From: Pseudanabaena yagii GIHE-NHR1
Lineage (GTDB): Bacteria; Cyanobacteriota; Cyanobacteriia; Pseudanabaenales; Pseudanabaenaceae
NCBI RefSeq assembly: GCF_012863495.1
Contig: NZ_JAAVJL010000002.1
Coordinates: forward strand, 126,501 to 190,500
Length of the DNA stretch: 64,000 nt
Direction: 5' to 3'
Within the stretch, counting starts at the first letter, position 1; the number at the start of each line of letters is the position of its first letter. Positions 1-64,000 of the stretch are shown piece by piece. Under the pieces are notes generated by a model that did no database searches, had not been told where the DNA came from, and saw nothing but the letters and a program-made list of their open reading frames with translations. Position numbers and translations under genes: made by a program.

Positions 1-382
1 AGATGTACCAAACTTTAGAGCTTGCAGGCTCTCTAATTGGTCCATACCATCCTGACTCACCAAAAGAGAAAAGTAAATCTCTAGGATTTTTGAGTTGAGG
101 TATCTCTGAATGCTTACCCTGCATAAGAGATAGCCAAACTCTTGGTTTCTGTACATATTTAATCAGCAAGTCGTTATAGTCTAGTTCTTTATGTTCGATT
201 GCTCCAGCTATATTAATTGCATAACCTTCTTTCGTTTTTAAGTCACTTCTTCTAAAAACATTAAAGCTTTTTAGGAAGTCAACTGTAAATTCTGGACTAG
301 ATAAAAATTTTTGACAAAAAGGATAACCTTCTAAATAGCCCACATCAAGAAATGCATCTGGATTTTTTAGCTTTACAGTCAT
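1..382 (-). CDS. Unknown protein, 3' end cut by window edge
   Basis: An open frame reads from an ATG at 382 leftwards to the window edge with no stop: 127 codons beginning MTVKLKNPDAFLDVGYLEG. It is soluble-looking, with no signal peptide or membrane segment, and contains aromatic-rich stretches such as GESGWYGPI near the visible end. I do not recognise the family. Base composition is AT-rich compared with the housekeeping genes further right. The sequence downstream of its start (383-570) is also AT-rich and holds no gene. It is probably a real accessory gene because the frame stays open to the edge, but the C-terminal part is missing. Confidence 0.55.
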   Translation of the reverse strand, partial: MTVKLKNPDAFLDVGYLEGYPFCQKFLSSPEFTVDFLKSFNVFRRSDLKTKEGYAINIAGAIEHKELDYNDLLIKYVQKPRVWLSLMQGKHSEIPQLKNPRDLLFSFGESGWYGPIREPASSKVWYI

Positions 383-570
383 TTATTAACCACATATCTA
401 AATTATTAGCTATATACTAGCTTCTAAGCAAATATTTGACTATAATGCAAGAGATTAATTCTTTAAAAATTTAGTTTTAATTTGCAAAATATTATTTTGG
501 GGATTTAAACAAAATTAATCTCTCTGAGATTAAATATAATTTACTTAACCCAAATAGTTAGGAGTTACCA

Positions 571-723
571 ATAAAAGCAATTAGCAAACAATACCTTACG
601 GAATTTGACTATTATCAAAAGATCCTTGTACGTCTAGAAGAACTAGAATAAATTTATGCCTTTGTCCTAGCCGAAGAATCACAAGATGAAGCTATCTCAT
701 TTGCTCAAGCGATCATCGCTTAG
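571..723 (+). pseudogene. Decayed antitoxin-like gene remnant
   Basis: Reading from 571 gives ATA-Lys-Ala-Ile-Ser-Lys-Gln-Tyr-Leu, then a coherent frame through LVRLEELE, a TAA stop at 649, and continuation in the same frame as IYAFVLAEESQDEAISFAQ to a TAG at 721. A TAGGAG Shine-Dalgarno-like motif lies six bases upstream of the ATA, so ATA looks like a mutated ATG. The two halves together resemble the short acidic C-terminal type of cyanobacterial antitoxins (inference from general character, not a match). A dead start plus an in-frame stop argue for a pseudogene. No toxin partner is visible. Confidence 0.4.
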
Positions 724-838
724 AACTTGAGGAGAGGAAGCAAAGCTCAGAAGGCGATCGCTTACGTTCTCTAATCTCTAGCAAAAAAAGAATTTGAAAG
801 CACTTTAAGGAAATAAACAACCATTCTCAAAAGTTGTT

Positions 839-2095
839 TTACAAATCAGAAACTATACCCTGTGCTGCAATCCAAGCCGTAGTCCAAGCATTCTGAAAAT
901 TAAAACCACCCGTTACCCCATCAATATCTAAAATTTCTCCTGCAAAAAATAAACCAGAACAAATCTTACTTTCCATAGTCTGAAAATTCACATCCTGCAA
1001 GCGAATTCCGCCACAGGTGACAAACTCTTCCTTAAATACACCTTTACCCGCGATCGCATATTCACTCGCATTCAACACATTCACAATTTGCTGAAGCGCT
1101 TTATTAGAAATATCTGCCCAACGTTTTTCTAGTTCCACTTCCGCTTTATCAAGAAGATATTCCCAGAGTCGTAGGGAAATTTCAAAGGGACAGTAATTAG
1201 AAATAAATTTCTTGGGTTGATCGGCTTTCGCCGTGAGGAGGATTTGTTTAATCGCTTCTACTTTTAAAGATGGAATCCAATTGACGGCTAATTTTGCTTG
1301 ATAGTTACATTCATGGAGTTCTCGCGCCGCCCATGCTGACAGCTTCAGGACTGCGGGACCACTAAGTCCCCAATGGGTGATTAATAAAGCCCCTGACTGC
1401 TCTAAGGGATTACGGCTTGATTTTTTCTTCTCAGAACTAGCAGCACTAATTAATTTAACGGTAGCAGGATTGACGCTGACTCCTGCAAGTTCATGCAGTT
1501 TAGAATCTTTGATATTAAAGGTAAATAGGGAAGGAACAGGCGGCTCAAGGTCATGACCTAGCGATCGCGCGATCGCATAGCCCGATGGACTACTACCTGT
1601 GGCAAGCAATAGGCGATCGCAGATTATATTTTCCCCATTTTTGAGGATCACATCAAACTTGCGATCGCCTAGATGTTCAATTTTTTGGACTACAACATTA
1701 GTACGAAGATTAACACCAGCCTTTTTGGCAGCAAACATCAAGGCTTCCACAATCGTTTCCGAATCATCGGTAATGGGAAACATCCTGCCATCGGCTTCTG
1801 TTTTAAGCTTCACTCCTTCATGATTAAACCAGCGCACGACATCTAAGGGTTGAAATTTGGAGAAGGCTCCTCGTAAGGCTTTACCACCTCTAGGATAGTT
1901 TTGGACTAATTGCGAAGGTTCAAAACAATGGTGGGTTACATTACAACGACCTCCTCCCGAAATCCTGACTTTTGCTAGAGGTTGCCGCCCTGCCTCCAAG
2001 AGGGTAACGCGAGTATGGGCAGCCTGCGCCGCATGGATTGCACCAAAAAATCCTGCTGCTCCACCACCGATTACTACAACTTCTGTACTTGCCAT
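839..2095 (-). CDS. BaiN/HI0933-type FAD-dependent oxidoreductase
   Basis: Flavoprotein of the HI0933/BaiN (YhiN) family, about 418 residues. The N-terminal dinucleotide fold is plain: VVVIGGGAAGFFGAI directly after the start, followed by the family motif VRISGGGRCNVTH. The C-terminus carries the second FAD motif, FFAGEILDIDGVTGGFNFQNAW, in which residues DIDGVTGGFN are characteristic. Family members are NAD(P)/FAD-dependent; the physiological substrate is generally unknown in cyanobacteria. I place the start at the ATG at 2095 (protein MASTEVVVIGG) because it has AGAGAA just upstream. The longer frame to 2134 adds 13 residues that run into a palindromic repeat. It is followed downstream on its own strand only by non-coding DNA. 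Confidence 0.88.
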   Translation of the reverse strand: MASTEVVVIGGGAAGFFGAIHAAQAAHTRVTLLEAGRQPLAKVRISGGGRCNVTHHCFEPSQLVQNYPRGGKALRGAFSKFQPLDVVRWFNHEGVKLKTEADGRMFPITDDSETIVEALMFAAKKAGVNLRTNVVVQKIEHLGDRKFDVILKNGENIICDRLLLATGSSPSGYAIARSLGHDLEPPVPSLFTFNIKDSKLHELAGVSVNPATVKLISAASSEKKKSSRNPLEQSGALLITHWGLSGPAVLKLSAWAARELHECNYQAKLAVNWIPSLKVEAIKQILLTAKADQPKKFISNYCPFEISLRLWEYLLDKAEVELEKRWADISNKALQQIVNVLNASEYAIAGKGVFKEEFVTCGGIRLQDVNFQTMESKICSGLFFAGEILDIDGVTGGFNFQNAWTTAWIAAQGIVSDL

Positions 2096-2117
2096 ATTAT
2101 TCTCTTTACAATTATCT

Positions 2118-2150
2118 AGAAGAAAGTGGTGCAAAGCACCACTTTCTTCT
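2118..2150. repeat. Perfect hairpin, 15-bp arms
   Basis: Arms AGAAGAAAGTGGTGC and its exact complement flank an AAA loop. A degenerate third arm follows at 2162-2182 (GGTGCTTCGCGCCACTTTCT), so the element looks partly duplicated. It sits between two genes read leftwards, so it could terminate the secreted-protein gene at 2180-2494. Confidence 0.75.
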
Positions 2151-2179
2151 ATTAATAGATGGTGCTTCGCGCCACTTTC

Positions 2180-2494
2180 TTAATCTTTCTTGGGACGACA
2201 GGACTGGAAAATATTGATTACTTCTTTGGGAACTTGCTTAGTTTCCCTCGCGGCAGTGTCGATTTTGAGAAATTCAGAAAAGGTATATTGCGATCGCAAT
2301 TTATCTAAACTGCAAGTACAGAACTCCTTACTATTCGTAAATCCACAACCCTTCATAAAGGTTTTCACTACTTCTTGCGGATATTCATACTTTTCTTGTT
2401 TAGGAGTTTGAGTCTCTTGGGAATTTACCGCCGCCGAAATACCACCATTAATTAGTAAAAATGTGCTTAGAAAGAGAAATAGATGATGGCGCAT
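2180..2494 (-). CDS. Small secreted Cys-containing protein, unknown
   Basis: A 104-residue protein with a clear signal peptide (MRHHLFLFLSTFLLINGGISA, cleavage near residue 22). The mature part carries four cysteines, three of them in CGFTNSKEFCTC, then SLDKLRSQYTFSEFLKIDTAARE and a last Cys near the C-terminus (FQSCRPKKD). The pattern suggests a small periplasmic domain with two disulphides or a metal site; I cannot name the family. It is divergently oriented to the histidine kinase at 2665, with a hairpin in the gap. The start ATG at 2494 is the natural start for the signal peptide. Confidence 0.7.
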   Translation of the reverse strand: MRHHLFLFLSTFLLINGGISAAVNSQETQTPKQEKYEYPQEVVKTFMKGCGFTNSKEFCTCSLDKLRSQYTFSEFLKIDTAARETKQVPKEVINIFQSCRPKKD

Positions 2495-2549
2495 ATTTGA
2501 GTAGTAGCTTGCTTAATCCGTAGGGTCATTATATAGCCTTTGCCAATAA

Positions 2550-2578
2550 ATCAAGGCGGCACAATGCGCCGCCTTGAT
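2550..2578. repeat. GC-rich hairpin between divergent genes
   Basis: ATCAAGGCGGC pairs with GCCGCCTTGAT around a short ACAATGC loop region. Both flanking genes are transcribed away from it, so it is not a simple terminator. The core GGCGGC(R)CAATGCGCCGCC resembles other hairpins of this window. Confidence 0.6.
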
Positions 2579-2664
2579 CGTAATTTCTATCATCAGGATG
2601 ACTGCATAGATCGCAATTTCGTGACAACATCTATATAGCCATCCTGTTTTGCCTGAGCGTTTGA

Positions 2665-3756
2665 ATGAAATCTCCTGACCGTTTACTAATTGTTGATGAT
2701 GTGCCAGACAATCTATTTCTTGTTCGCACAATTCTCGAAGAAGAGGGATACGAGATCATCGCAGCATCTAATGGTCATGAGGCATTAAAAATTATTGAAT
2801 CTGAGCCAATTGACTTGGTATTGCTAGATGTGATGATGCCCCTCATGGATGGCTATGAGGTGACTCGCCGCATCAGAGCGATGAAGGACTTGCCATTCAT
2901 TCCCATTTTATTAATTACGGCTTATGATCGCGCTAATGCTGTTAAGGGCTTAGACCTCGGCGCAGATGAATTTATTCGGAAACCGATTGAGGCGGATGAA
3001 CTCTTGGCAAGGGTGCGATCGCTACTGCGGTTAAAACATAGTATTGCTGAACGCGATCGCATTGATCGCCAACGACAGGATTTTGTATCACGACTGACCC
3101 ATGACTTGCGGACTCCACTTGTGGCGGCGGATCGGATGTTGGGACTGTTACAAGATGGTGTACTAGGGGAGATTTCGCCGCAAATTGGGGAAGCATTGAC
3201 AATTATGGGGCGCAGCAATCGCAATTTGCTGGAAATGGTGAATAAGCTCCTTGATGTCTATCGCTACGAGTCAGGCAGTAAGACTATTAATTTACAGCCA
3301 TTAAATTTGCAGGAATTACTTGAACAAGTGGTAGAGGAACTCAAGCCGATCGCCATTTCTAAAAACCTAGAACTCATTGCTGAGCTAAATCAAACAGCTA
3401 CAGTCAAAGGCGATCGCCTCGAACTATTGCGAGTATTTAATAATTTAATTGGCAATGCCCTGAAATTTACCGAAGTGGGAAAAGTTCATGTTAGCCTAAA
3501 GCTAGCTCAAAATGAGGCGCATCAATCTGAGGCAATTATTGCGATCGCGGACACTGGTGCGGGTATTCCGATTGACGAGCAACCATTCTTGTTCCAAAGA
3601 TTTCGCCAAGGCAACCATCAAAAACAAGGTAGCGGCTTAGGTCTATACCTATCGCACTATATTATTAGCGCCCATGATGGCAAAATTCTGGTCAAATCGC
3701 CCAATCTTGACACTCAGCAAGGTTCTACTTTCTTTGTGCATTTACCCATTATTTAA
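2665..3756 (+). CDS. Receiver-histidine kinase (REC-HisKA-HATPase)
   Basis: Two-component protein of 363 residues with a reversed hybrid layout. An N-terminal receiver spans residues 6-120 (acid pair D11-D12, phospho-acceptor D55 in VLLDVMMP, K107 in RKP). A short linker leads to a HisKA domain with the H-box SRLTHDLRTPL (H146). The HATPase has the N-box NNLIGNALKFT, the G1 box ADTGAGIP and the G2 box GSGLGLYLSHYI. There is no membrane segment, so it is cytoplasmic and probably takes phosphate or signal from another kinase through its receiver. No obvious partner regulator is adjacent; the next gene is an unknown protein on the same strand after a 70-base gap. Confidence 0.92.
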   Translation: MKSPDRLLIVDDVPDNLFLVRTILEEEGYEIIAASNGHEALKIIESEPIDLVLLDVMMPLMDGYEVTRRIRAMKDLPFIPILLITAYDRANAVKGLDLGADEFIRKPIEADELLARVRSLLRLKHSIAERDRIDRQRQDFVSRLTHDLRTPLVAADRMLGLLQDGVLGEISPQIGEALTIMGRSNRNLLEMVNKLLDVYRYESGSKTINLQPLNLQELLEQVVEELKPIAISKNLELIAELNQTATVKGDRLELLRVFNNLIGNALKFTEVGKVHVSLKLAQNEAHQSEAIIAIADTGAGIPIDEQPFLFQRFRQGNHQKQGSGLGLYLSHYIISAHDGKILVKSPNLDTQQGSTFFVHLPII

Positions 3757-3826
3757 AAATTAAAATTTCAAAATCAAAAATTTTGGCAAAGCTGAAATTC
3801 TTTGGTTTTATATTTACCGATCAATC

Positions 3827-4393
3827 ATGAGTACCCATCAAATTCAGTACGACACTCTCCTTAGCCATTACAGCAATCCTCTCGAATCAATTACGCTTTT
3901 ACGGCAGTATCGCCCATATTTTGAGCTAATTCCTAGTCTGCGTCGTCCCATTGATAGTTTAATTTCAATTCCATTTCCAGTAGTCCAAATTACTAGTCCC
4001 AACCTGACCCAAAATCATGTTCGCTTAGAATGTGACCTAGCTTTGATTATGTGTGATCCTGACTGGAAAGTAAAAACTGGTCAAGAAATTTTTGTGTTCA
4101 TCCATCGCCCTAACGAAGATTACTCATCACTTCTAAAACGTTGGCGACAAGTGGAAGTCATGCTGGGGGAAGAATATTACTGGCTTTTGCCTTGGAAACA
4201 TCGCAGTATTATTAGCGATCGCGGCGAATCTCACTATCCGTTATTCGTGACCCTCGACTATTCCCCAAGTCGAATTAGTAAAGGTTTAGAAGGCGCATCT
4301 CTCCCTCATGTAAAGGTGTCCACTCCAGTTATCGAATTACCACCTGATACTGAAGAAAATCAAGAAGATCATATTTGCGATCCCACCGAATAA
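3827..4393 (+). CDS. Conserved-looking unknown protein
   Basis: A 188-residue soluble protein, with no signal peptide or membrane span. It is aromatic- and proline-rich in the middle (FVFIHRPNEDYSSLLKRWRQ, EEYYWLLPWKHRS) and ends in an acidic tail (PPDTEENQEDHICDPTE). I do not recognise a family. It follows the histidine kinase on the same strand by 70 bases and precedes a strong bidirectional terminator, so co-transcription with the kinase is plausible. HIP1-containing codons (AGCGATCGCGGC) show the base composition of a resident gene. Confidence 0.7.
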   Translation: MSTHQIQYDTLLSHYSNPLESITLLRQYRPYFELIPSLRRPIDSLISIPFPVVQITSPNLTQNHVRLECDLALIMCDPDWKVKTGQEIFVFIHRPNEDYSSLLKRWRQVEVMLGEEYYWLLPWKHRSIISDRGESHYPLFVTLDYSPSRISKGLEGASLPHVKVSTPVIELPPDTEENQEDHICDPTE

Positions 4394-4404
4394 AAAATCA
4401 AATT

Positions 4405-4435
4405 AAAAAGAGGAGTGCTCTGCACTCCTCTTTTT
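4405..4435. terminator. Bidirectional intrinsic terminator
   Basis: AAAAAGAGGAGTGC and its complement around TCT form a perfect stem with A-tract and T-tract on either side. It lies in the 44-base gap between two convergent genes and can serve both. Confidence 0.85.
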
Positions 4436-4437
4436 GG

Positions 4438-4989
4438 CTATTTCAAGTTAATTGCAGGGGTTTTACAAACATCGATGGGATCTAACTCTGCACTCTTACC
4501 ATCATCATATTCAGCTCTCACGTCAAATACACATCCTGCGTCAGCACCTTTAAAATCTGAACGCTTCCACTCAAAATCAGCTTTTTCGCGATCGGCAAGT
4601 GGTGCATCAAGCTCATTAGGTCCCCAATCTTGTTTGCTTGGTGCAGACATATAAATTGCTTTTAAGACTTTACCACTGTTGTTAACAACGGCAATCCGCA
4701 CTGTATCAGGAGCCTTTTCAGTTTTAGAATCTGCATCTTTGGGACTAGCTGACGCGGAGGGACTAGCTGATGCGGAGGGACTAGCCGTAGGAGACGCAGA
4801 TGCGGTTGCAGGGCTGGATGGAGAAGCAGAGGGAGATGCAGAGGGCTTGGCACTGCTACTAGGAGTGGCTGATGCCGATGGAGAAGTAGAAGTAGTAGTA
4901 GATGTGGTGGTAGTTGTAGGAGTACAAGAAACGGCAGCAACAGAGATACTTGCAGCGATCGCTAGGTTATACAACAAAAAATTTTTCAT
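4438..4989 (-). CDS. Putative lipoprotein with Ser/Ala/Pro linker
   Basis: A protein of about 183 residues starting MKNFLLYNLAIAASISVAAVSC, a signal peptide ending in an AVSC lipobox-like motif, so a lipid-anchored periplasmic or outer membrane protein is likely. Residues 23-90 are a low-complexity run of Thr then Ser/Ala/Pro (for example SASASPSASASP), a flexible spacer. The C-terminal ~95 residues form a small globular domain (VRIAVVNNSGKVLKAIYMSA ... CVFDVRAEYDDG) with two cysteines. I chose the ATG at 4989 because GTGAGG lies six bases upstream; the frame itself could open at a GTG at 5001. The repeat-rich linker produces a long shadow frame on the other strand. Confidence 0.65.
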   Translation of the reverse strand: MKNFLLYNLAIAASISVAAVSCTPTTTTTSTTTSTSPSASATPSSSAKPSASPSASPSSPATASASPTASPSASASPSASASPKDADSKTEKAPDTVRIAVVNNSGKVLKAIYMSAPSKQDWGPNELDAPLADREKADFEWKRSDFKGADAGCVFDVRAEYDDGKSAELDPIDVCKTPAINLK

Positions 4990-5117
4990 AAACATCCTCA
5001 CAGCTTAAACGAAGAAACTATGTTAACAGCCGTAGATCCCATCATGGACAAGAATTAATGTTTATCCATAGATCTATGATCTTTTTCGGTTAAAAGATTA
5101 TTTATAGCAAAATGAAA

Positions 5118-5160
5118 CAAATAATGATGGGCGGTGCTTCGCGCCGCCCATCATTATTTG
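5118..5160. repeat. Hairpin with 17-bp arms between divergent genes
   Basis: CAAATAATGATGGGCGG pairs exactly with its complement at 5144-5160 around TGCTTCGCG. It shares the core GGGCGG..GCGCCGCCC with the hairpin at 50192-50226. Confidence 0.8.
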
Positions 5161-5236
5161 TTTGCACTACCGAAAAATGATCCTATTAAGAAGTACTAGA
5201 AGTAAATTAATCTATGCTCATTTCAAAACTTCTAGG

Positions 5237-5283
5237 CTGTAGCATTTTTGATTTTGCCGTAGGCAAAATCAAAAATGCTACAG
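5237..5283. repeat. Perfect hairpin with 22-bp arms
   Basis: Arms of 22 bases (CTGTAGCATTTTTGATTTTG plus CC) flank a GTA loop with no mismatch. The rest of the ~400-base gap 4990-5399 between the divergent lipoprotein and upp genes holds this and the hairpin at 5118 but no gene. Because both genes point away, this is not their terminator. Confidence 0.8.
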
Positions 5284-5399
5284 CTGGTTTTTATCGCGAT
5301 CGCCATAAACTGCAAACCAAATCATCGTAGGATGTTAAGACTAATGGTGCTTTGCACTACTTAATTTATTCAAGTTTATTCAAGTACTAGAACAAATTC

Positions 5400-6050
5400 A
5401 TGGCTCCTCAATTGCGCGTATATGTTCCTCCCCATCCCATCATCCGCCACTGGCTCACCATTGCGCGGGAGAAACATACACCTGTTCCACTATTTCGCAC
5501 AGCAATGAGCGAGCTTGGGAAATGGCTGACCTATGAGGCAATTCGTGAATTTTTGCCAGTGCAGGAAGTCGATATTGAAACTCCCATAGGAGCCGCCTCA
5601 GGACAGCTAATCGATGCTTCTATTCCTTTAGCGCTTGTGCCAATTTTACGGGCAGGATTAGCAATGCTAGAAGGAAGTCAAACCCTCTTGCCAACTGCCA
5701 ATGTTTTCCATTTGGGATTAGTGCGTAATGAGGAAACCCTTGAGGCTAGCTGCTATCTCAATCGTTTGCCAGAAAGATTTGAGCCACAAACTCGTATTTT
5801 CATTGTTGAACCGATGATGGCAACGGGGGGATCGATTATCGCCACTTTGAAATTACTCACAGAGAGAGGAGCCGATCCTGCGTTCATTCGGATTATTAAT
5901 GCCCTATGTGCGCCACCAGCTTTACAGCTAATCAATCAACAGTTCCCGTCAGTACAAATCTACTCTGCCTGTATTGATGAAGTTGTCAATGAGCAAGGAT
6001 GGATTGTTCCCGGACTAGGCGATGCTGGCGATCGCTCTTTTGGCACATAG
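5400..6050 (+). CDS. upp: Uracil phosphoribosyltransferase
   Basis: Converts uracil and PRPP to UMP in pyrimidine salvage; cytoplasmic. The protein has 216 residues, slightly longer than the usual ~209. The PRPP-binding loop is seen as FIVEPMMATGGSI (acidic residues EP in place of the commoner DPM) and the uracil-binding C-terminal signature as GLGDAGDRSFGT. Central motifs VPILRAGLAML and GLVRNEET are also typical. The ATG at 5400 gives the standard N-terminus MAPQLRVYVPPHP. It stands alone, with a convergent neighbour and a shared terminator. Confidence 0.95.
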   Translation: MAPQLRVYVPPHPIIRHWLTIAREKHTPVPLFRTAMSELGKWLTYEAIREFLPVQEVDIETPIGAASGQLIDASIPLALVPILRAGLAMLEGSQTLLPTANVFHLGLVRNEETLEASCYLNRLPERFEPQTRIFIVEPMMATGGSIIATLKLLTERGADPAFIRIINALCAPPALQLINQQFPSVQIYSACIDEVVNEQGWIVPGLGDAGDRSFGT

Positions 6051-6081
6051 TTTAAAGCATCCCTAAAGGGGATGCTTTAAA
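6051..6081. terminator. Shared hairpin terminator
   Basis: TTTAAAGCATCCC and GGGATGCTTTAAA form a 13-bp stem between the convergent upp gene and the GGDEF gene; the stem includes the stop codon of the latter. Confidence 0.7.
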
Positions 6082-7657
6082 CCTGAAATATCCATTGACA
6101 GTTTCTGCCATTTTCTTTGGCTTGATATAGAGCTTGATCCGCTCTATCAATTAAGTCTTGGGGTAATTCGGAAGCTTGGGGAATAGTGCAGGCAATGCCA
6201 AAACTAAGGGTGACATAATCAGCTACCCTGCTATTGCCATGATGAATATTTAAATTTGTTAGCTCTTGACGGATATCTTCAACAATTTGCGAAGCACCTG
6301 CCTCATTGGTATTGGGAAGGATAATCACAAATTCCTCCCCGCCATAGCGTGCCACCATATCCGCAGGACGCTTAACCTGACACCGCAGCAACCCAGCTAC
6401 CTGAAAAAGACAGCGATCGCCTGCGGGATGTCCATAGGTGTCATTGTAATTTTTGAAATAGTCAATATCGCAGAGAATCAAGGAAATGGGATTTTGCTCT
6501 CTCAACATTCTCTGCCATTCTTTATGGAAGTATTGATCAAAGCCGCGACGATTAACTATATGGGTTAGCGGATCGGTAATCGCAATTTTCTCTAACTCCT
6601 GATTTGCTTTTTGCAATTGTTGGTATAGATGGGATTGCTGAAGAGCGATCGCTACTTGATTGGCTAACTGTTGAATTAATTCAATTTCCGACTGTTGCCA
6701 TTGCCGAGTTGAAAAACATTGATGAAAAACGAGTAATCCCCATAGCTCATCTTGGCTACTCAATTGGTTCTCAGAATGTCCATGAAAATTAGTCACAATG
6801 GGAACGACTAGTTTTGACTTCACGCCCAACCACTTCAAGGTATTAACTAAACAAGCTGACATATGGTCTTGCTCAATATCCACGACACTGCGAATTCGTC
6901 CTTGGAGGTATAGATCATGGTGCGATCGCGGAAAAATATCTGTGGGCAATGTATATTGCTGAAGATTTACCACATTTGGGGCATCGGATTCACTGACAAT
7001 TACGCCTGCGGTGTCTGGCTCAGCCTTGTAGATAAGTGTGCGATCGCTTTGTAAAATTTGTCTCGCCTCAGTGACAGTTGTTAATAAAATTTCATCAAGA
7101 TCAAGGGATTGCCGAATATGTCGAATTACTACAGCTAATAGTTTTTCCCGTTCTATTTGCTTTCTTAAAGTTAACTCTGCTTGCTGTCTACTTGCAATTT
7201 CGGCTTGGAGGATTTGATTTTGATCAATGAGTTTCTGCTTTTGTTTTTGGATCAGCAATTGATTCTTCACTCGCATCAAAACTTCCTGTTCTTGAAAGGG
7301 TTTTGTAATATAGTCAACTCCTCCTGCTTCAAAAGCTTTAACCTTGTTACCTAAGTGATCGATCGCGCTAATAAACACTACTGGAATATCACAGGTTTGA
7401 GGAGATTCTTTTAACTGTCTACATACCTGATAACCATTTAAGTCAGGCATATTAATATCTAGCAAAATGAGGTCAGGAGGCAATGCTGACACAAACTTTA
7501 CAGCCATCTTGCCACTAGTAGTCTTACGCACCGAATATCCCTCATTAGTGAGCATACTTGCCAACAATTGCAAATTTTCAAGCGTATTATCAACGATCAA
7601 AATGTTGGGATAAGTCTTTATATTGGGATAATTCGTTTGGGCTATCTGTGGAGTCAT
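6077..7657 (-). CDS. Diguanylate cyclase REC-GAF-GGDEF
   Basis: Makes cyclic di-GMP from GTP. Order of domains (numbering for the ATG at 7657): receiver at ~17-135 with phospho-acceptor D67 (LILLDINMP), coiled coil, GAF at ~190-350, GGDEF at ~365-526. The active site reads YGGEEF, and RPAD lies five residues before it, the standard RxxD inhibitory I-site, so product inhibition is expected. In the receiver the acid pair reads VDN instead of VDD, so magnesium binding may be weakened. The frame can extend to a TTG at 7696, but that segment overlaps a dispersed repeat; MTPQIAQTNYPN at 7657 is the better start. Confidence 0.9.
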   Translation of the reverse strand: MTPQIAQTNYPNIKTYPNILIVDNTLENLQLLASMLTNEGYSVRKTTSGKMAVKFVSALPPDLILLDINMPDLNGYQVCRQLKESPQTCDIPVVFISAIDHLGNKVKAFEAGGVDYITKPFQEQEVLMRVKNQLLIQKQKQKLIDQNQILQAEIASRQQAELTLRKQIEREKLLAVVIRHIRQSLDLDEILLTTVTEARQILQSDRTLIYKAEPDTAGVIVSESDAPNVVNLQQYTLPTDIFPRSHHDLYLQGRIRSVVDIEQDHMSACLVNTLKWLGVKSKLVVPIVTNFHGHSENQLSSQDELWGLLVFHQCFSTRQWQQSEIELIQQLANQVAIALQQSHLYQQLQKANQELEKIAITDPLTHIVNRRGFDQYFHKEWQRMLREQNPISLILCDIDYFKNYNDTYGHPAGDRCLFQVAGLLRCQVKRPADMVARYGGEEFVIILPNTNEAGASQIVEDIRQELTNLNIHHGNSRVADYVTLSFGIACTIPQASELPQDLIDRADQALYQAKENGRNCQWIFQV

Positions 7658-7710
7658 ATTTTTAATGATGATCTCTAGGTTTGTGTTAGTTCCCAAATAG
7701 CTTCAAATTA

Positions 7711-7811
7711 GTAGTTGCAGCACTTTGCGCCGCAACTCTCTTCTGGGTTTTGGTTTTGTCCTAACATAAGTGGCTACTGCTATAAAAACATAAGTGGCTA
7801 CTGCTATAAAA
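7711..7811 (-). repeat. MITE-like element, family 1, with duplicated end
   Basis: Read leftwards it begins TATAGCAGTAGCCACTTATG, continues TTAGGACAAAACC and carries a degenerate hairpin at 7713-7737. The terminal 24 bases (ACATAAGTGGCTACTGCTAT plus AAAA) are tandemly duplicated at 7764-7787 and 7788-7811. The start TATAGC(A/T)GT(A/C)GCC and the TTAGGACA(T)AAAACC block recur at 28348. Confidence 0.65.
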
Positions 7812-7843
7812 AGACTTATAAAACGTCTTTAATCTGTATATTG

Positions 7844-8254
7844 CTATATTTTTTCCGCAAGTTTCAAAATTTTTTGCCAATGTATTTCTGATACAGGCAC
7901 AACTGAGAGACGACTGATGCGAATGAGGTCAAAACCTTCAAAATCAGGGTCTTGTTTGATTTGGGCAAGGGTGACAGGTTGTTGTAGCGATCGCACTGCT
8001 TTGACATCAACGACAGCACGTTTAGGATCATCTAACTTTGGATCAACATAGGGAAGACTTATCACTTCAGCAATGCCCATCGCACGACGCTCATCCCCTG
8101 TGTGATAGATCAAGGCTAAATCCTTGGGTTGCATGGTGCGGATATGCTTGAGAGCCAGATTATTATTGACACCATCCCAAATAGTTTGGCGATCGCGTTC
8201 GAGATCGGCATAGGAATAGACGTGAGGTTCACTTTTGAGAAGCCAATAAGCCAT
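7844..8254 (-). CDS. EVE-domain protein
   Basis: A 136-residue single-domain protein of the EVE (formerly DUF55/thymocyte nuclear protein 1) family, which belongs to the PUA-like folds and binds modified nucleobases. The family hallmarks are MAYWLLKSEPHVYSYADLE, W(D)GVNNNLALKHIRTM and DLALIYHTGDERRAMGIAEV. I use the ATG at 8254 because MAYWLLKSEP is the usual N-terminus; the frame extends to 8332 but would translate a hairpin repeat. In bacteria EVE proteins are often linked to modified-DNA restriction, but no restriction gene is adjacent here, so a housekeeping RNA or DNA role is equally possible. Confidence 0.88.
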   Translation of the reverse strand: MAYWLLKSEPHVYSYADLERDRQTIWDGVNNNLALKHIRTMQPKDLALIYHTGDERRAMGIAEVISLPYVDPKLDDPKRAVVDVKAVRSLQQPVTLAQIKQDPDFEGFDLIRISRLSVVPVSEIHWQKILKLAEKI

Positions 8255-8300
8255 GATGCCAGTGTTTGAAACTCCATCGCCATTATAAAGCCCCCAAAAA

Positions 8301-8341
8301 CAAAAGAGAATGGTGTTGCAAAGTAACACCATTCTCTTTTG
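8301..8341. repeat. Hairpin with 17-bp arms between divergent genes
   Basis: CAAAAGAGAATGGTGTT and its complement surround GCAAAGT. It lies between the starts of the divergent EVE and glutamate synthase genes, so it is not a terminator for either. Confidence 0.75.
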
Positions 8342-8701
8342 TCAGTCCCGTACGGTAAGCTGCGACATTAAAGTGTATTTAGTAAAACACAAGTAAAAGT
8401 TGTGTCGCTTATAATCAGGGATGCCCCATTTAAAATGTTTGATCTAAAACTTGGCATAAAATATTTGCTTAGCCCCTATGCACTGGTCTAAGTAACAAGT
8501 TATGCTTTAAGGTCTGCCTTCATGCAAAAAACTGAATGCAAGCTTAAATTTATGGAATGAGCAAAATTCTATCAAGCAGATATTAGCAGTTATCCCACTG
8601 TTACTAAGAAGCTTTATTTAGAATTAACAATATGCTGAAACAGTTGTGAGGCAGCGATCGCTTCATAAATCTCAAAAATCTCATAATTTCAACCTATTTT
8701 T
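8342..8701. other. Upstream region of the glutamate synthase gene
   Basis: About 360 AT-rich bases without a gene. I looked for an NtcA-type GTA-N8-TAC palindrome and did not find a convincing one, and no promoter stands out with proper spacing. Confidence 0.4.
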
Positions 8702-11700
8702 TTGATAGCAATAAATAATCCGATGGAAGTGAGCCGCGTGAATACAAGTCAGTCTAATCAGTCTGGTCAGTCTGGAACTGCTAATCTTATCCAAGGTCCA
8801 TCTTGGCTAGTGGAAGAGCGTGATGCCTGTGGAGTGGGCTTTATTGCTGACAAGGAAGGGCGGGCTAGTCATAAAATTCTCAGCAATGCGCTCAAAGCTT
8901 TGACTTGTATGGAACATCGTGGCGGCTGTAGTGCAGACCAAGATTCGGGCGACGGTGCTGGTATCATGACCGCAATTCCTTGGGCTTTGTTACAAAAGGA
9001 AATTCCCGAAATCGATCCTGCCCATACCGCAGTAGGGATGTTTTTCTTCCCGCAGGAAGGCGATCGCACCGCCACTTGTCGCGAAATTACTGAAAGAATT
9101 GCAGAGGAAGAAGGGCTGAAGCTTTTAAAATGGCGTGTTGTGCCTGTGAATCCAGAGGTATTAGGAATTCAGGCTCGCGAAAATCAGCCCCATATTGAGC
9201 AAGCTGCCTTTATTGCCGATGCCGATCATCAAAATACCGATCAACTCGAACGCGCCATCTATATCACTCGTCGTCGGATTAAGCTAGAAATTGAAAAGCT
9301 TTTCCCCACTGGCGGTAGTAACTTCTACATCGCGTCGCTATCAAATACCACGATTATCTACAAGGGCATGGTGCGATCGGCAATTCTGGATGCCTTTTAT
9401 GCCGATCTCCAAAATCCTGATTATGTCTCGGCTTACGCCATCTATCACCGTCGCTTTAGCACCAATACTTTACCGAAATGGCCCCTTGCTCAGCCAATGC
9501 GGTTTCTCGGTCATAATGGCGAAATCAACACGATGCAGGGGAATACCAATTGGTTCTTAGCGCGTCAAGGCGATCTCTCCCATCCCAATTGGGTTGATGC
9601 TAAAGGCGATCGCATTAAGGATCTATTACCAGTTCTCAAGCCCAATGAGAGCGATTCCGCAACATTGGATCACGTTTTTGAGTTGCTGATTGAAACGGGT
9701 CATAGTCCCCTCGAAGCAATCATGATCCTTGTGCCAGAAGCCTATGAGAACCAACCAGATTTAAGCGATCGCCCCGAAATTATCGATTTCTATGAATATT
9801 ACAGTGGCTTGCAAGAGGCTTGGGATGGTCCCGCCTTGCTCGCCTTTAGTGATGGCAAAATCGTTGGTGCAGCGCTGGATCGCAATGGCTTACGTCCTGC
9901 CCGTTATGTGATTACTAACGATGGCATGGTGATTGTTAGCTCTGAGGCAGGTACAGTTGATATTCCTGAAGCGGATATCGTCGAGAAGGGTCGTCTTGGT
10001 CCTGGACAAACGATCGCAGTTGATCTACAAAGCCATGAGATTTTACATAACTGGGATATTAAGCAACGGGTCGCGACTGCCCATCCCTACGGTGAATGGA
10101 TTAAGCAGTACCGCAAGAATCTAGAAGCCAAGCCCTTTGCAGAATCCCCTGCCCTTGATGAGCAAACTGTGCTAACTCACCAAACCGCCTTCGGTTACAC
10201 CCTTGAAGATGTGGAAATGGTGATCGAAGCGATGGCTCAAGACGGTAAGGAGCCAGTTTTCTGTATGGGGGATGATGTGCCACTTGCCTTTCTATCCCAA
10301 CGTCCTCACCTGCTCTATGACTACTTCAAGCAGCGCTTTGCACAGGTGACGAATCCACCGATCGATCCTCTGCGTGAAGGAACGGTCATGTCCTTGTCCA
10401 TGTATTTGGGCGAAAGAGCGAATTTACTGCTCGCCACTCCTGAAGCTGCCAATCAAATTAAGATCAGCAGTCCTGTCATTAATGAAACCGAGTTAGAGGA
10501 ATTGCAGAACTTCGGTTTTGATAATGCCAAACTGGATATGCTCTTTCCTGTCGCTGCGGGCGCGAATGGACTCAAAGATGCGATCGCCAAGTTGACGAAT
10601 AGTGCCGTTGCCGCAGTGCGTAGTGGAGCAAAGCTACTGATTTTAAGCGATCGCAACTTGAGTGCGGAAAACGCCTATATTCCGCCATTGCTAGCTGTGG
10701 GAGCCGTGCATCATCGCCTTTGCGCTGAAGGTATCCGCATGAAAGCTTCGATTGTGGTGGATACGGCTCAATGCTGGAGTACACACCACTTTGCTTGTCT
10801 GATTGGTTACGGAGCTAGTGCGATTTGTCCTTACATGGCTTTGGAAACTACACGCCAATGGTGGGGCAAAGCTAAGACCCAAACCCAGATGCAAACTGGT
10901 AAAATCAAGTCTTTGACAATTACCCAAGTTCAAGATAGCTACCGCAAGGCAGTTGAAGGTGGCTTATTGAAGATTCTCTCAAAAATGGGAATTTCGCTGC
11001 TGTCTAGCTATAGTGGCGCACAAATTTTTGAAGCGATCGGTATTGGCGCAGAAGTGATCGAAACTTCCTTTAAGGGAACGGTTTCCCGTGTCGGTGGTGT
11101 CAATTTTGCAGATATTGCTTCGGAATTGCTCAACTTCCATGCTCAAGCCTTCCCTGAATTAAAACAGAAGAAGCTAGAGAACTATGGCTTTGTGCAGTAT
11201 CGCCCCACGGGTGAGTACCATATGAATAGCCCTGAAATGGCGAAGGCATTGCATAAAGCGGTGGCTGGTGATGGTTATGACCATTATGAGGTTTATCGAA
11301 CTCAGCTACAGAATCGCACTCCTACAGCATTGCGTGACCTGCTCGAATTTAAGAGCGATCGCCCTAGCATTCCCCTCGACGAAGTAGAAGACGTTTCCGA
11401 AATCCTGAAACGCTTCTGTACTGGAGCTATGTCCCTTGGAGCCTTGAGCCGAGAAGCCCATGAAGTATTAGCGATCGCCATGAATCGTGTTGGTGGTAAA
11501 TCGAACTGTGGTGAAGGCGGCGAAGATCCGATCCGTTATCTGCCAATTAATGATGTGGATGCTAATGGTATTTCGGCAACATTCCCCCACCTCAAGGGCT
11601 TGAAGAATGGCGATACGGCGAACTCAGCAATCAAACAGATTGCATCGGGACGCTTTGGTGTCACTCCTTCCTATTTAGTCAGTTCTGACCAATTGGAAAT

Positions 11701-13363
11701 TAAAGTAGCTCAAGGTGCGAAACCAGGAGAAGGCGGACAGCTTCCAGGTCCTAAGGTCAGTAGCTATATTGCGATGTTGCGAAACTCCAAACCGGGGGTA
11801 TCGCTAATCTCACCTCCTCCCCACCATGACATCTATTCCATCGAAGATCTTGCACAGCTAATTTACGATCTACATCAGATCAATCCCACTGCTAAGGTTT
11901 CCGTAAAGCTAGTATCGGAAATCGGCATCGGCACGATCGCAGCGGGTGTGGCTAAAGCTAATGCGGACATCATCCAAATCTCTGGTTACGATGGTGGTAC
12001 AGGCGCATCACCCTTGAGTTCGATTAAGCACGCTGGCTCACCTTGGGAACTGGGTTTAGCGGAAGTACATACATCGCTAATGGTGAACAAATTGCGCGAT
12101 CGCGTATTACTGCGCGTCGATGGAGGCTTTAAAACTGGTTGGGATGTGGCGATCGCGGCTCTCCTTGGTGGTGAAGAATACGGCTTTGGTACGGCGGCGA
12201 TGATTGCTGAAGGTTGCATCATGGCTCGCGTTTGCCACACAAATAAATGTCCAGTCGGCGTAACTTCCCAATTAGAGCAGTTCCGCAAGCGCTTCCCCGG
12301 TACTCCTGAGCATGTGGTCAACTTCCTCTATTTCGTTGCCGAAGAAGTGCGCCAAATCCTTGCCAAACTCGGTTATAAATCCCTCAAAGAGATTATCGGA
12401 CGCTCCGATCTCCTCGCTAAGCGGCAGGACTTGAAGCTAGCGAAACTTGACCTCAATCAAGTTGATCTCGGCTGTTTGATTAATCTGCCTGATACAAAGA
12501 GCGATCGCAGTTGGTTAGAGCATTCTCCAACTTCCCACAGTAACGGTGCAGTGCTTGATGACGAAATCTTGGCGGATTTAGCAGTGCAACAGGCGATCGC
12601 TAATCAAACTGACCTCAACAAAACCTACAAGATTGTCAATACCGATCGCTCTGTCGGTGCAAGAGTATCAGGAGCGATCGCCAAGAAATACGGTAATTCT
12701 GGGCTGGCAAGTCACCTCAATCTTGAATTCGTTGGCGCAGCAGGTCAGAGCTTTGGTGCATTCAACATCAATGGCGTAAATCTGTCAGTCATCGGTGAAG
12801 CCAACGACTACATCGGCAAAGGCATCAACGGCGGTACGATTAGCATCAAGCCTAGCCCTGAAAGTACCTTCAATCCTGCCGATAATTCCATCGTCGGTAA
12901 CACCTGTCTCTATGGTGCAACGGGTGGCTATCTATTCGTAAATGGACGTGCTGGCGAACGCTTTGGTGTCCGTAACTCTGGAGCAAAGGCAGTTGTCGAA
13001 GGCACAGGCGATCACTGTTGCGAATATATGACTGGCGGCGTAATCGTGGTTCTCGGAACTACGGGTCGCAACGTTGGTGCAGGTATGACAGGTGGTATTG
13101 CCTACTTCCTCGATATCGACGGTAAGTTCAAAGAGCGCCTCAGCCAAGAAGTTCTCAAAGTCCAAAGAGTTAGCACTGCCGCAGGTGAAAATCAACTTAA
13201 GGAATTGATTCAATCTAGCTATGAGTATACTGGCAGTTCTAGAGCTAAGGAAATTCTCGATAACTGGTCAACCTATCTACCTAAGTTCTGGCAAGTTGTC
13301 CCTCCCTCAGAACAAAATAGCCCTGAAGCAACGGATGCAGTTCCTGTAGCCGCAACAGTTTAG
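8702..13363 (+). CDS. gltS: Glutamate synthase, ferredoxin type
   Basis: Large subunit of glutamate synthase, which transfers the amide of glutamine to 2-oxoglutarate. Length (1553 residues as read from TTG at 8702; an in-frame ATG lies at 8723) and sequence match cyanobacterial/plastid Fd-GOGAT. The amidotransferase Cys lies in [11 protein letters not shown] near the N-terminus, preceded by ~40 residues that would be removed. The FMN/central part shows [18 protein letters not shown] and [13 protein letters not shown]. The 3Fe-4S motif is C-x5-C-x4-C in [17 protein letters not shown] (~residue 1173). The C-terminal beta-helix ends near 1500. No gltD-like small subunit is next to it, consistent with ferredoxin as donor. 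The gene stands alone. Confidence 0.93.
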
Positions 13364-13370
13364 TTCATGA

Positions 13371-13417
13371 AATTACAACCTGTGACGCAGGCTCAGCCTG
13401 CGTCACAGGTTGTAATT
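13371..13417. terminator. Perfect 22-bp-arm hairpin, shared terminator
   Basis: AATTACAACCTGTGACGCAG plus GC pairs with its complement around TCA. It lies between the convergent glutamate synthase and adenylate cyclase genes and fills almost the whole gap. There is no strong T-tract, so termination efficiency is uncertain. Confidence 0.7.
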
Positions 13418-13419
13418 AC

Positions 13420-14658
13420 TTATTTTAAAACGTAAGTAGTCATTTCCCCTTTGCCTTTGATGACGACCCGATCGCGTACTTCAAAATGATAGCGATCGCG
13501 TAAATATTGATAGGTACTTTCAGAAACTTGAATACAGCCTGCAATTCCGTGAGATTCCATGCGGCTAGCAGTATTGACGGTATCACCCCAAAGATCGTAA
13601 GTAAATTTTTTGATGCCAATTACACCAGCCACAACTGGCCCCGAACTAATACCAATGCGGATTTTGAGATTTTGGTGACATTCTTGATTGAAAAGATTTA
13701 ATTCCTTTTGCATAGCGATCGCCATTTCTATAGCTGCTTGAGCATGATTATCCTGAGCAAAAGGTAGTCCTGCTACTGCCATATAGGCATCACCAATGGT
13801 TTTAATTTTTTCTAATCCATATTGCTCGGCAAGACGATCAAAGCGGGAAAATATTTGATTGAGAAAGCCTACGACTTCTTCAGGAGGTATTTGGCTCGAA
13901 AGTACTGTAAACCCAACAATATCGGCGAATAAAACGCTTACTTCTTGGAAGTTGTCAGCAATTAGATCAGATTCTAGTTTTAAACGATCGGCGATCGACT
14001 GTGGCAGAACATTGAGCAGTAAACGTTCCGAGCGTTCTTTCTGTTCTTCTAATTCCTTTTTAGCGATGAATTCACTCTGTTGTAAACGTTCGTATAAATA
14101 GACTGATAAATCCCCCATGATACAAATCCAGCCAATAAACATGAAAATCAGAGAAATGGGTAGGATCAATTTCCCTAAAGTGAGGTGATTGCTCAGTCCA
14201 AAAATATCGCTCACGCTATAGCCAAAGTAATTACTAATCAAAAAGTAGTTAACAAAGGTAAATAGCTGTATGGCTAAATGTAAATGCCAGCACACAGGTA
14301 CAAGAGTGGCTTGGGCAACAAATACCAATACCCAAGGTATGAAAAATGGTGCAATAATCCCTGCTGATGACGCATTAATCTGCATCGTTAATGTAATCAG
14401 GGTCGGGACAATGAAGAAGATGGGATAAACGTAGTTATTAGCAAAGCGTGATCGCAATAGTAAGAACACTGCGATGAACACAATCTCAAGAGTTAAATCC
14501 AATGCAAGGCTAATGTCAGTTTTGAGCGGAATATCCCCTTTATTCCCTATTAGGGCAAATACCATAAAGCTCAAAATGCAAACTGCCGCGATCGCAGTGA
14601 CAATCTGTAATCTCTTTCGCACAAATTGCGATCGCCACCGCAGATACTCAGCATTCAT
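13420..14658 (-). CDS. Membrane-bound class III adenylate cyclase
   Basis: Makes cAMP from ATP. The N-terminal half has about six membrane helices (from ~residue 20 to ~190), followed by a coiled coil and a class III cyclase domain to the C-terminus. In the full 420-residue frame the metal-binding residues are D254 (FADIVGF) and D298 (IGDAYM), the adenine-selecting pair is K294 (EKIKTIGD) and D363 (YDLWGDTVN), and transition-state residues are N370 and R374. The Lys/Asp pair indicates ATP rather than GTP. I use MNAEYLRWRSQ at 14658 as start; a start at 14682 adds eight residues. The membrane module is not an obvious CHASE domain. Confidence 0.9.
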   Translation of the reverse strand: MNAEYLRWRSQFVRKRLQIVTAIAAVCILSFMVFALIGNKGDIPLKTDISLALDLTLEIVFIAVFLLLRSRFANNYVYPIFFIVPTLITLTMQINASSAGIIAPFFIPWVLVFVAQATLVPVCWHLHLAIQLFTFVNYFLISNYFGYSVSDIFGLSNHLTLGKLILPISLIFMFIGWICIMGDLSVYLYERLQQSEFIAKKELEEQKERSERLLLNVLPQSIADRLKLESDLIADNFQEVSVLFADIVGFTVLSSQIPPEEVVGFLNQIFSRFDRLAEQYGLEKIKTIGDAYMAVAGLPFAQDNHAQAAIEMAIAMQKELNLFNQECHQNLKIRIGISSGPVVAGVIGIKKFTYDLWGDTVNTASRMESHGIAGCIQVSESTYQYLRDRYHFEVRDRVVIKGKGEMTTYVLK

Positions 14659-14712
14659 AGTTTTTAGATTATGGAATAGCAATCTATTTACACACTTTAT
14701 TGCAAATTGGGA

Positions 14713-14745
14713 AAAGATGGGTGATGCAAAGCATCACCCATCTTT
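14713..14745. repeat. Perfect hairpin between divergent genes
   Basis: AAAGATGGGTGATGC and its complement flank AAA. It lies just upstream of the cyclase start (14658, leftward) and of the MEKHLA gene (14830, rightward). Confidence 0.75.
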
Positions 14746-14829
14746 ATCTCTATGAGTTGTATTACAAATTTATAATTTGCCGTAAGTGTAATTTGTCGTA
14801 AGCTTGAGAAGACTGCTTTAAGATAAATC

Positions 14830-15315
14830 GTGAATTTAGATAAATATCATCCTTGGTTGCAACCTGAACTAGTGCAACATATTCAGCGCCTCTGCTATAG
14901 CTTTCAGCATTGGGCTGGAACCCCATTAATCCTAACAACTAGCAATAATTCATCCTTAGAAATCGCCAATTTACTGTTTAATGCAGATTTTGTGGTAGTT
15001 TCTCACGGTACTCAAGCCGATCCAATTCTGAACTATGGAAATCAAAAGGCTCTCGAACTCTGGAAAATGGATTGGCAAACTTTCACATCTACACCATCAC
15101 GCTATACGGCTGAGCCTGTCGAACGGAGTGAAAGAGAGAAACTTTTAGCACAGGCAAAGTCTCAAGGCTACATCAGCAACTATCGTGGTATTCGGATTGC
15201 TAGTAATGGCGATCGCTTTTATATTAATCAAGCAATTATCTGGAATATTGTCGATCAAGAGGGTAAACTCTGGGGACAAGCTGCAACTTTTCAAAATTGG
15301 GAAGCAATACAATAA
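14830..15315 (+). CDS. MEKHLA-domain protein (PAS-related)
   Basis: A 161-residue protein that is almost entirely a MEKHLA domain, a PAS-like sensor fold first described in plant HD-ZIP III factors and common as a stand-alone protein in cyanobacteria. Recognisable segments are FVVVSHGTQADPILNYGNQ, ALELWKMDWQTFTSTPSRYT and ISNYRGIRIASNGDRFYI, ending WGQAATFQNW. Translation starts at a GTG at 14830 (MNLDKYHPWLQPELV). It is soluble. No output domain is attached, so it presumably signals through protein contact or metabolises a small ligand; the ligand is unknown. It is followed by a decayed DUF29 gene. Confidence 0.85.
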   Translation: MNLDKYHPWLQPELVQHIQRLCYSFQHWAGTPLILTTSNNSSLEIANLLFNADFVVVSHGTQADPILNYGNQKALELWKMDWQTFTSTPSRYTAEPVERSEREKLLAQAKSQGYISNYRGIRIASNGDRFYINQAIIWNIVDQEGKLWGQAATFQNWEAIQ

Positions 15316-15361
15316 AGATGCGATAATCGCGATAGCCCCAATAAAAAAGGAGCAAGAATAA

Positions 15362-15583
15362 ATGACAATAGCGATCGCCCCAAAAACGACTCTATATGAG
15401 TGTGACCTTAATCTGTGGGTTGAAGATCAGATCACTAAGTTAAAAGCTGGCGATCTGCAAAATCTTGATATTGAACATTATAATAGAGGAACTTGAGGGT
15501 TTGGCTGAGAGGTTTCTTTTCCTGATACATGGCAGTTTAATCGTGACATTGACTCAATGCTAAGTGCTTATTTCTGGGAGTAG
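15362..15583 (+). pseudogene. Decayed DUF29-family gene
   Basis: Starts with a good AGGAG and ATG at 15362: MTIAIAPKTTLYECDLNLWV, typical of DUF29 N-termini. After IEHYN the frame ends at a TGA, but shifting by one base restores EELEGLAER, the expected next DUF29 motif. The sequence then jumps to a C-terminal piece, FPDTWQFNRDIDSMLSAYFW, ending at TAG 15581. So the gene has a frameshift and a large internal deletion. DUF29 proteins are abundant, often multicopy, cyanobacterial proteins of unknown function. Confidence 0.7.
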
Positions 15584-15697
15584 CGATTATTGTTTCTATT
15601 GAGAATAAAGTCAATAACTCATCGGTTTGTATCCTAATTGATTCTATTCTCAATTGTGATAGAACTCACTTAAGGATAACTAATTTACTGTTTTTGG

Positions 15698-15734
15698 GTA
15701 GATATGGCGCGGGCTTTGCCCGCGCCATATCTAC
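15698..15734. repeat. Perfect hairpin, GC-rich core
   Basis: GTAGATATGGCGCGGGC and its complement around TTT. It lies in the 532-base gap 15584-16115, which has no gene but holds this and the next hairpin. Confidence 0.75.
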
Positions 15735-15904
15735 TTGATGGGGAATTACTATATGAGTTGGATTTGTTTACATGATTAAGTTCCCAAAAAGATAAGTTCA
15801 GCTTGTTACAGAATGTACTTTTAACTTGTGTTTTCTATAGATATGATGATCGTTAATTGAAGCTTAGGGACTTGACAAGAAAAAAAGTACCATCGAGTTT
15901 GTAT

Positions 15905-15950
15905 GGCTTCGACTTTGCTCAGCCAACTTTGGCTGAGCAAAGTCGAAGCC
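15905..15950. repeat. Hairpin of the CTTCGACTTYGCTCAGC group
   Basis: GGCTTCGACTTTGCTCAGCC and its exact complement flank AACTTT. Outer bases AAGTACC (15889-15895) and GGTACTT (15954-15960) also pair. The arm is nearly the same as in the 107-bp repeats at 40040 and 43575. Confidence 0.75.
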
Positions 15951-16115
15951 GTAGGTACTTTAATTAATCGCAAGTTCCTTATGGATTCCAGATCAACCTC
16001 ATATTCTTAAATCTAGATAAATATTGAGCTAAGCTCGTTGTCATTGCTTTAGCTTAATAGAAACATTCAGAAACCCAAGACTTCGCTAAGTATCGAACAA
16101 TACAGTGAAAACAAT

Positions 16116-16616
16116 ATGCTGGAATACCTTCCGCCATTAAATGAACATAACTTGCCATATCCCGACACAATTCATCCAATTGTGGTGCATTTTGTGATTG
16201 CGATGGTGTTATTTGCCGTAGTATGCGATGCGATCGGCTATTTCACGCGCAATCCTCGATTTTACGAAGTTAGCTGGTGGAATTTCTTCTTCGCTACCAT
16301 TTCCATCTTTATTGCCATTGTTTTTGGACAAATTGAAGCAGGACTTGCCGAACCTTATAGTGTAGTAGAACCTACGTTAAACCTCCATACCATCATCGGT
16401 TGGTCACTTTCAGGAATCATTGCCGCGATTACAGGATGGAGATACGTCTTGCGTGTCCGTGATCCCAAGACTCTACCGATATCTTTCCTAGGTGTAGGTG
16501 TACTATTAACAGGAATAGTTCTATTTCAAGTTTATTTGGGTGATTTATTGGTTTGGGTCTATGGACTGCATACGATTCCAGTAGTGGAAGCATTTAGAGA
16601 AGGTGGTTTGAAATGA
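16116..16616 (+). CDS. DUF2231 membrane protein A
   Basis: A 166-residue integral membrane protein with four predicted helices, of the DUF2231 type: DTIHPIVVHFVIAMVLFAVV places a His pair at the start of helix 1, and another lies in LHTIIGWSLSGI. The conserved histidines suggest heme or metal binding, but no function is established that I can rely on. Its stop overlaps the next start by four bases (ATGA), and the pair runs directly into the oxidase genes, so I infer one operon of five genes and a role in oxidase assembly or electron delivery. Confidence 0.8.
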   Translation: MLEYLPPLNEHNLPYPDTIHPIVVHFVIAMVLFAVVCDAIGYFTRNPRFYEVSWWNFFFATISIFIAIVFGQIEAGLAEPYSVVEPTLNLHTIIGWSLSGIIAAITGWRYVLRVRDPKTLPISFLGVGVLLTGIVLFQVYLGDLLVWVYGLHTIPVVEAFREGGLK

Positions 16617-17212
16617 TTGCAACATTAATTGATCAATTACATAGTCAATTGGGACTAAATGGCTTGCCCTATGCCATTCCGATACATCCGAATTTAGTGC
16701 ATCTGACCTTGGGATTGTTTATTGTGGCGATCGGCTTCGATATTGTGGGCGTATTTTTCGTTTTGGAAAAGCCTCTATTCAAATTTATGGCAATTCCTGC
16801 GGCAAGGTCGAATTTTTTTGATGTTGGTTGGTACAACATGGTCGCGGCAGCGATCGTCACCTTCTTTACAGTTGCGGCTGGTTTTTACGAAATATTGCTT
16901 GCGTCACCTGATGAGAATGTCAAGAGCGCTTGGGGTTTACAAGCGATGGAGACAATGCTCTGGCATGGTGTTGGAGGCGTAATTTTATTAACTCTAATTG
17001 TGGGCATGACCGTTTGGCGTGGCTTTCAGCGTTTCCTCTGGCGCAAGGATATGGGTCAACAGGTGCAGTGGAGCTATTTGCTTGCAGGATTGGTGATTTT
17101 TGCGATCATGTTTGTGCATGGGACTTTGGGTGCACAGCTTGCCTCGGAGTTTGGGGTACATATCACCGCCGATCGCCTGTTACGTTTAGGTCAAGATCTG
17201 AATTCGTTATAG
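16613..17212 (+). CDS. DUF2231 membrane protein B
   Basis: A 199-residue paralogue-like partner of the preceding gene. It has four to five membrane helices and the same type of His-containing first helix (IPIHPNLVHLTLGLFIVAIG), plus His residues in MLWHGVGGVILL and MFVHGTLGAQLA. It overlaps the upstream gene by four bases and ends nine bases before the subunit II start. Two DUF2231 proteins in tandem at the head of an oxidase operon suggest a heterodimeric membrane partner of the oxidase; this is inference from position only. Confidence 0.8.
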   Translation: MIATLIDQLHSQLGLNGLPYAIPIHPNLVHLTLGLFIVAIGFDIVGVFFVLEKPLFKFMAIPAARSNFFDVGWYNMVAAAIVTFFTVAAGFYEILLASPDENVKSAWGLQAMETMLWHGVGGVILLTLIVGMTVWRGFQRFLWRKDMGQQVQWSYLLAGLVIFAIMFVHGTLGAQLASEFGVHITADRLLRLGQDLNSL

Positions 17213-17220
17213 GGAGATCT

Positions 17221-18129
17221 ATGAAACTACGCACGATTTTAATTTTAAGTGGGATTGCGATCGCGATCGCCCTGATTAGTCTCTGGATGGGACAGCAAGC
17301 CTACACTTGGTTTCCGCCGCAAGCTTCCGCCGAATCAATTTTAGTGGATAACCTATTTAGCTTTTTGGTGACCTTAGGTACTTTCATCTTTCTGGGGGTA
17401 ATTGGCACTCTCAGCTACTCAGTTCTATTTCAACGCGCTGATAAATATGACTCTAGCGATGGCCCCCCTATCGAAGGGAATGTGAAGCTGGAAATCATCT
17501 GGACAGCGATTCCCATAGCCCTAGTGATTTGGATTGCGGGATATAGCTATCAAATCTATGACCAGATGTCAATTTTAGGACCAATGGAACATGTGCATAT
17601 GATGGCGGCGGCTCAGGCAGCACCGATGGATCAAGATAAAGTTGCAACTACGGAAAATATTGATACAGAAAATATTGATGTAATTGCGCGGCAATGGTCA
17701 TGGGAATTTCGCTACGGCAATGTTAATAGCACAGAATTACATTTACCCAATAATCGGCGGATTAAGCTCACCCTCCATTCCGAAGATGTCCTGCATGGCT
17801 TTTACGTTCCTGCCTTTCGGGTGAAGCAAGATGTAATTCCCGGACGGGATATTGATTTTGAATTTACGCCGATTCGGGAAGGGAAATATCGTCTGCGCGA
17901 TTCTGAATATAGCGGTACTTACTTTGCATCCATGCAAACCGATGTCGTGGTGGAATCACCTGAAGCCTATCAACAATGGCTAGCAGATGCGGCAAAGCGA
18001 TCGCCGATCGCTGCTTACAATCCAGCCTCTGCCGAATACAAAAAACGTAGCAACAACCAATGGAAGATAGTTGTGCCTGCGGCTCCCCCTGTAGTTAATT
18101 ACTCTAATTCTCAAGCGAGTGCTTTATGA
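17221..18129 (+). CDS. ctaC: Terminal oxidase subunit II without CuA site
   Basis: 302 residues: two N-terminal membrane helices (residues ~5-25 and ~40-62) then a periplasmic cupredoxin-like domain. The early ligand His is kept (H192 in DVLHGF). The CuA loop, normally CxExCxxxHxxM, reads D227-S-E229-Y-S231-G-T-Y-F235-A-S-M238, so both cysteines and the second His are gone. It therefore cannot carry the binuclear copper that accepts electrons from cytochrome c. This matches the alternative respiratory terminal oxidase (ARTO) type of cyanobacteria, thought to oxidise quinol. The start ATG at 17221 has GGGAG upstream; the longer open frame from 16930 overlaps the DUF2231 gene and is not used. 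Confidence 0.9.
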   Translation: MKLRTILILSGIAIAIALISLWMGQQAYTWFPPQASAESILVDNLFSFLVTLGTFIFLGVIGTLSYSVLFQRADKYDSSDGPPIEGNVKLEIIWTAIPIALVIWIAGYSYQIYDQMSILGPMEHVHMMAAAQAAPMDQDKVATTENIDTENIDVIARQWSWEFRYGNVNSTELHLPNNRRIKLTLHSEDVLHGFYVPAFRVKQDVIPGRDIDFEFTPIREGKYRLRDSEYSGTYFASMQTDVVVESPEAYQQWLADAAKRSPIAAYNPASAEYKKRSNNQWKIVVPAAPPVVNYSNSQASAL

Positions 18130-19805
18130 CCAATATTTCTGTTGAGGCGATCGCCGATCTGCCACCACATTCTGAAAAACCTGAAGATTGGAAACGCTTT
18201 TTTGGTTTCAGTACCGATCATAAAGTGATTGGCATTCAGTATTTAGTTACTTCCTTCTTTTTCTTTTTAGTCGGTGGTTTGTTTGCGATGATCGTGCGCG
18301 GCGAACTGATTACTCCTGAAGCCGATCTACTTGATCGCGCAGTTTATAACGCCATGTTCACCATGCATGGCACGGTGATGTTGTTTCTCTGGACATTTCC
18401 CTCCCTCTTAGGACTATCCAATTATCTTGTGCCATTGATGATTGGAGCAAAGGATATGGCTTTTCCGCGTTTAAATGCGGTTGCCTTTTGGATGGTTCCT
18501 GTATTTGGGATTATTCTCATGGCAAGCTTTTTCGTGCCTGGAGGACCTTCGCAGTCAGGTTGGTGGGCTTATCCTCCCGTTAGTTTGCAAAATCCTACGG
18601 GTAATCTGATCAATGGTCAGTTTCTCTGGTTGTTAGCCGTTGCTCTTTCAGGTATCTCTTCGATTATGGGTGGGATCAACTTCGTGACCACCATTTTTAG
18701 AATGCGTGCCCCGGGCATGACTTGGTTTCGGATGCCATTGTTTGTATGGGCAGTACTGTCAGCACAGATCATTCAGCTATTTGGTTTACCTGCTCTAACC
18801 GCAGGGGCAGTCATGCTCTTATCCGATCTCACCTTTGGAACTAGCTTCTTTGATCCCGCCAAAGGTGGTGATCCCGTTCTCTTTCAACATTTTTTCTGGT
18901 TCTATTCTCACCCCGCAGTTTATGTAATCATCCTGCCCATCTTCGGCGTGTTTTCCGAAATATTCCCCGTCTATGCGCGGAAACCTCTATTTGGTTACAA
19001 AGTTGTCGCTGTTTCTTCCCTATTGATTACGGGATTAAGCGGCATCGTTTGGGTGCATCACATGTATGCAAGCGGTACGCCTAGCTGGATGAGGATGATC
19101 TTCATGGCAACGACGATGATGATTTCCGTTCCCACAGGAATTAAGGTATTCGCATGGGTGGCAACAATTTGGGGCGGCAAAATCAGGCTAAATACAGCGA
19201 TGCTGTTTGGTCTAGGCGGCTTAACGATGTTCGTATTCGCAGGAATTACGGGAATCATGCTTGCTTCGGTTCCCGTTGATATTCACGTTAACAATACTTA
19301 CTTCGTAGTCGGACATTTCCATTATGTAATCTATGGCGCAGTGGTCATGGGAATGTATGCCGCGATCTACCATTGGTTCCCGAAGATGACAGGAAGGATG
19401 TATTCCGAAGGTTTAGGAAAATTACATTTCATCCTCACCTTCATCGGTACGAATGCCTGTTTCTTCCCCATGCATCCCCTCGGTTTGCAGGGAATGCCCC
19501 GCCGTGTCGCTTCCTACGATCCCGAATTCGCCTTTTGGAATGTAATCGCCAGTTTAGGTGGCTTTCTCTTAGGAATTTCCACTTTGCCATTTTTGTTAAA
19601 TATGATCGGCTCTTGGGTACAGGGCGAAAAGGCTCCCAAAAATCCTTGGCGGGCGATCGGTTTGGAATGGCTAGTTTCTTCGCCACCATCCCATGAGAAC
19701 TTTGAAGAGTTACCGATTGTAATTTCGGAACCCTATGGCTATGGCAAAGATGAACCCTTAGTTTCTAATCCTGATGCATTGGAGGTAGCTCATGCAACCA
19801 ATTAA
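18126..19805 (+). CDS. ctaD: Heme-copper oxidase subunit I, A2-like
   Basis: 559 residues with about 12 membrane helices; the catalytic subunit that reduces oxygen. Ligands seen: H81 (MHGTVMLF, low-spin heme), H262 and cross-linking Y266 (YSHPAVY), H311-H312 (WVHHMY, CuB), H397 and H399 (VGHFHY, hemes). The helix VI glutamate of the usual HPEVY is Ala here and the preceding residues are Tyr-Ser, the hallmark of A2-type oxidases. Its start overlaps ctaC by four bases and its end overlaps ctaE by 14, so tight co-translation is expected. With the CuA-less subunit II it forms an ARTO-like quinol oxidase (inference). Confidence 0.95.
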   Translation: MTNISVEAIADLPPHSEKPEDWKRFFGFSTDHKVIGIQYLVTSFFFFLVGGLFAMIVRGELITPEADLLDRAVYNAMFTMHGTVMLFLWTFPSLLGLSNYLVPLMIGAKDMAFPRLNAVAFWMVPVFGIILMASFFVPGGPSQSGWWAYPPVSLQNPTGNLINGQFLWLLAVALSGISSIMGGINFVTTIFRMRAPGMTWFRMPLFVWAVLSAQIIQLFGLPALTAGAVMLLSDLTFGTSFFDPAKGGDPVLFQHFFWFYSHPAVYVIILPIFGVFSEIFPVYARKPLFGYKVVAVSSLLITGLSGIVWVHHMYASGTPSWMRMIFMATTMMISVPTGIKVFAWVATIWGGKIRLNTAMLFGLGGLTMFVFAGITGIMLASVPVDIHVNNTYFVVGHFHYVIYGAVVMGMYAAIYHWFPKMTGRMYSEGLGKLHFILTFIGTNACFFPMHPLGLQGMPRRVASYDPEFAFWNVIASLGGFLLGISTLPFLLNMIGSWVQGEKAPKNPWRAIGLEWLVSSPPSHENFEELPIVISEPYGYGKDEPLVSNPDALEVAHATN

Positions 19806-20409
19806 TCCTGCTGTCGATCCAGCGATCGCTAATCTAGAAGTTTCCCATAGCGCCGCGCACCAAGAACATCAAGACAATCGCCTATTCGGTTTTATTGTCT
19901 TTCTGCTCTCTGAAAGCGTCATCTTCTTGAGCTTTTTCGCTGCCTATATCGTTTACAAAACCACTTCCCTCGATTGGCTGCCAGTGGGAGTAACAGGCTT
20001 AGAAATTAAAGATCCTGCCATTAACACAGTGGTTCTAGTTTCCAGCAGTTTCACAATCTACCTCGCCGAAAAATTCCTCCATAAACAGAATCTCTGGGGC
20101 TTTCGCGCTTTTTGGTTATTAACGATCGCGATGGGTAGTTACTTCCTCTATGGTCAAGCTGTGGAGTGGAGTGGCTTAGCCTTTGGTTTTGGTGATGGCG
20201 TGTTTGGCGGTAGTTTCTATTTGCTAACTGGTTTTCACGGGCTGCACGTTTTAACGGGTGTACTGTTGCAGCTAATCATGTTAGTGCGATCGTTCCTTCC
20301 CAATGAATTTAGCAAGAGTTTGTATGGCATTGAGGCAACTTCGCTATTCTGGCATTTTGTCGATGTGATTTGGATTGCGTTGTTTACGTTGATTTATATC
20401 TGGCAATGA
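19792..20409 (+). CDS. ctaE: Heme-copper oxidase subunit III
   Basis: 205 residues, five membrane helices, the short form of subunit III. Typical features are RLFGFIVFLLSESVIFLSFF in helix 1, LTGFHGLHVLTGVLLQ with its conserved His pair, and the ending FWHFVDVIWIALFTLIYIW. It starts inside the ctaD coding region (14-base overlap). It completes the oxidase operon; the next gene is separated by 168 bases containing a strong hairpin. Confidence 0.95.
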   Translation: MQPINPAVDPAIANLEVSHSAAHQEHQDNRLFGFIVFLLSESVIFLSFFAAYIVYKTTSLDWLPVGVTGLEIKDPAINTVVLVSSSFTIYLAEKFLHKQNLWGFRAFWLLTIAMGSYFLYGQAVEWSGLAFGFGDGVFGGSFYLLTGFHGLHVLTGVLLQLIMLVRSFLPNEFSKSLYGIEATSLFWHFVDVIWIALFTLIYIWQ

Positions 20410-20512
20410 TTATGGGCTATTGGCTGTTAGCGATTAGCTTTTAGCCTTTAGCTTTTTTAACTTGATTTAGTTCTCTCTACATTTTTTAAATAAATATCTA
20501 TCTGCATTCCAT

Positions 20513-20559
20513 AAAAAGCTAATAGCTAATAGCTAACAGCTATTAGCTATTAGCTTTTT
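20513..20559. repeat. Perfect 22-bp-arm hairpin of TAGCTAA units
   Basis: AAAAAGCTAATAGCTAATAG plus CT, then loop AAC, then the exact complement ending in CTTTTT. Each arm is itself built of repeated TAGCTAA/TAGCTAT units; related GATTAGCTTTTAGC units occur at 20435-20450. Its T-run could terminate the oxidase operon. Confidence 0.75.
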
Positions 20560-20577
20560 CCAAACAAGGAGAAACCA

Positions 20578-22089
20578 ATGATTATTGATGACCATTATTA
20601 CGATGTGATTATTGTGGGAACTGGTGCAGGTGGTGGAACCCTTGCCTATAAACTCGCTTCCACAGGCAAGAAAATTCTGATTCTGGAACGTGGTGACTTT
20701 ATGCCCCTCGAAGAACAGAATCGCAGTAATATCGATATTTTTCAGCGCGATCGCTACCATGCTCCTGAACAATGGTACGACCACACAGGCGAGCCATTTT
20801 CACCACAGACTAACTATGTGATCGGTGGCAATACCAAAATCTATGGTGCGGCTCTCTTGCGGCGGCGCGAAAAGGACTTTGAAGAAGTCACCCATCAAGC
20901 AGGAATTTCCCCCGCATGGTGCGTAAAGTATGACGAATTTGAGCCTTACTATACCGAAGCCGAAAATCTCTATAAGGTGCATGGCAAGGCAAATTCTGAC
21001 AGCACCGAACCAACTCACAGCGCTGATTATCCCTATCCTGCGGTCAGTCATGAGCCTGAGATTCAGAAGATCTATGAGGCGATCGCTAATCAAGGTTTGC
21101 ATCCATCGACAATTCCCCTCGGCTTGACCCGTCAAGAGGATGACCCCACTAGCGACTCTGAAGAAAGTTGCCTCGTCCCTTCCTTGAAATCGGCAAATGT
21201 CACCTTAAAAACCCAAGCCAAAGTAGTCAGTCTCCATACCAATCCATCAGGGCGATCGGTGAAGGGAGTAGAAGCAGAAGTGGGCGGACAGTCCTATCTC
21301 TTTTTAGGTGATATCATCGTGCTTGCCTGTGGCGCGATTAATTCGGCGGCGCTACTGTTGCGATCGGCAAATGATTCCCATCCCAAAGGGCTTGCCAATA
21401 GCTCCGATCAAGTGGGACGGAATTTGATGAAAAGCCTGTTGTCATCGGTAGTCCAACTCAGCACTAAGCCCAATAACGGCTCCTTCCAAAAGTCGATCTA
21501 TGTAAATGATTTCTATTGGGGTGATGCGGATTTCCCCTATCCCATGGGGCATATTCAGAACTCTGGCGGACTACTCACCGACATCATTTTTGCAGAATCT
21601 CCGCCTGTATTCTCGATTGTGGCGAAGCTCATGCCCAACTTTGGACTGAAGCAGTTAGCCACCCATTCCATCGGCTGGTGGGTGCAAACGGAGGATTTGC
21701 CAGACTCAAATAATCGGGTGCGTTGGGAAAACAACAGAATCCATATCGATTACAATCCCAACAATATGGAAGCCCACGATCGCTTAATTTATCGCTGGAC
21801 TGATGTGTTAAAAAACATCGAAAAGTCCCTAGATGGCTTCCGCACTGGCTTCCTGCATCCCCGTTCCGAATCGCCTTTGCAAGTGGTCGCCAATCAATGT
21901 GGAACCTGTCGCTTTGGTAATGATCCTGCAACTTCCGTTTTAGATCGCGATTGCCGCACCCACGATCTCGATAATCTCTATGTTGTCGATGGCAGTTTCT
22001 TTCCATCTAATGCGGCGGTGAGTCCTGCTTTGACGATTATTGCTAATGCTCTAAGAGTAGGCGATCGGTTAATCGAGCGATTGAAATAG
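20578..22089 (+). CDS. GMC-family FAD oxidoreductase
   Basis: 503 residues with the N-terminal FAD-binding motif DVIIVGTGAGGGTLAY and a C-terminal GMC signature (NLYVVDGSFFPSNAAVSPALTI with downstream ANALRVGDRLI). A CGTCRFGNDP segment precedes it, as in cholesterol-oxidase-like and glucose-methanol-choline family proteins with a redox-linked or structural Cys pair. It has no signal peptide. The substrate is not predictable. It follows the oxidase operon on the same strand, 168 bases downstream, so it could feed electrons into the quinone pool used by the oxidase, but that is only positional inference. The start ATG at 20578 has AAGGAG upstream. Confidence 0.88.
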   Translation: MIIDDHYYDVIIVGTGAGGGTLAYKLASTGKKILILERGDFMPLEEQNRSNIDIFQRDRYHAPEQWYDHTGEPFSPQTNYVIGGNTKIYGAALLRRREKDFEEVTHQAGISPAWCVKYDEFEPYYTEAENLYKVHGKANSDSTEPTHSADYPYPAVSHEPEIQKIYEAIANQGLHPSTIPLGLTRQEDDPTSDSEESCLVPSLKSANVTLKTQAKVVSLHTNPSGRSVKGVEAEVGGQSYLFLGDIIVLACGAINSAALLLRSANDSHPKGLANSSDQVGRNLMKSLLSSVVQLSTKPNNGSFQKSIYVNDFYWGDADFPYPMGHIQNSGGLLTDIIFAESPPVFSIVAKLMPNFGLKQLATHSIGWWVQTEDLPDSNNRVRWENNRIHIDYNPNNMEAHDRLIYRWTDVLKNIEKSLDGFRTGFLHPRSESPLQVVANQCGTCRFGNDPATSVLDRDCRTHDLDNLYVVDGSFFPSNAAVSPALTIIANALRVGDRLIERLK

Positions 22090-22231
22090 TTAGATTGTTT
22101 ATCTCAACAGGGTATTTATACAGAAAGTAAACAATCTGTCTATATACCCTAAAATCTATATAAGCAAGAAATTTAAGCCTATCTTGCGATAACGAAACTT
22201 TGCAGTTCATTCCTTGAGGTAAAAAATCAAA

Positions 22232-23251
22232 GTGTCATACTTGATTCCGACTATTCCTAACTTTGACTCATTAAATCTTGTGGACTTGCAAGAGAATAAA
22301 CTTTCTAATAAAGACAAGAATTTATTTTATTCCTTTACACAACATTTAATAGATGTTTACAAGGAGGGAAATCTTGTGTTTATATATCGAGGTGAATCAT
22401 TTAAGGGACTTCGCAAGAAACTATTCTCAAGTAATGGAGATTTCTCTAGGAGGAAATTATATGAGCGTCTATTTATTGTTGGAGATAAAGCAAGGCATTT
22501 TTTCATGGATAAATTTGAAGACTCTGATAATAGAAGATGTCTTACTAATATTAAAGATTGTTCTGATGACACATTTGACTTTATATTTGAGCGCATAGAA
22601 AAAGTTCTATCTGCTCCAAATCTAGAATCTAGAATTCATCAATCTTGTTCAACTAGATTTTTGCAGTATTTTCGTGATAGAAGTAACCATGATGAGTTTA
22701 TAAAATCAATAAATTCTTGTACTAAACTTAATGCTAAAAATAGGTTGAATTTACGAGATTACTATTTGTTCTTTCTGCATATTGCAGGTTCTTCAGGGAT
22801 ACGTAAAGAAACAATGTTAGTTTCTTCAAGTTTATCCATTGAGGTTGCCGAAAGTTTTGCAAAAGATGACCCGATCATCATATACGGATTTATACCTCAG
22901 CCATATCATAATTTTGTAGTTTCTCCATGGTTAACTTCTGAATATCATAAGATTGCTTTAAGAAACAGCTTGCCAACATATCAAACATTTGGATTATTCC
23001 CAAAACAGATCGAAATTTCCGTTAAGGGTGCTTTATTTCCATGTTTTATACTAGGAGTCCAACAAATTGAGAATAAAAGTTTTGTTATTAATCCTCATAT
23101 TCTTAATATTAAAAGTCCTAATAAAGCAAGTAAGTATGGTATTCCAGTTAAACAAAAAGATTTTATGAAAAGTATTTTAGCTTCAAAATACATGCGTTTT
23201 ATTTCAACAGATATTCAAGGCAATTTTGAGCAAACCGAAATATACCGTTAA
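22232..23251 (+). CDS. AT-rich unknown, possible ART/FRG-like fold
   Basis: 339 residues, soluble, no signal peptide, markedly more AT-rich than its neighbours and with only rare GATCG motifs, which suggests acquisition by transfer. Three spaced motifs resemble an R-S-E type ADP-ribosyltransferase-like or FRG fold: FIYRGESF (~residue 50), MLVSSSLSIEVAESFA (~200) and PKQIEISVKGALF (~258). I cannot confirm the family from sequence reading alone. Translation begins at a GTG at 22232 with GAGG about 12 bases upstream; another start could be used. It lies at the edge of a small island of toxin-antitoxin genes, so an accessory or defence role is possible. Confidence 0.55.
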   Translation: MSYLIPTIPNFDSLNLVDLQENKLSNKDKNLFYSFTQHLIDVYKEGNLVFIYRGESFKGLRKKLFSSNGDFSRRKLYERLFIVGDKARHFFMDKFEDSDNRRCLTNIKDCSDDTFDFIFERIEKVLSAPNLESRIHQSCSTRFLQYFRDRSNHDEFIKSINSCTKLNAKNRLNLRDYYLFFLHIAGSSGIRKETMLVSSSLSIEVAESFAKDDPIIIYGFIPQPYHNFVVSPWLTSEYHKIALRNSLPTYQTFGLFPKQIEISVKGALFPCFILGVQQIENKSFVINPHILNIKSPNKASKYGIPVKQKDFMKSILASKYMRFISTDIQGNFEQTEIYR

Positions 23252-23309
23252 AAATTTCAAATAACTGATGGCAAATCGGATTGATTTTGGATGATTTGTT
23301 GATCTTGTT

Positions 23310-23365
23310 TTTGGTGAGTGGTGAGGCGATCGTGTCTTTTAGTGAGTGATTGGGCGATCTCGTTC
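23310..23365. repeat. GCGATCG-based degenerate repeats, left copy
   Basis: Two units of the type GTGAGTGRTKRGGCGATCGTG. The 18-mer GTGAGTGATTGGGCGATC at 23342-23359 recurs exactly at 24122-24139, so the repeats bracket the AbrB-Doc module. Confidence 0.65.
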
Positions 23366-23406
23366 ATGATTAATGATTATTGCCAAAAAGGATTTAAAAA
23401 AAGTTG

Positions 23407-23420
23407 AATGTTGCAACATT
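23407..23420. promoter_or_regulatory. Palindromic operator candidate
   Basis: AATGTTGCAACATT is a perfect 14-base palindrome, followed by a further half-site GTAACAT at 23425-23431. It lies 55 bases before the antitoxin ATG, where an autoregulated toxin-antitoxin operator would be expected. Confidence 0.45.
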
Positions 23421-23475
23421 TGTGGTAACATCAAGCCAAAAGATGATTAAACATAATCTACTTGAGAAAACAGCC

Positions 23476-23697
23476 ATGCTTCTAAATGTCAAAAAAAGAG
23501 GAAACTCCCTAAGCGTTATCATTCCAAAAGAAATGGCAGTCAGCATGAATGTTGATGATGGCGATAATATTTTTGCAACTAAAACTCCCTCTGGATATGA
23601 GATTTCAGCATACGATCCTGATTTCGCAAAAAAGATGGAAGTAGCCCGACGGGGGATGGAGAAATATCACAACGCATTGATTGAGTTGGCTAAATGA
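23476..23697 (+). CDS. AbrB/MazE-like antitoxin, Doc partner type
   Basis: A 73-residue protein starting MLLNVKKRGNSLSVIIPKEM, a SpoVT/AbrB swapped-hairpin DNA-binding domain, followed by a C-terminal segment (DPDFAKKMEVARRGMEKYHN) that would bind and neutralise the toxin. This is the known type of small antidote encoded directly before Doc toxins. The frame is open further upstream to 23404, but that would translate the palindromic operator, so I choose the ATG at 23476. Its stop overlaps the toxin start (ATGA). It probably represses its own promoter. Confidence 0.82.
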   Translation: MLLNVKKRGNSLSVIIPKEMAVSMNVDDGDNIFATKTPSGYEISAYDPDFAKKMEVARRGMEKYHNALIELAK

Positions 23698-24101
23698 TCG
23701 AACCTTATTGGCTTGAAACTCATGACGTTTGCGCTATACATAATGAAATTATCGCCGAGTCGGGTGGTGCTGCGGGAATTTTGAATGAAGGCGCTTTGGA
23801 ATCAACTTTATTCAAGCCCAGAAATATCTATCATTACGAAGAAGATGTAACTTTATACAAACTAGCTGCATCTTACGGCTATGGGCTAGTAAAAAATCAT
23901 TGTTTTGTTGATGGTAATAAGAGAATTGCCCTGATCGCTGTTTATACATTCTTAGCAATTAATGGAATTGAACTTATAGCATCAGAGACTGATGCAGCAA
24001 TCTTTTTTCTAGAATTAGCCGCAAGTTTTGGAAAACAAGAAGAAGATATGAATAGATTAGCAAATTGGCTGCAAATTAATAGCGAACCTATTAACGATTA
24101 G
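23694..24101 (+). CDS. doc: Doc toxin (Fic/Doc family)
   Basis: A 135-residue Fic-fold protein. The catalytic loop is NHCFVDGNKRIAL with H69, D73, N75, K76 and R77, the Doc variant of the Fic motif. Doc of phage P1 phosphorylates EF-Tu with ATP and so stops translation; this is the expected activity. It overlaps the antitoxin by four bases, so the pair is translationally coupled. All motif residues are present, so the toxin appears intact. GCGATCG-based repeats begin immediately after its stop. Confidence 0.9.
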   Translation: MIEPYWLETHDVCAIHNEIIAESGGAAGILNEGALESTLFKPRNIYHYEEDVTLYKLAASYGYGLVKNHCFVDGNKRIALIAVYTFLAINGIELIASETDAAIFFLELAASFGKQEEDMNRLANWLQINSEPIND

Positions 24102-24236
24102 TGCGATTGTGTTGTTTTTAAGTGAGTGATTGGGCGATCGTGTTTTGGGTGAGGATGGTGATTTGGCGATCGCGTTTTTAGGTGGTTGGTTAGACGATCG
24201 CGTTTTTGGGGGTGGTTGTGCGATCGTGTTTATAAA
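24102..24236. repeat. GCGATCG-based degenerate repeats, right copy
   Basis: Five loosely repeated units spaced about 25-40 bases, each containing (G/A)CGAT(C/T)G(T/C)GTTTTT preceded by G/T-rich sequence. The first complete unit matches the left copy at 23342. The units are too degenerate for a CRISPR array. Confidence 0.65.
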
Positions 24237-24243
24237 ATGAAAC

Positions 24244-24573
24244 TCAACCCATCACCCTTTCTTTCGCTTTCTCATAAGCAGGATCATGAATATCAAAACT
24301 AATCATCCTTACCCTTTTCGGCGCAGGCTTCTCAAAAATCCGATAGACCAGCCTATACTCTGCTTCATCAAAAGGAATCTCTAAAGCATGATAACCACGC
24401 AAATCACCCTTTAACTTATGACAACGCAAAATCCCACCAGTATCAGGGCTTGACTGCAAAATAGGCTTGAACAAGTCCTCAAAATCAGTCCTCAAAACCA
24501 TCGGCAAAATTGGCAAATCCTCTGATATTACAAGCGGATGCACCTGCAAAAAGTACTTAGCGCGTATAGCCAC
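24244..24573 (-). CDS. RelE/ParE-family toxin
   Basis: A 109-residue protein with a RelE-type core: ILRCHKLKGDLRGYHALEIPF (small beta core with basic residues) and YRLVYRIFEKPAPKRVRMISFDIHD, ending in the acidic helix AYEKAKERVMG. RelE toxins cut mRNA in the ribosomal A site; ParE relatives poison gyrase, and I cannot tell which applies. Slightly longer than typical (85-100 residues). It overlaps its antitoxin gene by 17 bases and is downstream of it on the minus strand, converging with the Doc module. Confidence 0.75.
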   Translation of the reverse strand: MAIRAKYFLQVHPLVISEDLPILPMVLRTDFEDLFKPILQSSPDTGGILRCHKLKGDLRGYHALEIPFDEAEYRLVYRIFEKPAPKRVRMISFDIHDPAYEKAKERVMG

Positions 24574-24838
24574 GCAGCTTAATCTCCCTATTCACCTGTT
24601 CCAAATCAAACTCTTCATCTAGAGTTCCCATCGTCACCCATTCATCTTCCTTAATGGGTTCAGCAATACGATCAATTGCCTTAGACTCAGCAGAAATCAA
24701 AACTAATCGATTTTCTCTTTGTAACTTCTCCGCGATCGCCTCACGCAACCAATTCATTCGCCCCTGTAAAGGCAAGCTATTAAAAATATCTGAGGGCAAA
24801 GACACTGTGATGCGCTTATTTATACTTTTTGCTTTCAT
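24557..24838 (-). CDS. Antitoxin, ribbon-helix-helix type
   Basis: A 93-residue protein. The first part, KRITVSLPSDIFNSL followed by GRMNWLREAIAEKLQ, fits a ribbon-helix-helix DNA-binding domain; the C-terminal half is acidic (IKEDEWVTMGTLDEEFDLEQ) and should wrap the toxin. It is first in the pair, as usual for type II modules, and probably autoregulates. The start is the ATG at 24838 (MKAKSINKRITV) with AGAGGT upstream on the minus strand. Confidence 0.75.
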   Translation of the reverse strand: MKAKSINKRITVSLPSDIFNSLPLQGRMNWLREAIAEKLQRENRLVLISAESKAIDRIAEPIKEDEWVTMGTLDEEFDLEQVNREIKLRGYTR

Positions 24839-25212
24839 TTCAGTACCTCTTCAAATCAATCCTCTTAAAAATTCTATAAACGGATACTTCAGAATGATTA
24901 CCATCATTACACCTGCTTCTGTTGCTGGCGCTGCCGTGCTTTTGCCTTCACTGCCTGTATATCAAGAAGTGAAACTGATGTTCGATATTATGAAACTTTT
25001 GTGCAAGAGCAGATGTGAATAATTGATATACATCATCATAGCCCCTGATAGCCTTTGAGCGCTAATACATAAGCGGTTGCGCTAGTACTGCCTTTTTTGT
25101 TTTTGTGGTGACAGCGAGATTACTGTTAGACTAGTAAATGCGCGAAATTGTGTAACCCGTCAACTTTGCGTAACAAACTTAACTTTTGAAAGATTTTCGG
25201 ATAATTACCACT
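24839..25212. other. Gap between antitoxin and lysyl-tRNA synthetase genes
   Basis: About 370 bases. The only frame of note is a 42-codon one from the ATG at 24894 (MITIITPASVAGAAVLLPSL) without a convincing ribosome site. I see no hairpin or RNA gene. Confidence 0.35.
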
Positions 25213-26811
25213 ATGTTCTGGGCGGATAAATTTGCAGCAGATGCAAGCGGCGATCGCATTATTGTTAACGATTCTAAAACCCCCTCTGGGCGCGTCCATG
25301 TCGGCTCATTGCGCGGGGTTGTGATTCACGATGCCATCTATCGCGCCCTTAAACACGCAGGCAAACCCGTCACCTTTACCTATGGTGTTGATGACTATGA
25401 CGCTCTCGACACCGTACCCCATTATTTAGACAAGGAGAAATTTTCGCCCTATCTCGGCTATCCCCTTTGTAATGTACCTTCGCCTGAAGCGACAGCGACT
25501 GACTATGCCAAGTACTTTATGGGAGAATTTTTGGAAGTATTTGAGCATTTAGGCGTGCGTCCTGAAATCTATTACCTGCGCGATCTCTATCGTTCGGGCA
25601 AAATGAATCCCTACATTGATCTCTTCTTAAATAATGCTCATCTCGTCCGTGAAGCCTACAAAGAAGTCAGCAAAGCCGATCGCCCCTCAAATTGGTATCC
25701 TTTCCAGACCATTTGCGAAAACTGCGGCAAGATTGCGACTACCGTTGTCACTGACTACCAAGATGGCAAAGTTTTCTATACCTGCCAGCCCAATGCTATG
25801 GAATATGTCAAGGGTTGCGGTCATACAGGCTGGGTATCACCCTTTGATGGCAATGGTAAATTACCTTGGAAGGTAGAGTGGGTAGCGAAATGGGAAGTCG
25901 TCGGCGTATCGATCGAACTCGCTGGTAAGGATCACTCGCAGAAGGGTGGCTCCCGTGATGTGGCTAACTCCATCAGTCGCAAAGTCCTCAAAAAGAATCC
26001 CCCCACCCATGCTCCTTATGAGTTTATCTTGGTCAATGGAACGAAGATGAGTTCTTCTAAGGGAGTTGGTTCTAGTGCCAAGGAAATTGCGGATTTATTA
26101 CCCCCTGAGCTACTGCGATTCCTGATGTTACGGACACAGCCTCGCAGTGTGATTAACTTCATGCCCAACTATGAGACCGTCACTCGACTCTTCCGTGACT
26201 ATGATACTTTGATTGGCAAATATCAAGATGATGCACCAAAAGATGAAAAGGCTCAAGAAGAACTAGTTCCCCTCGTCTATTCGCAGTTGAATACAGAGGA
26301 AAAAGTGGAAGGTTATCAAGCCTTTGACTTCAGTACTTTAATTTCTTTGCTGCAAATTCCTCACCTCGATCTCGAAGCCGAAATTGCCGCTAGAAGTGAC
26401 AATCCCCTTAGCGATCGCGATTGGGCGGTGGTACGCGATCGCATTCGTGTGGGCAAAAAGTGGCTACAAGACTATGCCGATGAAGAAGAGAAGTTAGTTT
26501 TGTATCTTGATTCCATTCCTGAAAAAGCCAAGACTCTTACTGCTGAGCAAATCACTTACCTTGAGGCATTGGCAGCTAACCTCGCAGGCGATGTTAGTTG
26601 GGATGGGGAAGAACTCCAAACTTTACTATTCAGTACTTCTAAGCAAGTAGAAGTTTCTCAAAAGAGTGCATTTGCGGCTGTTTACTATACCTTCTTAAAT
26701 AAGGAGAGAGGACCCAAGGCAGGTAGTTTACTTTCTTATTTAGAAAAAGATTTTGTGATTCAACGCATTAAAGATGCGATCGCACTAAATCTTGTGGCAA
26801 GCAACTCTTAA
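25213..26811 (+). CDS. lysS: Class I lysyl-tRNA synthetase
   Basis: Charges tRNA-Lys. It has the class I architecture, not the usual class II: starting MFWADKFAAD, HIGH-like motif TPSGRVHVGSLRG (residues 23-35), KMSSSKG at 278-284, a zinc-finger pair CENCGK with later Cys residues (TCQPNAM, GCGHTG), and lysine/ATP pocket residues around ELAGKDHSQKGGSRD. Length 532 residues fits the LysK family of archaea, spirochaetes and some other bacteria. I use the ATG at 25213 since class I enzymes start at this MFWAD position; the frame could open at a TTG at 25186. It sits alone between the toxin-antitoxin island and a serpin. Confidence 0.93.
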   Translation: MFWADKFAADASGDRIIVNDSKTPSGRVHVGSLRGVVIHDAIYRALKHAGKPVTFTYGVDDYDALDTVPHYLDKEKFSPYLGYPLCNVPSPEATATDYAKYFMGEFLEVFEHLGVRPEIYYLRDLYRSGKMNPYIDLFLNNAHLVREAYKEVSKADRPSNWYPFQTICENCGKIATTVVTDYQDGKVFYTCQPNAMEYVKGCGHTGWVSPFDGNGKLPWKVEWVAKWEVVGVSIELAGKDHSQKGGSRDVANSISRKVLKKNPPTHAPYEFILVNGTKMSSSKGVGSSAKEIADLLPPELLRFLMLRTQPRSVINFMPNYETVTRLFRDYDTLIGKYQDDAPKDEKAQEELVPLVYSQLNTEEKVEGYQAFDFSTLISLLQIPHLDLEAEIAARSDNPLSDRDWAVVRDRIRVGKKWLQDYADEEEKLVLYLDSIPEKAKTLTAEQITYLEALAANLAGDVSWDGEELQTLLFSTSKQVEVSQKSAFAAVYYTFLNKERGPKAGSLLSYLEKDFVIQRIKDAIALNLVASNS

Positions 26812-26823
26812 AAAAATCATCTA

Positions 26824-26852
26824 AAAAGTAGGTGCTTTGCACCTACTTTTTT
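26824..26852 (+). terminator. Intrinsic terminator of lysS
   Basis: AAAAAGTAGGTGC and complement around TTT, ending in a T-run; 12 bases after the lysS stop. Confidence 0.85.
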
Positions 26853-26865
26853 TGTTGCAGCAACC

Positions 26866-26937
26866 ATAGCTGTCGCCAAAAGAAGAGAAAGGCGGCGCAA
26901 AGCGCCGCCTTTCTCTTCTTGGGTTTTATATTTTTTA
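26866..26937 (+). repeat. MITE-like element, family 1, short copy
   Basis: Begins ATAGCTGTCGCC like the copy at 28348, then directly a perfect hairpin 26880-26920 (AAGAAGAGAAAGGCGGCGC and complement around AAA), then GGGTTTTATA. The internal TTAGGACATAAAACC block is missing. Confidence 0.65.
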
Positions 26938-27038
26938 ATTGCGCCTAGCTACTTATGTAGAATGGAAAAGGGTAAAAGGCGATCGCAAACTATGTCTGCT
27001 AAAAATTTAGCAATCTTAGAGATTAGGGAATAAAGATT

Positions 27039-28310
27039 ATGAAAACCTATTATCGTTCTACAGCCATTAGTTTGCTAACTTTTGCCATGATGAGTTTTCC
27101 ATCTCTAGCTTCACCGATTAAGTCGATTCCAGCGCCTTCAAATCTTGCGGTTTCTCCTAATCCTATCCCTCCCAAGATTGCCATTAATAAAGTAGAGCTT
27201 GATTCGCGTTTAGTAAAAGCCAGCACTAAGTTTGGATTTAATTTATTCAATCAAATTTTTCAGCAAAATCCCCATAAAAATATTTTCATTTCCCCGTCAA
27301 GTGTCGCGATCGCTTTGGCAATGACCTATAACGGGGCGAATGGTCAAACTCAAAGCGCAATGGCAAGGACATTAGAACTAGAAGGAATTTCGACCAATGA
27401 CATCAATAATTTTAATCAACTATTGCAAGTATCTCTGTTAGATAGTCAAAATGATACGGAGATCAGTATCGCTAACTCACTTTGGATAAATCAGAATATT
27501 GCCCTAGAACGTTCTTTTGTAGAAAAGTTAAAAACCTACTATCAAGCTACAATCAAAAACCTCAATTTTGACGATTCTAGTTCGACCCAAATTATTAATG
27601 ATTGGGTAAAACAACAAACTAAAAATAAAATCCATCAGATCGTAAAGAGGGCAAGTAATGATACTGTCGTTATTTTGATTAATGCTATTTATTTCAAAGC
27701 TAATTGGGCAAATGCTTTTGATAAATCACTGACCAATCTCAAACCATTTACTTTAGAAAATGGTACGACAATTCAACATCCATCCATGTCTCGCTTAGGT
27801 GAATATCGCTATCTTGATAGACCAAAGTTTCAAGCGGTGAGGATTCCCTATCAAAATAGACGCTTTCGGATGGATATTTTCCTGCCTAAAAATACATCGA
27901 GCCTAGCAGAGTTTCAGCAGCAATTAACCTTGCAAAATTGGCAAGATTGGTCAGATAGTTTTCAAATTAATACAGGACTAGTTCAACTGCCCCGTTTTAA
28001 AGTCGAATATGAGTTGGAACTTAATCAAGTCTTGAAAAGCCTCGGTATGCAAATAGCCTTTAGTCCATCCGCAGACTTTCGCAATCTGACATCATCAGCA
28101 TCTTCTATTAGTGAAGTGAGGCATAAAACCTTTGTTGACGTAAATGAAGAAGGTACTGAAGCCTCTGCCGCCACTTCAGTACGAGTATTTCGTGGTGCTA
28201 GTAGAACATTTCAGATGATCATTGATCGACCATTTTTCTTTGCAATTAGCGATCGCCAAACTGGCACAATTCTATTTATGGGCACAATTCAAAACCCAGC
28301 CTTAAAATAA
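27039..28310 (+). CDS. Secreted serpin
   Basis: 423 residues with a signal peptide (to about residue 24), so periplasmic or exported. The serpin fold begins near KFGFNLFNQIFQQNPHKNIF and includes ISPSSVAIALAMTYNGANG and NDTVVILINAIYFKANWAN. The reactive-loop hinge is inhibitory-type: VDVNEEGTEASAATSV with small residues at P15-P9. Counting gives P1 near the Arg-Gly of FRGAS, so trypsin-like proteases are possible targets. The C-terminus IDRPFFFAISD and GTIQNP is standard. Serpins occur sporadically in bacteria; here it probably protects against proteases from outside or controls its own (inference). It stands alone between hairpin-rich gaps. Confidence 0.93.
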   Translation: MKTYYRSTAISLLTFAMMSFPSLASPIKSIPAPSNLAVSPNPIPPKIAINKVELDSRLVKASTKFGFNLFNQIFQQNPHKNIFISPSSVAIALAMTYNGANGQTQSAMARTLELEGISTNDINNFNQLLQVSLLDSQNDTEISIANSLWINQNIALERSFVEKLKTYYQATIKNLNFDDSSSTQIINDWVKQQTKNKIHQIVKRASNDTVVILINAIYFKANWANAFDKSLTNLKPFTLENGTTIQHPSMSRLGEYRYLDRPKFQAVRIPYQNRRFRMDIFLPKNTSSLAEFQQQLTLQNWQDWSDSFQINTGLVQLPRFKVEYELELNQVLKSLGMQIAFSPSADFRNLTSSASSISEVRHKTFVDVNEEGTEASAATSVRVFRGASRTFQMIIDRPFFFAISDRQTGTILFMGTIQNPALK

Positions 28311-28313
28311 TAC

Positions 28314-28348
28314 AAAAGCAGAAAATGGCTATGCCATTTTCTGCTTTT
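28314..28348 (+). terminator. Terminator of the serpin gene
   Basis: AAAAGCAGAAAATGGC and complement around TAT, ending in TTTT directly after the serpin stop. Confidence 0.8.
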
Positions 28349-28447
28349 ATAGCTGTCGCCATTCTTGTTAGGACATAAAACCTAAATAGTGTAAGGCGAC
28401 GCGAAGCGCCGCCTTACACTATTTGGGCTTTGATTGACTATAGCTAT
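28348..28447 (+). repeat. MITE-like element, family 1, complete copy
   Basis: Starts TATAGCTGTCGCCATTCTTG, has TTAGGACATAAAACC, then a hairpin 28384-28422 (AAATAGTGTAAGGCGACGC, one mismatch), then TTTGGGCTTTGATTG and ends CTATAGCTATA. Both ends carry TATAGC. Confidence 0.7.
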
Positions 28448-28491
28448 AAAAGCAAAAAGGTAAGAATCGCTTGGGAATTCTTACCTAGATT

Positions 28492-28520
28492 ATTTTTGAC
28501 TTGCTTCGCAAGTCAAAAAT
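28492..28520 (-). terminator. Terminator of the BioU-like gene
   Basis: ATTTTTGACTTGC and complement around TTC form a perfect stem just past the stop of the leftward gene; a second stem GTAAGAAT/ATTCTTAC lies at 28460-28484. Confidence 0.75.
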
Positions 28521-28524
28521 GGAA

Positions 28525-29508
28525 TTAACGAACGAAGGCAGGCATTACTTCAGCAGCGGTCATCAGACCATAAATACCGCGCTGATGAAATTGTTTCCCA
28601 GACTTGAGATAGCCAAAGGCGGGTCCACAAACATTGGCTGCCATGCTGGTTTCATCGCCAAGGGTGAAAGTATGAGTGGAGATTTTGCCTTCAAAGGTGC
28701 GTCCTGTCAGCTTCATATTTGTACTGAGAGGCTTCTTCGGATTACGAGTATCAACTACACCACCAACGGTAACGCGATCGCGATCGCAAATTCCGACACG
28801 CTCGAGCATAATGTCATCGGCATGTTCCATATTTTCCAGCGAGATTAAACCATTGGTCTTTTCTAGCAGAGCTTCTACTTCCGCATCTGTCATCGCTTGG
28901 GCAATATCAACTGTATAGCCCGACATATGGGCGATATCTTCGCGGATAGTAGCGCGGTAGGCATTCCAGTTCGCAATGCCTACCCCGAAAGTAATTTCGA
29001 CCTTGTGGACTTCCGCAAAACTCTGAGCCGCGATCGCGGCAGCGGCTGTCAATAAACCGGGGGTTGCGCCACAGCCAGACATATAAGTAATGCCTGCGGC
29101 TTCTAGTTCAGGGGCAAGGGCAATCATTTGCTCAACGGCGCTAGTGCGTTTGATCGCATCAACTAGCACACCCTTCCAACCTGAAGCGATGAATTGCTTA
29201 GCCACGCTTGCCATGAAGGTATTGGGCAAGTTCGGCAATGCGAGGAAATAACCATCAACATCTTTTGCCGTAGCGATCGCCTCAGCAATACTGTCTTGAG
29301 TAAGAATACCCGATCCTTCGAGATAGCCCAGTGAGCCTTTGTTTTGGTAAGTGGCGATCGCTTTGTTAGCATCTAGCCCCTGTGGGTCATAGGCAAAGCC
29401 TTCTTTGTCGGCAGCTACGACTAGCTGCATTTCTTGCTTAGCGCTAAGCAATTTCGCCGCCGCTTGTCCTAATCCACCAAATCCTAAAATTCCAACTTTT
29501 AATGTCAT
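28525..29508 (-). CDS. bioU: BioU-like biotin-synthesis enzyme
   Basis: 327 residues with an N-terminal NAD(P)-binding fold ([17 protein letters not shown]). It resembles cyanobacterial BioU, once annotated as a saccharopine-dehydrogenase-like oxidoreductase. BioU makes the 7,8-diaminopelargonate precursor in place of BioA by donating the amino group of one of its own lysines, a single-turnover reaction. The expected lysine is at K120 here ([15 protein letters not shown]), close to Lys124 of the Synechocystis enzyme as I remember it. Other conserved blocks are [33 protein letters not shown] and [13 protein letters not shown]. The assignment rests on recall of the family, not on an alignment. 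The biotin-dependent AccB gene is 34 kb away in the same window. Confidence 0.7.
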
Positions 29509-29609
29509 TTAAGTTTAACTTCGTTTATCGCTATGGGAGTTTACAATTCTGATGCGATCCTTTAATGTGCCATATTTTCGGACGCAATGGCACATTAGAA
29601 TTTAGGAGT

Positions 29610-31027
29610 CAGCAATTCTCATTATGAACGAAGGCTAGTCAAACCGTTGATATAGGGATATTGTAAATAACATGATGATTGATTTAGGGGAAGAGCTTTG
29701 AAAGCACAAGGCTCATTCGACAGAATTGTAGAAATTTTCCGACAACAACTAGAATCATTGCCAGACAAGCGGACAGGCAAAAATAGTCGCTATGGCATGG
29801 AAGATGCAGCCATGAGTGCATTCAGTGTATTTTTCACTCAAAGTCCATCATTCTTGTCTTACCAGCGGACAATGGAGCAGACAAAAGGGCGAAGCAACGC
29901 CCAAAGTTTATTTGGGGTGCATAAAATACCAACGGATAACCATATCCGAGACTTGCTAGACCCAGTGCAACCTAAAGAAATGTTTCCAGTGTTCGAGACA
30001 ATCTTGGAGACGATAGAGCAAAAGGGGAAACTGCAAAGATTTCGAGGATTCGCCAACAATCTATTAATGGCGCTAGATGGGACAGAGTACTTTAGTTCAA
30101 AACAAATACACTGTCACCATTGTTCGAGTAGGAAAATGAAATCAGGAGAAATTCATTATTTTCATAGCGTAGTTACGCCAGTTATCGTCAGTCCACATCA
30201 ATCGCAAGTGATTCCCCTAGTACCAGAATTTATTGTGCCGCAGGATGGAAATGACAAGCAAGACTGTGAGAATACAGCCGCCAAAAGATGGTTGTTACAA
30301 CATGGCAGTAAGTACAGTGCATTCAAGGTAACTGTTTTGGGTGATGACCTTTATTCTCGCCAACCCCTCTGCCAAATGCTATTAGAGCAACAGTTCAACT
30401 TCATCTTAGTCTGCCGCCCCGAATCTCACCCCACTATCTATGAGCATATAGAAGGGATTGCTTTGCCAACGGTGGTTGTCAATAAGTGGACAGGGAAAGT
30501 TCAAGAGACCTATACCTACCAATATGTCAATGGGCTACCTATCAAAGATGGTGACGATGCTTTGCTGGTTAACTGGTGTGAACTAACTGTGACTAGACCT
30601 GATGGCAAGGTAGTTTACAAAAACTCTTTTGCCACCAATCACCTGATTACTGAGCAAACAGTGGTGGAAATCGTGCTGGCTGGTCGTACTCGTTGGAAAG
30701 TGGAAAATGAGAATAACAATACTCTCAAAACTAAGGGCTACAACCTAGAACACAACTTTGGACATGGCAAGGAGCATCTTGCTTCATTCCTAGCCACCCT
30801 CAATATTTTGTCCCTACTATTTCACACGTTATTGGAATTGGTCGATGACAAGTACCAGTTATTGCGCTCTCATTTGCCAACCCGCAAAACCTTTTTTAAC
30901 GATTTACGCGCCTTGACTCGATATCTTGTTTTTGATAGTTGGGATCATCTTTTGACTTTTATGATTCAAGGTTTGGAGTTAGATCTCCCTCCCAACAGTA
31001 GTTAATTTTTCATAATGAGAATTGCTG
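29610..31027 (+). mobile_element. Intact insertion sequence with TIR and TSD
   Basis: Left end CAGCAATTCTCATTATGAA at 29610-29628 and its exact complement at 31009-31027 are 19-bp terminal inverted repeats. The 9-bp sequence TTTAGGAGT occurs immediately outside on both sides (29601-29609 and 31028-31036), a target-site duplication. Total length is 1418 bp with one transposase gene. The perfect ends and intact gene indicate a recent insertion and a probably active element. Confidence 0.92.
29698..31005 (+). CDS. DDE transposase of the insertion sequence
   Basis: 435 residues, full length within the element. Likely catalytic acids: D in LMALDGTEYF (~123), D in VLGDDLYSRQ (~219) and E in RWKVENENNNTLKTKGYN (~342), the last in an IS4-like Y(2)R(3)E(6)K-type context followed by EHNFGHGKEHLA. 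A Cys/His cluster (HCHHCSSRK) sits after the first Asp. It resembles the ISNCY-type transposases found in cyanobacteria, but I do not assign the family firmly. It starts at a TTG at 29698 with GGGGAAGAG upstream. Confidence 0.85.
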   Translation: MKAQGSFDRIVEIFRQQLESLPDKRTGKNSRYGMEDAAMSAFSVFFTQSPSFLSYQRTMEQTKGRSNAQSLFGVHKIPTDNHIRDLLDPVQPKEMFPVFETILETIEQKGKLQRFRGFANNLLMALDGTEYFSSKQIHCHHCSSRKMKSGEIHYFHSVVTPVIVSPHQSQVIPLVPEFIVPQDGNDKQDCENTAAKRWLLQHGSKYSAFKVTVLGDDLYSRQPLCQMLLEQQFNFILVCRPESHPTIYEHIEGIALPTVVVNKWTGKVQETYTYQYVNGLPIKDGDDALLVNWCELTVTRPDGKVVYKNSFATNHLITEQTVVEIVLAGRTRWKVENENNNTLKTKGYNLEHNFGHGKEHLASFLATLNILSLLFHTLLELVDDKYQLLRSHLPTRKTFFNDLRALTRYLVFDSWDHLLTFMIQGLELDLPPNSS

Positions 31028-31123
31028 TTTAGGAGTAGCTCAAAGTGATGATTCTGTAAGAGTTGCTATGATTTTTGTCGGTTGCTATTTTCAAAGCGGA
31101 CAAAATTAGTAAGCAATAGTGTT

Positions 31124-31300
31124 CTAAGAACAAAGGATAGGGACATTAGGACGATATTCAGTCAAGTTAGCATCCAAGTCTAACAGGGAAATAAAACGCT
31201 CCTGTAAATGAAGATTTAGAGCAAGACGTTTGGAACTAGCTATAGAGAGAATAAAAAGTTTAGGGGATTGATGGAGTCGAAAACTTTTGTTGGGGTTTAC
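31124..31300 (-). pseudogene. Possible C-terminal gene remnant
   Basis: On the minus strand a 58-codon frame reads FRLHQSPKLFILSIASSKR and LALNLHLQERFISLLDLDAN, ending EYRPNVPILCS at a TAG (31124). Composition is protein-like, with no start codon in frame before an upstream stop at 31301. It may be the tail of a gene broken by rearrangement near the insertion sequence. I do not recognise the family. Confidence 0.3.
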
Positions 31301-31337
31301 TCAGTAGATTGGGTGATATTAAATTTGTGCTGCTATT

Positions 31338-31432
31338 TATAGCTTTTACCAGTCTAGTGAAGTAAAGGTTTATTTGCTCGCCTTCGGCGAGCAAATAAAC
31401 CTTTTTACCTTGCTTGCTTGAAAAACGCTATA
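31338..31432. repeat. MITE-like element with TATAGC ends
   Basis: TATAGCTTTT at the left and AAAACGCTATA at the right form imperfect inverted ends. The core is a perfect hairpin at 31364-31404, AAAGGTTTATTTGCTCGCC and complement around TTC. Confidence 0.65.
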
Positions 31433-32298
31433 TCTGGTGTAGTTGTTCAATAACCGTACCTTATTACGATGCAGGATTTTTCTATGTTTTTTGATTCTGC
31501 CCAAAGTATTGAGATAAGCCTGCAAAACAATTCATGTCCAAAGACTCACAAATCATCACTTTGAATATTTGTGGGGTAAGTTTCAGCGATCAGATCACAA
31601 TTTCTTAGTGATTTTGGTAAGAATTTTACGATCTATGATTAGAAATTCTTATACTTTATCCGTAAATGTTTTGCTTAACTTCTTGATGATTTATATATAG
31701 ATCCCAGCTTTTCTTACCAAAAAATCTAGATTCAGTTCACTACAAACATATTTAGTTGATTAATCCTAAATAGATTCTATAAATTCAATTTTTGTATCTA
31801 TCTTGAGATTGATTTATCACTATTTTGGGCACTTTGTTTCCGAGATCATGTCTTCATAGGGTTTGTATACACGCAAAACTTACTTGATCTCCTTAATAAA
31901 CCCGATATTTTCTTGGATATTGAATCGCTATGCACATAAAAAATTTTTGAGCGCAAAAACACCTATATCTAAAGGCATACTTTTACGGGGTGTTTTTAGT
32001 GATTTTGGGCACAAAGTTCCATTTTTATAAAGAATTCTAATGAGAAAGAAGCAAAATTTTGATTTTTAATGAGAAAGAATGGCTTAAAAACTCTTCTAGT
32101 AAGGGTTTAAGCTAAAAACTATTGCCATTCTGAATAACCATGTTAATCTGAACGACAAGAACAAAAGTATTAGTGCTTTGTTCCCAAATTACAAAACTAT
32201 ACGTTTCTGGTTTTGCTTGTCAGTAAGTCTGATACAAGCTCAATGAGGAAAATCTTAATTTGTAATTCAGTCGTTTATCTTCATTTTCTGCTTTACCT
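31433..32298. other. Long AT-rich upstream region of rlpA
   Basis: About 865 bases with no supportable gene, hairpin or RNA. TGGGCAC occurs at 31825 and 32004 followed by T/A-rich tracts, without clear meaning. Confidence 0.35.
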
Positions 32299-33462
32299 AT
32301 GCTTAATTGGAACTGGAGCTATACTCTCTCTAACTCAGTAGTAGCTCTTGCTATCATCTCAAGTCTTGCTAGCCATAGTGCACAGGCACAAACAGGAACT
32401 CAATCAGAAGTCAAAGCTACTGATACATCTATTTCTTCTTCGCCACAATCTAATAACCTCAAGATAGGCGAAACAAGGTCGCAAGCTCTCACGAAGACTC
32501 AAGATGAAGCGATCGCTAAAATATATACTCATAAGCTAAATGGTAAGAATGCTGCAACCGTATATGTACGTGGCATCCCTGTAGTTACTTACATTGAATC
32601 TGAAAGCACCTCCTCTACATCAACAGAAGCATCTAAATCAGCTTCAGACAACACTCTTAAGGATAGTGCAAGCTCATTAAAGAATAAGAGCGAAATTAAG
32701 GGTGAAACGAAAAAGAACTCGGAGTTAGTTAAGTTACCATCTAATGACATTCAAACAACTGAAGTTCAAGCGCCAAAGGCTGAACTTAATAGTTCTAATA
32801 AGTCATCAAAGGTAACTGATAGTTCTGATTATCTGTTAGCTTCCCCTAATCCTGTAGAACGCGCCACGGCTGCTGCTGCAATGATTAATCAGCTTAATCG
32901 TGATGGACTGGATGCTAGCAAAATTGTACCTGCTTGGAATAATGGAAGCTATGTGATTAAATTTGGCGATCGCACAGTTTTAAAGTTTGATCAACATGCC
33001 ATATTTACTGAATCTCAACAAGATAAATCTGAAGATGTTCTTGAATCCGCAAACTTGCTGCGACGCTTACTAGGTGATGCAAATCCCGTCTCAGAAGTTG
33101 CTAACGCTCCTAAGAAACGCATGGCTCCAACTTCTGTATTCAGTCCTACTTTGAATAGTCGGATCGTTGGCACAATGACGGGAATGGCTTCTTGGTATGG
33201 TCCAGGATTTGATGGTAACTACAGTGCTAGTGGTGAAATATTCAATGCTAGTGATTTAACGGCTGCTCATCCTAGCCTTCCATTTGGGACTCTTGTAAGG
33301 GTTGTGAATATGGATAATGGTCAGTCAGTAGTAGTACGCATTAATGATCGCGGTCCCTATGCACATGGTCGTGTGATCGATGTTTCTACTGCTGCAGCAA
33401 ACATGATTGGCTTAATTTCTTCTGGGGTTGCGCCTGTAAGACTTGAAGTTTTGTCTAGATAA
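32299..33462 (+). CDS. rlpA: RlpA-like protein with long linker
   Basis: 387 residues. A signal peptide (to ~residue 30, SHSAQAQ) is followed by ~150 residues rich in Ser, Lys and Glu, a predicted region around RATAAAAMINQLNRDGL, and a C-terminal double-psi beta-barrel of the RlpA family (~residues 292-385): GMASWYGPGFDGNYSASGE, AAHPSLPFGTLVRV and RINDRGPYAHGRVIDVS. The motif with Gly-Asp-Arg/His surroundings fits the lytic transglycosylase-type RlpA that acts on denuded glycan at the septum. There is no SPOR domain. The first part is likely a spacer through the periplasm. Single gene with multiple hairpins downstream. Confidence 0.88.
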   Translation: MLNWNWSYTLSNSVVALAIISSLASHSAQAQTGTQSEVKATDTSISSSPQSNNLKIGETRSQALTKTQDEAIAKIYTHKLNGKNAATVYVRGIPVVTYIESESTSSTSTEASKSASDNTLKDSASSLKNKSEIKGETKKNSELVKLPSNDIQTTEVQAPKAELNSSNKSSKVTDSSDYLLASPNPVERATAAAAMINQLNRDGLDASKIVPAWNNGSYVIKFGDRTVLKFDQHAIFTESQQDKSEDVLESANLLRRLLGDANPVSEVANAPKKRMAPTSVFSPTLNSRIVGTMTGMASWYGPGFDGNYSASGEIFNASDLTAAHPSLPFGTLVRVVNMDNGQSVVVRINDRGPYAHGRVIDVSTAAANMIGLISSGVAPVRLEVLSR

Positions 33463-33474
33463 AAGAACGTAGGT

Positions 33475-33555
33475 CTGCAATTTGAGACAGGAGTTGGGTA
33501 ACAACTCCTGTCTCAAATTGCAGGATTACAAATAAGTCTTTGTAATCCTGCAATT
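33475..33555. repeat. Two mutually exclusive hairpins
   Basis: Stem 1 pairs 33475-33496 with 33502-33523 (CTGCAATTTGAGACAGGAGT plus TG). Stem 2 pairs 33517-33533 with 33539-33555 (AATTGCAGGATTACAAA). They share AATTGCAG, so only one can form fully in a transcript. Confidence 0.65.
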
Positions 33556-33577
33556 ATAAAATTTGTAAGATTAGCCA

Positions 33578-33614
33578 TAGTTTATTTACGCGCCTCAGGC
33601 GGGCAAATAAACTA
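33578..33614. repeat. Hairpin with 17-bp arms
   Basis: TAGTTTATTTACGCGCC pairs with GGCGGGCAAATAAACTA with mismatches at the inner part around TCA. The TTTATTT arm resembles that of the element at 31338; GCGCTATA follows at 33633. Confidence 0.6.
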
Positions 33615-33655
33615 ATTTCATTAGATTAATAAGCGCTATAAATTGCAAATAGTAC

Positions 33656-33697
33656 AAAAAGCATAGTCACTTCCTACAAGAGGCGGCTATGCTTTTT
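33656..33697 (+). terminator. Stem with T-run before panC-cmk
   Basis: AAAAAGCATAG and CTATGCTTTTT pair around a 20-base loop; ends with a T-run 26 bases before the next start. Confidence 0.55.
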
Positions 33698-33722
33698 ATA
33701 ATGATTTCGTTGAGGTGATTAC

Positions 33723-35309
33723 TTGACACAGTTATTTACCACGATCGCTTCTCTGCGTAATTATTTAAATACTCAAAGATCTAAACAAGCAATTGCACCA
33801 GCCCTTGCTAATGTCTCAGTAGGACTTGTGCCAACAATGGGGGCTTTGCACATTGGGCATTTAAGTTTGATCGATCGCGCCCGCACTGAAAATGCTTGTG
33901 TGGTGGTCAGTATTTTTGTCAATCCTTTACAATTTGGGGCAGGGGAAGATTTTGATCGATATCCACGCACGCTCGAAACGGATCTTCACGTTTGTGAAAC
34001 CGCAGGCGTTGATGCAGTTTTTGCACCAAGCGCCGATGAAATGGGCGTAACCGCAGCAAAAGTGACTCAAGTAATCCCACCAGCAGAAATGACTGGTACT
34101 CTCTGTGGGCGATCACGCATCGGGCATTTTCAAGGGGTAGCCACTATCGTGACTAAGCTCTTAAACGTTGTTCAACCTGATCGCGCTTACTTTGGGAACA
34201 AAGATGGTCAGCAGGTGGCAATTATTCGCCAGTTGGTCAATGATTTGAATATCCCTGTAGAAATTATTGGTTGCCCGACATTACGTGAGCCTAGTGGATT
34301 GGCTTACAGTTCTCGAAATCAATATTTATCATCAAGCGATCGCATTTTGGCGGCGCATATTTATCAAAGTTTGCAGCAAGCCAAGCAGCAGTTTTTTTTG
34401 TGTCATGACCTTTGCTCACCCTCCCAAATCATCGAAGTTGCCCAGAATTATTTAGCCAAGCTACCTGAGATCAACCTAGAGTATATTGAATTAGTTGATG
34501 CAAAGACCTTGCAACCATGTAGCCAAATTACGTCTGAAGCAGAGTTAATGCTGGCGATCGCTGCTCGAATTGGAAATACACGCTTAATCGATAACATTTT
34601 GCTGAGTCACACTATTACCCCCCGAAAACCGATCATTGCGATCGATGGTCCCGCAGGTGCGGGCAAATCAACGGTTACGAAACAAGTTGCGAACAAACTA
34701 GGTTTATTATTTCTAGATACTGGGGCAATGTACCGTAGCATCACTCTAGCCGTACTCCAAGAAGGCATTGATTTACGCGATCAAGAAAAAGTAAAAGCGA
34801 TCGCGGCTAACTCGAAAATTCAGCTATTTGCCAATCCCATCGTAGGGCAACCAATGCAAGTATTGCTCAATGGTGAGGATGTAACTACTGAGATTCGTAC
34901 CCCCGAAGTCACGGCTAATGTTTCTACAATTGCGGCTCAACCCTCAGTCCGTGAAATTTTAGTCAAGCAACAGCAACTCATCGGTCAGTCAGGTGGTGTG
35001 GTCATGGAAGGTCGTGACATCGGAACCCATGTATTTCCTGATGCTGAAGTTAAGATCTTTTTAACTGCTTCGGCAAAAGAACGCGCCAAACGTCGTCATG
35101 CCGATCTCATTGCCCAAGGGCAAGTTGCCCCCGACCTCGCCACCCTTGAGCAGGAAATTGCTGAACGCGATCGCAAGGACTCTACTCGCGAATCTTCACC
35201 CTTGATTCAAGCAGAGGATGCAACTTTAGTGGATACAGATGGTCTAACTATAGAAGAAGTGGTCACTGCTATTGTAAATTTGTATGAAGCCAAGGTGCAA
35301 AATCTATGA
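33723..35309 (+). CDS. panC/cmk: Bifunctional pantothenate synthetase/cytidylate kinase
   Basis: 528-residue fusion. Residues ~1-285 are PanC, joining pantoate and beta-alanine with ATP (VGLVPTMGALHIGHLSL, with the HIGH-type HIGH; FVNPLQFGAGEDFDRYPRT; FGNKDGQQVAIIRQL). Residues ~298-528 are CMP kinase (IAIDGPAGAGKSTVTKQVA P-loop; DTGAMYRSITLA; VMEGRDIGTHVFPDA; RRHADL lid). The fusion of these unrelated enzymes is a known cyanobacterial trait. Translation starts at a TTG at 33723 (MTQLFTTIASLRN). The stop overlaps the lptA start (ATGA). Confidence 0.95.
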   Translation: MTQLFTTIASLRNYLNTQRSKQAIAPALANVSVGLVPTMGALHIGHLSLIDRARTENACVVVSIFVNPLQFGAGEDFDRYPRTLETDLHVCETAGVDAVFAPSADEMGVTAAKVTQVIPPAEMTGTLCGRSRIGHFQGVATIVTKLLNVVQPDRAYFGNKDGQQVAIIRQLVNDLNIPVEIIGCPTLREPSGLAYSSRNQYLSSSDRILAAHIYQSLQQAKQQFFLCHDLCSPSQIIEVAQNYLAKLPEINLEYIELVDAKTLQPCSQITSEAELMLAIAARIGNTRLIDNILLSHTITPRKPIIAIDGPAGAGKSTVTKQVANKLGLLFLDTGAMYRSITLAVLQEGIDLRDQEKVKAIAANSKIQLFANPIVGQPMQVLLNGEDVTTEIRTPEVTANVSTIAAQPSVREILVKQQQLIGQSGGVVMEGRDIGTHVFPDAEVKIFLTASAKERAKRRHADLIAQGQVAPDLATLEQEIAERDRKDSTRESSPLIQAEDATLVDTDGLTIEEVVTAIVNLYEAKVQNL

Positions 35310-35881
35310 AGACATCAATCACTTCACTTTTTCAAGGAAAAAGGAAAAAGGAAAAAGGAAAAACTAAGCGAGCATTGGCAATTAGTAAGTTATTCCTAAT
35401 TGTGTTACCGCTTTTGGCGATCGCGACTAGCTCCTTGCCCCCTACTCAGGCTCAAACTACAAATACGGCGCTCACAATCCGTGCGGATATTCAAGAAGCG
35501 AATGCTAATACAGGTGTAGTGACTGCCACGGGTAACGTAAAAATGAGTTATCCCGCCCGACAGATCGATGCGATCGCTGAGCAAGCACAGTATTTTTCTA
35601 AGGAACAGCGTGTAGTTTTAACGGGAAATGTGGTTGTTACTCAAGAAGGTGTCAATAGCATCAAAGCGCAAACGATTACCTATCTCGTCAGTGAAGGTAA
35701 GTTTGTTGCCTCGCCGCCTAATAATCAACAGGTAGAAACGATTTATGTGGTTCCAGACCGCGAAGCAACCAATACCCCTGCAACCTCCGCTTCACCAGTG
35801 AATCAAATCAAGCCTGCATTTAAAAAGCAACAAGTTAGCCCACCCAGTTTAGAAAATAGTTCTGGTAAGTCTAAACCATAA
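35306..35881 (+). CDS. lptA: LptA/OstA-family periplasmic LPS transport protein
   Basis: 191 residues. A basic, unusually long N-terminal extension (GKRKKEKGKTKRA) precedes a signal peptide hydrophobic core (LFLIVLPLLAIATSSLPPTQAQ). The mature part is an OstA-like beta-jellyroll: TIRADIQEANANTGVVTATG, DAIAEQAQYFSKEQRVVLTG and a C-terminal Pro/Ser-rich tail. LptA bridges the periplasm for lipopolysaccharide export. Genes for LptB and an LptF/G permease follow, confirming the context. The N-terminal Lys/Glu/Gly stretch is encoded by four perfect 7-bp repeats, so changes in copy number would shift the frame. Confidence 0.85.
   Translation: MKTSITSLFQGKRKKEKGKTKRALAISKLFLIVLPLLAIATSSLPPTQAQTTNTALTIRADIQEANANTGVVTATGNVKMSYPARQIDAIAEQAQYFSKEQRVVLTGNVVVTQEGVNSIKAQTITYLVSEGKFVASPPNNQQVETIYVVPDREATNTPATSASPVNQIKPAFKKQQVSPPSLENSSGKSKP
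35336..35363 (+). repeat. Heptanucleotide tandem repeat, (GGAAAAA)x4, inside lptA
   Basis: Four exact copies of GGAAAAA lie in codons ~11-20 of lptA, before the signal-peptide core. A seven-base unit is not a multiple of three. Short tandem heptamers are known in cyanobacteria (STRR sequences). Confidence 0.8.
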
Positions 35882-35971
35882 CTGACAAAAACAGCTTGGT
35901 GATCGCCACACTTCGTGTTAAGTTCCATACCTCTCAACACCCCAAAAACAATTGAGTAATGATATTGAGTA

Positions 35972-36700
35972 ATGCAAATCACCCTCGACAACGTTAGTAA
36001 AAATTACAACGGTAGACAAGTTGTTCAGCAAGTGAGCCTTACCGTAAAACAGGGGGAAATTGTCGGTTTGCTAGGTCCCAATGGTGCTGGCAAGACCACC
36101 TCGTTTTATATGGCAACAGGGCTAGTCCAACCTGATAGCGGCAGTGTCTGGCTGGACAAACAAGATATTACTCGTTTACCAATTCATCAAAGGGCGCGGA
36201 TGGGCATGGCATATCTAGCACAGGAAGCAACTATTTTTCGTCAGTTATCGGTACGTGACAATATTTTGCTAGTGATGCAGCAAACTAAAGTACCTCCGAA
36301 AAAGCAGATTCATCGCCTCCGTACTTTGTTAGAAGAATTTCGGTTGACGAAAATTGCGGATACGATGGGAATCCAAGTCTCAGGGGGAGAGCGTCGGCGT
36401 ACTGAAATTGCGAGAGCTTTGGCTGTTGGTGAAGAGGGACCCAAATTTATTTTGCTGGATGAACCCTTTGCGGGGATCGATCCGATCGCTGTTAGCGAAA
36501 TTCAGACCATTATCAGTAACCTGCGCGATCGCAATATGGGGGTTTTGATCACTGACCATAATGTTCGCGAAACACTGTCAATTACTGATCGTGCTTATAT
36601 CATGCGTGATGGTGAAGTATTTGCTGATGGCTCTAGCCGAGAATTAGCTAACGATCCTGATGTTCGCAAGTACTATCTCGGCGAAAAATTTCATTTTTAG
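35972..36700 (+). CDS. lptB: LptB, LPS export ATPase
   Basis: 242-residue ABC ATPase of the LPS transporter. Walker A is GLLGPNGAGKTTSFYM, the signature motif is VSGGERRRTEIARAL, Walker B is FILLDEPFAGIDPIAV, and the switch His is in LITDHNVRETL. Typical LptB features are the AYLAQEATIFRQLSV region and the ending RKYYLGEKFHF. It follows lptA by 90 bases and precedes the permease by 80, all on one strand. It powers extraction of LPS from the inner membrane. Confidence 0.93.
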   Translation: MQITLDNVSKNYNGRQVVQQVSLTVKQGEIVGLLGPNGAGKTTSFYMATGLVQPDSGSVWLDKQDITRLPIHQRARMGMAYLAQEATIFRQLSVRDNILLVMQQTKVPPKKQIHRLRTLLEEFRLTKIADTMGIQVSGGERRRTEIARALAVGEEGPKFILLDEPFAGIDPIAVSEIQTIISNLRDRNMGVLITDHNVRETLSITDRAYIMRDGEVFADGSSRELANDPDVRKYYLGEKFHF

Positions 36701-36780
36701 TGATTTTTTATTCCTAAATGGGATGAAAAAAAATAATCGACCCAAAAACCTGTAATCTCGAATAGAGTCATAATTCAGAA

Positions 36781-37968
36781 ATGGCAACCTTACAAACGAC
36801 GCATCCGAGGAAGAAAGCTACAAACGTGTCGCAGGGATGGCTACCGAAACTATCGATCATGGATCGCTATTTGTTCACACAAATGCTAACCCCATTTTTA
36901 TTCGGGGTGGGGGCATTTTCCTCGGTGATTTTAGCGATCGGCTCACTATTTGAACTAATCCGCCTAATTACGGATTCGGGATTAAGTATTTGGACAGCAT
37001 TTCAGATTTTTGGCTACCAAGTCCCCGGATTTATGGTTTACTCATTCCCGATGTCGATGTTACTCGCGACATTACTTTCCTATAGCCGTATGTCTGGGGA
37101 CGGCGAAACAACAGCTTTACGCAGTTGCGGGGTGAGTGCATACCGATTAGTTTTACCTGCATTGGTACTGAGCCTCTTTGTCACGGGTATGACCTACGTG
37201 TTTAATGAGGCGATCGTCCCTGCGGCAAACTGGCAATCACGCAGTACATTACGAGCTGCTCTCAATCAAGAAAATCTCCAGTTTAAAAAGCAGGACATTG
37301 TCTATCAACAATATGGGGAAGTGCCGCAAGATGATGGCACAACTAGGCAGGGCTTAGTTCGTAGCTTTTATGCCCGTAGCTTTGATGGCAAGGAAATGCG
37401 TGGGTTAACAGTCTTAGACTTTTCACAAGGACAAATTCAGCAAATTTTGTCTGCGGAGTCAGCAGTTTGGTTACCCGATCAAAATGTTTGGAAATTTAGC
37501 AAAGGCACAACCTATCTCGTTGGCGCAGATGGCAATTATCGCAGTATTCTCCGCTTTGACGATCAAAATCTTAAATTACCTCGCGCACCCTTAGATTTGG
37601 CTCAAGAACAGCGTAGTGCTGAGGAAATGAATATCGAAGATATTCGCCGCAATATTGAACTCCTGAAACAGTCTGGCAATACTAAAGAGATCCGCAAGTT
37701 AGAGGTCAGACTAGAGCAAAAATATGCACTTCCCTTTATCTGTGTTGTATTTGCGATCGTTGGGGCATCTTTAGGAATGAGACCACAGCGAACTGGTGCA
37801 GCGATCGGGTTTGGCTTAAGCGTATTAATTATTTTTGGCTATTATTTACTACTCTTTATCTGCGGTGCGCTTGGTCAGGTCGAGTTTCTCTCACCAATTG
37901 CCGCCGCATGGATGCCAAATTTAATTGGTATTACCGCAGGTTTTATCATTCTGACCCGTGTCACATAA
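36781..37968 (+). CDS. LptF/LptG-family permease
   Basis: 395 residues with six predicted membrane helices, three at each end, around a periplasmic beta-jellyroll (~residues 145-265). Typical starts are MDRYLFTQMLTPFLFGVG and LLSYSRMSGDGETTALRSCG, the latter being the coupling-helix region that contacts LptB. The end segment PFICVVFAIVGASLGMRPQR is also diagnostic. Cyanobacteria often encode a single such permease, and only one is seen here, so I do not decide between F and G. The N-terminus has ~25 extra cytoplasmic residues before the first helix. Confidence 0.9.
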   Translation: MATLQTTHPRKKATNVSQGWLPKLSIMDRYLFTQMLTPFLFGVGAFSSVILAIGSLFELIRLITDSGLSIWTAFQIFGYQVPGFMVYSFPMSMLLATLLSYSRMSGDGETTALRSCGVSAYRLVLPALVLSLFVTGMTYVFNEAIVPAANWQSRSTLRAALNQENLQFKKQDIVYQQYGEVPQDDGTTRQGLVRSFYARSFDGKEMRGLTVLDFSQGQIQQILSAESAVWLPDQNVWKFSKGTTYLVGADGNYRSILRFDDQNLKLPRAPLDLAQEQRSAEEMNIEDIRRNIELLKQSGNTKEIRKLEVRLEQKYALPFICVVFAIVGASLGMRPQRTGAAIGFGLSVLIIFGYYLLLFICGALGQVEFLSPIAAAWMPNLIGITAGFIILTRVT

Positions 37969-37993
37969 ATCAAAAAGGATATTAGCAACTGAA

Positions 37994-38020
37994 CAGCAAT
38001 TCTCATTATGAAACATAATG
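37994..38020. mobile_element. Orphan end of the 29610-type insertion sequence
   Basis: CAGCAATTCTCATTATGAA here is identical to the 19-bp terminal repeat of the element at 29610. It is followed by ACATAATGA, which resembles the start of the opposite end, so this may be an internally deleted copy. Confidence 0.55.
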
Positions 38021-38064
38021 AAAAAAGCTATGCAAAAAAGGGCGTTGCATAAATGAAAGATAAA

Positions 38065-38400
38065 TCAAGAAAATGAAGGAATCAATTTGTGCTTAAGATA
38101 GTGAATTAACAAACGAATTGAATACCGCAACATTGCTTCCGATTTTGAATAACATAAAGTTTTTCTATGAAATTGGGCTAAATAATGTATCAGCCTTGTA
38201 TTTTCACCCTCAATTCTAGTCATGTAGGTTTTGCTGATAATTTGATCATCCGAGTTGATAAACATTTTGTAGACGCAGTAGCCATCAGTAACCCAGAAAT
38301 AGCATTACCAAACTTTAATCAATGTCTACAAGTTTTCAAAGGTTTGATGGTTACTGAGCCTGTCGAAGTACTACTCCTACTCAAGACCAAGCCGATATGC
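38065..38400 (-). pseudogene. IS1-like transposase C-terminal remnant
   Basis: On the minus strand the segment reads (W)VTDGYCVYKMFINSDDQI, TYMTRIEGENTRL, HYLAQFHRKTLCYSKSEAML and RYSIRLLIHYLKHK, the C-terminal part of an IS1-type transposase. The upstream part is interrupted by a stop and by a 20-bp palindromic insert at 38351-38370. GGGCGTTGCATAAATGAAAG at 38041-38060 may be the element's outer end. The N-terminal half is absent. Confidence 0.6.
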
Positions 38401-38451
38401 CTTGACTAAAATGATTCACCGCAGTCCATAACCAAATAAACGTCAGTTCGA

Positions 38452-38833
38452 TTAGCTAAAAGCAATCAGGAGGAAGAGCAGGCAAGCCTTTGAAGAGAAG
38501 AGCTCTAAAGCAGGTTTAGACTCTCGATAGGTATAGGCAACTAACTCAGCAAGGAGATTAACGAGGAAATTGAAAAAACTGCGGTGTCTTGATACTTCGA
38601 CAAGCTCAGTAATTATGCTCAATCTGATAAATGTTCTTGAGTTGGTCATTGATGGACGCAATAATTGCTCTCTTACGAAGTAGAATTTTGTCCATCAACT
38701 TGACCAGACAGTTTTTCATTTTTTTCTTGCGCTTGGTAATCAGTTGTAAACCTTGCTGATATAACTTCTCAAACAGCTTTTGGGAGATATAACCACGGTC
38801 ACCAAATAATTGCCCAAAGAGGTCTATTTTCAT
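38452..38833 (-). pseudogene. IS982-family transposase C-terminal remnant
   Basis: On the minus strand: LFGQLFGDRGYISQKLFEKL, LQLITKRKKKMKNCL, LLRKRAIIASINDQLKNIYQ and then, after a 22-base insert that shifts the frame, RHRSFFNFLVNLLAELVAYT and YRESKP. This is the C-terminal third of an IS982 transposase. The insert contains TTACTGAGCTTGTCGAAGTA (38593-38612 on the other strand). The remnant ends at the start codon of the cysteine desulfurase gene. Confidence 0.75.
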
Positions 38834-39992
38834 GCAAAGACCGATTTATCTTGACTGTCATGCGACAACACCTGTCGATGAGAGGGTGTTAGAAGCAATG
38901 CTGCCTTATTTTCGTGAATCCTTTGGAAATCCTGCGAGTGTGGGGCACTTTTATGGATGGGAAGCAGAAGCTGCAGTTAAATTAGCGCGAGAGACGATCG
39001 CGAATTCGATCAATGCGACACCCGAAGAAATCATCTTTACCAGTGGTGCGACAGAAGCAAATAATCTTGCCATTAAAGGTGTAGCTGAGGCTTATCATCA
39101 TAAGGGAAGACATATGATCACCGTACAAACTGAACATAATGCCGTTCTTGATCCCTTTGCCTATTTAGAATCCCTTGGATTTGAAGTTACCTATTTACCT
39201 GTTCAGTCCGATGGCTTAATTGATTTACAGCAATTTGAGGCAGCCATTCGTCCTGATACGATTTTAGTCTCGGTCATGGCAGCAAATAATGAGATTGGCG
39301 TGTTGCAGCCAATTACGGAAATTGGACAAATCTGTCGCGATCGCCAAATTCTATTTCATAGCGATGCAGCTCAAGCGATCGGCAAAATTCCCCTTGATGT
39401 AATGACGATGCATATTGATTTGCTCTCACTTACTGCCCATAAAATCTATGGGGCAAAGGGAATTGGTGCTTTATATGTCCGTCGTCGCAATCCACGAGTC
39501 AATCTTGCGCCCCAATTACATGGGGGAGGGCATGAGCGCGGTATGCGTTCGGGAACGCTCTATACACCGCAAATTGTGGGTTTTGCCAAGGCGATAGAAA
39601 TAGCGATCGCCTCTCAAGTAGAAGAACAAAAACAAGCCCTAAATCTCCGTCAACATCTATGGCAGCGATTGCGTGAGCTAGACTACATTATCCTCAATGG
39701 ACATCCGACACAAAGACTTGCTGGCAATCTCAATGTGAGTTTCTCAAATATTAACGGACAAGCTCTGATGCTAGCCTTACAGCCAATTGTTGCTATTTCC
39801 TCAGGGTCTGCTTGCACTTCTGCCAAAACTGCACCATCCCATGTGCTAATGGCTTTGGGGCATTCTAAAGAGTTAGCCTATGCTTCCATTCGTTTTGGGA
39901 TCGGTAGATTTAATACTTTTGATGAGATTGAAACAGTTGCTAATCATGTTGTTATGACAGTGCGATCGCTACAGCACGACACTTTGAATTAA
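38832..39992 (+). CDS. Cysteine desulfurase (NifS/IscS type)
   Basis: 386 residues, class V PLP aminotransferase fold. It removes sulfur from cysteine for Fe-S clusters and thiolation. PLP lysine K204 lies in LTAHKIYGAKG, catalytic C328 in SSGSACTSAK, and the N-terminus YLDCHATTPVDERV is typical of the group. The Cys loop is the long class I form. The start ATG at 38832 overlaps the decayed IS982 sequence by two bases, with AGAGG about nine bases upstream, so its native promoter and leader have been replaced by transposon debris. It stands alone, without iscU or suf genes nearby. Confidence 0.93.
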   Translation: MQRPIYLDCHATTPVDERVLEAMLPYFRESFGNPASVGHFYGWEAEAAVKLARETIANSINATPEEIIFTSGATEANNLAIKGVAEAYHHKGRHMITVQTEHNAVLDPFAYLESLGFEVTYLPVQSDGLIDLQQFEAAIRPDTILVSVMAANNEIGVLQPITEIGQICRDRQILFHSDAAQAIGKIPLDVMTMHIDLLSLTAHKIYGAKGIGALYVRRRNPRVNLAPQLHGGGHERGMRSGTLYTPQIVGFAKAIEIAIASQVEEQKQALNLRQHLWQRLRELDYIILNGHPTQRLAGNLNVSFSNINGQALMLALQPIVAISSGSACTSAKTAPSHVLMALGHSKELAYASIRFGIGRFNTFDEIETVANHVVMTVRSLQHDTLN

Positions 39993-40039
39993 CAACCAGA
40001 GAAATTTTTGAAAGTATCGCCTTCAAAAATTCCTTTTCA

Positions 40040-40146
40040 CTATAGATAATTCAGATAAAAACTACAGCTTCGACTTCGCTCAGCTAGCTTACACCGATGG
40101 CTGAGCGAAGTCGAAGCCCCTCTGCAAATTATTTAAAACAACTATA
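40040..40146 (+). repeat. 107-bp dispersed repeat, copy 1
   Basis: Begins CTATAGATAATTCAGATAAA, contains the stem CTTCGACTTCGCTCAGC ... GCTGAGCGAAGTCGAAG, and ends AATTATTTAAAACAACTATA. Differs from the copy at 43575 at three positions only. Imperfect TATAG-type inverted ends. Confidence 0.85.
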
Positions 40147-40223
40147 CTTAAAAATGCGATCGCTTGGAAACATTACTAAAAATTTAGCGTCATTTTGTTA
40201 AAAGTAATATTCTGTAGAAAAAT

Positions 40224-40820
40224 ATGCAAAATTTCACTAAATTTAAAAACAATACTCAACAAACTCCAATTACTGCCTCTTTAATCCTGATCTCAATCTT
40301 GTCTTTAGGTAGTGGCTTTATCCTCAATAGTCCTTCTGCTGCCTTTGCTGATTCAGATTCCATTCACACTGAGCACAACAGCAAAAAAAGTGAAATCCAA
40401 CCCATATTAATACCTAAAAATCAGTTACCACCACCTTTAGATAGAGCAGTAATATTTCGAGAAATCTCCAGTGGTGGAATTACTGGCGCAACCTACCAAA
40501 CAACTCTGCTCAATGATGGAACCCTAATTCGCGTGAAACTTAGCGATGCTAATGACTCTGAACGGAGCGTTCGCCGAGTTTCTGGAGAGCAATTGAAACA
40601 GTTTAAGAAATTGTTGCAAACCCACAATCTCACGAGATTTAATAGACTGAGTTATCCTGCGCCCAGAGGCGCTGCTGACTACATTACTTACACAATCACC
40701 AACAAAGAAGGAACCTTTCAATACAATGACATTTCTCGTGATGGACTGCCAAATAAGCTCCATAACGTAGTTTTAGCATGGAATCAACTGAAAACTAGTG
40801 CTAAACCTCTTACACAATAA
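40224..40820 (+). CDS. Secreted protein of unknown function
   Basis: 198 residues. An N-terminal hydrophobic signal (ITASLILISILSLGSGFIL, cleavage around SAAFADS) is followed by a Lys/Glu/Pro linker and a globular domain from ~residue 65: AVIFREISSGGITGATYQTT, LNDGTLIRVKLSD, a helix VSGEQLKQFKKLLQTHN, and DYITYTITNKEGTFQYNDIS. This order resembles protease-inhibitor-like or 'emfourin'-type small domains, but I am not certain. Likely periplasmic. It lies between the first 107-bp repeat and a convergent fusion gene. Confidence 0.65.
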   Translation: MQNFTKFKNNTQQTPITASLILISILSLGSGFILNSPSAAFADSDSIHTEHNSKKSEIQPILIPKNQLPPPLDRAVIFREISSGGITGATYQTTLLNDGTLIRVKLSDANDSERSVRRVSGEQLKQFKKLLQTHNLTRFNRLSYPAPRGAADYITYTITNKEGTFQYNDISRDGLPNKLHNVVLAWNQLKTSAKPLTQ

Positions 40821-40858
40821 GTAGAATTGGTGTGGGCAAAGCCCACACCGATTCTACT
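40821..40858. terminator. Shared terminator between convergent genes
   Basis: GTAGAATTGGTGTGGGC and GCCCACACCGATTCTAC pair with one mismatch around AAA, directly after the stop of the secreted-protein gene. Confidence 0.7.
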
Positions 40859-40882
40859 CAGAACCAAGTAAATTCGTTGTGC

Positions 40883-42064
40883 TTAACCCTTAGTCGCAAT
40901 GCGATCATCAAAGACAAAACATTCTCCTTCCCAGAGACTTTCTTCGGGAGGAACTTCTGCTAAATATTTGAGAATACCTCCCTTGAGATGGTAAACCTCA
41001 TCAAATCCTTGAGCCAACATATAAGCACTTGCTTTTTCGCAACGAATACCACCTGTGCAGAACATGGCGATTTTTTGCTGTTTGCGATCACTTAAGTTTT
41101 CCTCGACATATTTGGGGAACTCATGGAAAAAGTCTAAATTCGGATCGATCGCTCCTTTAAAAGTACCGAATTCCACTTCGTAAATATTGCGTGTATCAAT
41201 AACGATTACTTCTGGGTCAGAGATTAACGCATTCCAATCCTTAGGATCGATATAGGTTCCCACCTCTTTACTAGGATCGATCCCTGATACTCCAAACTTC
41301 ACCAATTCCTTTTTAAGTCTTACTCGCAGCTTGTTGTAAGGTATGACATCAGAAGTAGTTTCCTTATGTTCCAAATTTTGCAAACGCGGATCAGAACGTA
41401 AATAGCTTAATAAAGCATCAATACCTTCTCGACTACCTGCAATTGTGGAATTAATGCCCTCTTGTGCGAGTAAAATTACACCCTTGAGTTCATGGCGATT
41501 ACAAAAATCCGTAATGGGCGATCTCATTTCTCGATAGTCAGTCAAATCAGCAAAGTGATAGAAAGTCGCCACCACAAATCGATCAGGGTTCTCTAGATAT
41601 TTTGCTAGAGACTTCTCCATCACAAAGTTAGTGAGTTTTTCACCACGACAAGAAACTTGTTGCTCCTTGACGACATTAAAGCCACGACTTTTAAAAAATG
41701 CCCTCGCAGTAATGCTTACTTCCACAAATAGGCGATCAATTTTTAATTCCAGAGCCTTGGCTTCAATAGCACGATATAGCCGCGTTCCCACACCACAGCG
41801 CTGATAGTCCTTATGGCAAAAGAAGCAATCGATATGACCATTGGCTTCTAGTTGTGCAAAGCCAATAAGTTCGCCCTCTTCTTCCGCAACATAGGTAAAG
41901 TTGTTACTACAATCTTCTGTCCAGTTGGTGAAATACAAGTCATCAGGTGCCCAAGCCTTGACCTGCTCAGGTGAATAATCACGAATATTCACCTCGCGCA
42001 CAGTATCATGGAATAGCTGTGCGATGCGATCGCTGTCTTGTTTTTGAAATAGTCGAATTAGCAT
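40883..42064 (-). CDS. trhO: GNAT acetyltransferase fused to TrhO hydroxylase
   Basis: 393 residues in two parts. Residues ~1-155 are a GNAT N-acetyltransferase: MLIRLFQKQDSDRIAQLF, IDCFFCHKDYQRCGVGTRLY (the acetyl-CoA loop RxGVGxxL) and ARAFFKSRGF. Residues ~160-393 are TrhO (UPF0176, rhodanese-like): VVATFYHFADL, GVILLAQEGINSTIAG, and the catalytic loop MFCTGGIRCEKASAYM with C336 and C342. TrhO hydroxylates U34 of certain tRNAs to 5-hydroxyuridine. The usual basic C-terminal tail after FVFDDR is short here. The fusion suggests the acetyltransferase acts on the same RNA or on the enzyme itself (inference). Confidence 0.88.
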   Translation of the reverse strand: MLIRLFQKQDSDRIAQLFHDTVREVNIRDYSPEQVKAWAPDDLYFTNWTEDCSNNFTYVAEEEGELIGFAQLEANGHIDCFFCHKDYQRCGVGTRLYRAIEAKALELKIDRLFVEVSITARAFFKSRGFNVVKEQQVSCRGEKLTNFVMEKSLAKYLENPDRFVVATFYHFADLTDYREMRSPITDFCNRHELKGVILLAQEGINSTIAGSREGIDALLSYLRSDPRLQNLEHKETTSDVIPYNKLRVRLKKELVKFGVSGIDPSKEVGTYIDPKDWNALISDPEVIVIDTRNIYEVEFGTFKGAIDPNLDFFHEFPKYVEENLSDRKQQKIAMFCTGGIRCEKASAYMLAQGFDEVYHLKGGILKYLAEVPPEESLWEGECFVFDDRIATKG

Positions 42065-42092
42065 AGCTATAAATCATATAATCTAGGAAACC

Positions 42093-43457
42093 ATGCTGCA
42101 ACAGGGACAAAAAATTACGCTCACCATTAATGACCTCGCTGATAGTGGCGATGGAGTGGGTCGTTATGAAAACATCGCCATCTTTGTCCCTAATACAGTC
42201 CCTGGAGATCGCATTGCTGCCAAGCTAGAGTTTGTGAAAAAGAATTTTGCCCATGCCAGCATTGAAAAAATTTTAACGCCATCAAGCGATCGCGTCCGTC
42301 CTAATTGCATTGTTGCGGATAAATGCGGTGGTTGTCAGTGGCAAGCCGTTAGCTATCCTGCCCAACTGCGAACCAAGCAAAACATCGTTCTCCAAGCATT
42401 ACAAAGAATTGGCGGCTTTGACTCTGACCTTCTAGAAGAACTCATTTCTCCTATCGTTGGCGCGAAAGATAGCTTGCATTATCGCAATAAAGTTACCTAT
42501 CCCCTAGCTACTGGAAAAGATGGCAATCTCAAAGCAGGCTACTACCAAAAAGGAAGCCATAAGATCGTCAATCTCAATCAATGCCCTGCTCAAGATGAAC
42601 GCCTCGATCCGATGCTTGCTGAATTGAAAATGGATATCCATAATCAATGTTGGGAAATCTATGACGAGAATGCTCATACAGGCTTACTACGTCATTTAGG
42701 ACTGCGTATCGGCAGACATACAGGTGAGATTCTGATTACTATTGTTGCCCGTGATTGGGATGTACCGAATTTAGGAGTATTTGCCCAGACATGGATAGAG
42801 CGCTACGACAAGGTGGTGGGTGTAATTCTCAATTGCAATCCTGATAAAACCAATGCTATTTTTGGACGTGAGAGCCGTTGCATTGCGGGTAAAGACTATC
42901 TCTTAGAAAAATTTGCGGGTCTAACCTTCCGTCTACGTGGGGATACCTTCTTTCAGGTTTACACAGAGCAAGCAGAGAAGATGTTCAACATTATCGAATC
43001 AGAATTGGAATTAGATGGAACAGAAGTTCTCTTAGATGCCTATGCTGGTATTGGCACGATCGCTTTACCCCTAGCCGAACAGGTCAAACAGGCGATCGCG
43101 ATCGAAATCCAGCCACAGGCTACCGCCCAAGGCAAACTCAACGCGGAACTCAATGGCATTGATAACGTGGTTTTCCACACTGGTAAAGTCGAAGAATTGA
43201 TCAGTACTCTTAATTTACAACCTGATATTGTGATCCTCGATCCTCCCCGCAAAGGTTGTGAACCTGAAGTAATTACTTTTCTCCGCGAAAATGCTCCTGA
43301 ACGTATTGTCTATGTCAGTTGTAATCCCGCCACCCAATCTAGAGATCTCAAGTTGCTATGTGAAGGCGATCTCTATCAACTTACCCGCATTCAGCCGATT
43401 GACTTTTTCCCGCAAACCTCTCACGTCGAGGCGATCGCTTTTCTGACAAAGCCGTAA
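42093..43457 (+). CDS. rlmD: RlmD/RumA-type rRNA uracil-C5 methyltransferase
   Basis: 454 residues. An N-terminal TRAM domain (residues ~1-60, GQKITLTINDLADSGDGVGR) is followed by a 4Fe-4S site C-x5-C-x2-C (NCIVADKCGGCQWQ) with a further Cys in NQCPAQD, and a SAM-dependent methyltransferase domain: LLDAYAGIGTIALPLA, VILDPPRKGCEPEV, and the catalytic Cys in YVSCNPATQSRDL. It methylates a uracil of 23S rRNA (the U1939 type by homology, not proven for this protein). It is divergent from the GNAT-TrhO gene with a 28-base gap, so both RNA-modification genes share a promoter region. Confidence 0.9.
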   Translation: MLQQGQKITLTINDLADSGDGVGRYENIAIFVPNTVPGDRIAAKLEFVKKNFAHASIEKILTPSSDRVRPNCIVADKCGGCQWQAVSYPAQLRTKQNIVLQALQRIGGFDSDLLEELISPIVGAKDSLHYRNKVTYPLATGKDGNLKAGYYQKGSHKIVNLNQCPAQDERLDPMLAELKMDIHNQCWEIYDENAHTGLLRHLGLRIGRHTGEILITIVARDWDVPNLGVFAQTWIERYDKVVGVILNCNPDKTNAIFGRESRCIAGKDYLLEKFAGLTFRLRGDTFFQVYTEQAEKMFNIIESELELDGTEVLLDAYAGIGTIALPLAEQVKQAIAIEIQPQATAQGKLNAELNGIDNVVFHTGKVEELISTLNLQPDIVILDPPRKGCEPEVITFLRENAPERIVYVSCNPATQSRDLKLLCEGDLYQLTRIQPIDFFPQTSHVEAIAFLTKP

Positions 43458-43574
43458 ATGCTCTTAAGGTGCTATTGCTTACTAATATGTTTTCCGAGAT
43501 ATTGAGTTAAACAATACATCTCGACCTAGAGAATTGGGATACTTGTTCAACAAGCTTTCTGGCAATTGTCCTAA

Positions 43575-43681
43575 CTATAGATAATTCAAATAAGAACTAC
43601 AGCTTCGACTTCGCTCAGCTAGCTTACACCGATGGCTGAGCGGAGTCGAAGCCCCTCTGCAAATTATTTAAAACAACTATA
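43575..43681 (+). repeat. 107-bp dispersed repeat, copy 2
   Basis: Same length and orientation as the copy at 40040, with three base differences. The two copies bracket three genes over 3.4 kb. Confidence 0.85.
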
Positions 43682-43717
43682 TCTCTTTCTTTGCGATACC
43701 TTATTGCTACGCTAAAC

Positions 43718-43772
43718 CACAAAAGACTTTTTGAAAGTATTGCTTTGCAATACTTTCAAAAAGTCTTTTGTG
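43718..43772. terminator. Perfect 26-bp-arm hairpin, convergent gap
   Basis: CACAAAAGACTTTTTGAAAG plus TATTGC and its exact complement around TTT, located between the convergent rlmD and Spy-like genes. The ~350-base gap has no gene and holds this hairpin and the 107-bp repeat. Confidence 0.7.
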
Positions 43773-43809
43773 ATTAGTTTGCTAGGAGATTGCTATAAAG
43801 CGGATTTAT

Positions 43810-44271
43810 CTAGCGATCACTGCGATTGTTATGTTGAGCTTTGCGATCTTGACGGAATTGAGCAAGTTGTTGTTTTTGTTCAGGAGTGAGAACATTGTCA
43901 ACTTTAGTTTTCGTATCTTGAGAGATCGCTTTTAATTGTTGCTTTTGAGCATCAGTCAAGTTGAGTGACTTACGAACACCCTTACGCTCACCCGACTGGC
44001 GAGCTTGTTCCATAATGGCACGCTGTTCGGGCGTAAACACATTTTGGCGTTGTGTTTTGGCATTCTCATGAATTGTCTTGAGTTGAGCCTTTTGAGCATC
44101 AGTTAGGTTCAACTTTTTCCATGCACCACCATCATGAGGTTTACGTCTTTCTGGACGAGAAGTGGAATCTGGTGTAGAAGTCTGAGCGGAAACAAGATTA
44201 GGAACTGTAACTGCGCCAACTGCCATAGTTACACAAGCGATCGCCAAAACTTTTTTGATATTACGCAACAT
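43810..44271 (-). CDS. Spy/CpxP-like periplasmic protein
   Basis: 153 residues with a signal peptide (cleavage near VSAQTS). The mature protein is basic, helical and contains the LTxxQ motif twice in near-identical units: KLNLTDAQKAQLKTI and SLNLTDAQKQQLKAIS, each followed by a segment ending (L/F)TPEQ. This is the Spy/CpxP pattern of periplasmic ATP-independent chaperones or stress sensors. AGGGGA lies upstream of the ATG at 44271. No Cpx-type two-component pair is adjacent. Confidence 0.85.
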   Translation of the reverse strand: MLRNIKKVLAIACVTMAVGAVTVPNLVSAQTSTPDSTSRPERRKPHDGGAWKKLNLTDAQKAQLKTIHENAKTQRQNVFTPEQRAIMEQARQSGERKGVRKSLNLTDAQKQQLKAISQDTKTKVDNVLTPEQKQQLAQFRQDRKAQHNNRSDR

Positions 44272-44382
44272 TTGATTTTCCCCTTTGTGGAAGGCTTAAT
44301 TATCTGTACGAGGGTTTTGACAATCGCCAAGATCAAAAGGTTCAATAAAAAAATAATTAGGCAATATCTAATTATTTGGGGA

Positions 44383-44820
44383 TTAGCCAGCGCAACTTCT
44401 TAAAATTACGCCGATCACTATACCAATGCCGACAAAGCGAACAACCTGCCAAAAAATTTCTCGAAAACTACTCCATGAAATTAGCCGACTTTCTAGCTCT
44501 GCTTCAATTTGCTCAAGGCGATTGTTGATTTCCTCTAACTGTTGATGTAGGGATTCTTGGAGAGGATGTACTGGCGATCGCCCATTTTGGGATTTAGGTT
44601 TACGACGAATTTTGGAATTACGCGAATTACTGCTGTTGCGGGGGGAAGCATCAGCAATTTCTTGAATCTGCGATCGCATCTGTTCCTGTTGGGCTTCCAA
44701 TTCTTGCTTCTCACGCAAATCTCGACGCACTTGATGTAAGCGCTGTTCGATTTTTTCTAAGAATTCTCTAGTTTCTTGGAGTTGAATTTCGAGATCGCTC
44801 CAATCAGAAATTTCGGTCAC
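44383..44820 (-). CDS. Tail-anchored coiled-coil protein, unknown
   Basis: 145 residues: a long N-terminal coiled coil (residues ~8-55, LEIQLQETREFLEKIEQRLH), a basic low-complexity Ser/Asn/Arg linker (~58-85), a second coiled coil (~88-112) and one C-terminal membrane helix (VVRFVGIGIVIGVILRSC). No family is recognised. The shape suggests a membrane-tethered spacer or scaffold with the bulk in the cytoplasm. It is read from a GTG at 44820. It lies 111 bases upstream of the Spy-like gene on the same strand. Confidence 0.65.
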   Translation of the reverse strand: MTEISDWSDLEIQLQETREFLEKIEQRLHQVRRDLREKQELEAQQEQMRSQIQEIADASPRNSSNSRNSKIRRKPKSQNGRSPVHPLQESLHQQLEEINNRLEQIEAELESRLISWSSFREIFWQVVRFVGIGIVIGVILRSCAG

Positions 44821-44928
44821 AACGTCAATGTAGTAAATGGCAAATAAAGGTTTGGGGTAATACCTTTAATAAGTTGAATTTTACAGTGATTCGCTATCAA
44901 GAGCATAGCGACTTTCATTTTGCTGTAG

Positions 44929-44979
44929 GAAACAAATTTTTTGAGGCGCGGCGAAGCCGCGCCTCAAAAAATTTGTTTC
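44929..44979. repeat. Perfect 24-bp-arm hairpin
   Basis: GAAACAAATTTTTTGAGGCG plus CGGC and its complement around GAA. It is 20 bases past the kinase stop on the minus strand and may terminate that gene. Confidence 0.75.
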
Positions 44980-44998
44980 TTTATGTGCATACATGTCC

Positions 44999-46651
44999 TT
45001 AAAGACATATCGGCTTAGTCCGATTAGCGGCGACCCAACCTGCGATCGGCTCAGAAATTTTTAACCAGCCTTGCTTTTCGCTCGTTACGGTAATTTGTGT
45101 CCCATTATAAAGAGTCCCCACAATCTCATAGTCAGTTCCTGCATCTTTGCGGACGTTAATCGGCGGATTCGGGTCAGACACTAGACGCTTGGTATAGTCA
45201 CATTTAGCATCTTGCAAGTTGTTATTGCTAGATTTGGATAGGTTAGAATTTTGGACAAATCTGGCTTGAAAATCACGAATATATACAACATTCTTCATTT
45301 CCAATGGGGTTAGGAGCGCTTCAGGAAATTGATCAGGCTCAAATTTGGGTTGATACCAAGGCTGATTACGAAAATAAGCCTGCAATTCAGGATCTTGAAA
45401 GCGACGACCATACCTTGCAAAGATTTCATTACGCATGATGTCTAGCTCAAACGTACTTTTGTTTGCTAAATCACTATCAGCGATCGACCGTTCTGACAAA
45501 AACAAATATTTAGGATTTGGCGAGATAGCATTGATATTGACATCATTTTTATTGACATCATTTTTGAGGGTAGGGGCTGGACGAAGAAATAGGACAGCAC
45601 TAGTTGCCGCAATCACGGCTATTACAGCGATCGCTGTCAGTCTTAGCCATTTCTTGTCCTTTTTTAAATAATCCCTTGGCGCAAATGTTGGAGAATCTTG
45701 CTCATCTAATTGGGCGATCGCCGTTAAGTCTTGAGTATTTGTCTGAGTATTAGCCTGAGCGTAATTAGGTAGCAGTGTTGGTGCAACAGGAATATATAAC
45801 TGGCGTAAATCAGCTAAGGCTGCTTCGGCAGATTGATAGCGATCGCGAAAGTCATACTTCACTAACTTGTCGATTACCCTAGCCAAATCATCACTAATCT
45901 GAGTGCGATATTTGGTAGCCGCATAGGTCGGTGATTGTCGCCAATTTAGCTCTCCTGTTTCCATATTTTCAGATATTAAACTTGGAGGAACTCCTGTTAA
46001 CCCTTGGATAGCGATCGCTCCAACCGCATAGAGATCGCTACAGGGGCGAGGTTTCCCGATCGCCTGCTCATTAGGCATATAACCATCAGTCCCAATCGCC
46101 ACTGTCGAAGCAATGACTGTAGCTGTCTCCACCTGTTTAACTGCACCAAAATCAATCAGAACTAGCTTGCCATCGGAGCGTCGTCGCATGAGATTAGCAG
46201 GTTTGATATCACGATGAATTGTCCCCTGTGCATGGACAAACTCCAATATTTCCAAAATATCTAACAAAAAAGCGATCGCCTGTGGCTCATTCATCCGTCC
46301 CACAGGATATCCATCTTCTGATCGTTCTTTGGGTATTAGTTCGTTGGTGAGGTCATAGCCATCGATTAGCTCTTGGACTAGGTAAAACTCATGGGCTTCT
46401 TCAAAGTGAGCTAGTAAACGCGGAATGCGATCGTGATTACCTAATTTATGTAAAACCCTTGCCTCTGTTTCAAAAAGGCGACTAGCAATTTGTAATACGG
46501 ACTCATCGCTAGTTGCAGGTTTTAGGCGTTTGACCACGCATTGAGGATGATCGGGCAGTTGTAAGTCCTTTGCCAAAAATGTTTGACCAAAACCGCCACT
46601 GCCAAGGTTCTGGATGATTTGATATCGCTGACTAATTACAGTGCCAATCAT
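44999..46651 (-). CDS. Ser/Thr protein kinase with YARHG and SH3 domains
   Basis: 550 residues. The kinase domain (~10-285) has the P-loop LGSGGFGQTF, the ATP lysine in CVVKRLKP, catalytic loop HRDIKPANL and metal motif DFG. A membrane helix (~338-360, LTAIAVIAVIAATSAVLFL) follows a linker. Outside lie a YARHG domain (~390-445; LDIMRNEIFARYGRRFQ, WYQPKF) and a bacterial SH3 domain (~490-550; INVRKDAGTDYEIVGTL, GWLKISEPIAGWVAAN). The extracytoplasmic parts probably sense the cell wall. This is a PknB-like receptor layout common in cyanobacteria. The GAF protein gene is encoded upstream on the same strand, 116 bases away. Confidence 0.92.
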   Translation of the reverse strand: MIGTVISQRYQIIQNLGSGGFGQTFLAKDLQLPDHPQCVVKRLKPATSDESVLQIASRLFETEARVLHKLGNHDRIPRLLAHFEEAHEFYLVQELIDGYDLTNELIPKERSEDGYPVGRMNEPQAIAFLLDILEILEFVHAQGTIHRDIKPANLMRRRSDGKLVLIDFGAVKQVETATVIASTVAIGTDGYMPNEQAIGKPRPCSDLYAVGAIAIQGLTGVPPSLISENMETGELNWRQSPTYAATKYRTQISDDLARVIDKLVKYDFRDRYQSAEAALADLRQLYIPVAPTLLPNYAQANTQTNTQDLTAIAQLDEQDSPTFAPRDYLKKDKKWLRLTAIAVIAVIAATSAVLFLRPAPTLKNDVNKNDVNINAISPNPKYLFLSERSIADSDLANKSTFELDIMRNEIFARYGRRFQDPELQAYFRNQPWYQPKFEPDQFPEALLTPLEMKNVVYIRDFQARFVQNSNLSKSSNNNLQDAKCDYTKRLVSDPNPPINVRKDAGTDYEIVGTLYNGTQITVTSEKQGWLKISEPIAGWVAANRTKPICL

Positions 46652-46767
46652 GCAGTTGGTGATAAGTCTGGTATAGGTCTAAAAAGGCATAATGCAACCT
46701 TACAATGCTTTGCCCTAAAGCACCAGACAGCCTACACCTAGTTGTGTTACAAAGTACCGCAACTGGA

Positions 46768-49275
46768 TTATTCTACATAACGCGATCGCTCGATTCTTAA
46801 GGCTTCAGTAGCCCTTTGTGCCTCGATCGCTACCTGTGATAAGCAAGCATAAATCAACACGACATAATTAGCTCTCACCGCCGATTCAAGTTGACGACAT
46901 TGATAAGCAAGAGCTAATGCTCCAACATATTCGCTACTTGCGCGCAATGTATTCAATGATTGCAACAATCGTGGATGATCGCTAAAGGATAAGGACTTGT
47001 CGATCGACTGTACGAGACGGGGAGTTTCTTCGAGATAGGAATCAATCACATCTAATAAGAATTTAATGCCCTTCTCGTCATTACCTGCGATCGATAAAAT
47101 CGTTTCAATAAATTGTGGCTCAATGGCAGGATCGCGATCTTCATCATAAAGATTATGGTCTAACTCCTCTATGCCAGTTTGAGAATCATCTTGCTGAGTA
47201 TTCGCATCCGTTGGTTCTATGAATAATTGCAGATCAGTATCTAATTGTAGATCGGTATCTTCATGGGGTTCCGAATCAGAAGGTGGTGAGACCTCATTCA
47301 GTGCAGTCGTCTCTTGTACGCTATTCTCTGTTTCCGAAGGCTGTATCTCATGATTTACAGGAACTACAGACTCAGATAATTCTAATGCAACCTCATCTTG
47401 AGTAGAATTTTCTAGCTGAGGATTTTCTATTTCTGATGAATGCGCCTCCACTATAGCTTCTGGAAATCTGATTTCTTGTTCTGCAACCTCCATAAATGGC
47501 GGCACAATAATTATTGTTTCTAGCTCTGCTGAGCTTATAGCGATCGCCTCTTGTGAAGAATTATCTGAATCAGGGTTTTCTGACTCAGATACCTGTGATG
47601 TAAATTGTGGTTCAGCTTGTGCTTCAATTAAGGAGTCTGAGCTTTTTTCTGCTTGTTCAACATTTGCTACAGCTAATGAGGATTCACTAGTTGTAACTTC
47701 AGATTGAGGATTGTCTAACTCACTATCTGTAGTTTCAGATAACTTAACTGATTCTACTTCATCTTCACTTACATCAGCAGATACTATATTTACTTCTTCT
47801 GAGATAGAAGACTCTACCTCAGCAACTATCATATTCGCATCTTCTGGAACAGAAGATTGAGAAGTCTCTACTTCAGAAATACTTTCAGTTTGCAGATTGT
47901 TGATGCTGTGCTCAATATTCCTGTCATCTATATCGGCATGTTGAATATCCGCTAAATTTTTTGAATCTGTAGTGGTTTCTTCTACTGGGTTAGGTGTAAC
48001 TATTTCCTCATCTTGATCTGTGTTTTCCTCTACCACAGAAGTTGTGTTCTCTTCTATGTTCTCTGTATTAAGATTGTCATTTGTTTGATTAGAGGATTGT
48101 GAGGTGTCTGGAATTAAAAATAATCGCGGTACACCATTTTGAGATATTGATGAATAGTCAGAATCTGTCACCTCATCATCAAGATCTTCTTCGATTTCTT
48201 GTGATTCAATAACCTCTTCATCTTCTTGATCTGCAACTTCTTCTAAATCAACATCTGATGCGGTTGTTTCCTGATCTATTACCTGATCTAAATTTTCCTC
48301 TGTCTGCGCTATTTGCTCGATCGCTTCAGGATCTCTAGGCTCGCTGAGATTATCAATCGAATCATCAAGATCGCTAATCTGCTCTTGAGTATCATCTTCA
48401 GCAACATCTTGAGAAAACATCGCGATGATTGGCTCATTGTCATCTATTAATGAATTAACCTCATCAGTTAATTCATTGTCTGGAGTCTCAATTTTAGATT
48501 TAGATTCGATAATCTCGTTAACAGTTTCCTGCAAACTATTTAACTCAGTCTGGAGAGCTTGCAAGTCATCAGCCAATATCTGTGACTGTTGACGCATATT
48601 AGATAAGGATATGGCAATCCCGATCTGAGCAGCCACTAACGACAGAGAGGTGCGATCGCTTTCTGACCAAGTGTGATAGACACTGCCATGAAAAGCAACT
48701 AAGGTTCCCCAAGCTTCTTGCCCCGCATAGATTTTATTCGCGGCATAGGAGGAAATGCCAATCTGTTCTAGCAATGTGACAATATGCGAAGAAAAGCTGG
48801 AGCTACGGATACTATCTACAATTTGCGAGGATTGTTCCGATTGCATCGAATCCACCATATGCTTTGCTAGCAATAGCTGTCTTTCAGGCATATCGGCGAT
48901 AGAGACGATCCCTGAGGCGATCGCATCGGTTGTAAATTCTCCTCGACCGTCACCATGACGACGAAAAATCGCGACCCGATCCACTTGGAGTAGTTTCTGA
49001 GCAACTTGGACGGCAACCTGTAAAACCAGCTCTAAGGATGGCGATCGCTGGATGGCATCCGCAAGTTGGGCGAGAGCTTTTTCCCTAGCAATGATATTGC
49101 TAAAAGTATTGGAAGCCTGAGTTTCTTCAACCTGTGCGGACATGAGCTTTTCGTACCGCTCTTGCCAGCTCAGTTGATGAACACGCTCCTGCTGTACCAA
49201 AATTGCTTTGAGGCGTTCATAGGCAGCGCGATCGCGGCATAGGTGGCGAATTTGATCTAAGAGGGTAGAATCCAT
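46768..49275 (-). CDS. GAF protein with acidic linker and HPt-like end
   Basis: 835 residues: an N-terminal helical segment, a GAF domain (~80-235; LVLQVAVQVAQKLLQVDRVA, EAWGTLVAFH), a coiled coil, then ~450 residues of Glu/Asp/Ser/Thr/Asn-rich disordered sequence, and a C-terminal helical bundle from ~715 (FIETILSIAGNDEKGIKFLL) that looks like a histidine phosphotransfer domain. In the expected H-box, where HPt proteins read AHTLKGSSANLGA, this one reads LNTLRASSEYVGA, so the phospho-acceptor His is Asn775. It therefore probably acts as a non-phosphorylated docking domain. No kinase domain is present. Confidence 0.75.
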   Translation of the reverse strand: MDSTLLDQIRHLCRDRAAYERLKAILVQQERVHQLSWQERYEKLMSAQVEETQASNTFSNIIAREKALAQLADAIQRSPSLELVLQVAVQVAQKLLQVDRVAIFRRHGDGRGEFTTDAIASGIVSIADMPERQLLLAKHMVDSMQSEQSSQIVDSIRSSSFSSHIVTLLEQIGISSYAANKIYAGQEAWGTLVAFHGSVYHTWSESDRTSLSLVAAQIGIAISLSNMRQQSQILADDLQALQTELNSLQETVNEIIESKSKIETPDNELTDEVNSLIDDNEPIIAMFSQDVAEDDTQEQISDLDDSIDNLSEPRDPEAIEQIAQTEENLDQVIDQETTASDVDLEEVADQEDEEVIESQEIEEDLDDEVTDSDYSSISQNGVPRLFLIPDTSQSSNQTNDNLNTENIEENTTSVVEENTDQDEEIVTPNPVEETTTDSKNLADIQHADIDDRNIEHSINNLQTESISEVETSQSSVPEDANMIVAEVESSISEEVNIVSADVSEDEVESVKLSETTDSELDNPQSEVTTSESSLAVANVEQAEKSSDSLIEAQAEPQFTSQVSESENPDSDNSSQEAIAISSAELETIIIVPPFMEVAEQEIRFPEAIVEAHSSEIENPQLENSTQDEVALELSESVVPVNHEIQPSETENSVQETTALNEVSPPSDSEPHEDTDLQLDTDLQLFIEPTDANTQQDDSQTGIEELDHNLYDEDRDPAIEPQFIETILSIAGNDEKGIKFLLDVIDSYLEETPRLVQSIDKSLSFSDHPRLLQSLNTLRASSEYVGALALAYQCRQLESAVRANYVVLIYACLSQVAIEAQRATEALRIERSRYVE

Positions 49276-49509
49276 GTGTGCAAATGACTATCCTCGATAG
49301 TATTCCAGTATTGTCCAGATATAGTCAGATTAGGGTTTACCTGATCTAGACAATGGATTTTAACTAACTTGATTTCGCGATCGCATGAGACACAAAGCGT
49401 AACTTTGCTAGGATTTTATTTTTGCTGTAAGGCTTGTCTAGGCAAGTTTTGACTGTAAAAACAAGTTAAGATCGTATTTTGTTTGCAAACCGACTTTAAG
49501 TTAAAAAAT

Positions 49510-50145
49510 ATGGTGCGCTATACGCTTGCCCAGAGTCCTGAAGTTGTCTTGACCGTTGCTGGCAAAGATTCGCCAAAAGCACGCGACAAGGCAATGGCAG
49601 AACTGATTGAATTAATGGACTCAGGCAAACTCGATACCGATCTTGCCGATGGCTTTAGTCCCGACCAATTTATCGAAGTGAGAGAACTTTCCATGTCTGA
49701 AGATCGTGAAGATCCCATTACCCAAGCGGTACAAATCCTCAATAATCTGGCAACCCTCAAAATTAAGGTTCAAGAATTACGCTCTGATGCGATGCAGGTG
49801 CGATCGCAAATTGACATTTTGTTTAGCGATGAAATTGTCTCTGAGGAACAAATCAATAGCATTAAAGAAGGTTTTAAAACCCTCAAAAACTTTGCTCAGC
49901 TTAATATGAAATTTCTCGATGCGCGATCGCAAGCTGAAAATGCCCGTCAAGTCCTCGATGAAGCTCTCAAGTCTCCCAACTCTGAAGCTAAAGCTCCCGA
50001 AGTTGTGGCTGAAGTTGATGCACCTTTAGAAGTTGCGGCTGATACCAATGAGTCTGATGATGCGGAAGTTACTAGTGAGCCTGTGACGGAAGTTGACAAT
50101 GCCATCGTGGAAGTACCTGTAAGTAAATCCACCAAGAAAAAATAG
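49510..50145 (+). CDS. Conserved-looking acidic protein of unknown function
   Basis: 211 residues from the ATG at 49510 (MVRYTLAQSPEVVLTVAGKD). The N-terminal half (to ~60) is a small mixed domain ending SPDQFIEVREL, followed by a long helical coiled coil (~75-155; NLATLKIKVQELRSDAMQVR) and an acidic Ala/Val/Glu tail with a basic end (KSTKKK). I do not recognise the family. A TTG nine codons upstream could be used but has no good ribosome site. It is divergent from the GAF protein. Confidence 0.6.
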   Translation: MVRYTLAQSPEVVLTVAGKDSPKARDKAMAELIELMDSGKLDTDLADGFSPDQFIEVRELSMSEDREDPITQAVQILNNLATLKIKVQELRSDAMQVRSQIDILFSDEIVSEEQINSIKEGFKTLKNFAQLNMKFLDARSQAENARQVLDEALKSPNSEAKAPEVVAEVDAPLEVAADTNESDDAEVTSEPVTEVDNAIVEVPVSKSTKKK

Positions 50146-50149
50146 CCTC

Positions 50150-50178
50150 AAAAAAGCAGCACGAAGTGCTGCTTTTTT
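50150..50178 (+). terminator. Intrinsic terminator
   Basis: AAAAAAGCAGCAC and complement around GAA, ending in a T-run, five bases past the stop of the acidic protein gene. Confidence 0.88.
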
Positions 50179-50191
50179 ATTACTCTAGTTG

Positions 50192-50226
50192 TTAGGATGG
50201 GCGGAGCTTTGCGCCGCCCATCCTAA
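50192..50226. repeat. Hairpin with GGGCGG core
   Basis: TTAGGATGGGCGG and complement around AGCTTTGCG; close relative of 5118-5160. The rest of the gap to 50453 shows nothing I can support. Confidence 0.7.
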
Positions 50227-50453
50227 ACAAGCATAAATTATTTGTATAAACTCTAGAACTTACGCATTGATAAAAGGGAGAAAATAGGCTTTGAAATAGC
50301 CAGCAATAGCCGTTACTCACCATATGAACAATACATAATGTAGGCATAGTCTTGCATAGGAATCACCTAGTTGTTCCAGGATAGAAATTTAGCCCAGATT
50401 TTAATACTAACTTTTAGAGTGGCAGAGACTGAGAATAATTAAGTATTACAAAT

Positions 50454-51890
50454 CTAAATTTTTCTCAGTCTTCTCAGATCGATTTTGGCGCGGAGTTCAT
50501 CTTTGATTCTTGCTAATATCGAATCTTCATCAATGGTTTCCAAAATTCTTTTAACCACAGCTTTGGGGCCATCGGCTCCCCATGATGCTCCATTGGCGAG
50601 ATATTCCTTCGTGACTAGTCCGAGGGCATAGGTGGAGAAACCCGCTACACCTGCTTGGGCGATCGCTACTGACACATAACCACCCATCGTGAGACCCCCC
50701 GTTACAGGGGCAGCGATACCGAGCAAACTTTTGAGAGAACTTAAGCCGAAAGTAGCTAGAAATTCACTTGCGCCGATGCCACCCATACCCAGTGCAATTT
50801 TTTGCATGAGGGAAATTGCGCCACGATTACTCATATTGATGCCATAGAGCTTTGATAGCGCCACGATCATCGATACATCGATAATTGCAGTGCTAATTAC
50901 ATCTATAACAGTAATCGGATTTACCGCGATCGCAACGGCTTGGGTAATTACGCAATTCCAGATGATGCGATTAGCTTGGCGATCGCGCACAAACATTTTG
51001 CGTTGGACTACCCGCTCCTGCACCATATCTGCAAACATCATTGTATTTAAAGCAATGAGAGATTTCCCTTCGCGATCAAGTACCTCAAGGATTTTCAGTT
51101 TTAAATCTTCGATCTGCGGTTTACCTGCTACCAACTCTGCTTCAAAGGAGCCATCGGGCTGACGGATCGCTTTAGCTACAAGAGGCGAAGCTGCGGTCAT
51201 CACGATTTCATCTTGGGTTAATAGTTCCCGCACCCGTTCATCACGAATTTTGGCATAGATTGCCATCCGATCTTCAGGAGGATATTGGTCAATTTTGTTA
51301 AATACCAGCAAAATCGGTTTACTAGCGCCTCGCAATTCCGAAAGCGCATCATATTCAACTTTGGTAATATCTCCTGCAACGACAAACAAGATTAAATCTG
51401 CCTGTTGCGCGATTCGTTTGGCAAGTTCCGCACGACCTTCGCCGTCAACCTCATCAATTCCGGGGGTGTCGATTAATTCAATCCGTGCCTCGCCGCGTCC
51501 TTGAAATGAAGCTTTGAGAATAGTGCGATCGCCATTAGACTGCATCGCCTCACGGGAGATCTGCCATTCCGCCGCTTGCCGAGTCGTTGTCACCCCATGC
51601 AAGGGGCCAGTCTCAAAAACTTGCCCTCCCATCAAGGCATTCAGCACCGATGATTTACCACGACCGACCATCCCAAATACGGCTATTTGGAGAACTTGAC
51701 GCTCTAATTTATCCAACATTTGTTGAAGTTCTTCGAGTGGCTCCTCTAGACCACGCCGTTCTCTCTCTGATAGGTCGAGCTTTGACACAATGTCTCGTAA
51801 TGTCCGTTGCGCTTGACGATAATTTAGCTCCTCAAAAATCTCATCAAAGCTGAGAAAATTGTCATCTTGTGGCATAACTTCGCTAGGCAT
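50454..51890 (-). CDS. Dynamin/Era-like GTPase with DUF697 tail
   Basis: 478 residues. The GTPase domain has G1 GMVGRGKSSVLNAL (~73-86), G3 DTPGID (~140), and G4 NKID (~198), preceded by a coiled coil (~30-65). The C-terminal part (~300-440) has hydrophobic helices (AVAIAVNPITVIDVISTAII, GAISLMQKIALGMGGIGASE) that match the DUF697/YcjF type of membrane-associated segment. A role in membrane or thylakoid organisation has been suggested for such GTPases in general; nothing here specifies it. It is monocistronic and divergent from the Tic22 gene. Confidence 0.85.
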   Translation of the reverse strand: MPSEVMPQDDNFLSFDEIFEELNYRQAQRTLRDIVSKLDLSERERRGLEEPLEELQQMLDKLERQVLQIAVFGMVGRGKSSVLNALMGGQVFETGPLHGVTTTRQAAEWQISREAMQSNGDRTILKASFQGRGEARIELIDTPGIDEVDGEGRAELAKRIAQQADLILFVVAGDITKVEYDALSELRGASKPILLVFNKIDQYPPEDRMAIYAKIRDERVRELLTQDEIVMTAASPLVAKAIRQPDGSFEAELVAGKPQIEDLKLKILEVLDREGKSLIALNTMMFADMVQERVVQRKMFVRDRQANRIIWNCVITQAVAIAVNPITVIDVISTAIIDVSMIVALSKLYGINMSNRGAISLMQKIALGMGGIGASEFLATFGLSSLKSLLGIAAPVTGGLTMGGYVSVAIAQAGVAGFSTYALGLVTKEYLANGASWGADGPKAVVKRILETIDEDSILARIKDELRAKIDLRRLRKI

Positions 51891-52128
51891 ATATATTTGC
51901 AGGAACTATAATTATGTTATTCGAGTCTTAGAAAGTAGCAATTCAGTCGCAGAATTGCTATAAAACTGGTATAAAAAGGTTGTCTTTTGGAGCAAGATAT
52001 TGTTAGAGTTGCGAGCGCGTAACTTCCAAGTAATTAATCTCTTTTGATTTTTACCTTTTGCCTCATTTACTTGTGTCTCACTCACTTTCCCAAACATATC
52101 CAATAAGCATATTGTAGCTAGGAGAAAT

Positions 52129-52950
52129 ATGTCCGTATTTAAGTCGTTGGTCAAGCTAGCAGCCACCGCAAGTGTCGCAGGGGCGATCGCTGTTAGTCCC
52201 ATATTTACTCTCAAGGCTGAAGCTCTGACTGAGGCGCAAGTTTTAGAAAGGTTGGGGAGTATTCCTGTTTTCACGATTACCGATGATAAGGGGTCGCCAC
52301 TTTTAGGGGCAATACCTCAGCAACCGAATGCTAAGACTGATGATAGTCAGCTTTTATTCTTCTTCCTTGGACCCGACGAAGCGCAGCAAATGCTAAGTCA
52401 GGTGCAGAAATCTAATCCTGAAGTTGGCAAGAAAGCGCAGATCATTGTGCGATCGATGAATGATGCTTACCAAGTGATCCGCCAAAACAAAGACAAGAAA
52501 GTTCTATTTCAGTTTATTCCTGCTAAATCTAGCATTGAATCCGCAAGAACCATATTGACAGCTCAAGGCGTTGCGGCTGATAAAATTCCTAACGTTCCTG
52601 TTTTCTTTGCGATCGGTGGACAAGCTAATAGTCAAGGCTTATTGACGATGAGCATCGATCAAAATGGTAAGAAGGAGCAAGTAGTTCCTTTCTTCCTCGA
52701 CAAGTCTGATCTGCAAAACCTGCTCGATCGCGCTAGCAAGGATCAACCAGATATTACCAAAGCGACAAAAATTCAGGTTGCATCGTTGTTCCAAGTATTA
52801 GACTCGATGGTGACTAAGGATAACAAGCCCAATCCTGAAGTTGATCGCTTTCAGTTTGTGCCATCACGCACTTCGTTTGAGTATATTCTCAAAAATAGTA
52901 AGCAATCAGCTAATCCTCAGTTAGCACCTCAGACTGCTCCTAAGAAATAG
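52129..52950 (+). CDS. tic22: Tic22-family periplasmic protein
   Basis: 273 residues with a signal peptide (cleavage around LKAEAL). The mature part contains two similar Tic22 halves: LGSIPVFTITDDKGSPLLGA with LLFFFLGPDEAQQMLSQVQK, and KIPNVPVFFAIGG with VVPFFLDKSDLQNLLDRASK. The cyanobacterial homologue is in the periplasm/thylakoid lumen and is linked to outer membrane protein biogenesis; plants use it in plastid import. TAGGAG lies upstream of the ATG at 52129. A Pro/Gln-rich tail ends the protein. Confidence 0.9.
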   Translation: MSVFKSLVKLAATASVAGAIAVSPIFTLKAEALTEAQVLERLGSIPVFTITDDKGSPLLGAIPQQPNAKTDDSQLLFFFLGPDEAQQMLSQVQKSNPEVGKKAQIIVRSMNDAYQVIRQNKDKKVLFQFIPAKSSIESARTILTAQGVAADKIPNVPVFFAIGGQANSQGLLTMSIDQNGKKEQVVPFFLDKSDLQNLLDRASKDQPDITKATKIQVASLFQVLDSMVTKDNKPNPEVDRFQFVPSRTSFEYILKNSKQSANPQLAPQTAPKK

Positions 52951-53028
52951 CCAAAAAAGAGGGTGCAAAGCACCCTCTTTTTTGGCTCAAAAGTAAAAGC
53001 CTTGCTACGCAAGGCTTTTACTTTTGAG
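52950..53028. terminator. Two adjacent perfect stems, convergent gap
   Basis: Stem 1 at 52950-52986 (GCCAAAAAAGAGGGTGC around AAA) has a T-run and terminates tic22. Stem 2 at 52986-53028 (CTCAAAAGTAAAAGCCTTGC around TAC) faces the convergent DUF3086 gene. Its arm recurs at 56541. Confidence 0.8.
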
Positions 53029-53067
53029 TTTTTAAAATTTTCCAGCTTACCCCAAACTGACGTTAGC

Positions 53068-54579
53068 TTACCAATCCCAATCAGAGTCTTGATTGTTACG
53101 ACCACGACTGCCGCCGCCATAGCCAGCATCACGATTATCGCCATAATTACGGCTGGAATAGTCTCTTGAGCCATAGTCACGACTATCTCGTTCTCTCACT
53201 CCATAATCACGATTTGGCTCGCGATTTGCATCTCTATTGACATTACGTGAATAGTCTTGCTGTGGCTCACGATTGTAGTCACGATTATTTTGATTATCGC
53301 GGTAAACATCACGATTATTATCGCGGTTCATGTAAGCAGAAGGAGCAGCAGCCTTTACATCAGGTGCACCACCAAAAGCTATCAATAAAGGGAAGCGTAG
53401 TAAATCTACGGAAATAAGCTCTTCAGATTCATCAATCACGACTAAGGGGCTAAGTCCTTCTTTCACAAGGCGATCGCCTTTAGTAGCTAGAGGCTCAGGA
53501 TCTTCAAATAGGGCAATGCCTTTGTCAGAACCAAAATGTTCTCTAGTCAATCCTAAACAATCTTGAAATCCACGTCGCCATTCACCTAGACGCTCTGGCG
53601 AGGTTGCCAAGACTAATACTCGTAATTTTTCACCATATACAGCCTTGAGGACGGAGATCGCCGCCGAGGTCACCAGAATATTCTGTAAGCGTGTTCCCAT
53701 GGTACGAATTGCACCACGTCCTGACTGCTCAAAAAACCATTTAGATACGCGATCGGCATGAACTTGCTCAAAGGTACGCCGCAGTTTCCATGCGGGACCA
53801 TAGTAATCAGGCAAAGTTCGATAACGCTCTAGCAACTGCTCTACCCGTTGCTTATATTCAGCAAAGGTTTGCTCTGATAGGAGTGGTGGCTCGACTTCCT
53901 TGGTGGGTTTCTTGTCATTAACCACCACGGTTTCGGCTTCAACTTTTGCAGGTGGGGCAATGAGATTGAGCTTTTCGGCGCTAGCTACTAAATCTTGCAA
54001 GCTACCTACTAAATAATCCTTAAAGCCTTGCACACGCACAGCAATATCCTGTGATACCCCCGCATAAGTACTAGTCATTTCCTTGTCGAGGCGCTCTTTA
54101 CGCTTCTCCAGCACTGCGATCGCCGCTTGTAGTTCTTGTTTTTGATATTCTAATCTTGCTACATCGGCTTGAGCGAGGCGAATAATCCCTGCCTGTAGAT
54201 CATCTATCTGATCTTGTAAAACCTTAGCTTTTGTAGTTTTAAGCTGATCTAACTCAGCCTTAAGAGATGCTTCTTCCTGCTTTAATTGGTCAATAACCGC
54301 CAACCTTTCTGATATTAGGGATGTTTCTTCATCATTTTCTACGCGATCAAGATTTTGTTCTGCTGTAGGCTCATTAGCCAATTCATTCTCAGAATTATCA
54401 TTTTCATTAGCGATCATTGTAGCTATGGGCATACTATCATTGCTAGTATCAGCAGGCAAATTGGGAACATTGTCAGTTGTATGCTCATCTAAAATTTCGG
54501 ATGAGGTGATTTCTTCGTAGGATTCTCCTTGGTCAGATGGATTTAAATTTTCTTCTACGGTCAATTGATCGGACTCCAT
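53068..54579 (-). CDS. DUF3086 protein with Arg/Asp/Asn-rich tail
   Basis: 503 residues. An acidic N-terminus (1-85), a coiled coil (~88-185; RLAVIDQLKQEEASLKAELD) and a conserved DUF3086 core (~240-405; YYGPAWKLRRTFEQVHADRV, FEQSGRGAIRTMGTRLQN, SPERLGEWRRGFQDCLG), followed by ~95 residues almost only of Arg, Asp, Asn, Tyr, Gly and Ser (RDYGSRDYSSRNYGDNRD). DUF3086 is restricted to cyanobacteria and its function is unknown. The tail looks like an RNA-binding or phase-separating low-complexity region. Convergent with tic22. Confidence 0.85.
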   Translation of the reverse strand: MESDQLTVEENLNPSDQGESYEEITSSEILDEHTTDNVPNLPADTSNDSMPIATMIANENDNSENELANEPTAEQNLDRVENDEETSLISERLAVIDQLKQEEASLKAELDQLKTTKAKVLQDQIDDLQAGIIRLAQADVARLEYQKQELQAAIAVLEKRKERLDKEMTSTYAGVSQDIAVRVQGFKDYLVGSLQDLVASAEKLNLIAPPAKVEAETVVVNDKKPTKEVEPPLLSEQTFAEYKQRVEQLLERYRTLPDYYGPAWKLRRTFEQVHADRVSKWFFEQSGRGAIRTMGTRLQNILVTSAAISVLKAVYGEKLRVLVLATSPERLGEWRRGFQDCLGLTREHFGSDKGIALFEDPEPLATKGDRLVKEGLSPLVVIDESEELISVDLLRFPLLIAFGGAPDVKAAAPSAYMNRDNNRDVYRDNQNNRDYNREPQQDYSRNVNRDANREPNRDYGVRERDSRDYGSRDYSSRNYGDNRDAGYGGGSRGRNNQDSDWDW

Positions 54580-54857
54580 AAAGTTCTCATCGCATCGGGT
54601 CTACCTATTTTATACTAATTTCTTAACATAGAGGTTCTGCCCCATGAAAACCTATAGCTGACAATAATCATTAGGTTGACAACTGTACTGATGCTGGTAA
54701 AAGCAGCAAGATGTTCATTTTATCGACAGTAAACTAAAAATTACTAAAAATATAGGTTCTGAATCTGGATATTGTCATCACTATGTAGTCCTTAGTAAAT
54801 TCCAGATAACAAAAAATATATTTCGTTCAATAATTCATACTTTCCTGTCTCTAAATA

Positions 54858-54947
54858 TATAGCAGTCCTAAATCATTTGTAGATTTTTGGGTTTGTGGAA
54901 GCGCACCCCGAAGGGGTGCGCTTCCACAAACCATTTAGATTGCTATA
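54858..54947 (+). repeat. MITE-like element, family 2, complete copy
   Basis: Ends TATAGCAGTCCTAAATCATTT and (complement) TATAGCAATCTAAATGGTTT; perfect hairpin core 54890-54932, GGTTTGTGGAAGCGCACCCC around GAA. It lies in a ~605-base gap (54580-55184) in which I see no gene; the remainder is very AT-rich. Confidence 0.85.
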
Positions 54948-55184
54948 TATCTTTAAAAACATAAAGAATTAATTGAGGAATCACTAAAGTTAATTCATGA
55001 AGAAAAAAATAGATAGAATATATAATAGTTTGATTATTATAGAGACTATTACAACTTTTATTTCTACTGACTATAGAACAATGGATAGATAAAAAATATC
55101 TTCATCCACCGTAACATCAGTTAATATTAGCGATTTTAGAAATGTTATATAATTTTTGATTAATATTTAAGTATCTGATTTCTG

Positions 55185-56468
55185 ATGAGTAAAAGTAAGG
55201 CGACTATTCTTATTGTTGATGATACCCAATATAATATCCAAACTCTTTCAAATATTCTAATTAATCAAGGTTATGATGTTTTAGAAGCAACAGATGGAAT
55301 TAGTGCGATTACTTGTGCAAAGACTCATATACCAAGTTTAATTTTACTTGATATCAGAATGCCAGATATGGATGGATATGAAGTTTGTCTCCATCTAAAA
55401 AATGACTCAACAACTCAGCATATTCCTATAATTTTTATTAGTGCTCTTGATAATGCCGAAGAAAAAGTTGAAGCTTTTGCAGTTGGTGGTGTTGATTTTA
55501 TTAATAAACCCTTTCACTTAGTTGAAGTTTTAGCAAGGATCGAGACTCATCTTCGTATTAGTTCCTTACAAACGCAGCTTCTAGAACAAACTAAATTACT
55601 AGAGAGTCAAAATATTAGCTTAAAGACAGAGATTTCTAATCTCACTGGTTTTAATTGGGATTTATATGCTGACTTAAAAGAATCTATTGACAATCAAGAA
55701 CTAAGGCTATTTTATCAGCCAATCATTAATTTAAAGACGGGGCTAATCACTGGATTTGAAGCTCTAATTCGTTGGCAGCACTCAAAGCATGGCATCCTAT
55801 CGCCTATTGCTTTTGTTGATTTGATGGAGGCAACAAATTTAATATATCCCATTGGTTTATGGGTTATAGAAACTGCCTGTAAGCAGTTACAGTTTTGGCA
55901 AAAAAATTTTCATACCTATGGTAATTTAACAGTAAATGTTAATGTGTCTACGAAGCAATTAACAGAATTTAATTTGGTGGAAAACATCAGAAAAATTTTA
56001 TCTGATTGCCAAATTAATCCTAATTGCCTAAAACTAGAAATAACTGAAATTACGGTGATGGGCGATCGCGATCGCACTTTACAGATTATCCACCAACTCA
56101 AAGATTTAGATATTCAATTTTGTATTGATGATTTTGGTACAGGCTACTCCTCACTAAGAAGGTTAACGGATTTTCCAATTGATGTTCTCAAAATAGATCG
56201 TTCCTTTATTCAAAATGAAGAATGGGTTATCGTCAAAGCCATTGGCTCTCTAGCATTTACTTTAGGTAAAAGCATTGTAGTTGAAGGTATAGAAACAACA
56301 TCACAATTACAAATGCTGAGGGCGCTATTTTCTTCTTCCCTCGAGAAATGTTATGGACAAGGATATCTATTCTCTAAACCTCTGAATGCTGAAGATGCTT
56401 TTAAGCTTTTAGCAAATAGTCAACCATTTGTAATAGATAATGCTTCAATAGGCGATTCGGGCAGGTAA
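55185..56468 (+). CDS. c-di-GMP phosphodiesterase REC-EAL
   Basis: 427 residues: receiver at ~5-125 (acid pair D12-D13, phospho-acceptor D56 in LILLDIRMP, K in NKPF), short coiled coil, EAL domain at ~165-410. Catalytic residues look intact: GFEALIRW (EAL as E-A-L), VNVNVS, LKLEITEI, IDDFGTGYSS, LKIDRSF, VVEGIET and GYLFSKP. It should hydrolyse c-di-GMP under control of phosphorylation. No cognate kinase is next to it; the REC-GGDEF protein at 6077 and the REC-kinase at 2665 are elsewhere in the window. The gene is more AT-rich than most neighbours. Confidence 0.92.
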   Translation: MSKSKATILIVDDTQYNIQTLSNILINQGYDVLEATDGISAITCAKTHIPSLILLDIRMPDMDGYEVCLHLKNDSTTQHIPIIFISALDNAEEKVEAFAVGGVDFINKPFHLVEVLARIETHLRISSLQTQLLEQTKLLESQNISLKTEISNLTGFNWDLYADLKESIDNQELRLFYQPIINLKTGLITGFEALIRWQHSKHGILSPIAFVDLMEATNLIYPIGLWVIETACKQLQFWQKNFHTYGNLTVNVNVSTKQLTEFNLVENIRKILSDCQINPNCLKLEITEITVMGDRDRTLQIIHQLKDLDIQFCIDDFGTGYSSLRRLTDFPIDVLKIDRSFIQNEEWVIVKAIGSLAFTLGKSIVVEGIETTSQLQMLRALFSSSLEKCYGQGYLFSKPLNAEDAFKLLANSQPFVIDNASIGDSGR

Positions 56469-56502
56469 GTAAAGTAAAGAGTCCACCAGTAAATTAAATT
56501 AC

Positions 56503-56583
56503 TTACGTCAGTTCGGTTTAAGCTGTCAAATTTGAAAAATCCAAAAGTAAAAGCTTTGCTATGCAAGACTTTTACTTTTGGAT
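56503..56583. repeat. IS982-like end and hairpin
   Basis: ACGTCAGTTCGGTTTAAGC at 56504-56522 resembles AACGTCAGTTCGATTAGC beside the IS982 remnant at 38440. Next comes a hairpin 56539-56583 (ATCCAAAAGTAAAAGCTTTG and C, one mismatch) whose arm matches 52988. The gap to 56677 has no gene. Confidence 0.5.
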
Positions 56584-56677
56584 TTCGCCACAATCGGCGG
56601 ATTCAGCAGTACAAAATTTTTAAGGTGATAGTGGCTCTTTGTAAGACATCATTACGTCTACATAATTTTTCTTTATA

Positions 56678-57862
56678 CTATGCGCCTGTATTTGGACGAA
56701 TCAACACAATCGGTGTTTGCTCGGCGGCATTACCCGCAGGATTCATAATCAGGGCTTGATTAAGCAATTCTTCAGAAGCTCCAGAAGTTGCTGCTAAAAC
56801 CTTCACCCGACGTAAATCATTCACATCCACGATCGCCGCTTCGAGTCCCGTACCAGCCTTGATCTCATCGACTACAGCTTGCGGATTTTTGGGACCTAGC
56901 ACAATGAATTGATCGTAGGGTGGCAAAGTACCAGTAACATCATCAATTAATCTCGCCTGTTCACCAGCCAACATATAGAATACTCCCGGAACACGGAAGA
57001 TTGCCTTAGCAAGGGAACCGATGATAAATGCAAAAGCGACACGCCATGCTCCTGACTCATTAATTAAGGATTGCAAACCACATGCCGTGGCAAGACTGGA
57101 AGTACTCTTGAAGTAATAACAGAGACGTTTGGCTAACCATTTGGGATGAATATCGCTGGGATGATAGAAGTTACCCTGCATAATTGCGATCGGAGTTTCT
57201 GCGATCGTGACAATATCTCCTGCTTGAGCATGGCTCATCACATAGCGCTGCATCACATCTACAGGTGTATCCCCCGCCGAGAGAATGTGGGTGCGAATGG
57301 GTAATACATCTGCATCAGGAGTGGGTCGCCAACGTTCCCTTTGATTGGCATCGGGGAACTGTAGAGGAATGATGCAATGCTTGACCTTTTCTTCGCGTCC
57401 CGCAGGTCCATAGATCGTGTAATGGACTCGAACCCAAGCAGTTTTAAGTTCTTCGAGATTCTTTCCACTAATATCAATTTGAATCTCTACACCCGTACTT
57501 TTATTGGGAGTAACAATATAGGATTCCCAATAGTTATCGTTACGACTTGCCACATTGGGATGGCGCGATCGCAATTGCACTTGAGTATGAATACCATCAA
57601 GACTATCGCTAGATAGAAGTGATAGTTCAGGATTGACTTCGACGAGGAAAACATCAAGCTTACGAGTTTTGTTAGTTGCAGTTAGCAGCAGTTCCAGTCG
57701 ATAATGATCTGGCTCATAGGTCAGAAACTGCCAAGCCCCATTATCAAATTCTAGTAAGTTGCCTTGTCTTGTTTTATATTGCCACTCAAATAGCAACCAT
57801 AGTAGTAAAACTATGCCGCCAAGAATCGCGATCGCTATGGCCAAACCAATCAAAATATTCAT
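56678..57862 (-). CDS. CofE-like membrane-anchored protein
   Basis: 394 residues. One N-terminal membrane helix (LIGLAIAIAILGGIVLLLWL), then ~150 residues of a beta-rich domain (WQFLTYEPDHYRLELLLTAT), and a C-terminal part resembling F420-0:gamma-glutamyl ligase (CofE): IRTHILSAGDTPVDVMQRYV, AQAGDIVTIAETPIAIMQG, PYDQFIVLGPKNPQAVVDEI. Cyanobacterial homologues have been annotated as CofE-like, though these bacteria are not thought to depend on F420. The true substrate is unknown. It is monocistronic, upstream of trpA on the same strand only in the sense that trpA lies beyond its 5' end. Confidence 0.6.
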   Translation of the reverse strand: MNILIGLAIAIAILGGIVLLLWLLFEWQYKTRQGNLLEFDNGAWQFLTYEPDHYRLELLLTATNKTRKLDVFLVEVNPELSLLSSDSLDGIHTQVQLRSRHPNVASRNDNYWESYIVTPNKSTGVEIQIDISGKNLEELKTAWVRVHYTIYGPAGREEKVKHCIIPLQFPDANQRERWRPTPDADVLPIRTHILSAGDTPVDVMQRYVMSHAQAGDIVTIAETPIAIMQGNFYHPSDIHPKWLAKRLCYYFKSTSSLATACGLQSLINESGAWRVAFAFIIGSLAKAIFRVPGVFYMLAGEQARLIDDVTGTLPPYDQFIVLGPKNPQAVVDEIKAGTGLEAAIVDVNDLRRVKVLAATSGASEELLNQALIMNPAGNAAEQTPIVLIRPNTGA

Positions 57863-57955
57863 GAGCCTTAATTCTTAATTCCTACTTTTTATACCAATTC
57901 ACGAAAGTGTGACAACTCTTTTGTGAATTAAAAGCCAAATCCAGTGAGGTTTTTT

Positions 57956-57988
57956 AAAACTAAAAAATGGCACAGCCATTTTTAGTTT
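57956..57988 (-). terminator. Terminator of trpA
   Basis: AAAACTAAAAAATGGC and complement around ACA directly after the trpA stop. Outside are ATACCAA (57891) and TTGGTAT (57988), possible inverted ends of another small repeat. Confidence 0.7.
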
Positions 57989-57993
57989 TGGTA

Positions 57994-58788
57994 TTAGTCT
58001 CTACGAATAGATTGTTTGAGAGTTTTGCAAAGCTCGGCGATCGCGTGCAGCCCACCATCTGGCTCGGCTAATTTCTTCACCATCGCACTACCGACGATCG
58101 CGCCATCAGCACTCCAGTCAATTACCTGTTTTGCATGTTCAGGTTGCGAGATGCCAAAACCAACAGCGATCGGTTTGTCAGTAATCTCTCTGAGTTGTTC
58201 GATCATCGTCTTTACGCCTTTTGCGACTTCGGTACGCACACCCGTTACGCCCGTCGCACTAACCACATAGATAAAGCCCTGTGATTTCTCGGCGATCGCG
58301 GCAAAACGCTCAGGTGGGCTAGTGGGGGCAATTAATAAAATTACTTCAATACCTGCTTTTGCCGCAGGCTCTAGCAACACATGGGATTCTTCGAGGGGGA
58401 GGTCAGGTACAACTAAGCCACGTGCCCCTGCATCATAAATTTTTTGGAGAAACTTTTCGACCCCAATATTTAAAATCGGGTTGTAATAGGTGAACAGGAT
58501 AATTGGCGATCGCAATTCTGGCGCAACTTCACGGACAATATCTAACACCTTGTCCAATGTCGTCCCATTTTGCAAAGCCCTTGTTGCCGCCGCCTGAATT
58601 ACGGGTCCATCTGCCAAGGGATCGGAATAGGGTACACCTAACTCGATCAAATCCGCGCCGTTTTGATCTAAGACCCGCAAAGCTTTTGCTGTTGTCGCCA
58701 AGTTTGGATCGCCAGCCGTAATAAAAGGAATCAGAGCGGCTTGCCCTCTAGCTCGCAGTTCTTCAAATCGAGCGGAAACGGATATCAT
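57994..58788 (-). CDS. trpA: Tryptophan synthase alpha chain
   Basis: 264 residues. Splits indole-3-glycerol phosphate to indole and glyceraldehyde 3-phosphate for the TrpB partner. Catalytic Glu is in [19 protein letters not shown] and Asp in the later [10 protein letters not shown] segment; phosphate binding is at [14 protein letters not shown] and [24 protein letters not shown] near the N-terminus is also typical. trpB is not adjacent, as usual in cyanobacteria. The start ATG at 58788 gives [16 protein letters not shown]. Confidence 0.96.
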
Positions 58789-58854
58789 GACTTAAAAATT
58801 TCCAGAAAAAGTAGTCCCGTATTATAGTAGCGCTTCACGGTGACTTGTTACAGC

Positions 58855-58929
58855 TATAGCAATCCTAAATGGTTTGTGGAAGCGCACCCCCTTTGGGGTA
58901 TGCTTCCACAAACCTAAAAATCTACAATT
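58855..58929 (-). repeat. MITE-like element, family 2, truncated copy
   Basis: TATAGCAATCCTAAATGGTT, hairpin GTGGAAGCGCACCCC..., then AACCTAAAAATCTACAAT. Inverted relative to the copy at 54858; the second TATAGC end is missing. Confidence 0.75.
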
Positions 58930-58954
58930 AAAGCTAGAGTTTTATGTCAACGCA

Positions 58955-59182
58955 CTATAGTGGTTGACATTTGCCTGCACGGATAAGACCAACACGCTTA
59001 GCGATCGCCTCACCCTGAGAGCTAAATGCACCCCAAGTTTCTACAAAATCAGTGAGATCTTCTGGGCTATTACCTTTGACAATTTCACAGATACCCGTGT
59101 CAGCACGTTTACCTATAAACCAGCGCTCAGCAGCGATCGATTCTTGCGAATCTTTAGGACTATTCAGACTATCAGATGTCAC
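58955..59182 (-). CDS. Small conserved-looking protein, unknown
   Basis: 75 residues from a GTG at 59182 with AAGG eight bases upstream. After a Ser/Asp-rich N-terminus it contains ERWFIGKRADTGICEIVKGN and DLTDFVETWGAFSSQGEAIA, ending RVGLIRAGKCQPL. It looks like a compact conserved domain with two cysteines, but I do not know the family. Its position is upstream of trpA on the same strand with a repeat in between, so a common transcript is unlikely. Confidence 0.6.
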   Translation of the reverse strand: MTSDSLNSPKDSQESIAAERWFIGKRADTGICEIVKGNSPEDLTDFVETWGAFSSQGEAIAKRVGLIRAGKCQPL

Positions 59183-59204
59183 TTACAGCACCTTACATAA
59201 CTAA

Positions 59205-59267
59205 AAAATCCAGAGAAAGTTTTGAAAGCCCTACTTCATAGGGCTTTCAAAACTTTCTCTGGATTTT
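59205..59267. repeat. Perfect 27-bp-arm hairpin between divergent genes
   Basis: AAAATCCAGAGAAAGTTTTG plus AAAGCCC and its complement around TACTTCATA. Longest perfect stem in the window. Both flanking genes start here, so it is not a terminator. Confidence 0.8.
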
Positions 59268-59269
59268 AA

Positions 59270-59344
59270 TATAGTGCTTTTTAAGTACAAATGGTTGTTT
59301 CCTCACCGAAGGCGAGGAAACAAATCCGAGCATAAAACTCTATA
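59270..59344. repeat. Degenerate MITE-like element with hairpin
   Basis: TATAGTGCTTTTTAAG at the left and CTCTATA at the right, hairpin TTGTTTCCTC.CCG/GCGAGGAAACAA in between. Similar in plan to the element at 31338. Confidence 0.5.
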
Positions 59345-59480
59345 AGTTCCACCCTGATGGGTAGGTTGCGTTGAGTCCCTAAACATAGTAAAAGAAATCA
59401 TAGATTTGTGACTTAATTATTGCTTTATCGCAAAGTCCTGAACCATCCTCTCAACAATTAATATAAAAAATGGCGTTAAT

Positions 59481-60056
59481 ATGGCGCAAGTTTTTGGAGA
59501 ATTTACAGAAAATTTTGCAGATAGAAGCGAATATTTAGTTTTAGGATTTTCGCCTTCCTCATTGCCAATTCAATTGCGTTGGAAGACTAATGGTCTTTCC
59601 GCGGATTTTCTTGGTGATTATGTCCGAAATTTCTTTCCTGGTGACACAAGTGCTAACTTAACTAAACAAGCAGAAATCGGTTCGGCAGTTAGTTTCATTG
59701 CTAATGAACTCTTAGAAAATGCAATGAAATATAGCGATGAAAGCGCAAATCAACCAGTTAACCTAGAAGTACATTTGTTTAATGATCACTTGATTTTTTT
59801 GTCTAAAAACAGTGTGTCTCCAAAAGCGATCACTAGTTTTCAATCTTATATCCAAGAAATTATTACAGGTGACATTGGTCAGATGTATATTGACCAAGTT
59901 GAAAAAAGTGTCACTAATCAAGAAGAAGAGAAATCTGGACTTGGCTATTTCACAATGATTATGGACTATGATGCAGTCTTAGGATGGAAGTTTGAAGAGT
60001 CTGAAAATGATAGCCATGTGACAATGGTAACGACAATGATACAGTTACCACTTTAG
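59481..60056 (+). CDS. SiaB-like ATP-binding kinase
   Basis: 191 residues. A GHKL-type N-box is visible (SFIANELLENAMKYSDE) and a later Gly motif (EKSGLGYFTMIMDYDAV) in the position of the ATP lid. This matches DUF6272/SiaB-type proteins, which are Ser kinases acting on STAS-domain partners in partner-switching pathways. It has no receiver or membrane domain. The next gene, 40 bases downstream, encodes such a STAS protein, so the pair is likely one module. A cognate SpoIIE-type phosphatase is not in the window. Confidence 0.78.
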   Translation: MAQVFGEFTENFADRSEYLVLGFSPSSLPIQLRWKTNGLSADFLGDYVRNFFPGDTSANLTKQAEIGSAVSFIANELLENAMKYSDESANQPVNLEVHLFNDHLIFLSKNSVSPKAITSFQSYIQEIITGDIGQMYIDQVEKSVTNQEEEKSGLGYFTMIMDYDAVLGWKFEESENDSHVTMVTTMIQLPL

Positions 60057-60095
60057 TAAATAATAGATCAAACTTTTATCAGGAGAATTGAAAGA

Positions 60096-60440
60096 ATGGA
60101 AGTTAAAGGTGATGATTATAAAGTCTGGTATGACCCATCAGAATTCACTATTTATTGCCAAGGATCTTTGCGATTAGCAGGAACAGAGGAATACGCTCCT
60201 ATAGTGCAGATTTTAGAATATGTGATTGATCAAGCACCACAAAACGTTGCTTTAAATCTCAGCCAGTTAGAGTTTTTAAATAGTTCAGGTATTAATGTCT
60301 TATCTAAATTTGTGATTAAAGTACGTCAGAAAGAGAAAATTAAAATCACTGTCAAAGGCTCTGAAATTATACCTTGGCAAGGTAAATCTCTTAAGAATTT
60401 ACAGCGTTTAATGCCCGCTTTAAAATTGGAATGGAGCTAA
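60096..60440 (+). CDS. STAS-domain anti-sigma-antagonist-like protein
   Basis: 114 residues forming one STAS domain: FTIYCQGSLRLAGTEEY, VALNLSQLEFLNSSGINVLS. The Ser pair in LNSSGIN is at the site phosphorylated in SpoIIAA/SiaC-type proteins. It ends in KSLKNLQRLMPALKLEW, the final helix. AGGAGA upstream supports the ATG at 60096. Together with the kinase upstream it forms a partner switch; the downstream target (in SiaC systems a diguanylate cyclase) is not evident here, but the window contains a GGDEF protein. Confidence 0.85.
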   Translation: MEVKGDDYKVWYDPSEFTIYCQGSLRLAGTEEYAPIVQILEYVIDQAPQNVALNLSQLEFLNSSGINVLSKFVIKVRQKEKIKITVKGSEIIPWQGKSLKNLQRLMPALKLEWS

Positions 60441-60489
60441 GATTTTAGTCTTATATATTGATATGAATTGATATAAACTTGGCTAATAT

Positions 60490-60975
60490 TTAAACAATAG
60501 ATCGTAACTTTTTAGATACTAAACTTCTAATATTTTCTAATAGGTGATTAATTTCCGTAGGAGAGATATGTCCACTATCTACTTCACGTCCAGCCGCTTT
60601 CGATAGAAAAGCCAAAATTTGCTTTGGTAGCATCAAAGTTAAGCCATTTTTTAAATGTAGCTCTAACTTCCGAATCCCTGTACCTAAAGGATAGACACTG
60701 TACTGATCTAGACCTTTGACAATCTGACCACCATAATCGAAATAACGCAGTTGGACAGTACGATCGCTAGGTGGTTGACCATTGTATCCATCAAGCTCAT
60801 GTTTAATAAATTGTGCCAATTCATGCAAGTGTTGTGCCTGAGCAAACAGTAAACATTTTTCTAGGGCTTGGGTTAGCGGCAATTTGGCGATCGCTTCTTC
60901 TGTTTCTAGGCGCACTTCCAATGCAGCCAACACATCATCAAGACTAAGTACAGTACAAGATTCGGAAACTGACAT
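60490..60975 (-). CDS. AbiTii-like protein
   Basis: 161 residues from the ATG at 60975 (MSVSESCTVLSLDDVLAALE), chosen because GGAG is five bases upstream; the frame continues to 61050 through a repeat. The segment LPLTQALEKCLLFAQAQHLH followed by ELAQFIKHELDGYNG resembles the AbiTii domain, found in abortive-infection-like and effector-associated proteins. The C-terminal half (VYPLGTGIRKLELHLKNGLT) is unassigned. AbiTii is a small helical domain of uncertain biochemistry. It converges on the kinase/STAS pair. Confidence 0.55.
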   Translation of the reverse strand: MSVSESCTVLSLDDVLAALEVRLETEEAIAKLPLTQALEKCLLFAQAQHLHELAQFIKHELDGYNGQPPSDRTVQLRYFDYGGQIVKGLDQYSVYPLGTGIRKLELHLKNGLTLMLPKQILAFLSKAAGREVDSGHISPTEINHLLENIRSLVSKKLRSIV

Positions 60976-61001
60976 AATGCTCCGTACTAGGTTGTAATTT
61001 A

Positions 61002-61077
61002 TACATTTGTAGGGTTTTGGGTTTGTGGAAGCGCACCCCTTCGGGGACACTTCTATAAACTATTCAGGATGGCTATA
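61002..61077 (+). repeat. MITE-like element, family 2, decayed copy
   Basis: GTTTGTGGAAGCGCACCCCT matches 54891-54909; the second arm is mutated (GGGGACACTTCTATAAAC) and it ends TTCAGGATGGCTATA. Same orientation as the 54858 copy. Confidence 0.7.
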
Positions 61078-61131
61078 CTAACGTGTGGTGACTGTTAAGA
61101 TGAAGACTAAAGTTATTCTTGCATAAAGTCC

Positions 61132-62229
61132 ATGCTCACTTCCGATCACAATGTTACAGAAGATCTTGACATTATTGATGTAGATGTACCCAAACGCGGG
61201 ATGCCCGTGACCATCATCACAGGCTTTTTAGGCAGTGGTAAAACTACTCTGCTCAATCATATTTTACAAAACCAGCAGGATCTCAAGGTTGCGGTTTTGG
61301 TCAATGAGTTTGGTGATATTAATATCGATAGTCAGCTATTAGTTGCCGTTGATGAAAATATGATGGAACTGAGCAACGGTTGCATCTGCTGCACGATCAA
61401 TGATGGCTTGGTTGACGCTGTTTACAACGTTCTCGAACGAAGCGATCGCATTGATTACATGATCGTCGAGACCACAGGTGTCGCTGATCCCCTACCCATT
61501 GCGCTTACTTTTTTAGGTACAGAGCTACAGCATTTAACGCGCCTCGACTCGATTTTGACTGTCGTTGATTCCGAAGCATTTACCTCAGATCATTTCAATA
61601 GTGATGCTGCCTATGCTCAAATCATGTATGGCGACATTATTATTCTCAACAAGACCGATCTTGTAACCGAAGAAAAACTCCAAGAGCTAGAGGCTTTCAT
61701 TAATAAGACCAAAACCAAAGCGAGAATTTTGCGATCGCATTTGGGGATCGTGCCATTGCCCTTAATCCTTGATGTGAAGATCGACCAATCAGCCATCGCG
61801 TCTAGTCAAAAAGATGAAGATCATGCTCACCACGAACATGAACATCACGATCATGGCAACCCACACTCCCATGAACAATGCCACGATCCCGAATGTAACC
61901 ATAAGCATCACCACCATGAGCATCATCATCATTCCGATCACCTAGAAAACGACGGATTTGTATCTATATCATTTCAAAGCGATCGCGCCTTTGATCTTGA
62001 TAAATTTCAAAGCTTTTTAGACAAAAAATTGCCAATAGATGTCTTCCGAGCTAAAGGCATTTTGCACTTTGCAAATATTGATAATCGCTATGTATTCCAA
62101 CTGAGTGGCAAACGTTATGAACTCAAAAATGATGATCGCGGCAAATCTTTAAATAATCAGCTAGTGATTATCGGACGCAATTTACACCGAGAAGAGTTAT
62201 TTGCTGAACTTACCGATTGTCTCGTCTAA
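61132..62229 (+). CDS. COG0523 (CobW/ZNG1-like) GTP-dependent metal chaperone
   Basis: 365 residues. G1 is TGFLGSGKTTLLNHIL (~31-46), the metal motif CxCC is NGCICCTI (~83), G3 is ETTGVADPLP and G4 NKTD (~172). Residues ~222-268 are a His/Asp/Glu-rich metal-binding run with repeated HHEHEHHDH-type sequence and one CHDPEC. The C-terminal CobW domain ends LVIIGRNLHREEL. COG0523 proteins deliver zinc or cobalt to target enzymes. No Zur box is evident upstream. Its neighbours (thioredoxin, efp) do not point to a target. Confidence 0.92.
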   Translation: MLTSDHNVTEDLDIIDVDVPKRGMPVTIITGFLGSGKTTLLNHILQNQQDLKVAVLVNEFGDINIDSQLLVAVDENMMELSNGCICCTINDGLVDAVYNVLERSDRIDYMIVETTGVADPLPIALTFLGTELQHLTRLDSILTVVDSEAFTSDHFNSDAAYAQIMYGDIIILNKTDLVTEEKLQELEAFINKTKTKARILRSHLGIVPLPLILDVKIDQSAIASSQKDEDHAHHEHEHHDHGNPHSHEQCHDPECNHKHHHHEHHHHSDHLENDGFVSISFQSDRAFDLDKFQSFLDKKLPIDVFRAKGILHFANIDNRYVFQLSGKRYELKNDDRGKSLNNQLVIIGRNLHREELFAELTDCLV

Positions 62230-62241
62230 TTCGTCTAATCG

Positions 62242-62274
62242 CTAGAGAGGCGGCGCATTGCGCCGCCTCTCTAG
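62242..62274. terminator. Shared terminator between convergent genes
   Basis: CTAGAGAGGCGGCGC and complement around ATT in the 47-base gap between the CobW-like and thioredoxin genes. Confidence 0.75.
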
Positions 62275-62276
62275 GT

Positions 62277-62594
62277 TTAAGCATGAACTGCTAAGCGATC
62301 GCATAATTGATCAGCTTGGATGACCCCCTCAACCCGATCAACAGGTGCTCCGTCCTTAAACAAAACTAAGGTTGGCAAAGCATAAACCTTATATTGCGAA
62401 GCAATTTCAGGATAATTGTCAGTATTGATCTTCACAATCTGCACCTTATCTTTCATTTTGTCGCTAACTTTGTCCAAGATCCCTGTCATTAGCTGACAAG
62501 GACCACACCAAGGGGCATAAAAATCTACAAGAACGGGCAATTCTGAACTTTCTAATAACTCGTTAAAACTACCAAATTGCTTTGTTACTGACAT
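62277..62594 (-). CDS. trxA: Thioredoxin
   Basis: 105 residues, complete thioredoxin fold with the redox motif W29-C30-G31-P32-C33 (DFYAPWCGPCQLM), the buried Asp in VDFYA, and cis-Pro in VYALPTLVLF. It reduces disulphides in the cytoplasm using ferredoxin- or NADPH-thioredoxin reductase. AAGGAG lies ten bases upstream of the ATG at 62594. It is divergent from efp with a hairpin element between. Confidence 0.95.
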   Translation of the reverse strand: MSVTKQFGSFNELLESSELPVLVDFYAPWCGPCQLMTGILDKVSDKMKDKVQIVKINTDNYPEIASQYKVYALPTLVLFKDGAPVDRVEGVIQADQLCDRLAVHA

Positions 62595-62624
62595 GGGGCG
62601 ATCGCTCCTTTAAAAATTCAATTC

Positions 62625-62775
62625 TATAGCAATTCCCAAAAAAGTAGGAAGACGCTTCTCAGCAGTTATTGAATTTGCCTATGGACATAAAACCCAAAAG
62701 ATGAGTAGCGGCGCATTGCGCCGCTACTCATCTTTTGGGTTTTGATTTGTGCTAGCTCTCTCTTGCGTTGCTATA
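62625..62775 (+). repeat. MITE-like element, family 1, long copy
   Basis: TATAGCAATTCCC at the left, ATGGACATAAAACCC, then a perfect 26-bp-arm hairpin at 62689-62743 (arm ACCCAAAAGATGAGTAGCGG in part, loop ATT), TTGATTTG and GTTGCTATA at the right. Located between divergent trxA and efp. Confidence 0.7.
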
Positions 62776-62846
62776 GGTTTAAATTTTTTTGTCGCAAAGG
62801 TTACACCTCTAGGCTAGAATAAGCTCTGGCTATTACTCAATCCGCA

Positions 62847-63407
62847 ATGATCTCTAGTAACGATTTTCGACCCGGCGTAACAATTGAACTCGATGGCGAA
62901 GTCTGGCGTGTAGTTGAATTTTTACACGTAAAGCCTGGCAAAGGTTCAGCTTTTGTACGCACCACGCTAAAAAGCGCCATGACAGGTAAAAACCTAGAAA
63001 GAACCTTCAGGGCTGGGGAAATGGTTCCTCAAGCTGTTCTTGAAAAAAGCTCCATGCAGCATACCTATAAAGACGGTGAAGATTATGTCTTTATGGACAT
63101 GCAAAGCTATGAAGAAGCAACCTTGACCACTGCTCAAATCGGTAGCCGTGTCAAATACATCAAAGAAGGCATGGAAGTCAACGTTGTACGTTGGGGCGAT
63201 CGGGTAATCGATGTGGAATTACCTAACACTGTCGTACTAGAAGTTATCGAAACCGATCCCGGCTTAAAAGGTGATACTGCTACGGGTGGTAGCAAGTCCG
63301 CTAAAGTGGAAACAGGCGCATCGATCAACGTTCCGCTATTTGTGAATATTGGCGATCGCATCAAAATTGATACTCGTGAAGACACGTATTTGGGGCGTGA
63401 AAATTAG
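62847..63407 (+). CDS. efp: Translation elongation factor P
   Basis: 186 residues, three-domain EF-P: relieves ribosome stalling at polyproline. The tip loop of domain I reads [10 protein letters not shown] with K32 at the position that is lysylated in E. coli-type EF-P. Later [20 protein letters not shown] and the C-terminal [20 protein letters not shown] are standard. A TAGAAT box at 62816 could be a -10 element for the ATG at 62847, without a clear -35. accB starts directly after its stop, an arrangement conserved in cyanobacteria. Confidence 0.96.
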
Positions 63408-63893
63408 GTGGAATTTAGCTTAGAGCAATTACGTGAACTAGTCACGATTCTAAACAAGACGGACATTACCGAACTCACTCTAGAATCAGGTGATTTACGT
63501 CTGAGCATCCGCAAAAGCGACACTAAGGTTGCGCCAACTGTGGTGCAAGCTGCTCCTGTTGTTTCTCCCTTGCCATCGGTAGCTGTAGTTGATAATGTAC
63601 CGAGTAGTCCTGTAGCCCATACAACGATCGCTGATTCGATTCCTGCCAAAAAGCTTATCGAAATCACATCACCAATGGTTGGCACATTCTATCGCTCACC
63701 TGCACCCGATGAACCTCCATTTGTAGAGGTTGGCGATTCAATCAAGAAGGGTGGCACTGTCTGCATCATTGAGGCAATGAAGCTAATGAATGAGATTGAG
63801 TCTGATGCTGGCGGCAAAATCGTTGAGATTTTAGTGGATAATGCCCAGCCAGTCGAATATGGTCAAGTACTCATGCGAGTTGAACCTAATTAA
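63408..63893 (+). CDS. accB: Biotin carboxyl carrier protein of acetyl-CoA carboxylase
   Basis: 161 residues from a GTG that abuts the efp stop, so the two are co-translated. The N-terminal helix ([17 protein letters not shown]), an Ala/Val/Pro-rich hinge (~43-78) and the biotinyl domain with EAMKLMNEI (biotin lysine K125) are all in place; the thumb region [16 protein letters not shown] is typical of acetyl-CoA carboxylase BCCP. It carries CO2 between AccC and AccAD in fatty acid synthesis. Confidence 0.95.
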
Positions 63894-63908
63894 ATTTCGA
63901 TCTACAAC

Positions 63909-63943
63909 ATAAAAAAAGGAGCGCTAAGCGCTCCTTTTTTTAT
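63909..63943 (+). terminator. Terminator of efp-accB
   Basis: ATAAAAAAAGGAGCGC and complement around TAA with a long T-run, 16 bases past the accB stop. The remaining bases to 64000 show no complete feature. Confidence 0.88.
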
Positions 63944-64000
63944 GAGTATTACTTTAGGATTGTTTTGCGATCGCTACAAACACCACCGCAGAAAGATTGC

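Follow-up and report, generated by a model that had tools for sequence, protein, structure and literature searches.

The two DUF2231 proteins leading the cyanobacterial ARTO operon are strictly conserved, regularly linked candidates for electron entry into a CuA-less oxidase

The window, the whole stretch of 64,000 nucleotides from Pseudanabaena yagii GIHE-NHR1 that was analysed, carries five genes in one operon at 16116-20409, namely those for two DUF2231 membrane proteins (DUF2231-A and DUF2231-B) followed by ctaC, ctaD and ctaE. The invariant residues of the DUF2231 proteins are taken from the conservation alignment.

16116-16616, forward strand: DUF2231-A, 166 aa with four long helices predicted; PF09990, 137.1 bits (cut-off 26.4)
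16173-16175, forward strand: codon of invariant H20 of DUF2231-A
16188-16190, forward strand: codon of invariant H25 of DUF2231-A
16335-16337, forward strand: codon of invariant E74 of DUF2231-A
16386-16388, forward strand: codon of invariant H91 of DUF2231-A
16569-16571, forward strand: codon of invariant H152 of DUF2231-A
16613-17212, forward strand: DUF2231-B, 199 aa, paralogue of DUF2231-A; PF09990, 136.8 bits (cut-off 26.4)
16685-16687, forward strand: codon of invariant H25 of DUF2231-B
16700-16702, forward strand: codon of invariant H30 of DUF2231-B
16889-16891, forward strand: codon of invariant E93 of DUF2231-B
16964-16966, forward strand: codon of invariant H118 of DUF2231-B
17159-17161, forward strand: codon of invariant H183 of DUF2231-B
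17221-18129, forward strand: ctaC, CuA-less subunit II of 302 aa, counted from the ATG at 17221; PF00116 (COX2) and PF02790 (COX2_TM) above cut-off
17794-17796, forward strand: codon of H192, the first CuA histidine, retained
17899-17925, forward strand: codons D227-F235, in which D, S and F stand for Cys, Cys and His of the CuA motif
18126-19805, forward strand: ctaD, subunit I, 559 aa; PF00115 (COX1), 541.8 bits
18903-18923, forward strand: YSHPAVY motif of subunit I
19792-20409, forward strand: ctaE, subunit III, 205 aa; PF00510 (COX3), 114.7 bits
20578-22089, forward strand: GMC-family flavin dehydrogenase (PF05199/PF00732), downstream neighbour

The genes are tightly packed, with a 4-base overlap between DUF2231-A and DUF2231-B, an 8-base gap before ctaC, and overlaps of 4 bases between ctaC and ctaD and of 14 bases between ctaD and ctaE. 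The gene calls and Pfam matches, in which both DUF2231 proteins pass the curated PF09990 cut-off, thus bear out the operon and the spacing of its first three genes as read in the earlier note. With the CoxB model TIGR02866 the window ctaC scores 126.8 bits, below the cut-off of 147.7, and ctaD reaches 690.5 bits with TIGR02891, above its cut-off of 670.75; the NCBIfam cut-offs for CyoA and CyoB are both missed (54.3 against 266.2 and 433.3 against 1020.35). The operon is the known cyanobacterial ARTO (Qox/Cox3) operon, as represented by the Anabaena operon and by Synechocystis ctaCII (sll0813): the CuA-less subunit II, the subunit I ligands and the gene order are all shared and no departure was found. 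The Anabaena operon runs alr2729-alr2730-coxB3-coxA3-coxC3, its two leading genes being given without a function in the part of a review available to us (PMC6616624), and the same gene order is annotated on plasmid A of Trichormus variabilis. What is new here is the identity, the strict conservation and the regular linkage of these two leading proteins. The GMC-family gene is recurrent near ARTO loci rather than universal (33 of 82 in one locus set, 57 of 81 in another), and its product is a possible electron donor to ARTO.

Aligned with the canonical cox1 subunit II of the same genome (locus L038), subunit II of the window has D227, S231 and F235 in place of the CuA ligands C/C/H, as had been correctly noted before; the region reads CAELCGSYHGGM in the canonical protein and DSEYSGTYFASM in the window ctaC. 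H192 and M238, the CuA methionine, are retained, and a CuA site of the cytochrome c oxidase type is absent. Since H192, D227 and S231 are each present in 81 of 81 members of the CuA-less group, and F235 in 80 of 81, the loss of the ligands is neither decay nor chance. The canonical cox1 operon (ctaC-D-E; G000:C2:445915-448398) has three subunits homologous to those of the window but, unlike the latter, possesses the CuA motif and no DUF2231 pair nearby.

Subunit I retains the heme and CuB histidines H106, H284, H333, H334, H419 and H421 (CyoB numbers) in 74 of 75 ARTO rows, the remaining row being gapped. E. coli bo3 (CyoABCD) is likewise a heme-copper oxidase without CuA, and R71, D75, H98 and Q101 of CyoB belong to its quinol site; these residues are not conserved in ARTO, where each is unseen in at least 74 of the 75 subunit I rows and mostly V/I, F/L, V/L and G/A, respectively, stand in their place. 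Because quinol sites vary among quinol oxidases, however, the missing E. coli residues do not imply that ARTO has no quinol site. The annotation of the cyo stretch read includes no DUF2231 gene. The motif YSHPAVY, which had been put forward together with the CuA loss, is indeed present in subunit I, but the CuA-containing cox1 of the same genome has it too, and it is therefore ruled out as a marker of CuA loss.

We then turned to a census of 291 genomes of the phylum Cyanobacteriota. A ctaC of this CuA-less group occurs in 71 genomes, all of which have a DUF2231 pair; the pair lies directly upstream of the CuA-less ctaC at 77 of 81 places, namely the window and 76 of the 80 places in the census. 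At CuA-containing ctaC loci the pair was found in 0 of 52 loci read, these comprising 51 of the 68 places listed with a lower-scoring subunit II and one of the window genome; a second CuA-less kind may exist among the 17 remaining listed places and the unlisted ones. Contrary to what would be expected if pairs were equally common with CuA oxidases, as the earlier note had asked, the two groups thus differ sharply (Fisher p = 1e-32, a value that overstates the case, since related genomes were counted as independent). Nine genomes have more than one ARTO copy, and of their 19 copies 18 come with a pair of their own. Of 80 loci fetched via DUF2231-B from named genomes, which overlap partly with the census, 79 hold the pair and a CuA-less ctaC within the stretch read, while the remaining locus ends with its contig. 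Correlation of pairwise distances, using a simple correction rather than trees and the canonical ctaC/ctaD of the same 26 genomes as control, lends the link between pair and ARTO some sequence-level support: the partial correlation of DUF2231-A with ctaC is 0.83, against 0.12 with the canonical ctaC, and that of DUF2231-B is less specific (0.57 against 0.40 for the canonical control). Taken together, these results make the DUF2231 pair a very probable obligate partner of ARTO.

Where a CuA-less ctaC of the census has no pair next to it (four places: L134, L143, L145 and L129), pairs occur elsewhere in the genome. The first three belong to a single genus (genomes G070, G087 and G074) and have ctaC alone, the pair lying next to an NDH-2 gene in two of the three; in a further member of the genus (G014, L135), NDH-2, DUF2231-A, DUF2231-B and ctaC all stand together. 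The genome of L129 (G054) has other DUF2231 pairs. Decayed oxidase genes were also seen next to an intact pair and NDH-2, and genome G056 has two DUF2231 genes of single HP-x-HP type.

The family also occurs outside ARTO. The cbb3-type CcoN-CcoO belongs to a different oxidase family; the same pair and NDH-2 follow cbb3-like ccoN-ccoO genes in two genomes without ARTO (G036 and G105), whose oxidases score 204 and 263 bits with the ccoN model (cut-off 583); no ccoP was noticed in the stretch read at these loci. Both oxidases also have the cytochrome c subunit CcoO, a possible electron acceptor. Since only 2 of the 15 census genomes with ccoN-like oxidases of at least 181 bits have a pair, cbb3-type enzymes do not need it. 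In Gloeothece PCC 7822 an intact pair lies near a four-helix copper-binding protein, with no oxidase adjacent. In other phyla, single, unpaired DUF2231 genes adjoin a CuA-containing coxB, on the opposite strand, on plasmids of Alteromonas and Mesorhizobium; membership of the family is therefore no sign of CuA loss in itself. One plasmid record has a single DUF2231 gene flanked by a CopD-family gene on one side and a coxB-ctaD cluster on the other; among eight plasmid records with a single gene (4-5 kb shown), three show a heme-copper oxidase subunit gene and two a sorbosone dehydrogenase, numbers too few for a rate.

Within the pair, four histidines and one glutamate are invariant in each protein, except for two rows gapped at H20/H25 of DUF2231-A, and position 169 of DUF2231-B is mostly H, otherwise Q. 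A lack of conserved heme-capable histidines would have spoken against the original suggestion; the histidines are conserved in both proteins. The two are alike at the profile level (hhalign probability 99), and their AF2 models have a pLDDT of 86.3 and pTM of 0.81 (DUF2231-A) and of 83.4 and 0.79 (DUF2231-B). In each protein the conserved His/Glu residues gather at one membrane face; predicted loop charges of DUF2231-A are K+R 2.2 and D+E 5.3 on the histidine side, against K+R 4.8 and D+E 1.6 on the opposite side. Both A0727 (ctaCII) and the adjacent A0728, whose homologue is sll1486, were enriched in lumen APEX2 labelling of PCC 7002 (PMC7880944). From these predictions and the published proteomics, the cluster most likely faces the lumen or periplasm.

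Prokaryotic cytochrome b561 (PF01292) is, like the DUF2231 proteins, a helical membrane bundle, yet the window proteins score 14.7 (A) and 7.3 (B) bits, under the cut-off of 30.1; sub-threshold matches were obtained for 37 of 40 DUF2231-A and 16 of 40 DUF2231-B proteins. Comparison by hhalign of the A and B alignments with b561 alignments (15 members, 11 members and their union) gave probabilities of 0.2-3.5, the highest being that of the union with B, against 0.2-0.9 for reversed controls, which cover the alignments other than the union. These values are not clearly above the controls, and heme-family homology from the weak Pfam matches is not established. A sequence search of the PDB gave no match for profile A1 and only E-values above 0.5 for profile A2, and the best Foldseek E-values were 0.13 (A) and 0.59 (B), none reaching 0.001. 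VIA rows of up to Z 14.8 were four-helix bundles, many of them designed, mixed with rows for oxidase subunit III and bd oxidase, b561 being among the tied rows for DUF2231-B (Z 10.4); these scores lie about in the range that the tool warns of for helical bundles, and no fold family was drawn from them.

The regular co-inheritance with the oxidase and the unchanging histidine cluster make the DUF2231 pair the leading candidates for the missing electron entry, which is its likeliest job. We give a probability of roughly 0.45 to the reading in which both proteins are obligate, probably integral ARTO subunits with a P-side redox cofactor that carry electrons from plastoquinol or a dehydrogenase to subunit I. 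In the putative complex, DUF2231-A and DUF2231-B would be four-helix subunits whose His/Glu clusters lie on the lumen or periplasm face, where CuA would sit, and bind a candidate cofactor, with heme b as first guess and copper as second. Electrons would enter from plastoquinol as presumed donor, or from a dehydrogenase that reduces quinone, for instance NDH-2 or the GMC protein, and in the direction proposed would pass through the pair to the low-spin heme of subunit I, a route replacing that of CuA from soluble cytochrome c6 or plastocyanin. Of the earlier suggestion that the pair takes the place of CuA, the linkage and the histidine conservation stand; the entry role is one that we infer, b561 homology does not underpin it, and the family is not exclusive to CuA loss. 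More tentatively, the pair may be an interchangeable entry module. As such it would be a heterodimer, each half holding a cofactor on the lumen side, that makes quinol oxidases of CuA-less heme-copper oxidases, is fed by NDH-2 or GMC proteins, and was kept while the oxidase was exchanged (CuA-less A-family ARTO in 71 census genomes, cbb3-like CcoNO in two).

Gene linkage is as compatible with an assembly factor as with a subunit, and the pair could instead be an assembly module of His-rich membrane proteins that supply CuB with copper or subunit I with heme, required for building the enzyme but outside the electron path. A P-side His/Glu cluster is apt for metal binding, and both the Gloeothece pair near a copper-binding protein and the single gene beside a CopD-family gene are in keeping with such a role. 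We nevertheless consider it rather unlikely, as canonical CuA oxidases, many of which share a genome with ARTO, likewise depend on CuB and heme and yet have a DUF2231 gene nearby in 0 of 52 cases, and dehydrogenase neighbours (GMC at 33 of 82 loci; NDH-2 in part, also with the cbb3-like oxidase) point to electron flow. Redox-silent subunits, whose clusters shape a quinol pocket or proton path while quinol reduces the low-spin heme of subunit I directly, seem improbable to us: given that subunit I has no bo3-type quinol site, other subunits may plausibly contribute to such a site, and the invariant D227, S231 and H192 suggest continued use of the former CuA pocket, but four histidines and a glutamate in each of two paralogues exceed what a quinol site usually needs. 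Finally, a pair merely co-transcribed with ARTO could serve another process that shares its membrane and regulation, such as periplasmic ferric reduction. Ferric reductase activity is lower in a Synechocystis delta-ARTO strain according to the part seen of a review (PMC7676907), and the pair without an adjacent oxidase in Gloeothece, together with the decayed oxidase genes mentioned above, would fit; that the pair accompanies ARTO in 71 of 71 genomes, and was duplicated along with it, makes this highly improbable.

The description of ARTO as a plastoquinol oxidase derives from analogy with bo3, and the entry of electrons into ARTO has been puzzling, since subunit I is without the bo3 quinol-site residues and subunit II without CuA. 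Whether ARTO has further subunits is not clear according to the available part of the review cited above (PMC6616624). With two regularly linked, strictly conserved candidates named, its electron entry becomes testable, and the pair may also bear on the ferric reductase activity that the second review, in the part seen, ascribes to ARTO (PMC7676907). A full-text literature search on the name DUF2231 turned up, within the texts open to it, only a cysteine-annotation database, and an electron-entry role, if true, would assign a function to this family. Should the pair indeed be an interchangeable module, ARTO would be a five-subunit enzyme with its quinol chemistry outside subunit I.

The DUF2231-A and DUF2231-B genes (PF09990) lead a five-gene operon whose members are tightly packed: three junctions overlap, by 4, 4 and 14 bases, and the remaining one is a gap of 8 bases. 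The operon and two observations made upstream of it are:

Window 16116-20409, forward strand: five-gene operon of DUF2231-A, DUF2231-B, ctaC, ctaD and ctaE
Window 15905-15950: inverted repeat, perfect over its 21-base arms and with a loop of 4 bases, roughly 165 bases ahead of DUF2231-A (by eye)
Window 14830-15315: gene for a MEKHLA-domain protein (PF08670)

The pair are the only DUF2231 genes in the 5.57 Mb genome, and its one further oxidase subunit I lies within a canonical, CuA-containing ctaC-D-E cluster about 300 kb off. The ARTO operon and its loss of CuA are already known (PMC6616624). Alignment of the canonical subunit II of the same genome (CAELCGSYHGGM) with that of the window (DSEYSGTYFASM) upheld the earlier note's reading of D227, S231 and F235 in place of CuA ligands, and H192, the first CuA histidine, is retained. 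The YSHPAVY motif, which had been singled out in subunit I, is indeed present, but it is also found in the canonical CuA oxidase of this genome.

The association of the pair with CuA status was assessed in 291 genomes of the phylum (completeness filter 90%), 92 of which had PF09990 matches and 151 of which matched the window subunit II. These subunit II matches form two groups: besides the window, a first of 79 places scoring at least 256 bits plus one in two pieces (198 and 204 bits), and a second at 193 bits or less (at least 68 places, 68 of them listed). We read all 80 loci of the first group, and 51 of the 68 listed in the second together with the canonical locus of this genome, calling upstream genes with HMMs built from the window proteins. 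At 76 of the 80 first-group places, as in the window, DUF2231-A and -B immediately precede ctaC with their order unchanged. The CuA residues are absent from all 81 subunit II proteins including that of the window (D in 81, S in 81, F in 80 and H in one), all of which retain the first CuA histidine, whereas the CuA motif is present at all 52 canonical loci read, none of which has a DUF2231 gene in the 9.5-13 kb read at each. Thus the proposed co-occurrence of tandem DUF2231 genes with CuA-less ctaC holds, with the pair and at least two DUF2231 matches in 71/71 genomes carrying a first-group ctaC, and equal occurrence with CuA oxidases was not seen (0/52). In nine genomes ARTO is present in two or three copies, 19 in all, and 18 of the 19 are accompanied by a separate pair. 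Outside the 71 genomes, at least two DUF2231 matches occur only in G036, G105 and G056, both genes of the last being of the single type. Furthermore, a DUF2231-B scan of named species genomes, some of them also in the census, gave 474 relatives; 79 of the 80 kept show the pair together with a CuA-less ctaC within the sequence read; the remaining one lies at a contig end.

The two proteins are paralogues (hhalign probability 99). In line with the conserved histidines expected by the earlier note, four His and one Glu are invariant in each across 77/77 census rows (H20, H25, E74, H91 and H152 in A; H25, H30, E93, H118 and H183 in B), and likewise in 80 further named rows, apart from gaps at the A positions H20 and H25 in two of them. 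The single-type DUF2231 proteins examined mostly show a related pattern (HP..H, acidic, H, H); the conserved set is therefore largely a family trait. AlphaFold2 predicts four long helices in each protein (pLDDT 86 for A, 83 for B), and by helix position all five residues are on the same face of the membrane, where helices 1 and 3 begin and helices 2 and 4 finish. Loop charges (K+R and D+E of 2.2 and 5.3 on the His face against 4.8 and 1.6 opposite in A; 2.4 and 6.9 against 6.6 and 4.9 in B) suggest that this face is outside the cytoplasm. Cyanobacteria also have a second, single-gene subfamily with an HP-x-HP motif (L154:3594-5538; L242:7181-12588), near which genes for hemerythrin-like looking proteins were seen by eye.

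Published data bear on localisation and expression. In PCC 7002, lumen-targeted APEX2 enriched ctaCII (A0727; 3.93), also found in one cytoplasmic sample, and A0728, the next locus number (5.61), which appeared in none of the cytoplasmic samples (PMC7880944). The same study lists the Synechocystis homologues of the two, sll0813 and sll1486, as found in the inner membrane, and labels A0728 an SNF-family transporter. We infer from gene order that A0728 is DUF2231-B, as Picosynechococcus PCC 7117 has the pair and a CuA-less ctaC in one stretch. In Anabaena, alr2729 and alr2730 change jointly with the cox3 genes (PMC7065334, PMC4390870), and the NtcA-bound region at alr2729 carries the label cox3 operon (PMC3898017).

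Evolutionary distances of A follow those of ARTO ctaC (0.94, or 0.83 as a partial value given canonical ctaD) much more closely than those of canonical ctaC (partial 0.12); B shows less specificity (0.57 against 0.40). GMC dehydrogenase genes adjoin 33 of 82 loci. Genes of the NDH-2 family are near 14 of 80 census places, six being weak matches of about 90-104 bits.

In a few places the pair and ARTO separate. Three genomes of one genus (G070, G074 and G087) have a solitary ctaC and the pair elsewhere, after an NDH-2 gene in two of three; in a fourth (G014) NDH-2, A, B and ctaC are together. The neighbourhood at locus L148 resembles that of Synechocystis ndbC. The latter gene is sll1484 (PMC9414918). 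The Synechocystis pair beside it may be sll1485-sll1486. G054 has one ARTO locus lacking the pair, with other pairs in the genome, and another (L151:3954-8864) where the oxidase genes look decayed (a short ctaC, and ctaD running into a ctaE-like end) downstream of intact NDH-2 and pair genes. A Gloeothece verrucosa PCC 7822 plasmid carries the pair with no adjacent oxidase (L170:5986-8326), close to a gene for a four-helix copper-binding protein. On 'Nostoc azollae' plasmid pAzo01 (L171:5989-9814), several stops interrupt DUF2231-B and the incomplete gene table has no ctaE after the oxidase genes; this is a decaying ARTO cluster.

The pair also accompanies a second oxidase in two oxygenic-class cyanobacteria of different families, G036 and G105, which have no match to ARTO-group subunit II in the census search:

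L233:1008-6135: cbb3-like ccoN-ccoO, then DUF2231-A, DUF2231-B and NDH-2
L234:5578-10657: the same row of genes

These oxidase genes matched the ccoN/ccoO models well below curated cut-offs, and Pfam FixO/COX1; no ccoP was noticed in either stretch, and all ten His/Glu positions of the pair are retained. Among 15 census genomes with ccoN-like matches of at least 181 bits, the 13 others (G038, with no DUF2231 within the 4.3 kb read, and 12 from classes other than that of the window) each have no more than one DUF2231 match, which counts against a general rule. G117, a congener of G105, carries ARTO and the pair together; the pair therefore appears to have stayed in this lineage while the oxidase differed. 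In other phyla, single DUF2231 genes adjoin genes for sorbosone dehydrogenase or heme-copper oxidase subunits (L373:4986-10453; L374:4980-6775; L377:763-4929; L375:5007-8740); two of these loci (Alteromonas, Mesorhizobium) have a CuA-containing coxB, so that DUF2231 as a whole is not confined to CuA-less enzymes.

ARTO subunit I retains the six heme and CuB histidines in 74 of 75 rows, the remaining one being gapped. Unlike E. coli CyoB, with its quinol-site residues R71, D75, H98 and Q101, ARTO rows mostly have V/I, F/L, V/L and G/A, and each CyoB residue is absent in at least 74/75. At the CyoB H411 position (window ctaD, 18126-19805), 59 of 75 rows have N and the canonical oxidase His, possibly another change close to where subunits I and II meet. 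With CuA lost and the bo3-type residues absent, ARTO is without both known entry routes, which is the best argument for participation of another component. Electron entry, which the earlier note suggested for the pair in place of CuA, is tentatively its likeliest job, any cofactor being putative; an assembly function, next in line, seems unlikely, and a redox-silent quinol or proton subunit more doubtful still. In the openly accessible literature searched, we found no functional proposal for alr2729/alr2730 or sll1485/sll1486 and a lone occurrence of DUF2231 by name; subscription literature may hold an earlier mention of both proteins as putative subunits. Because the linkage is so strong, we consider the DUF2231 pair very probably (about 0.85) a functional partner of ARTO.
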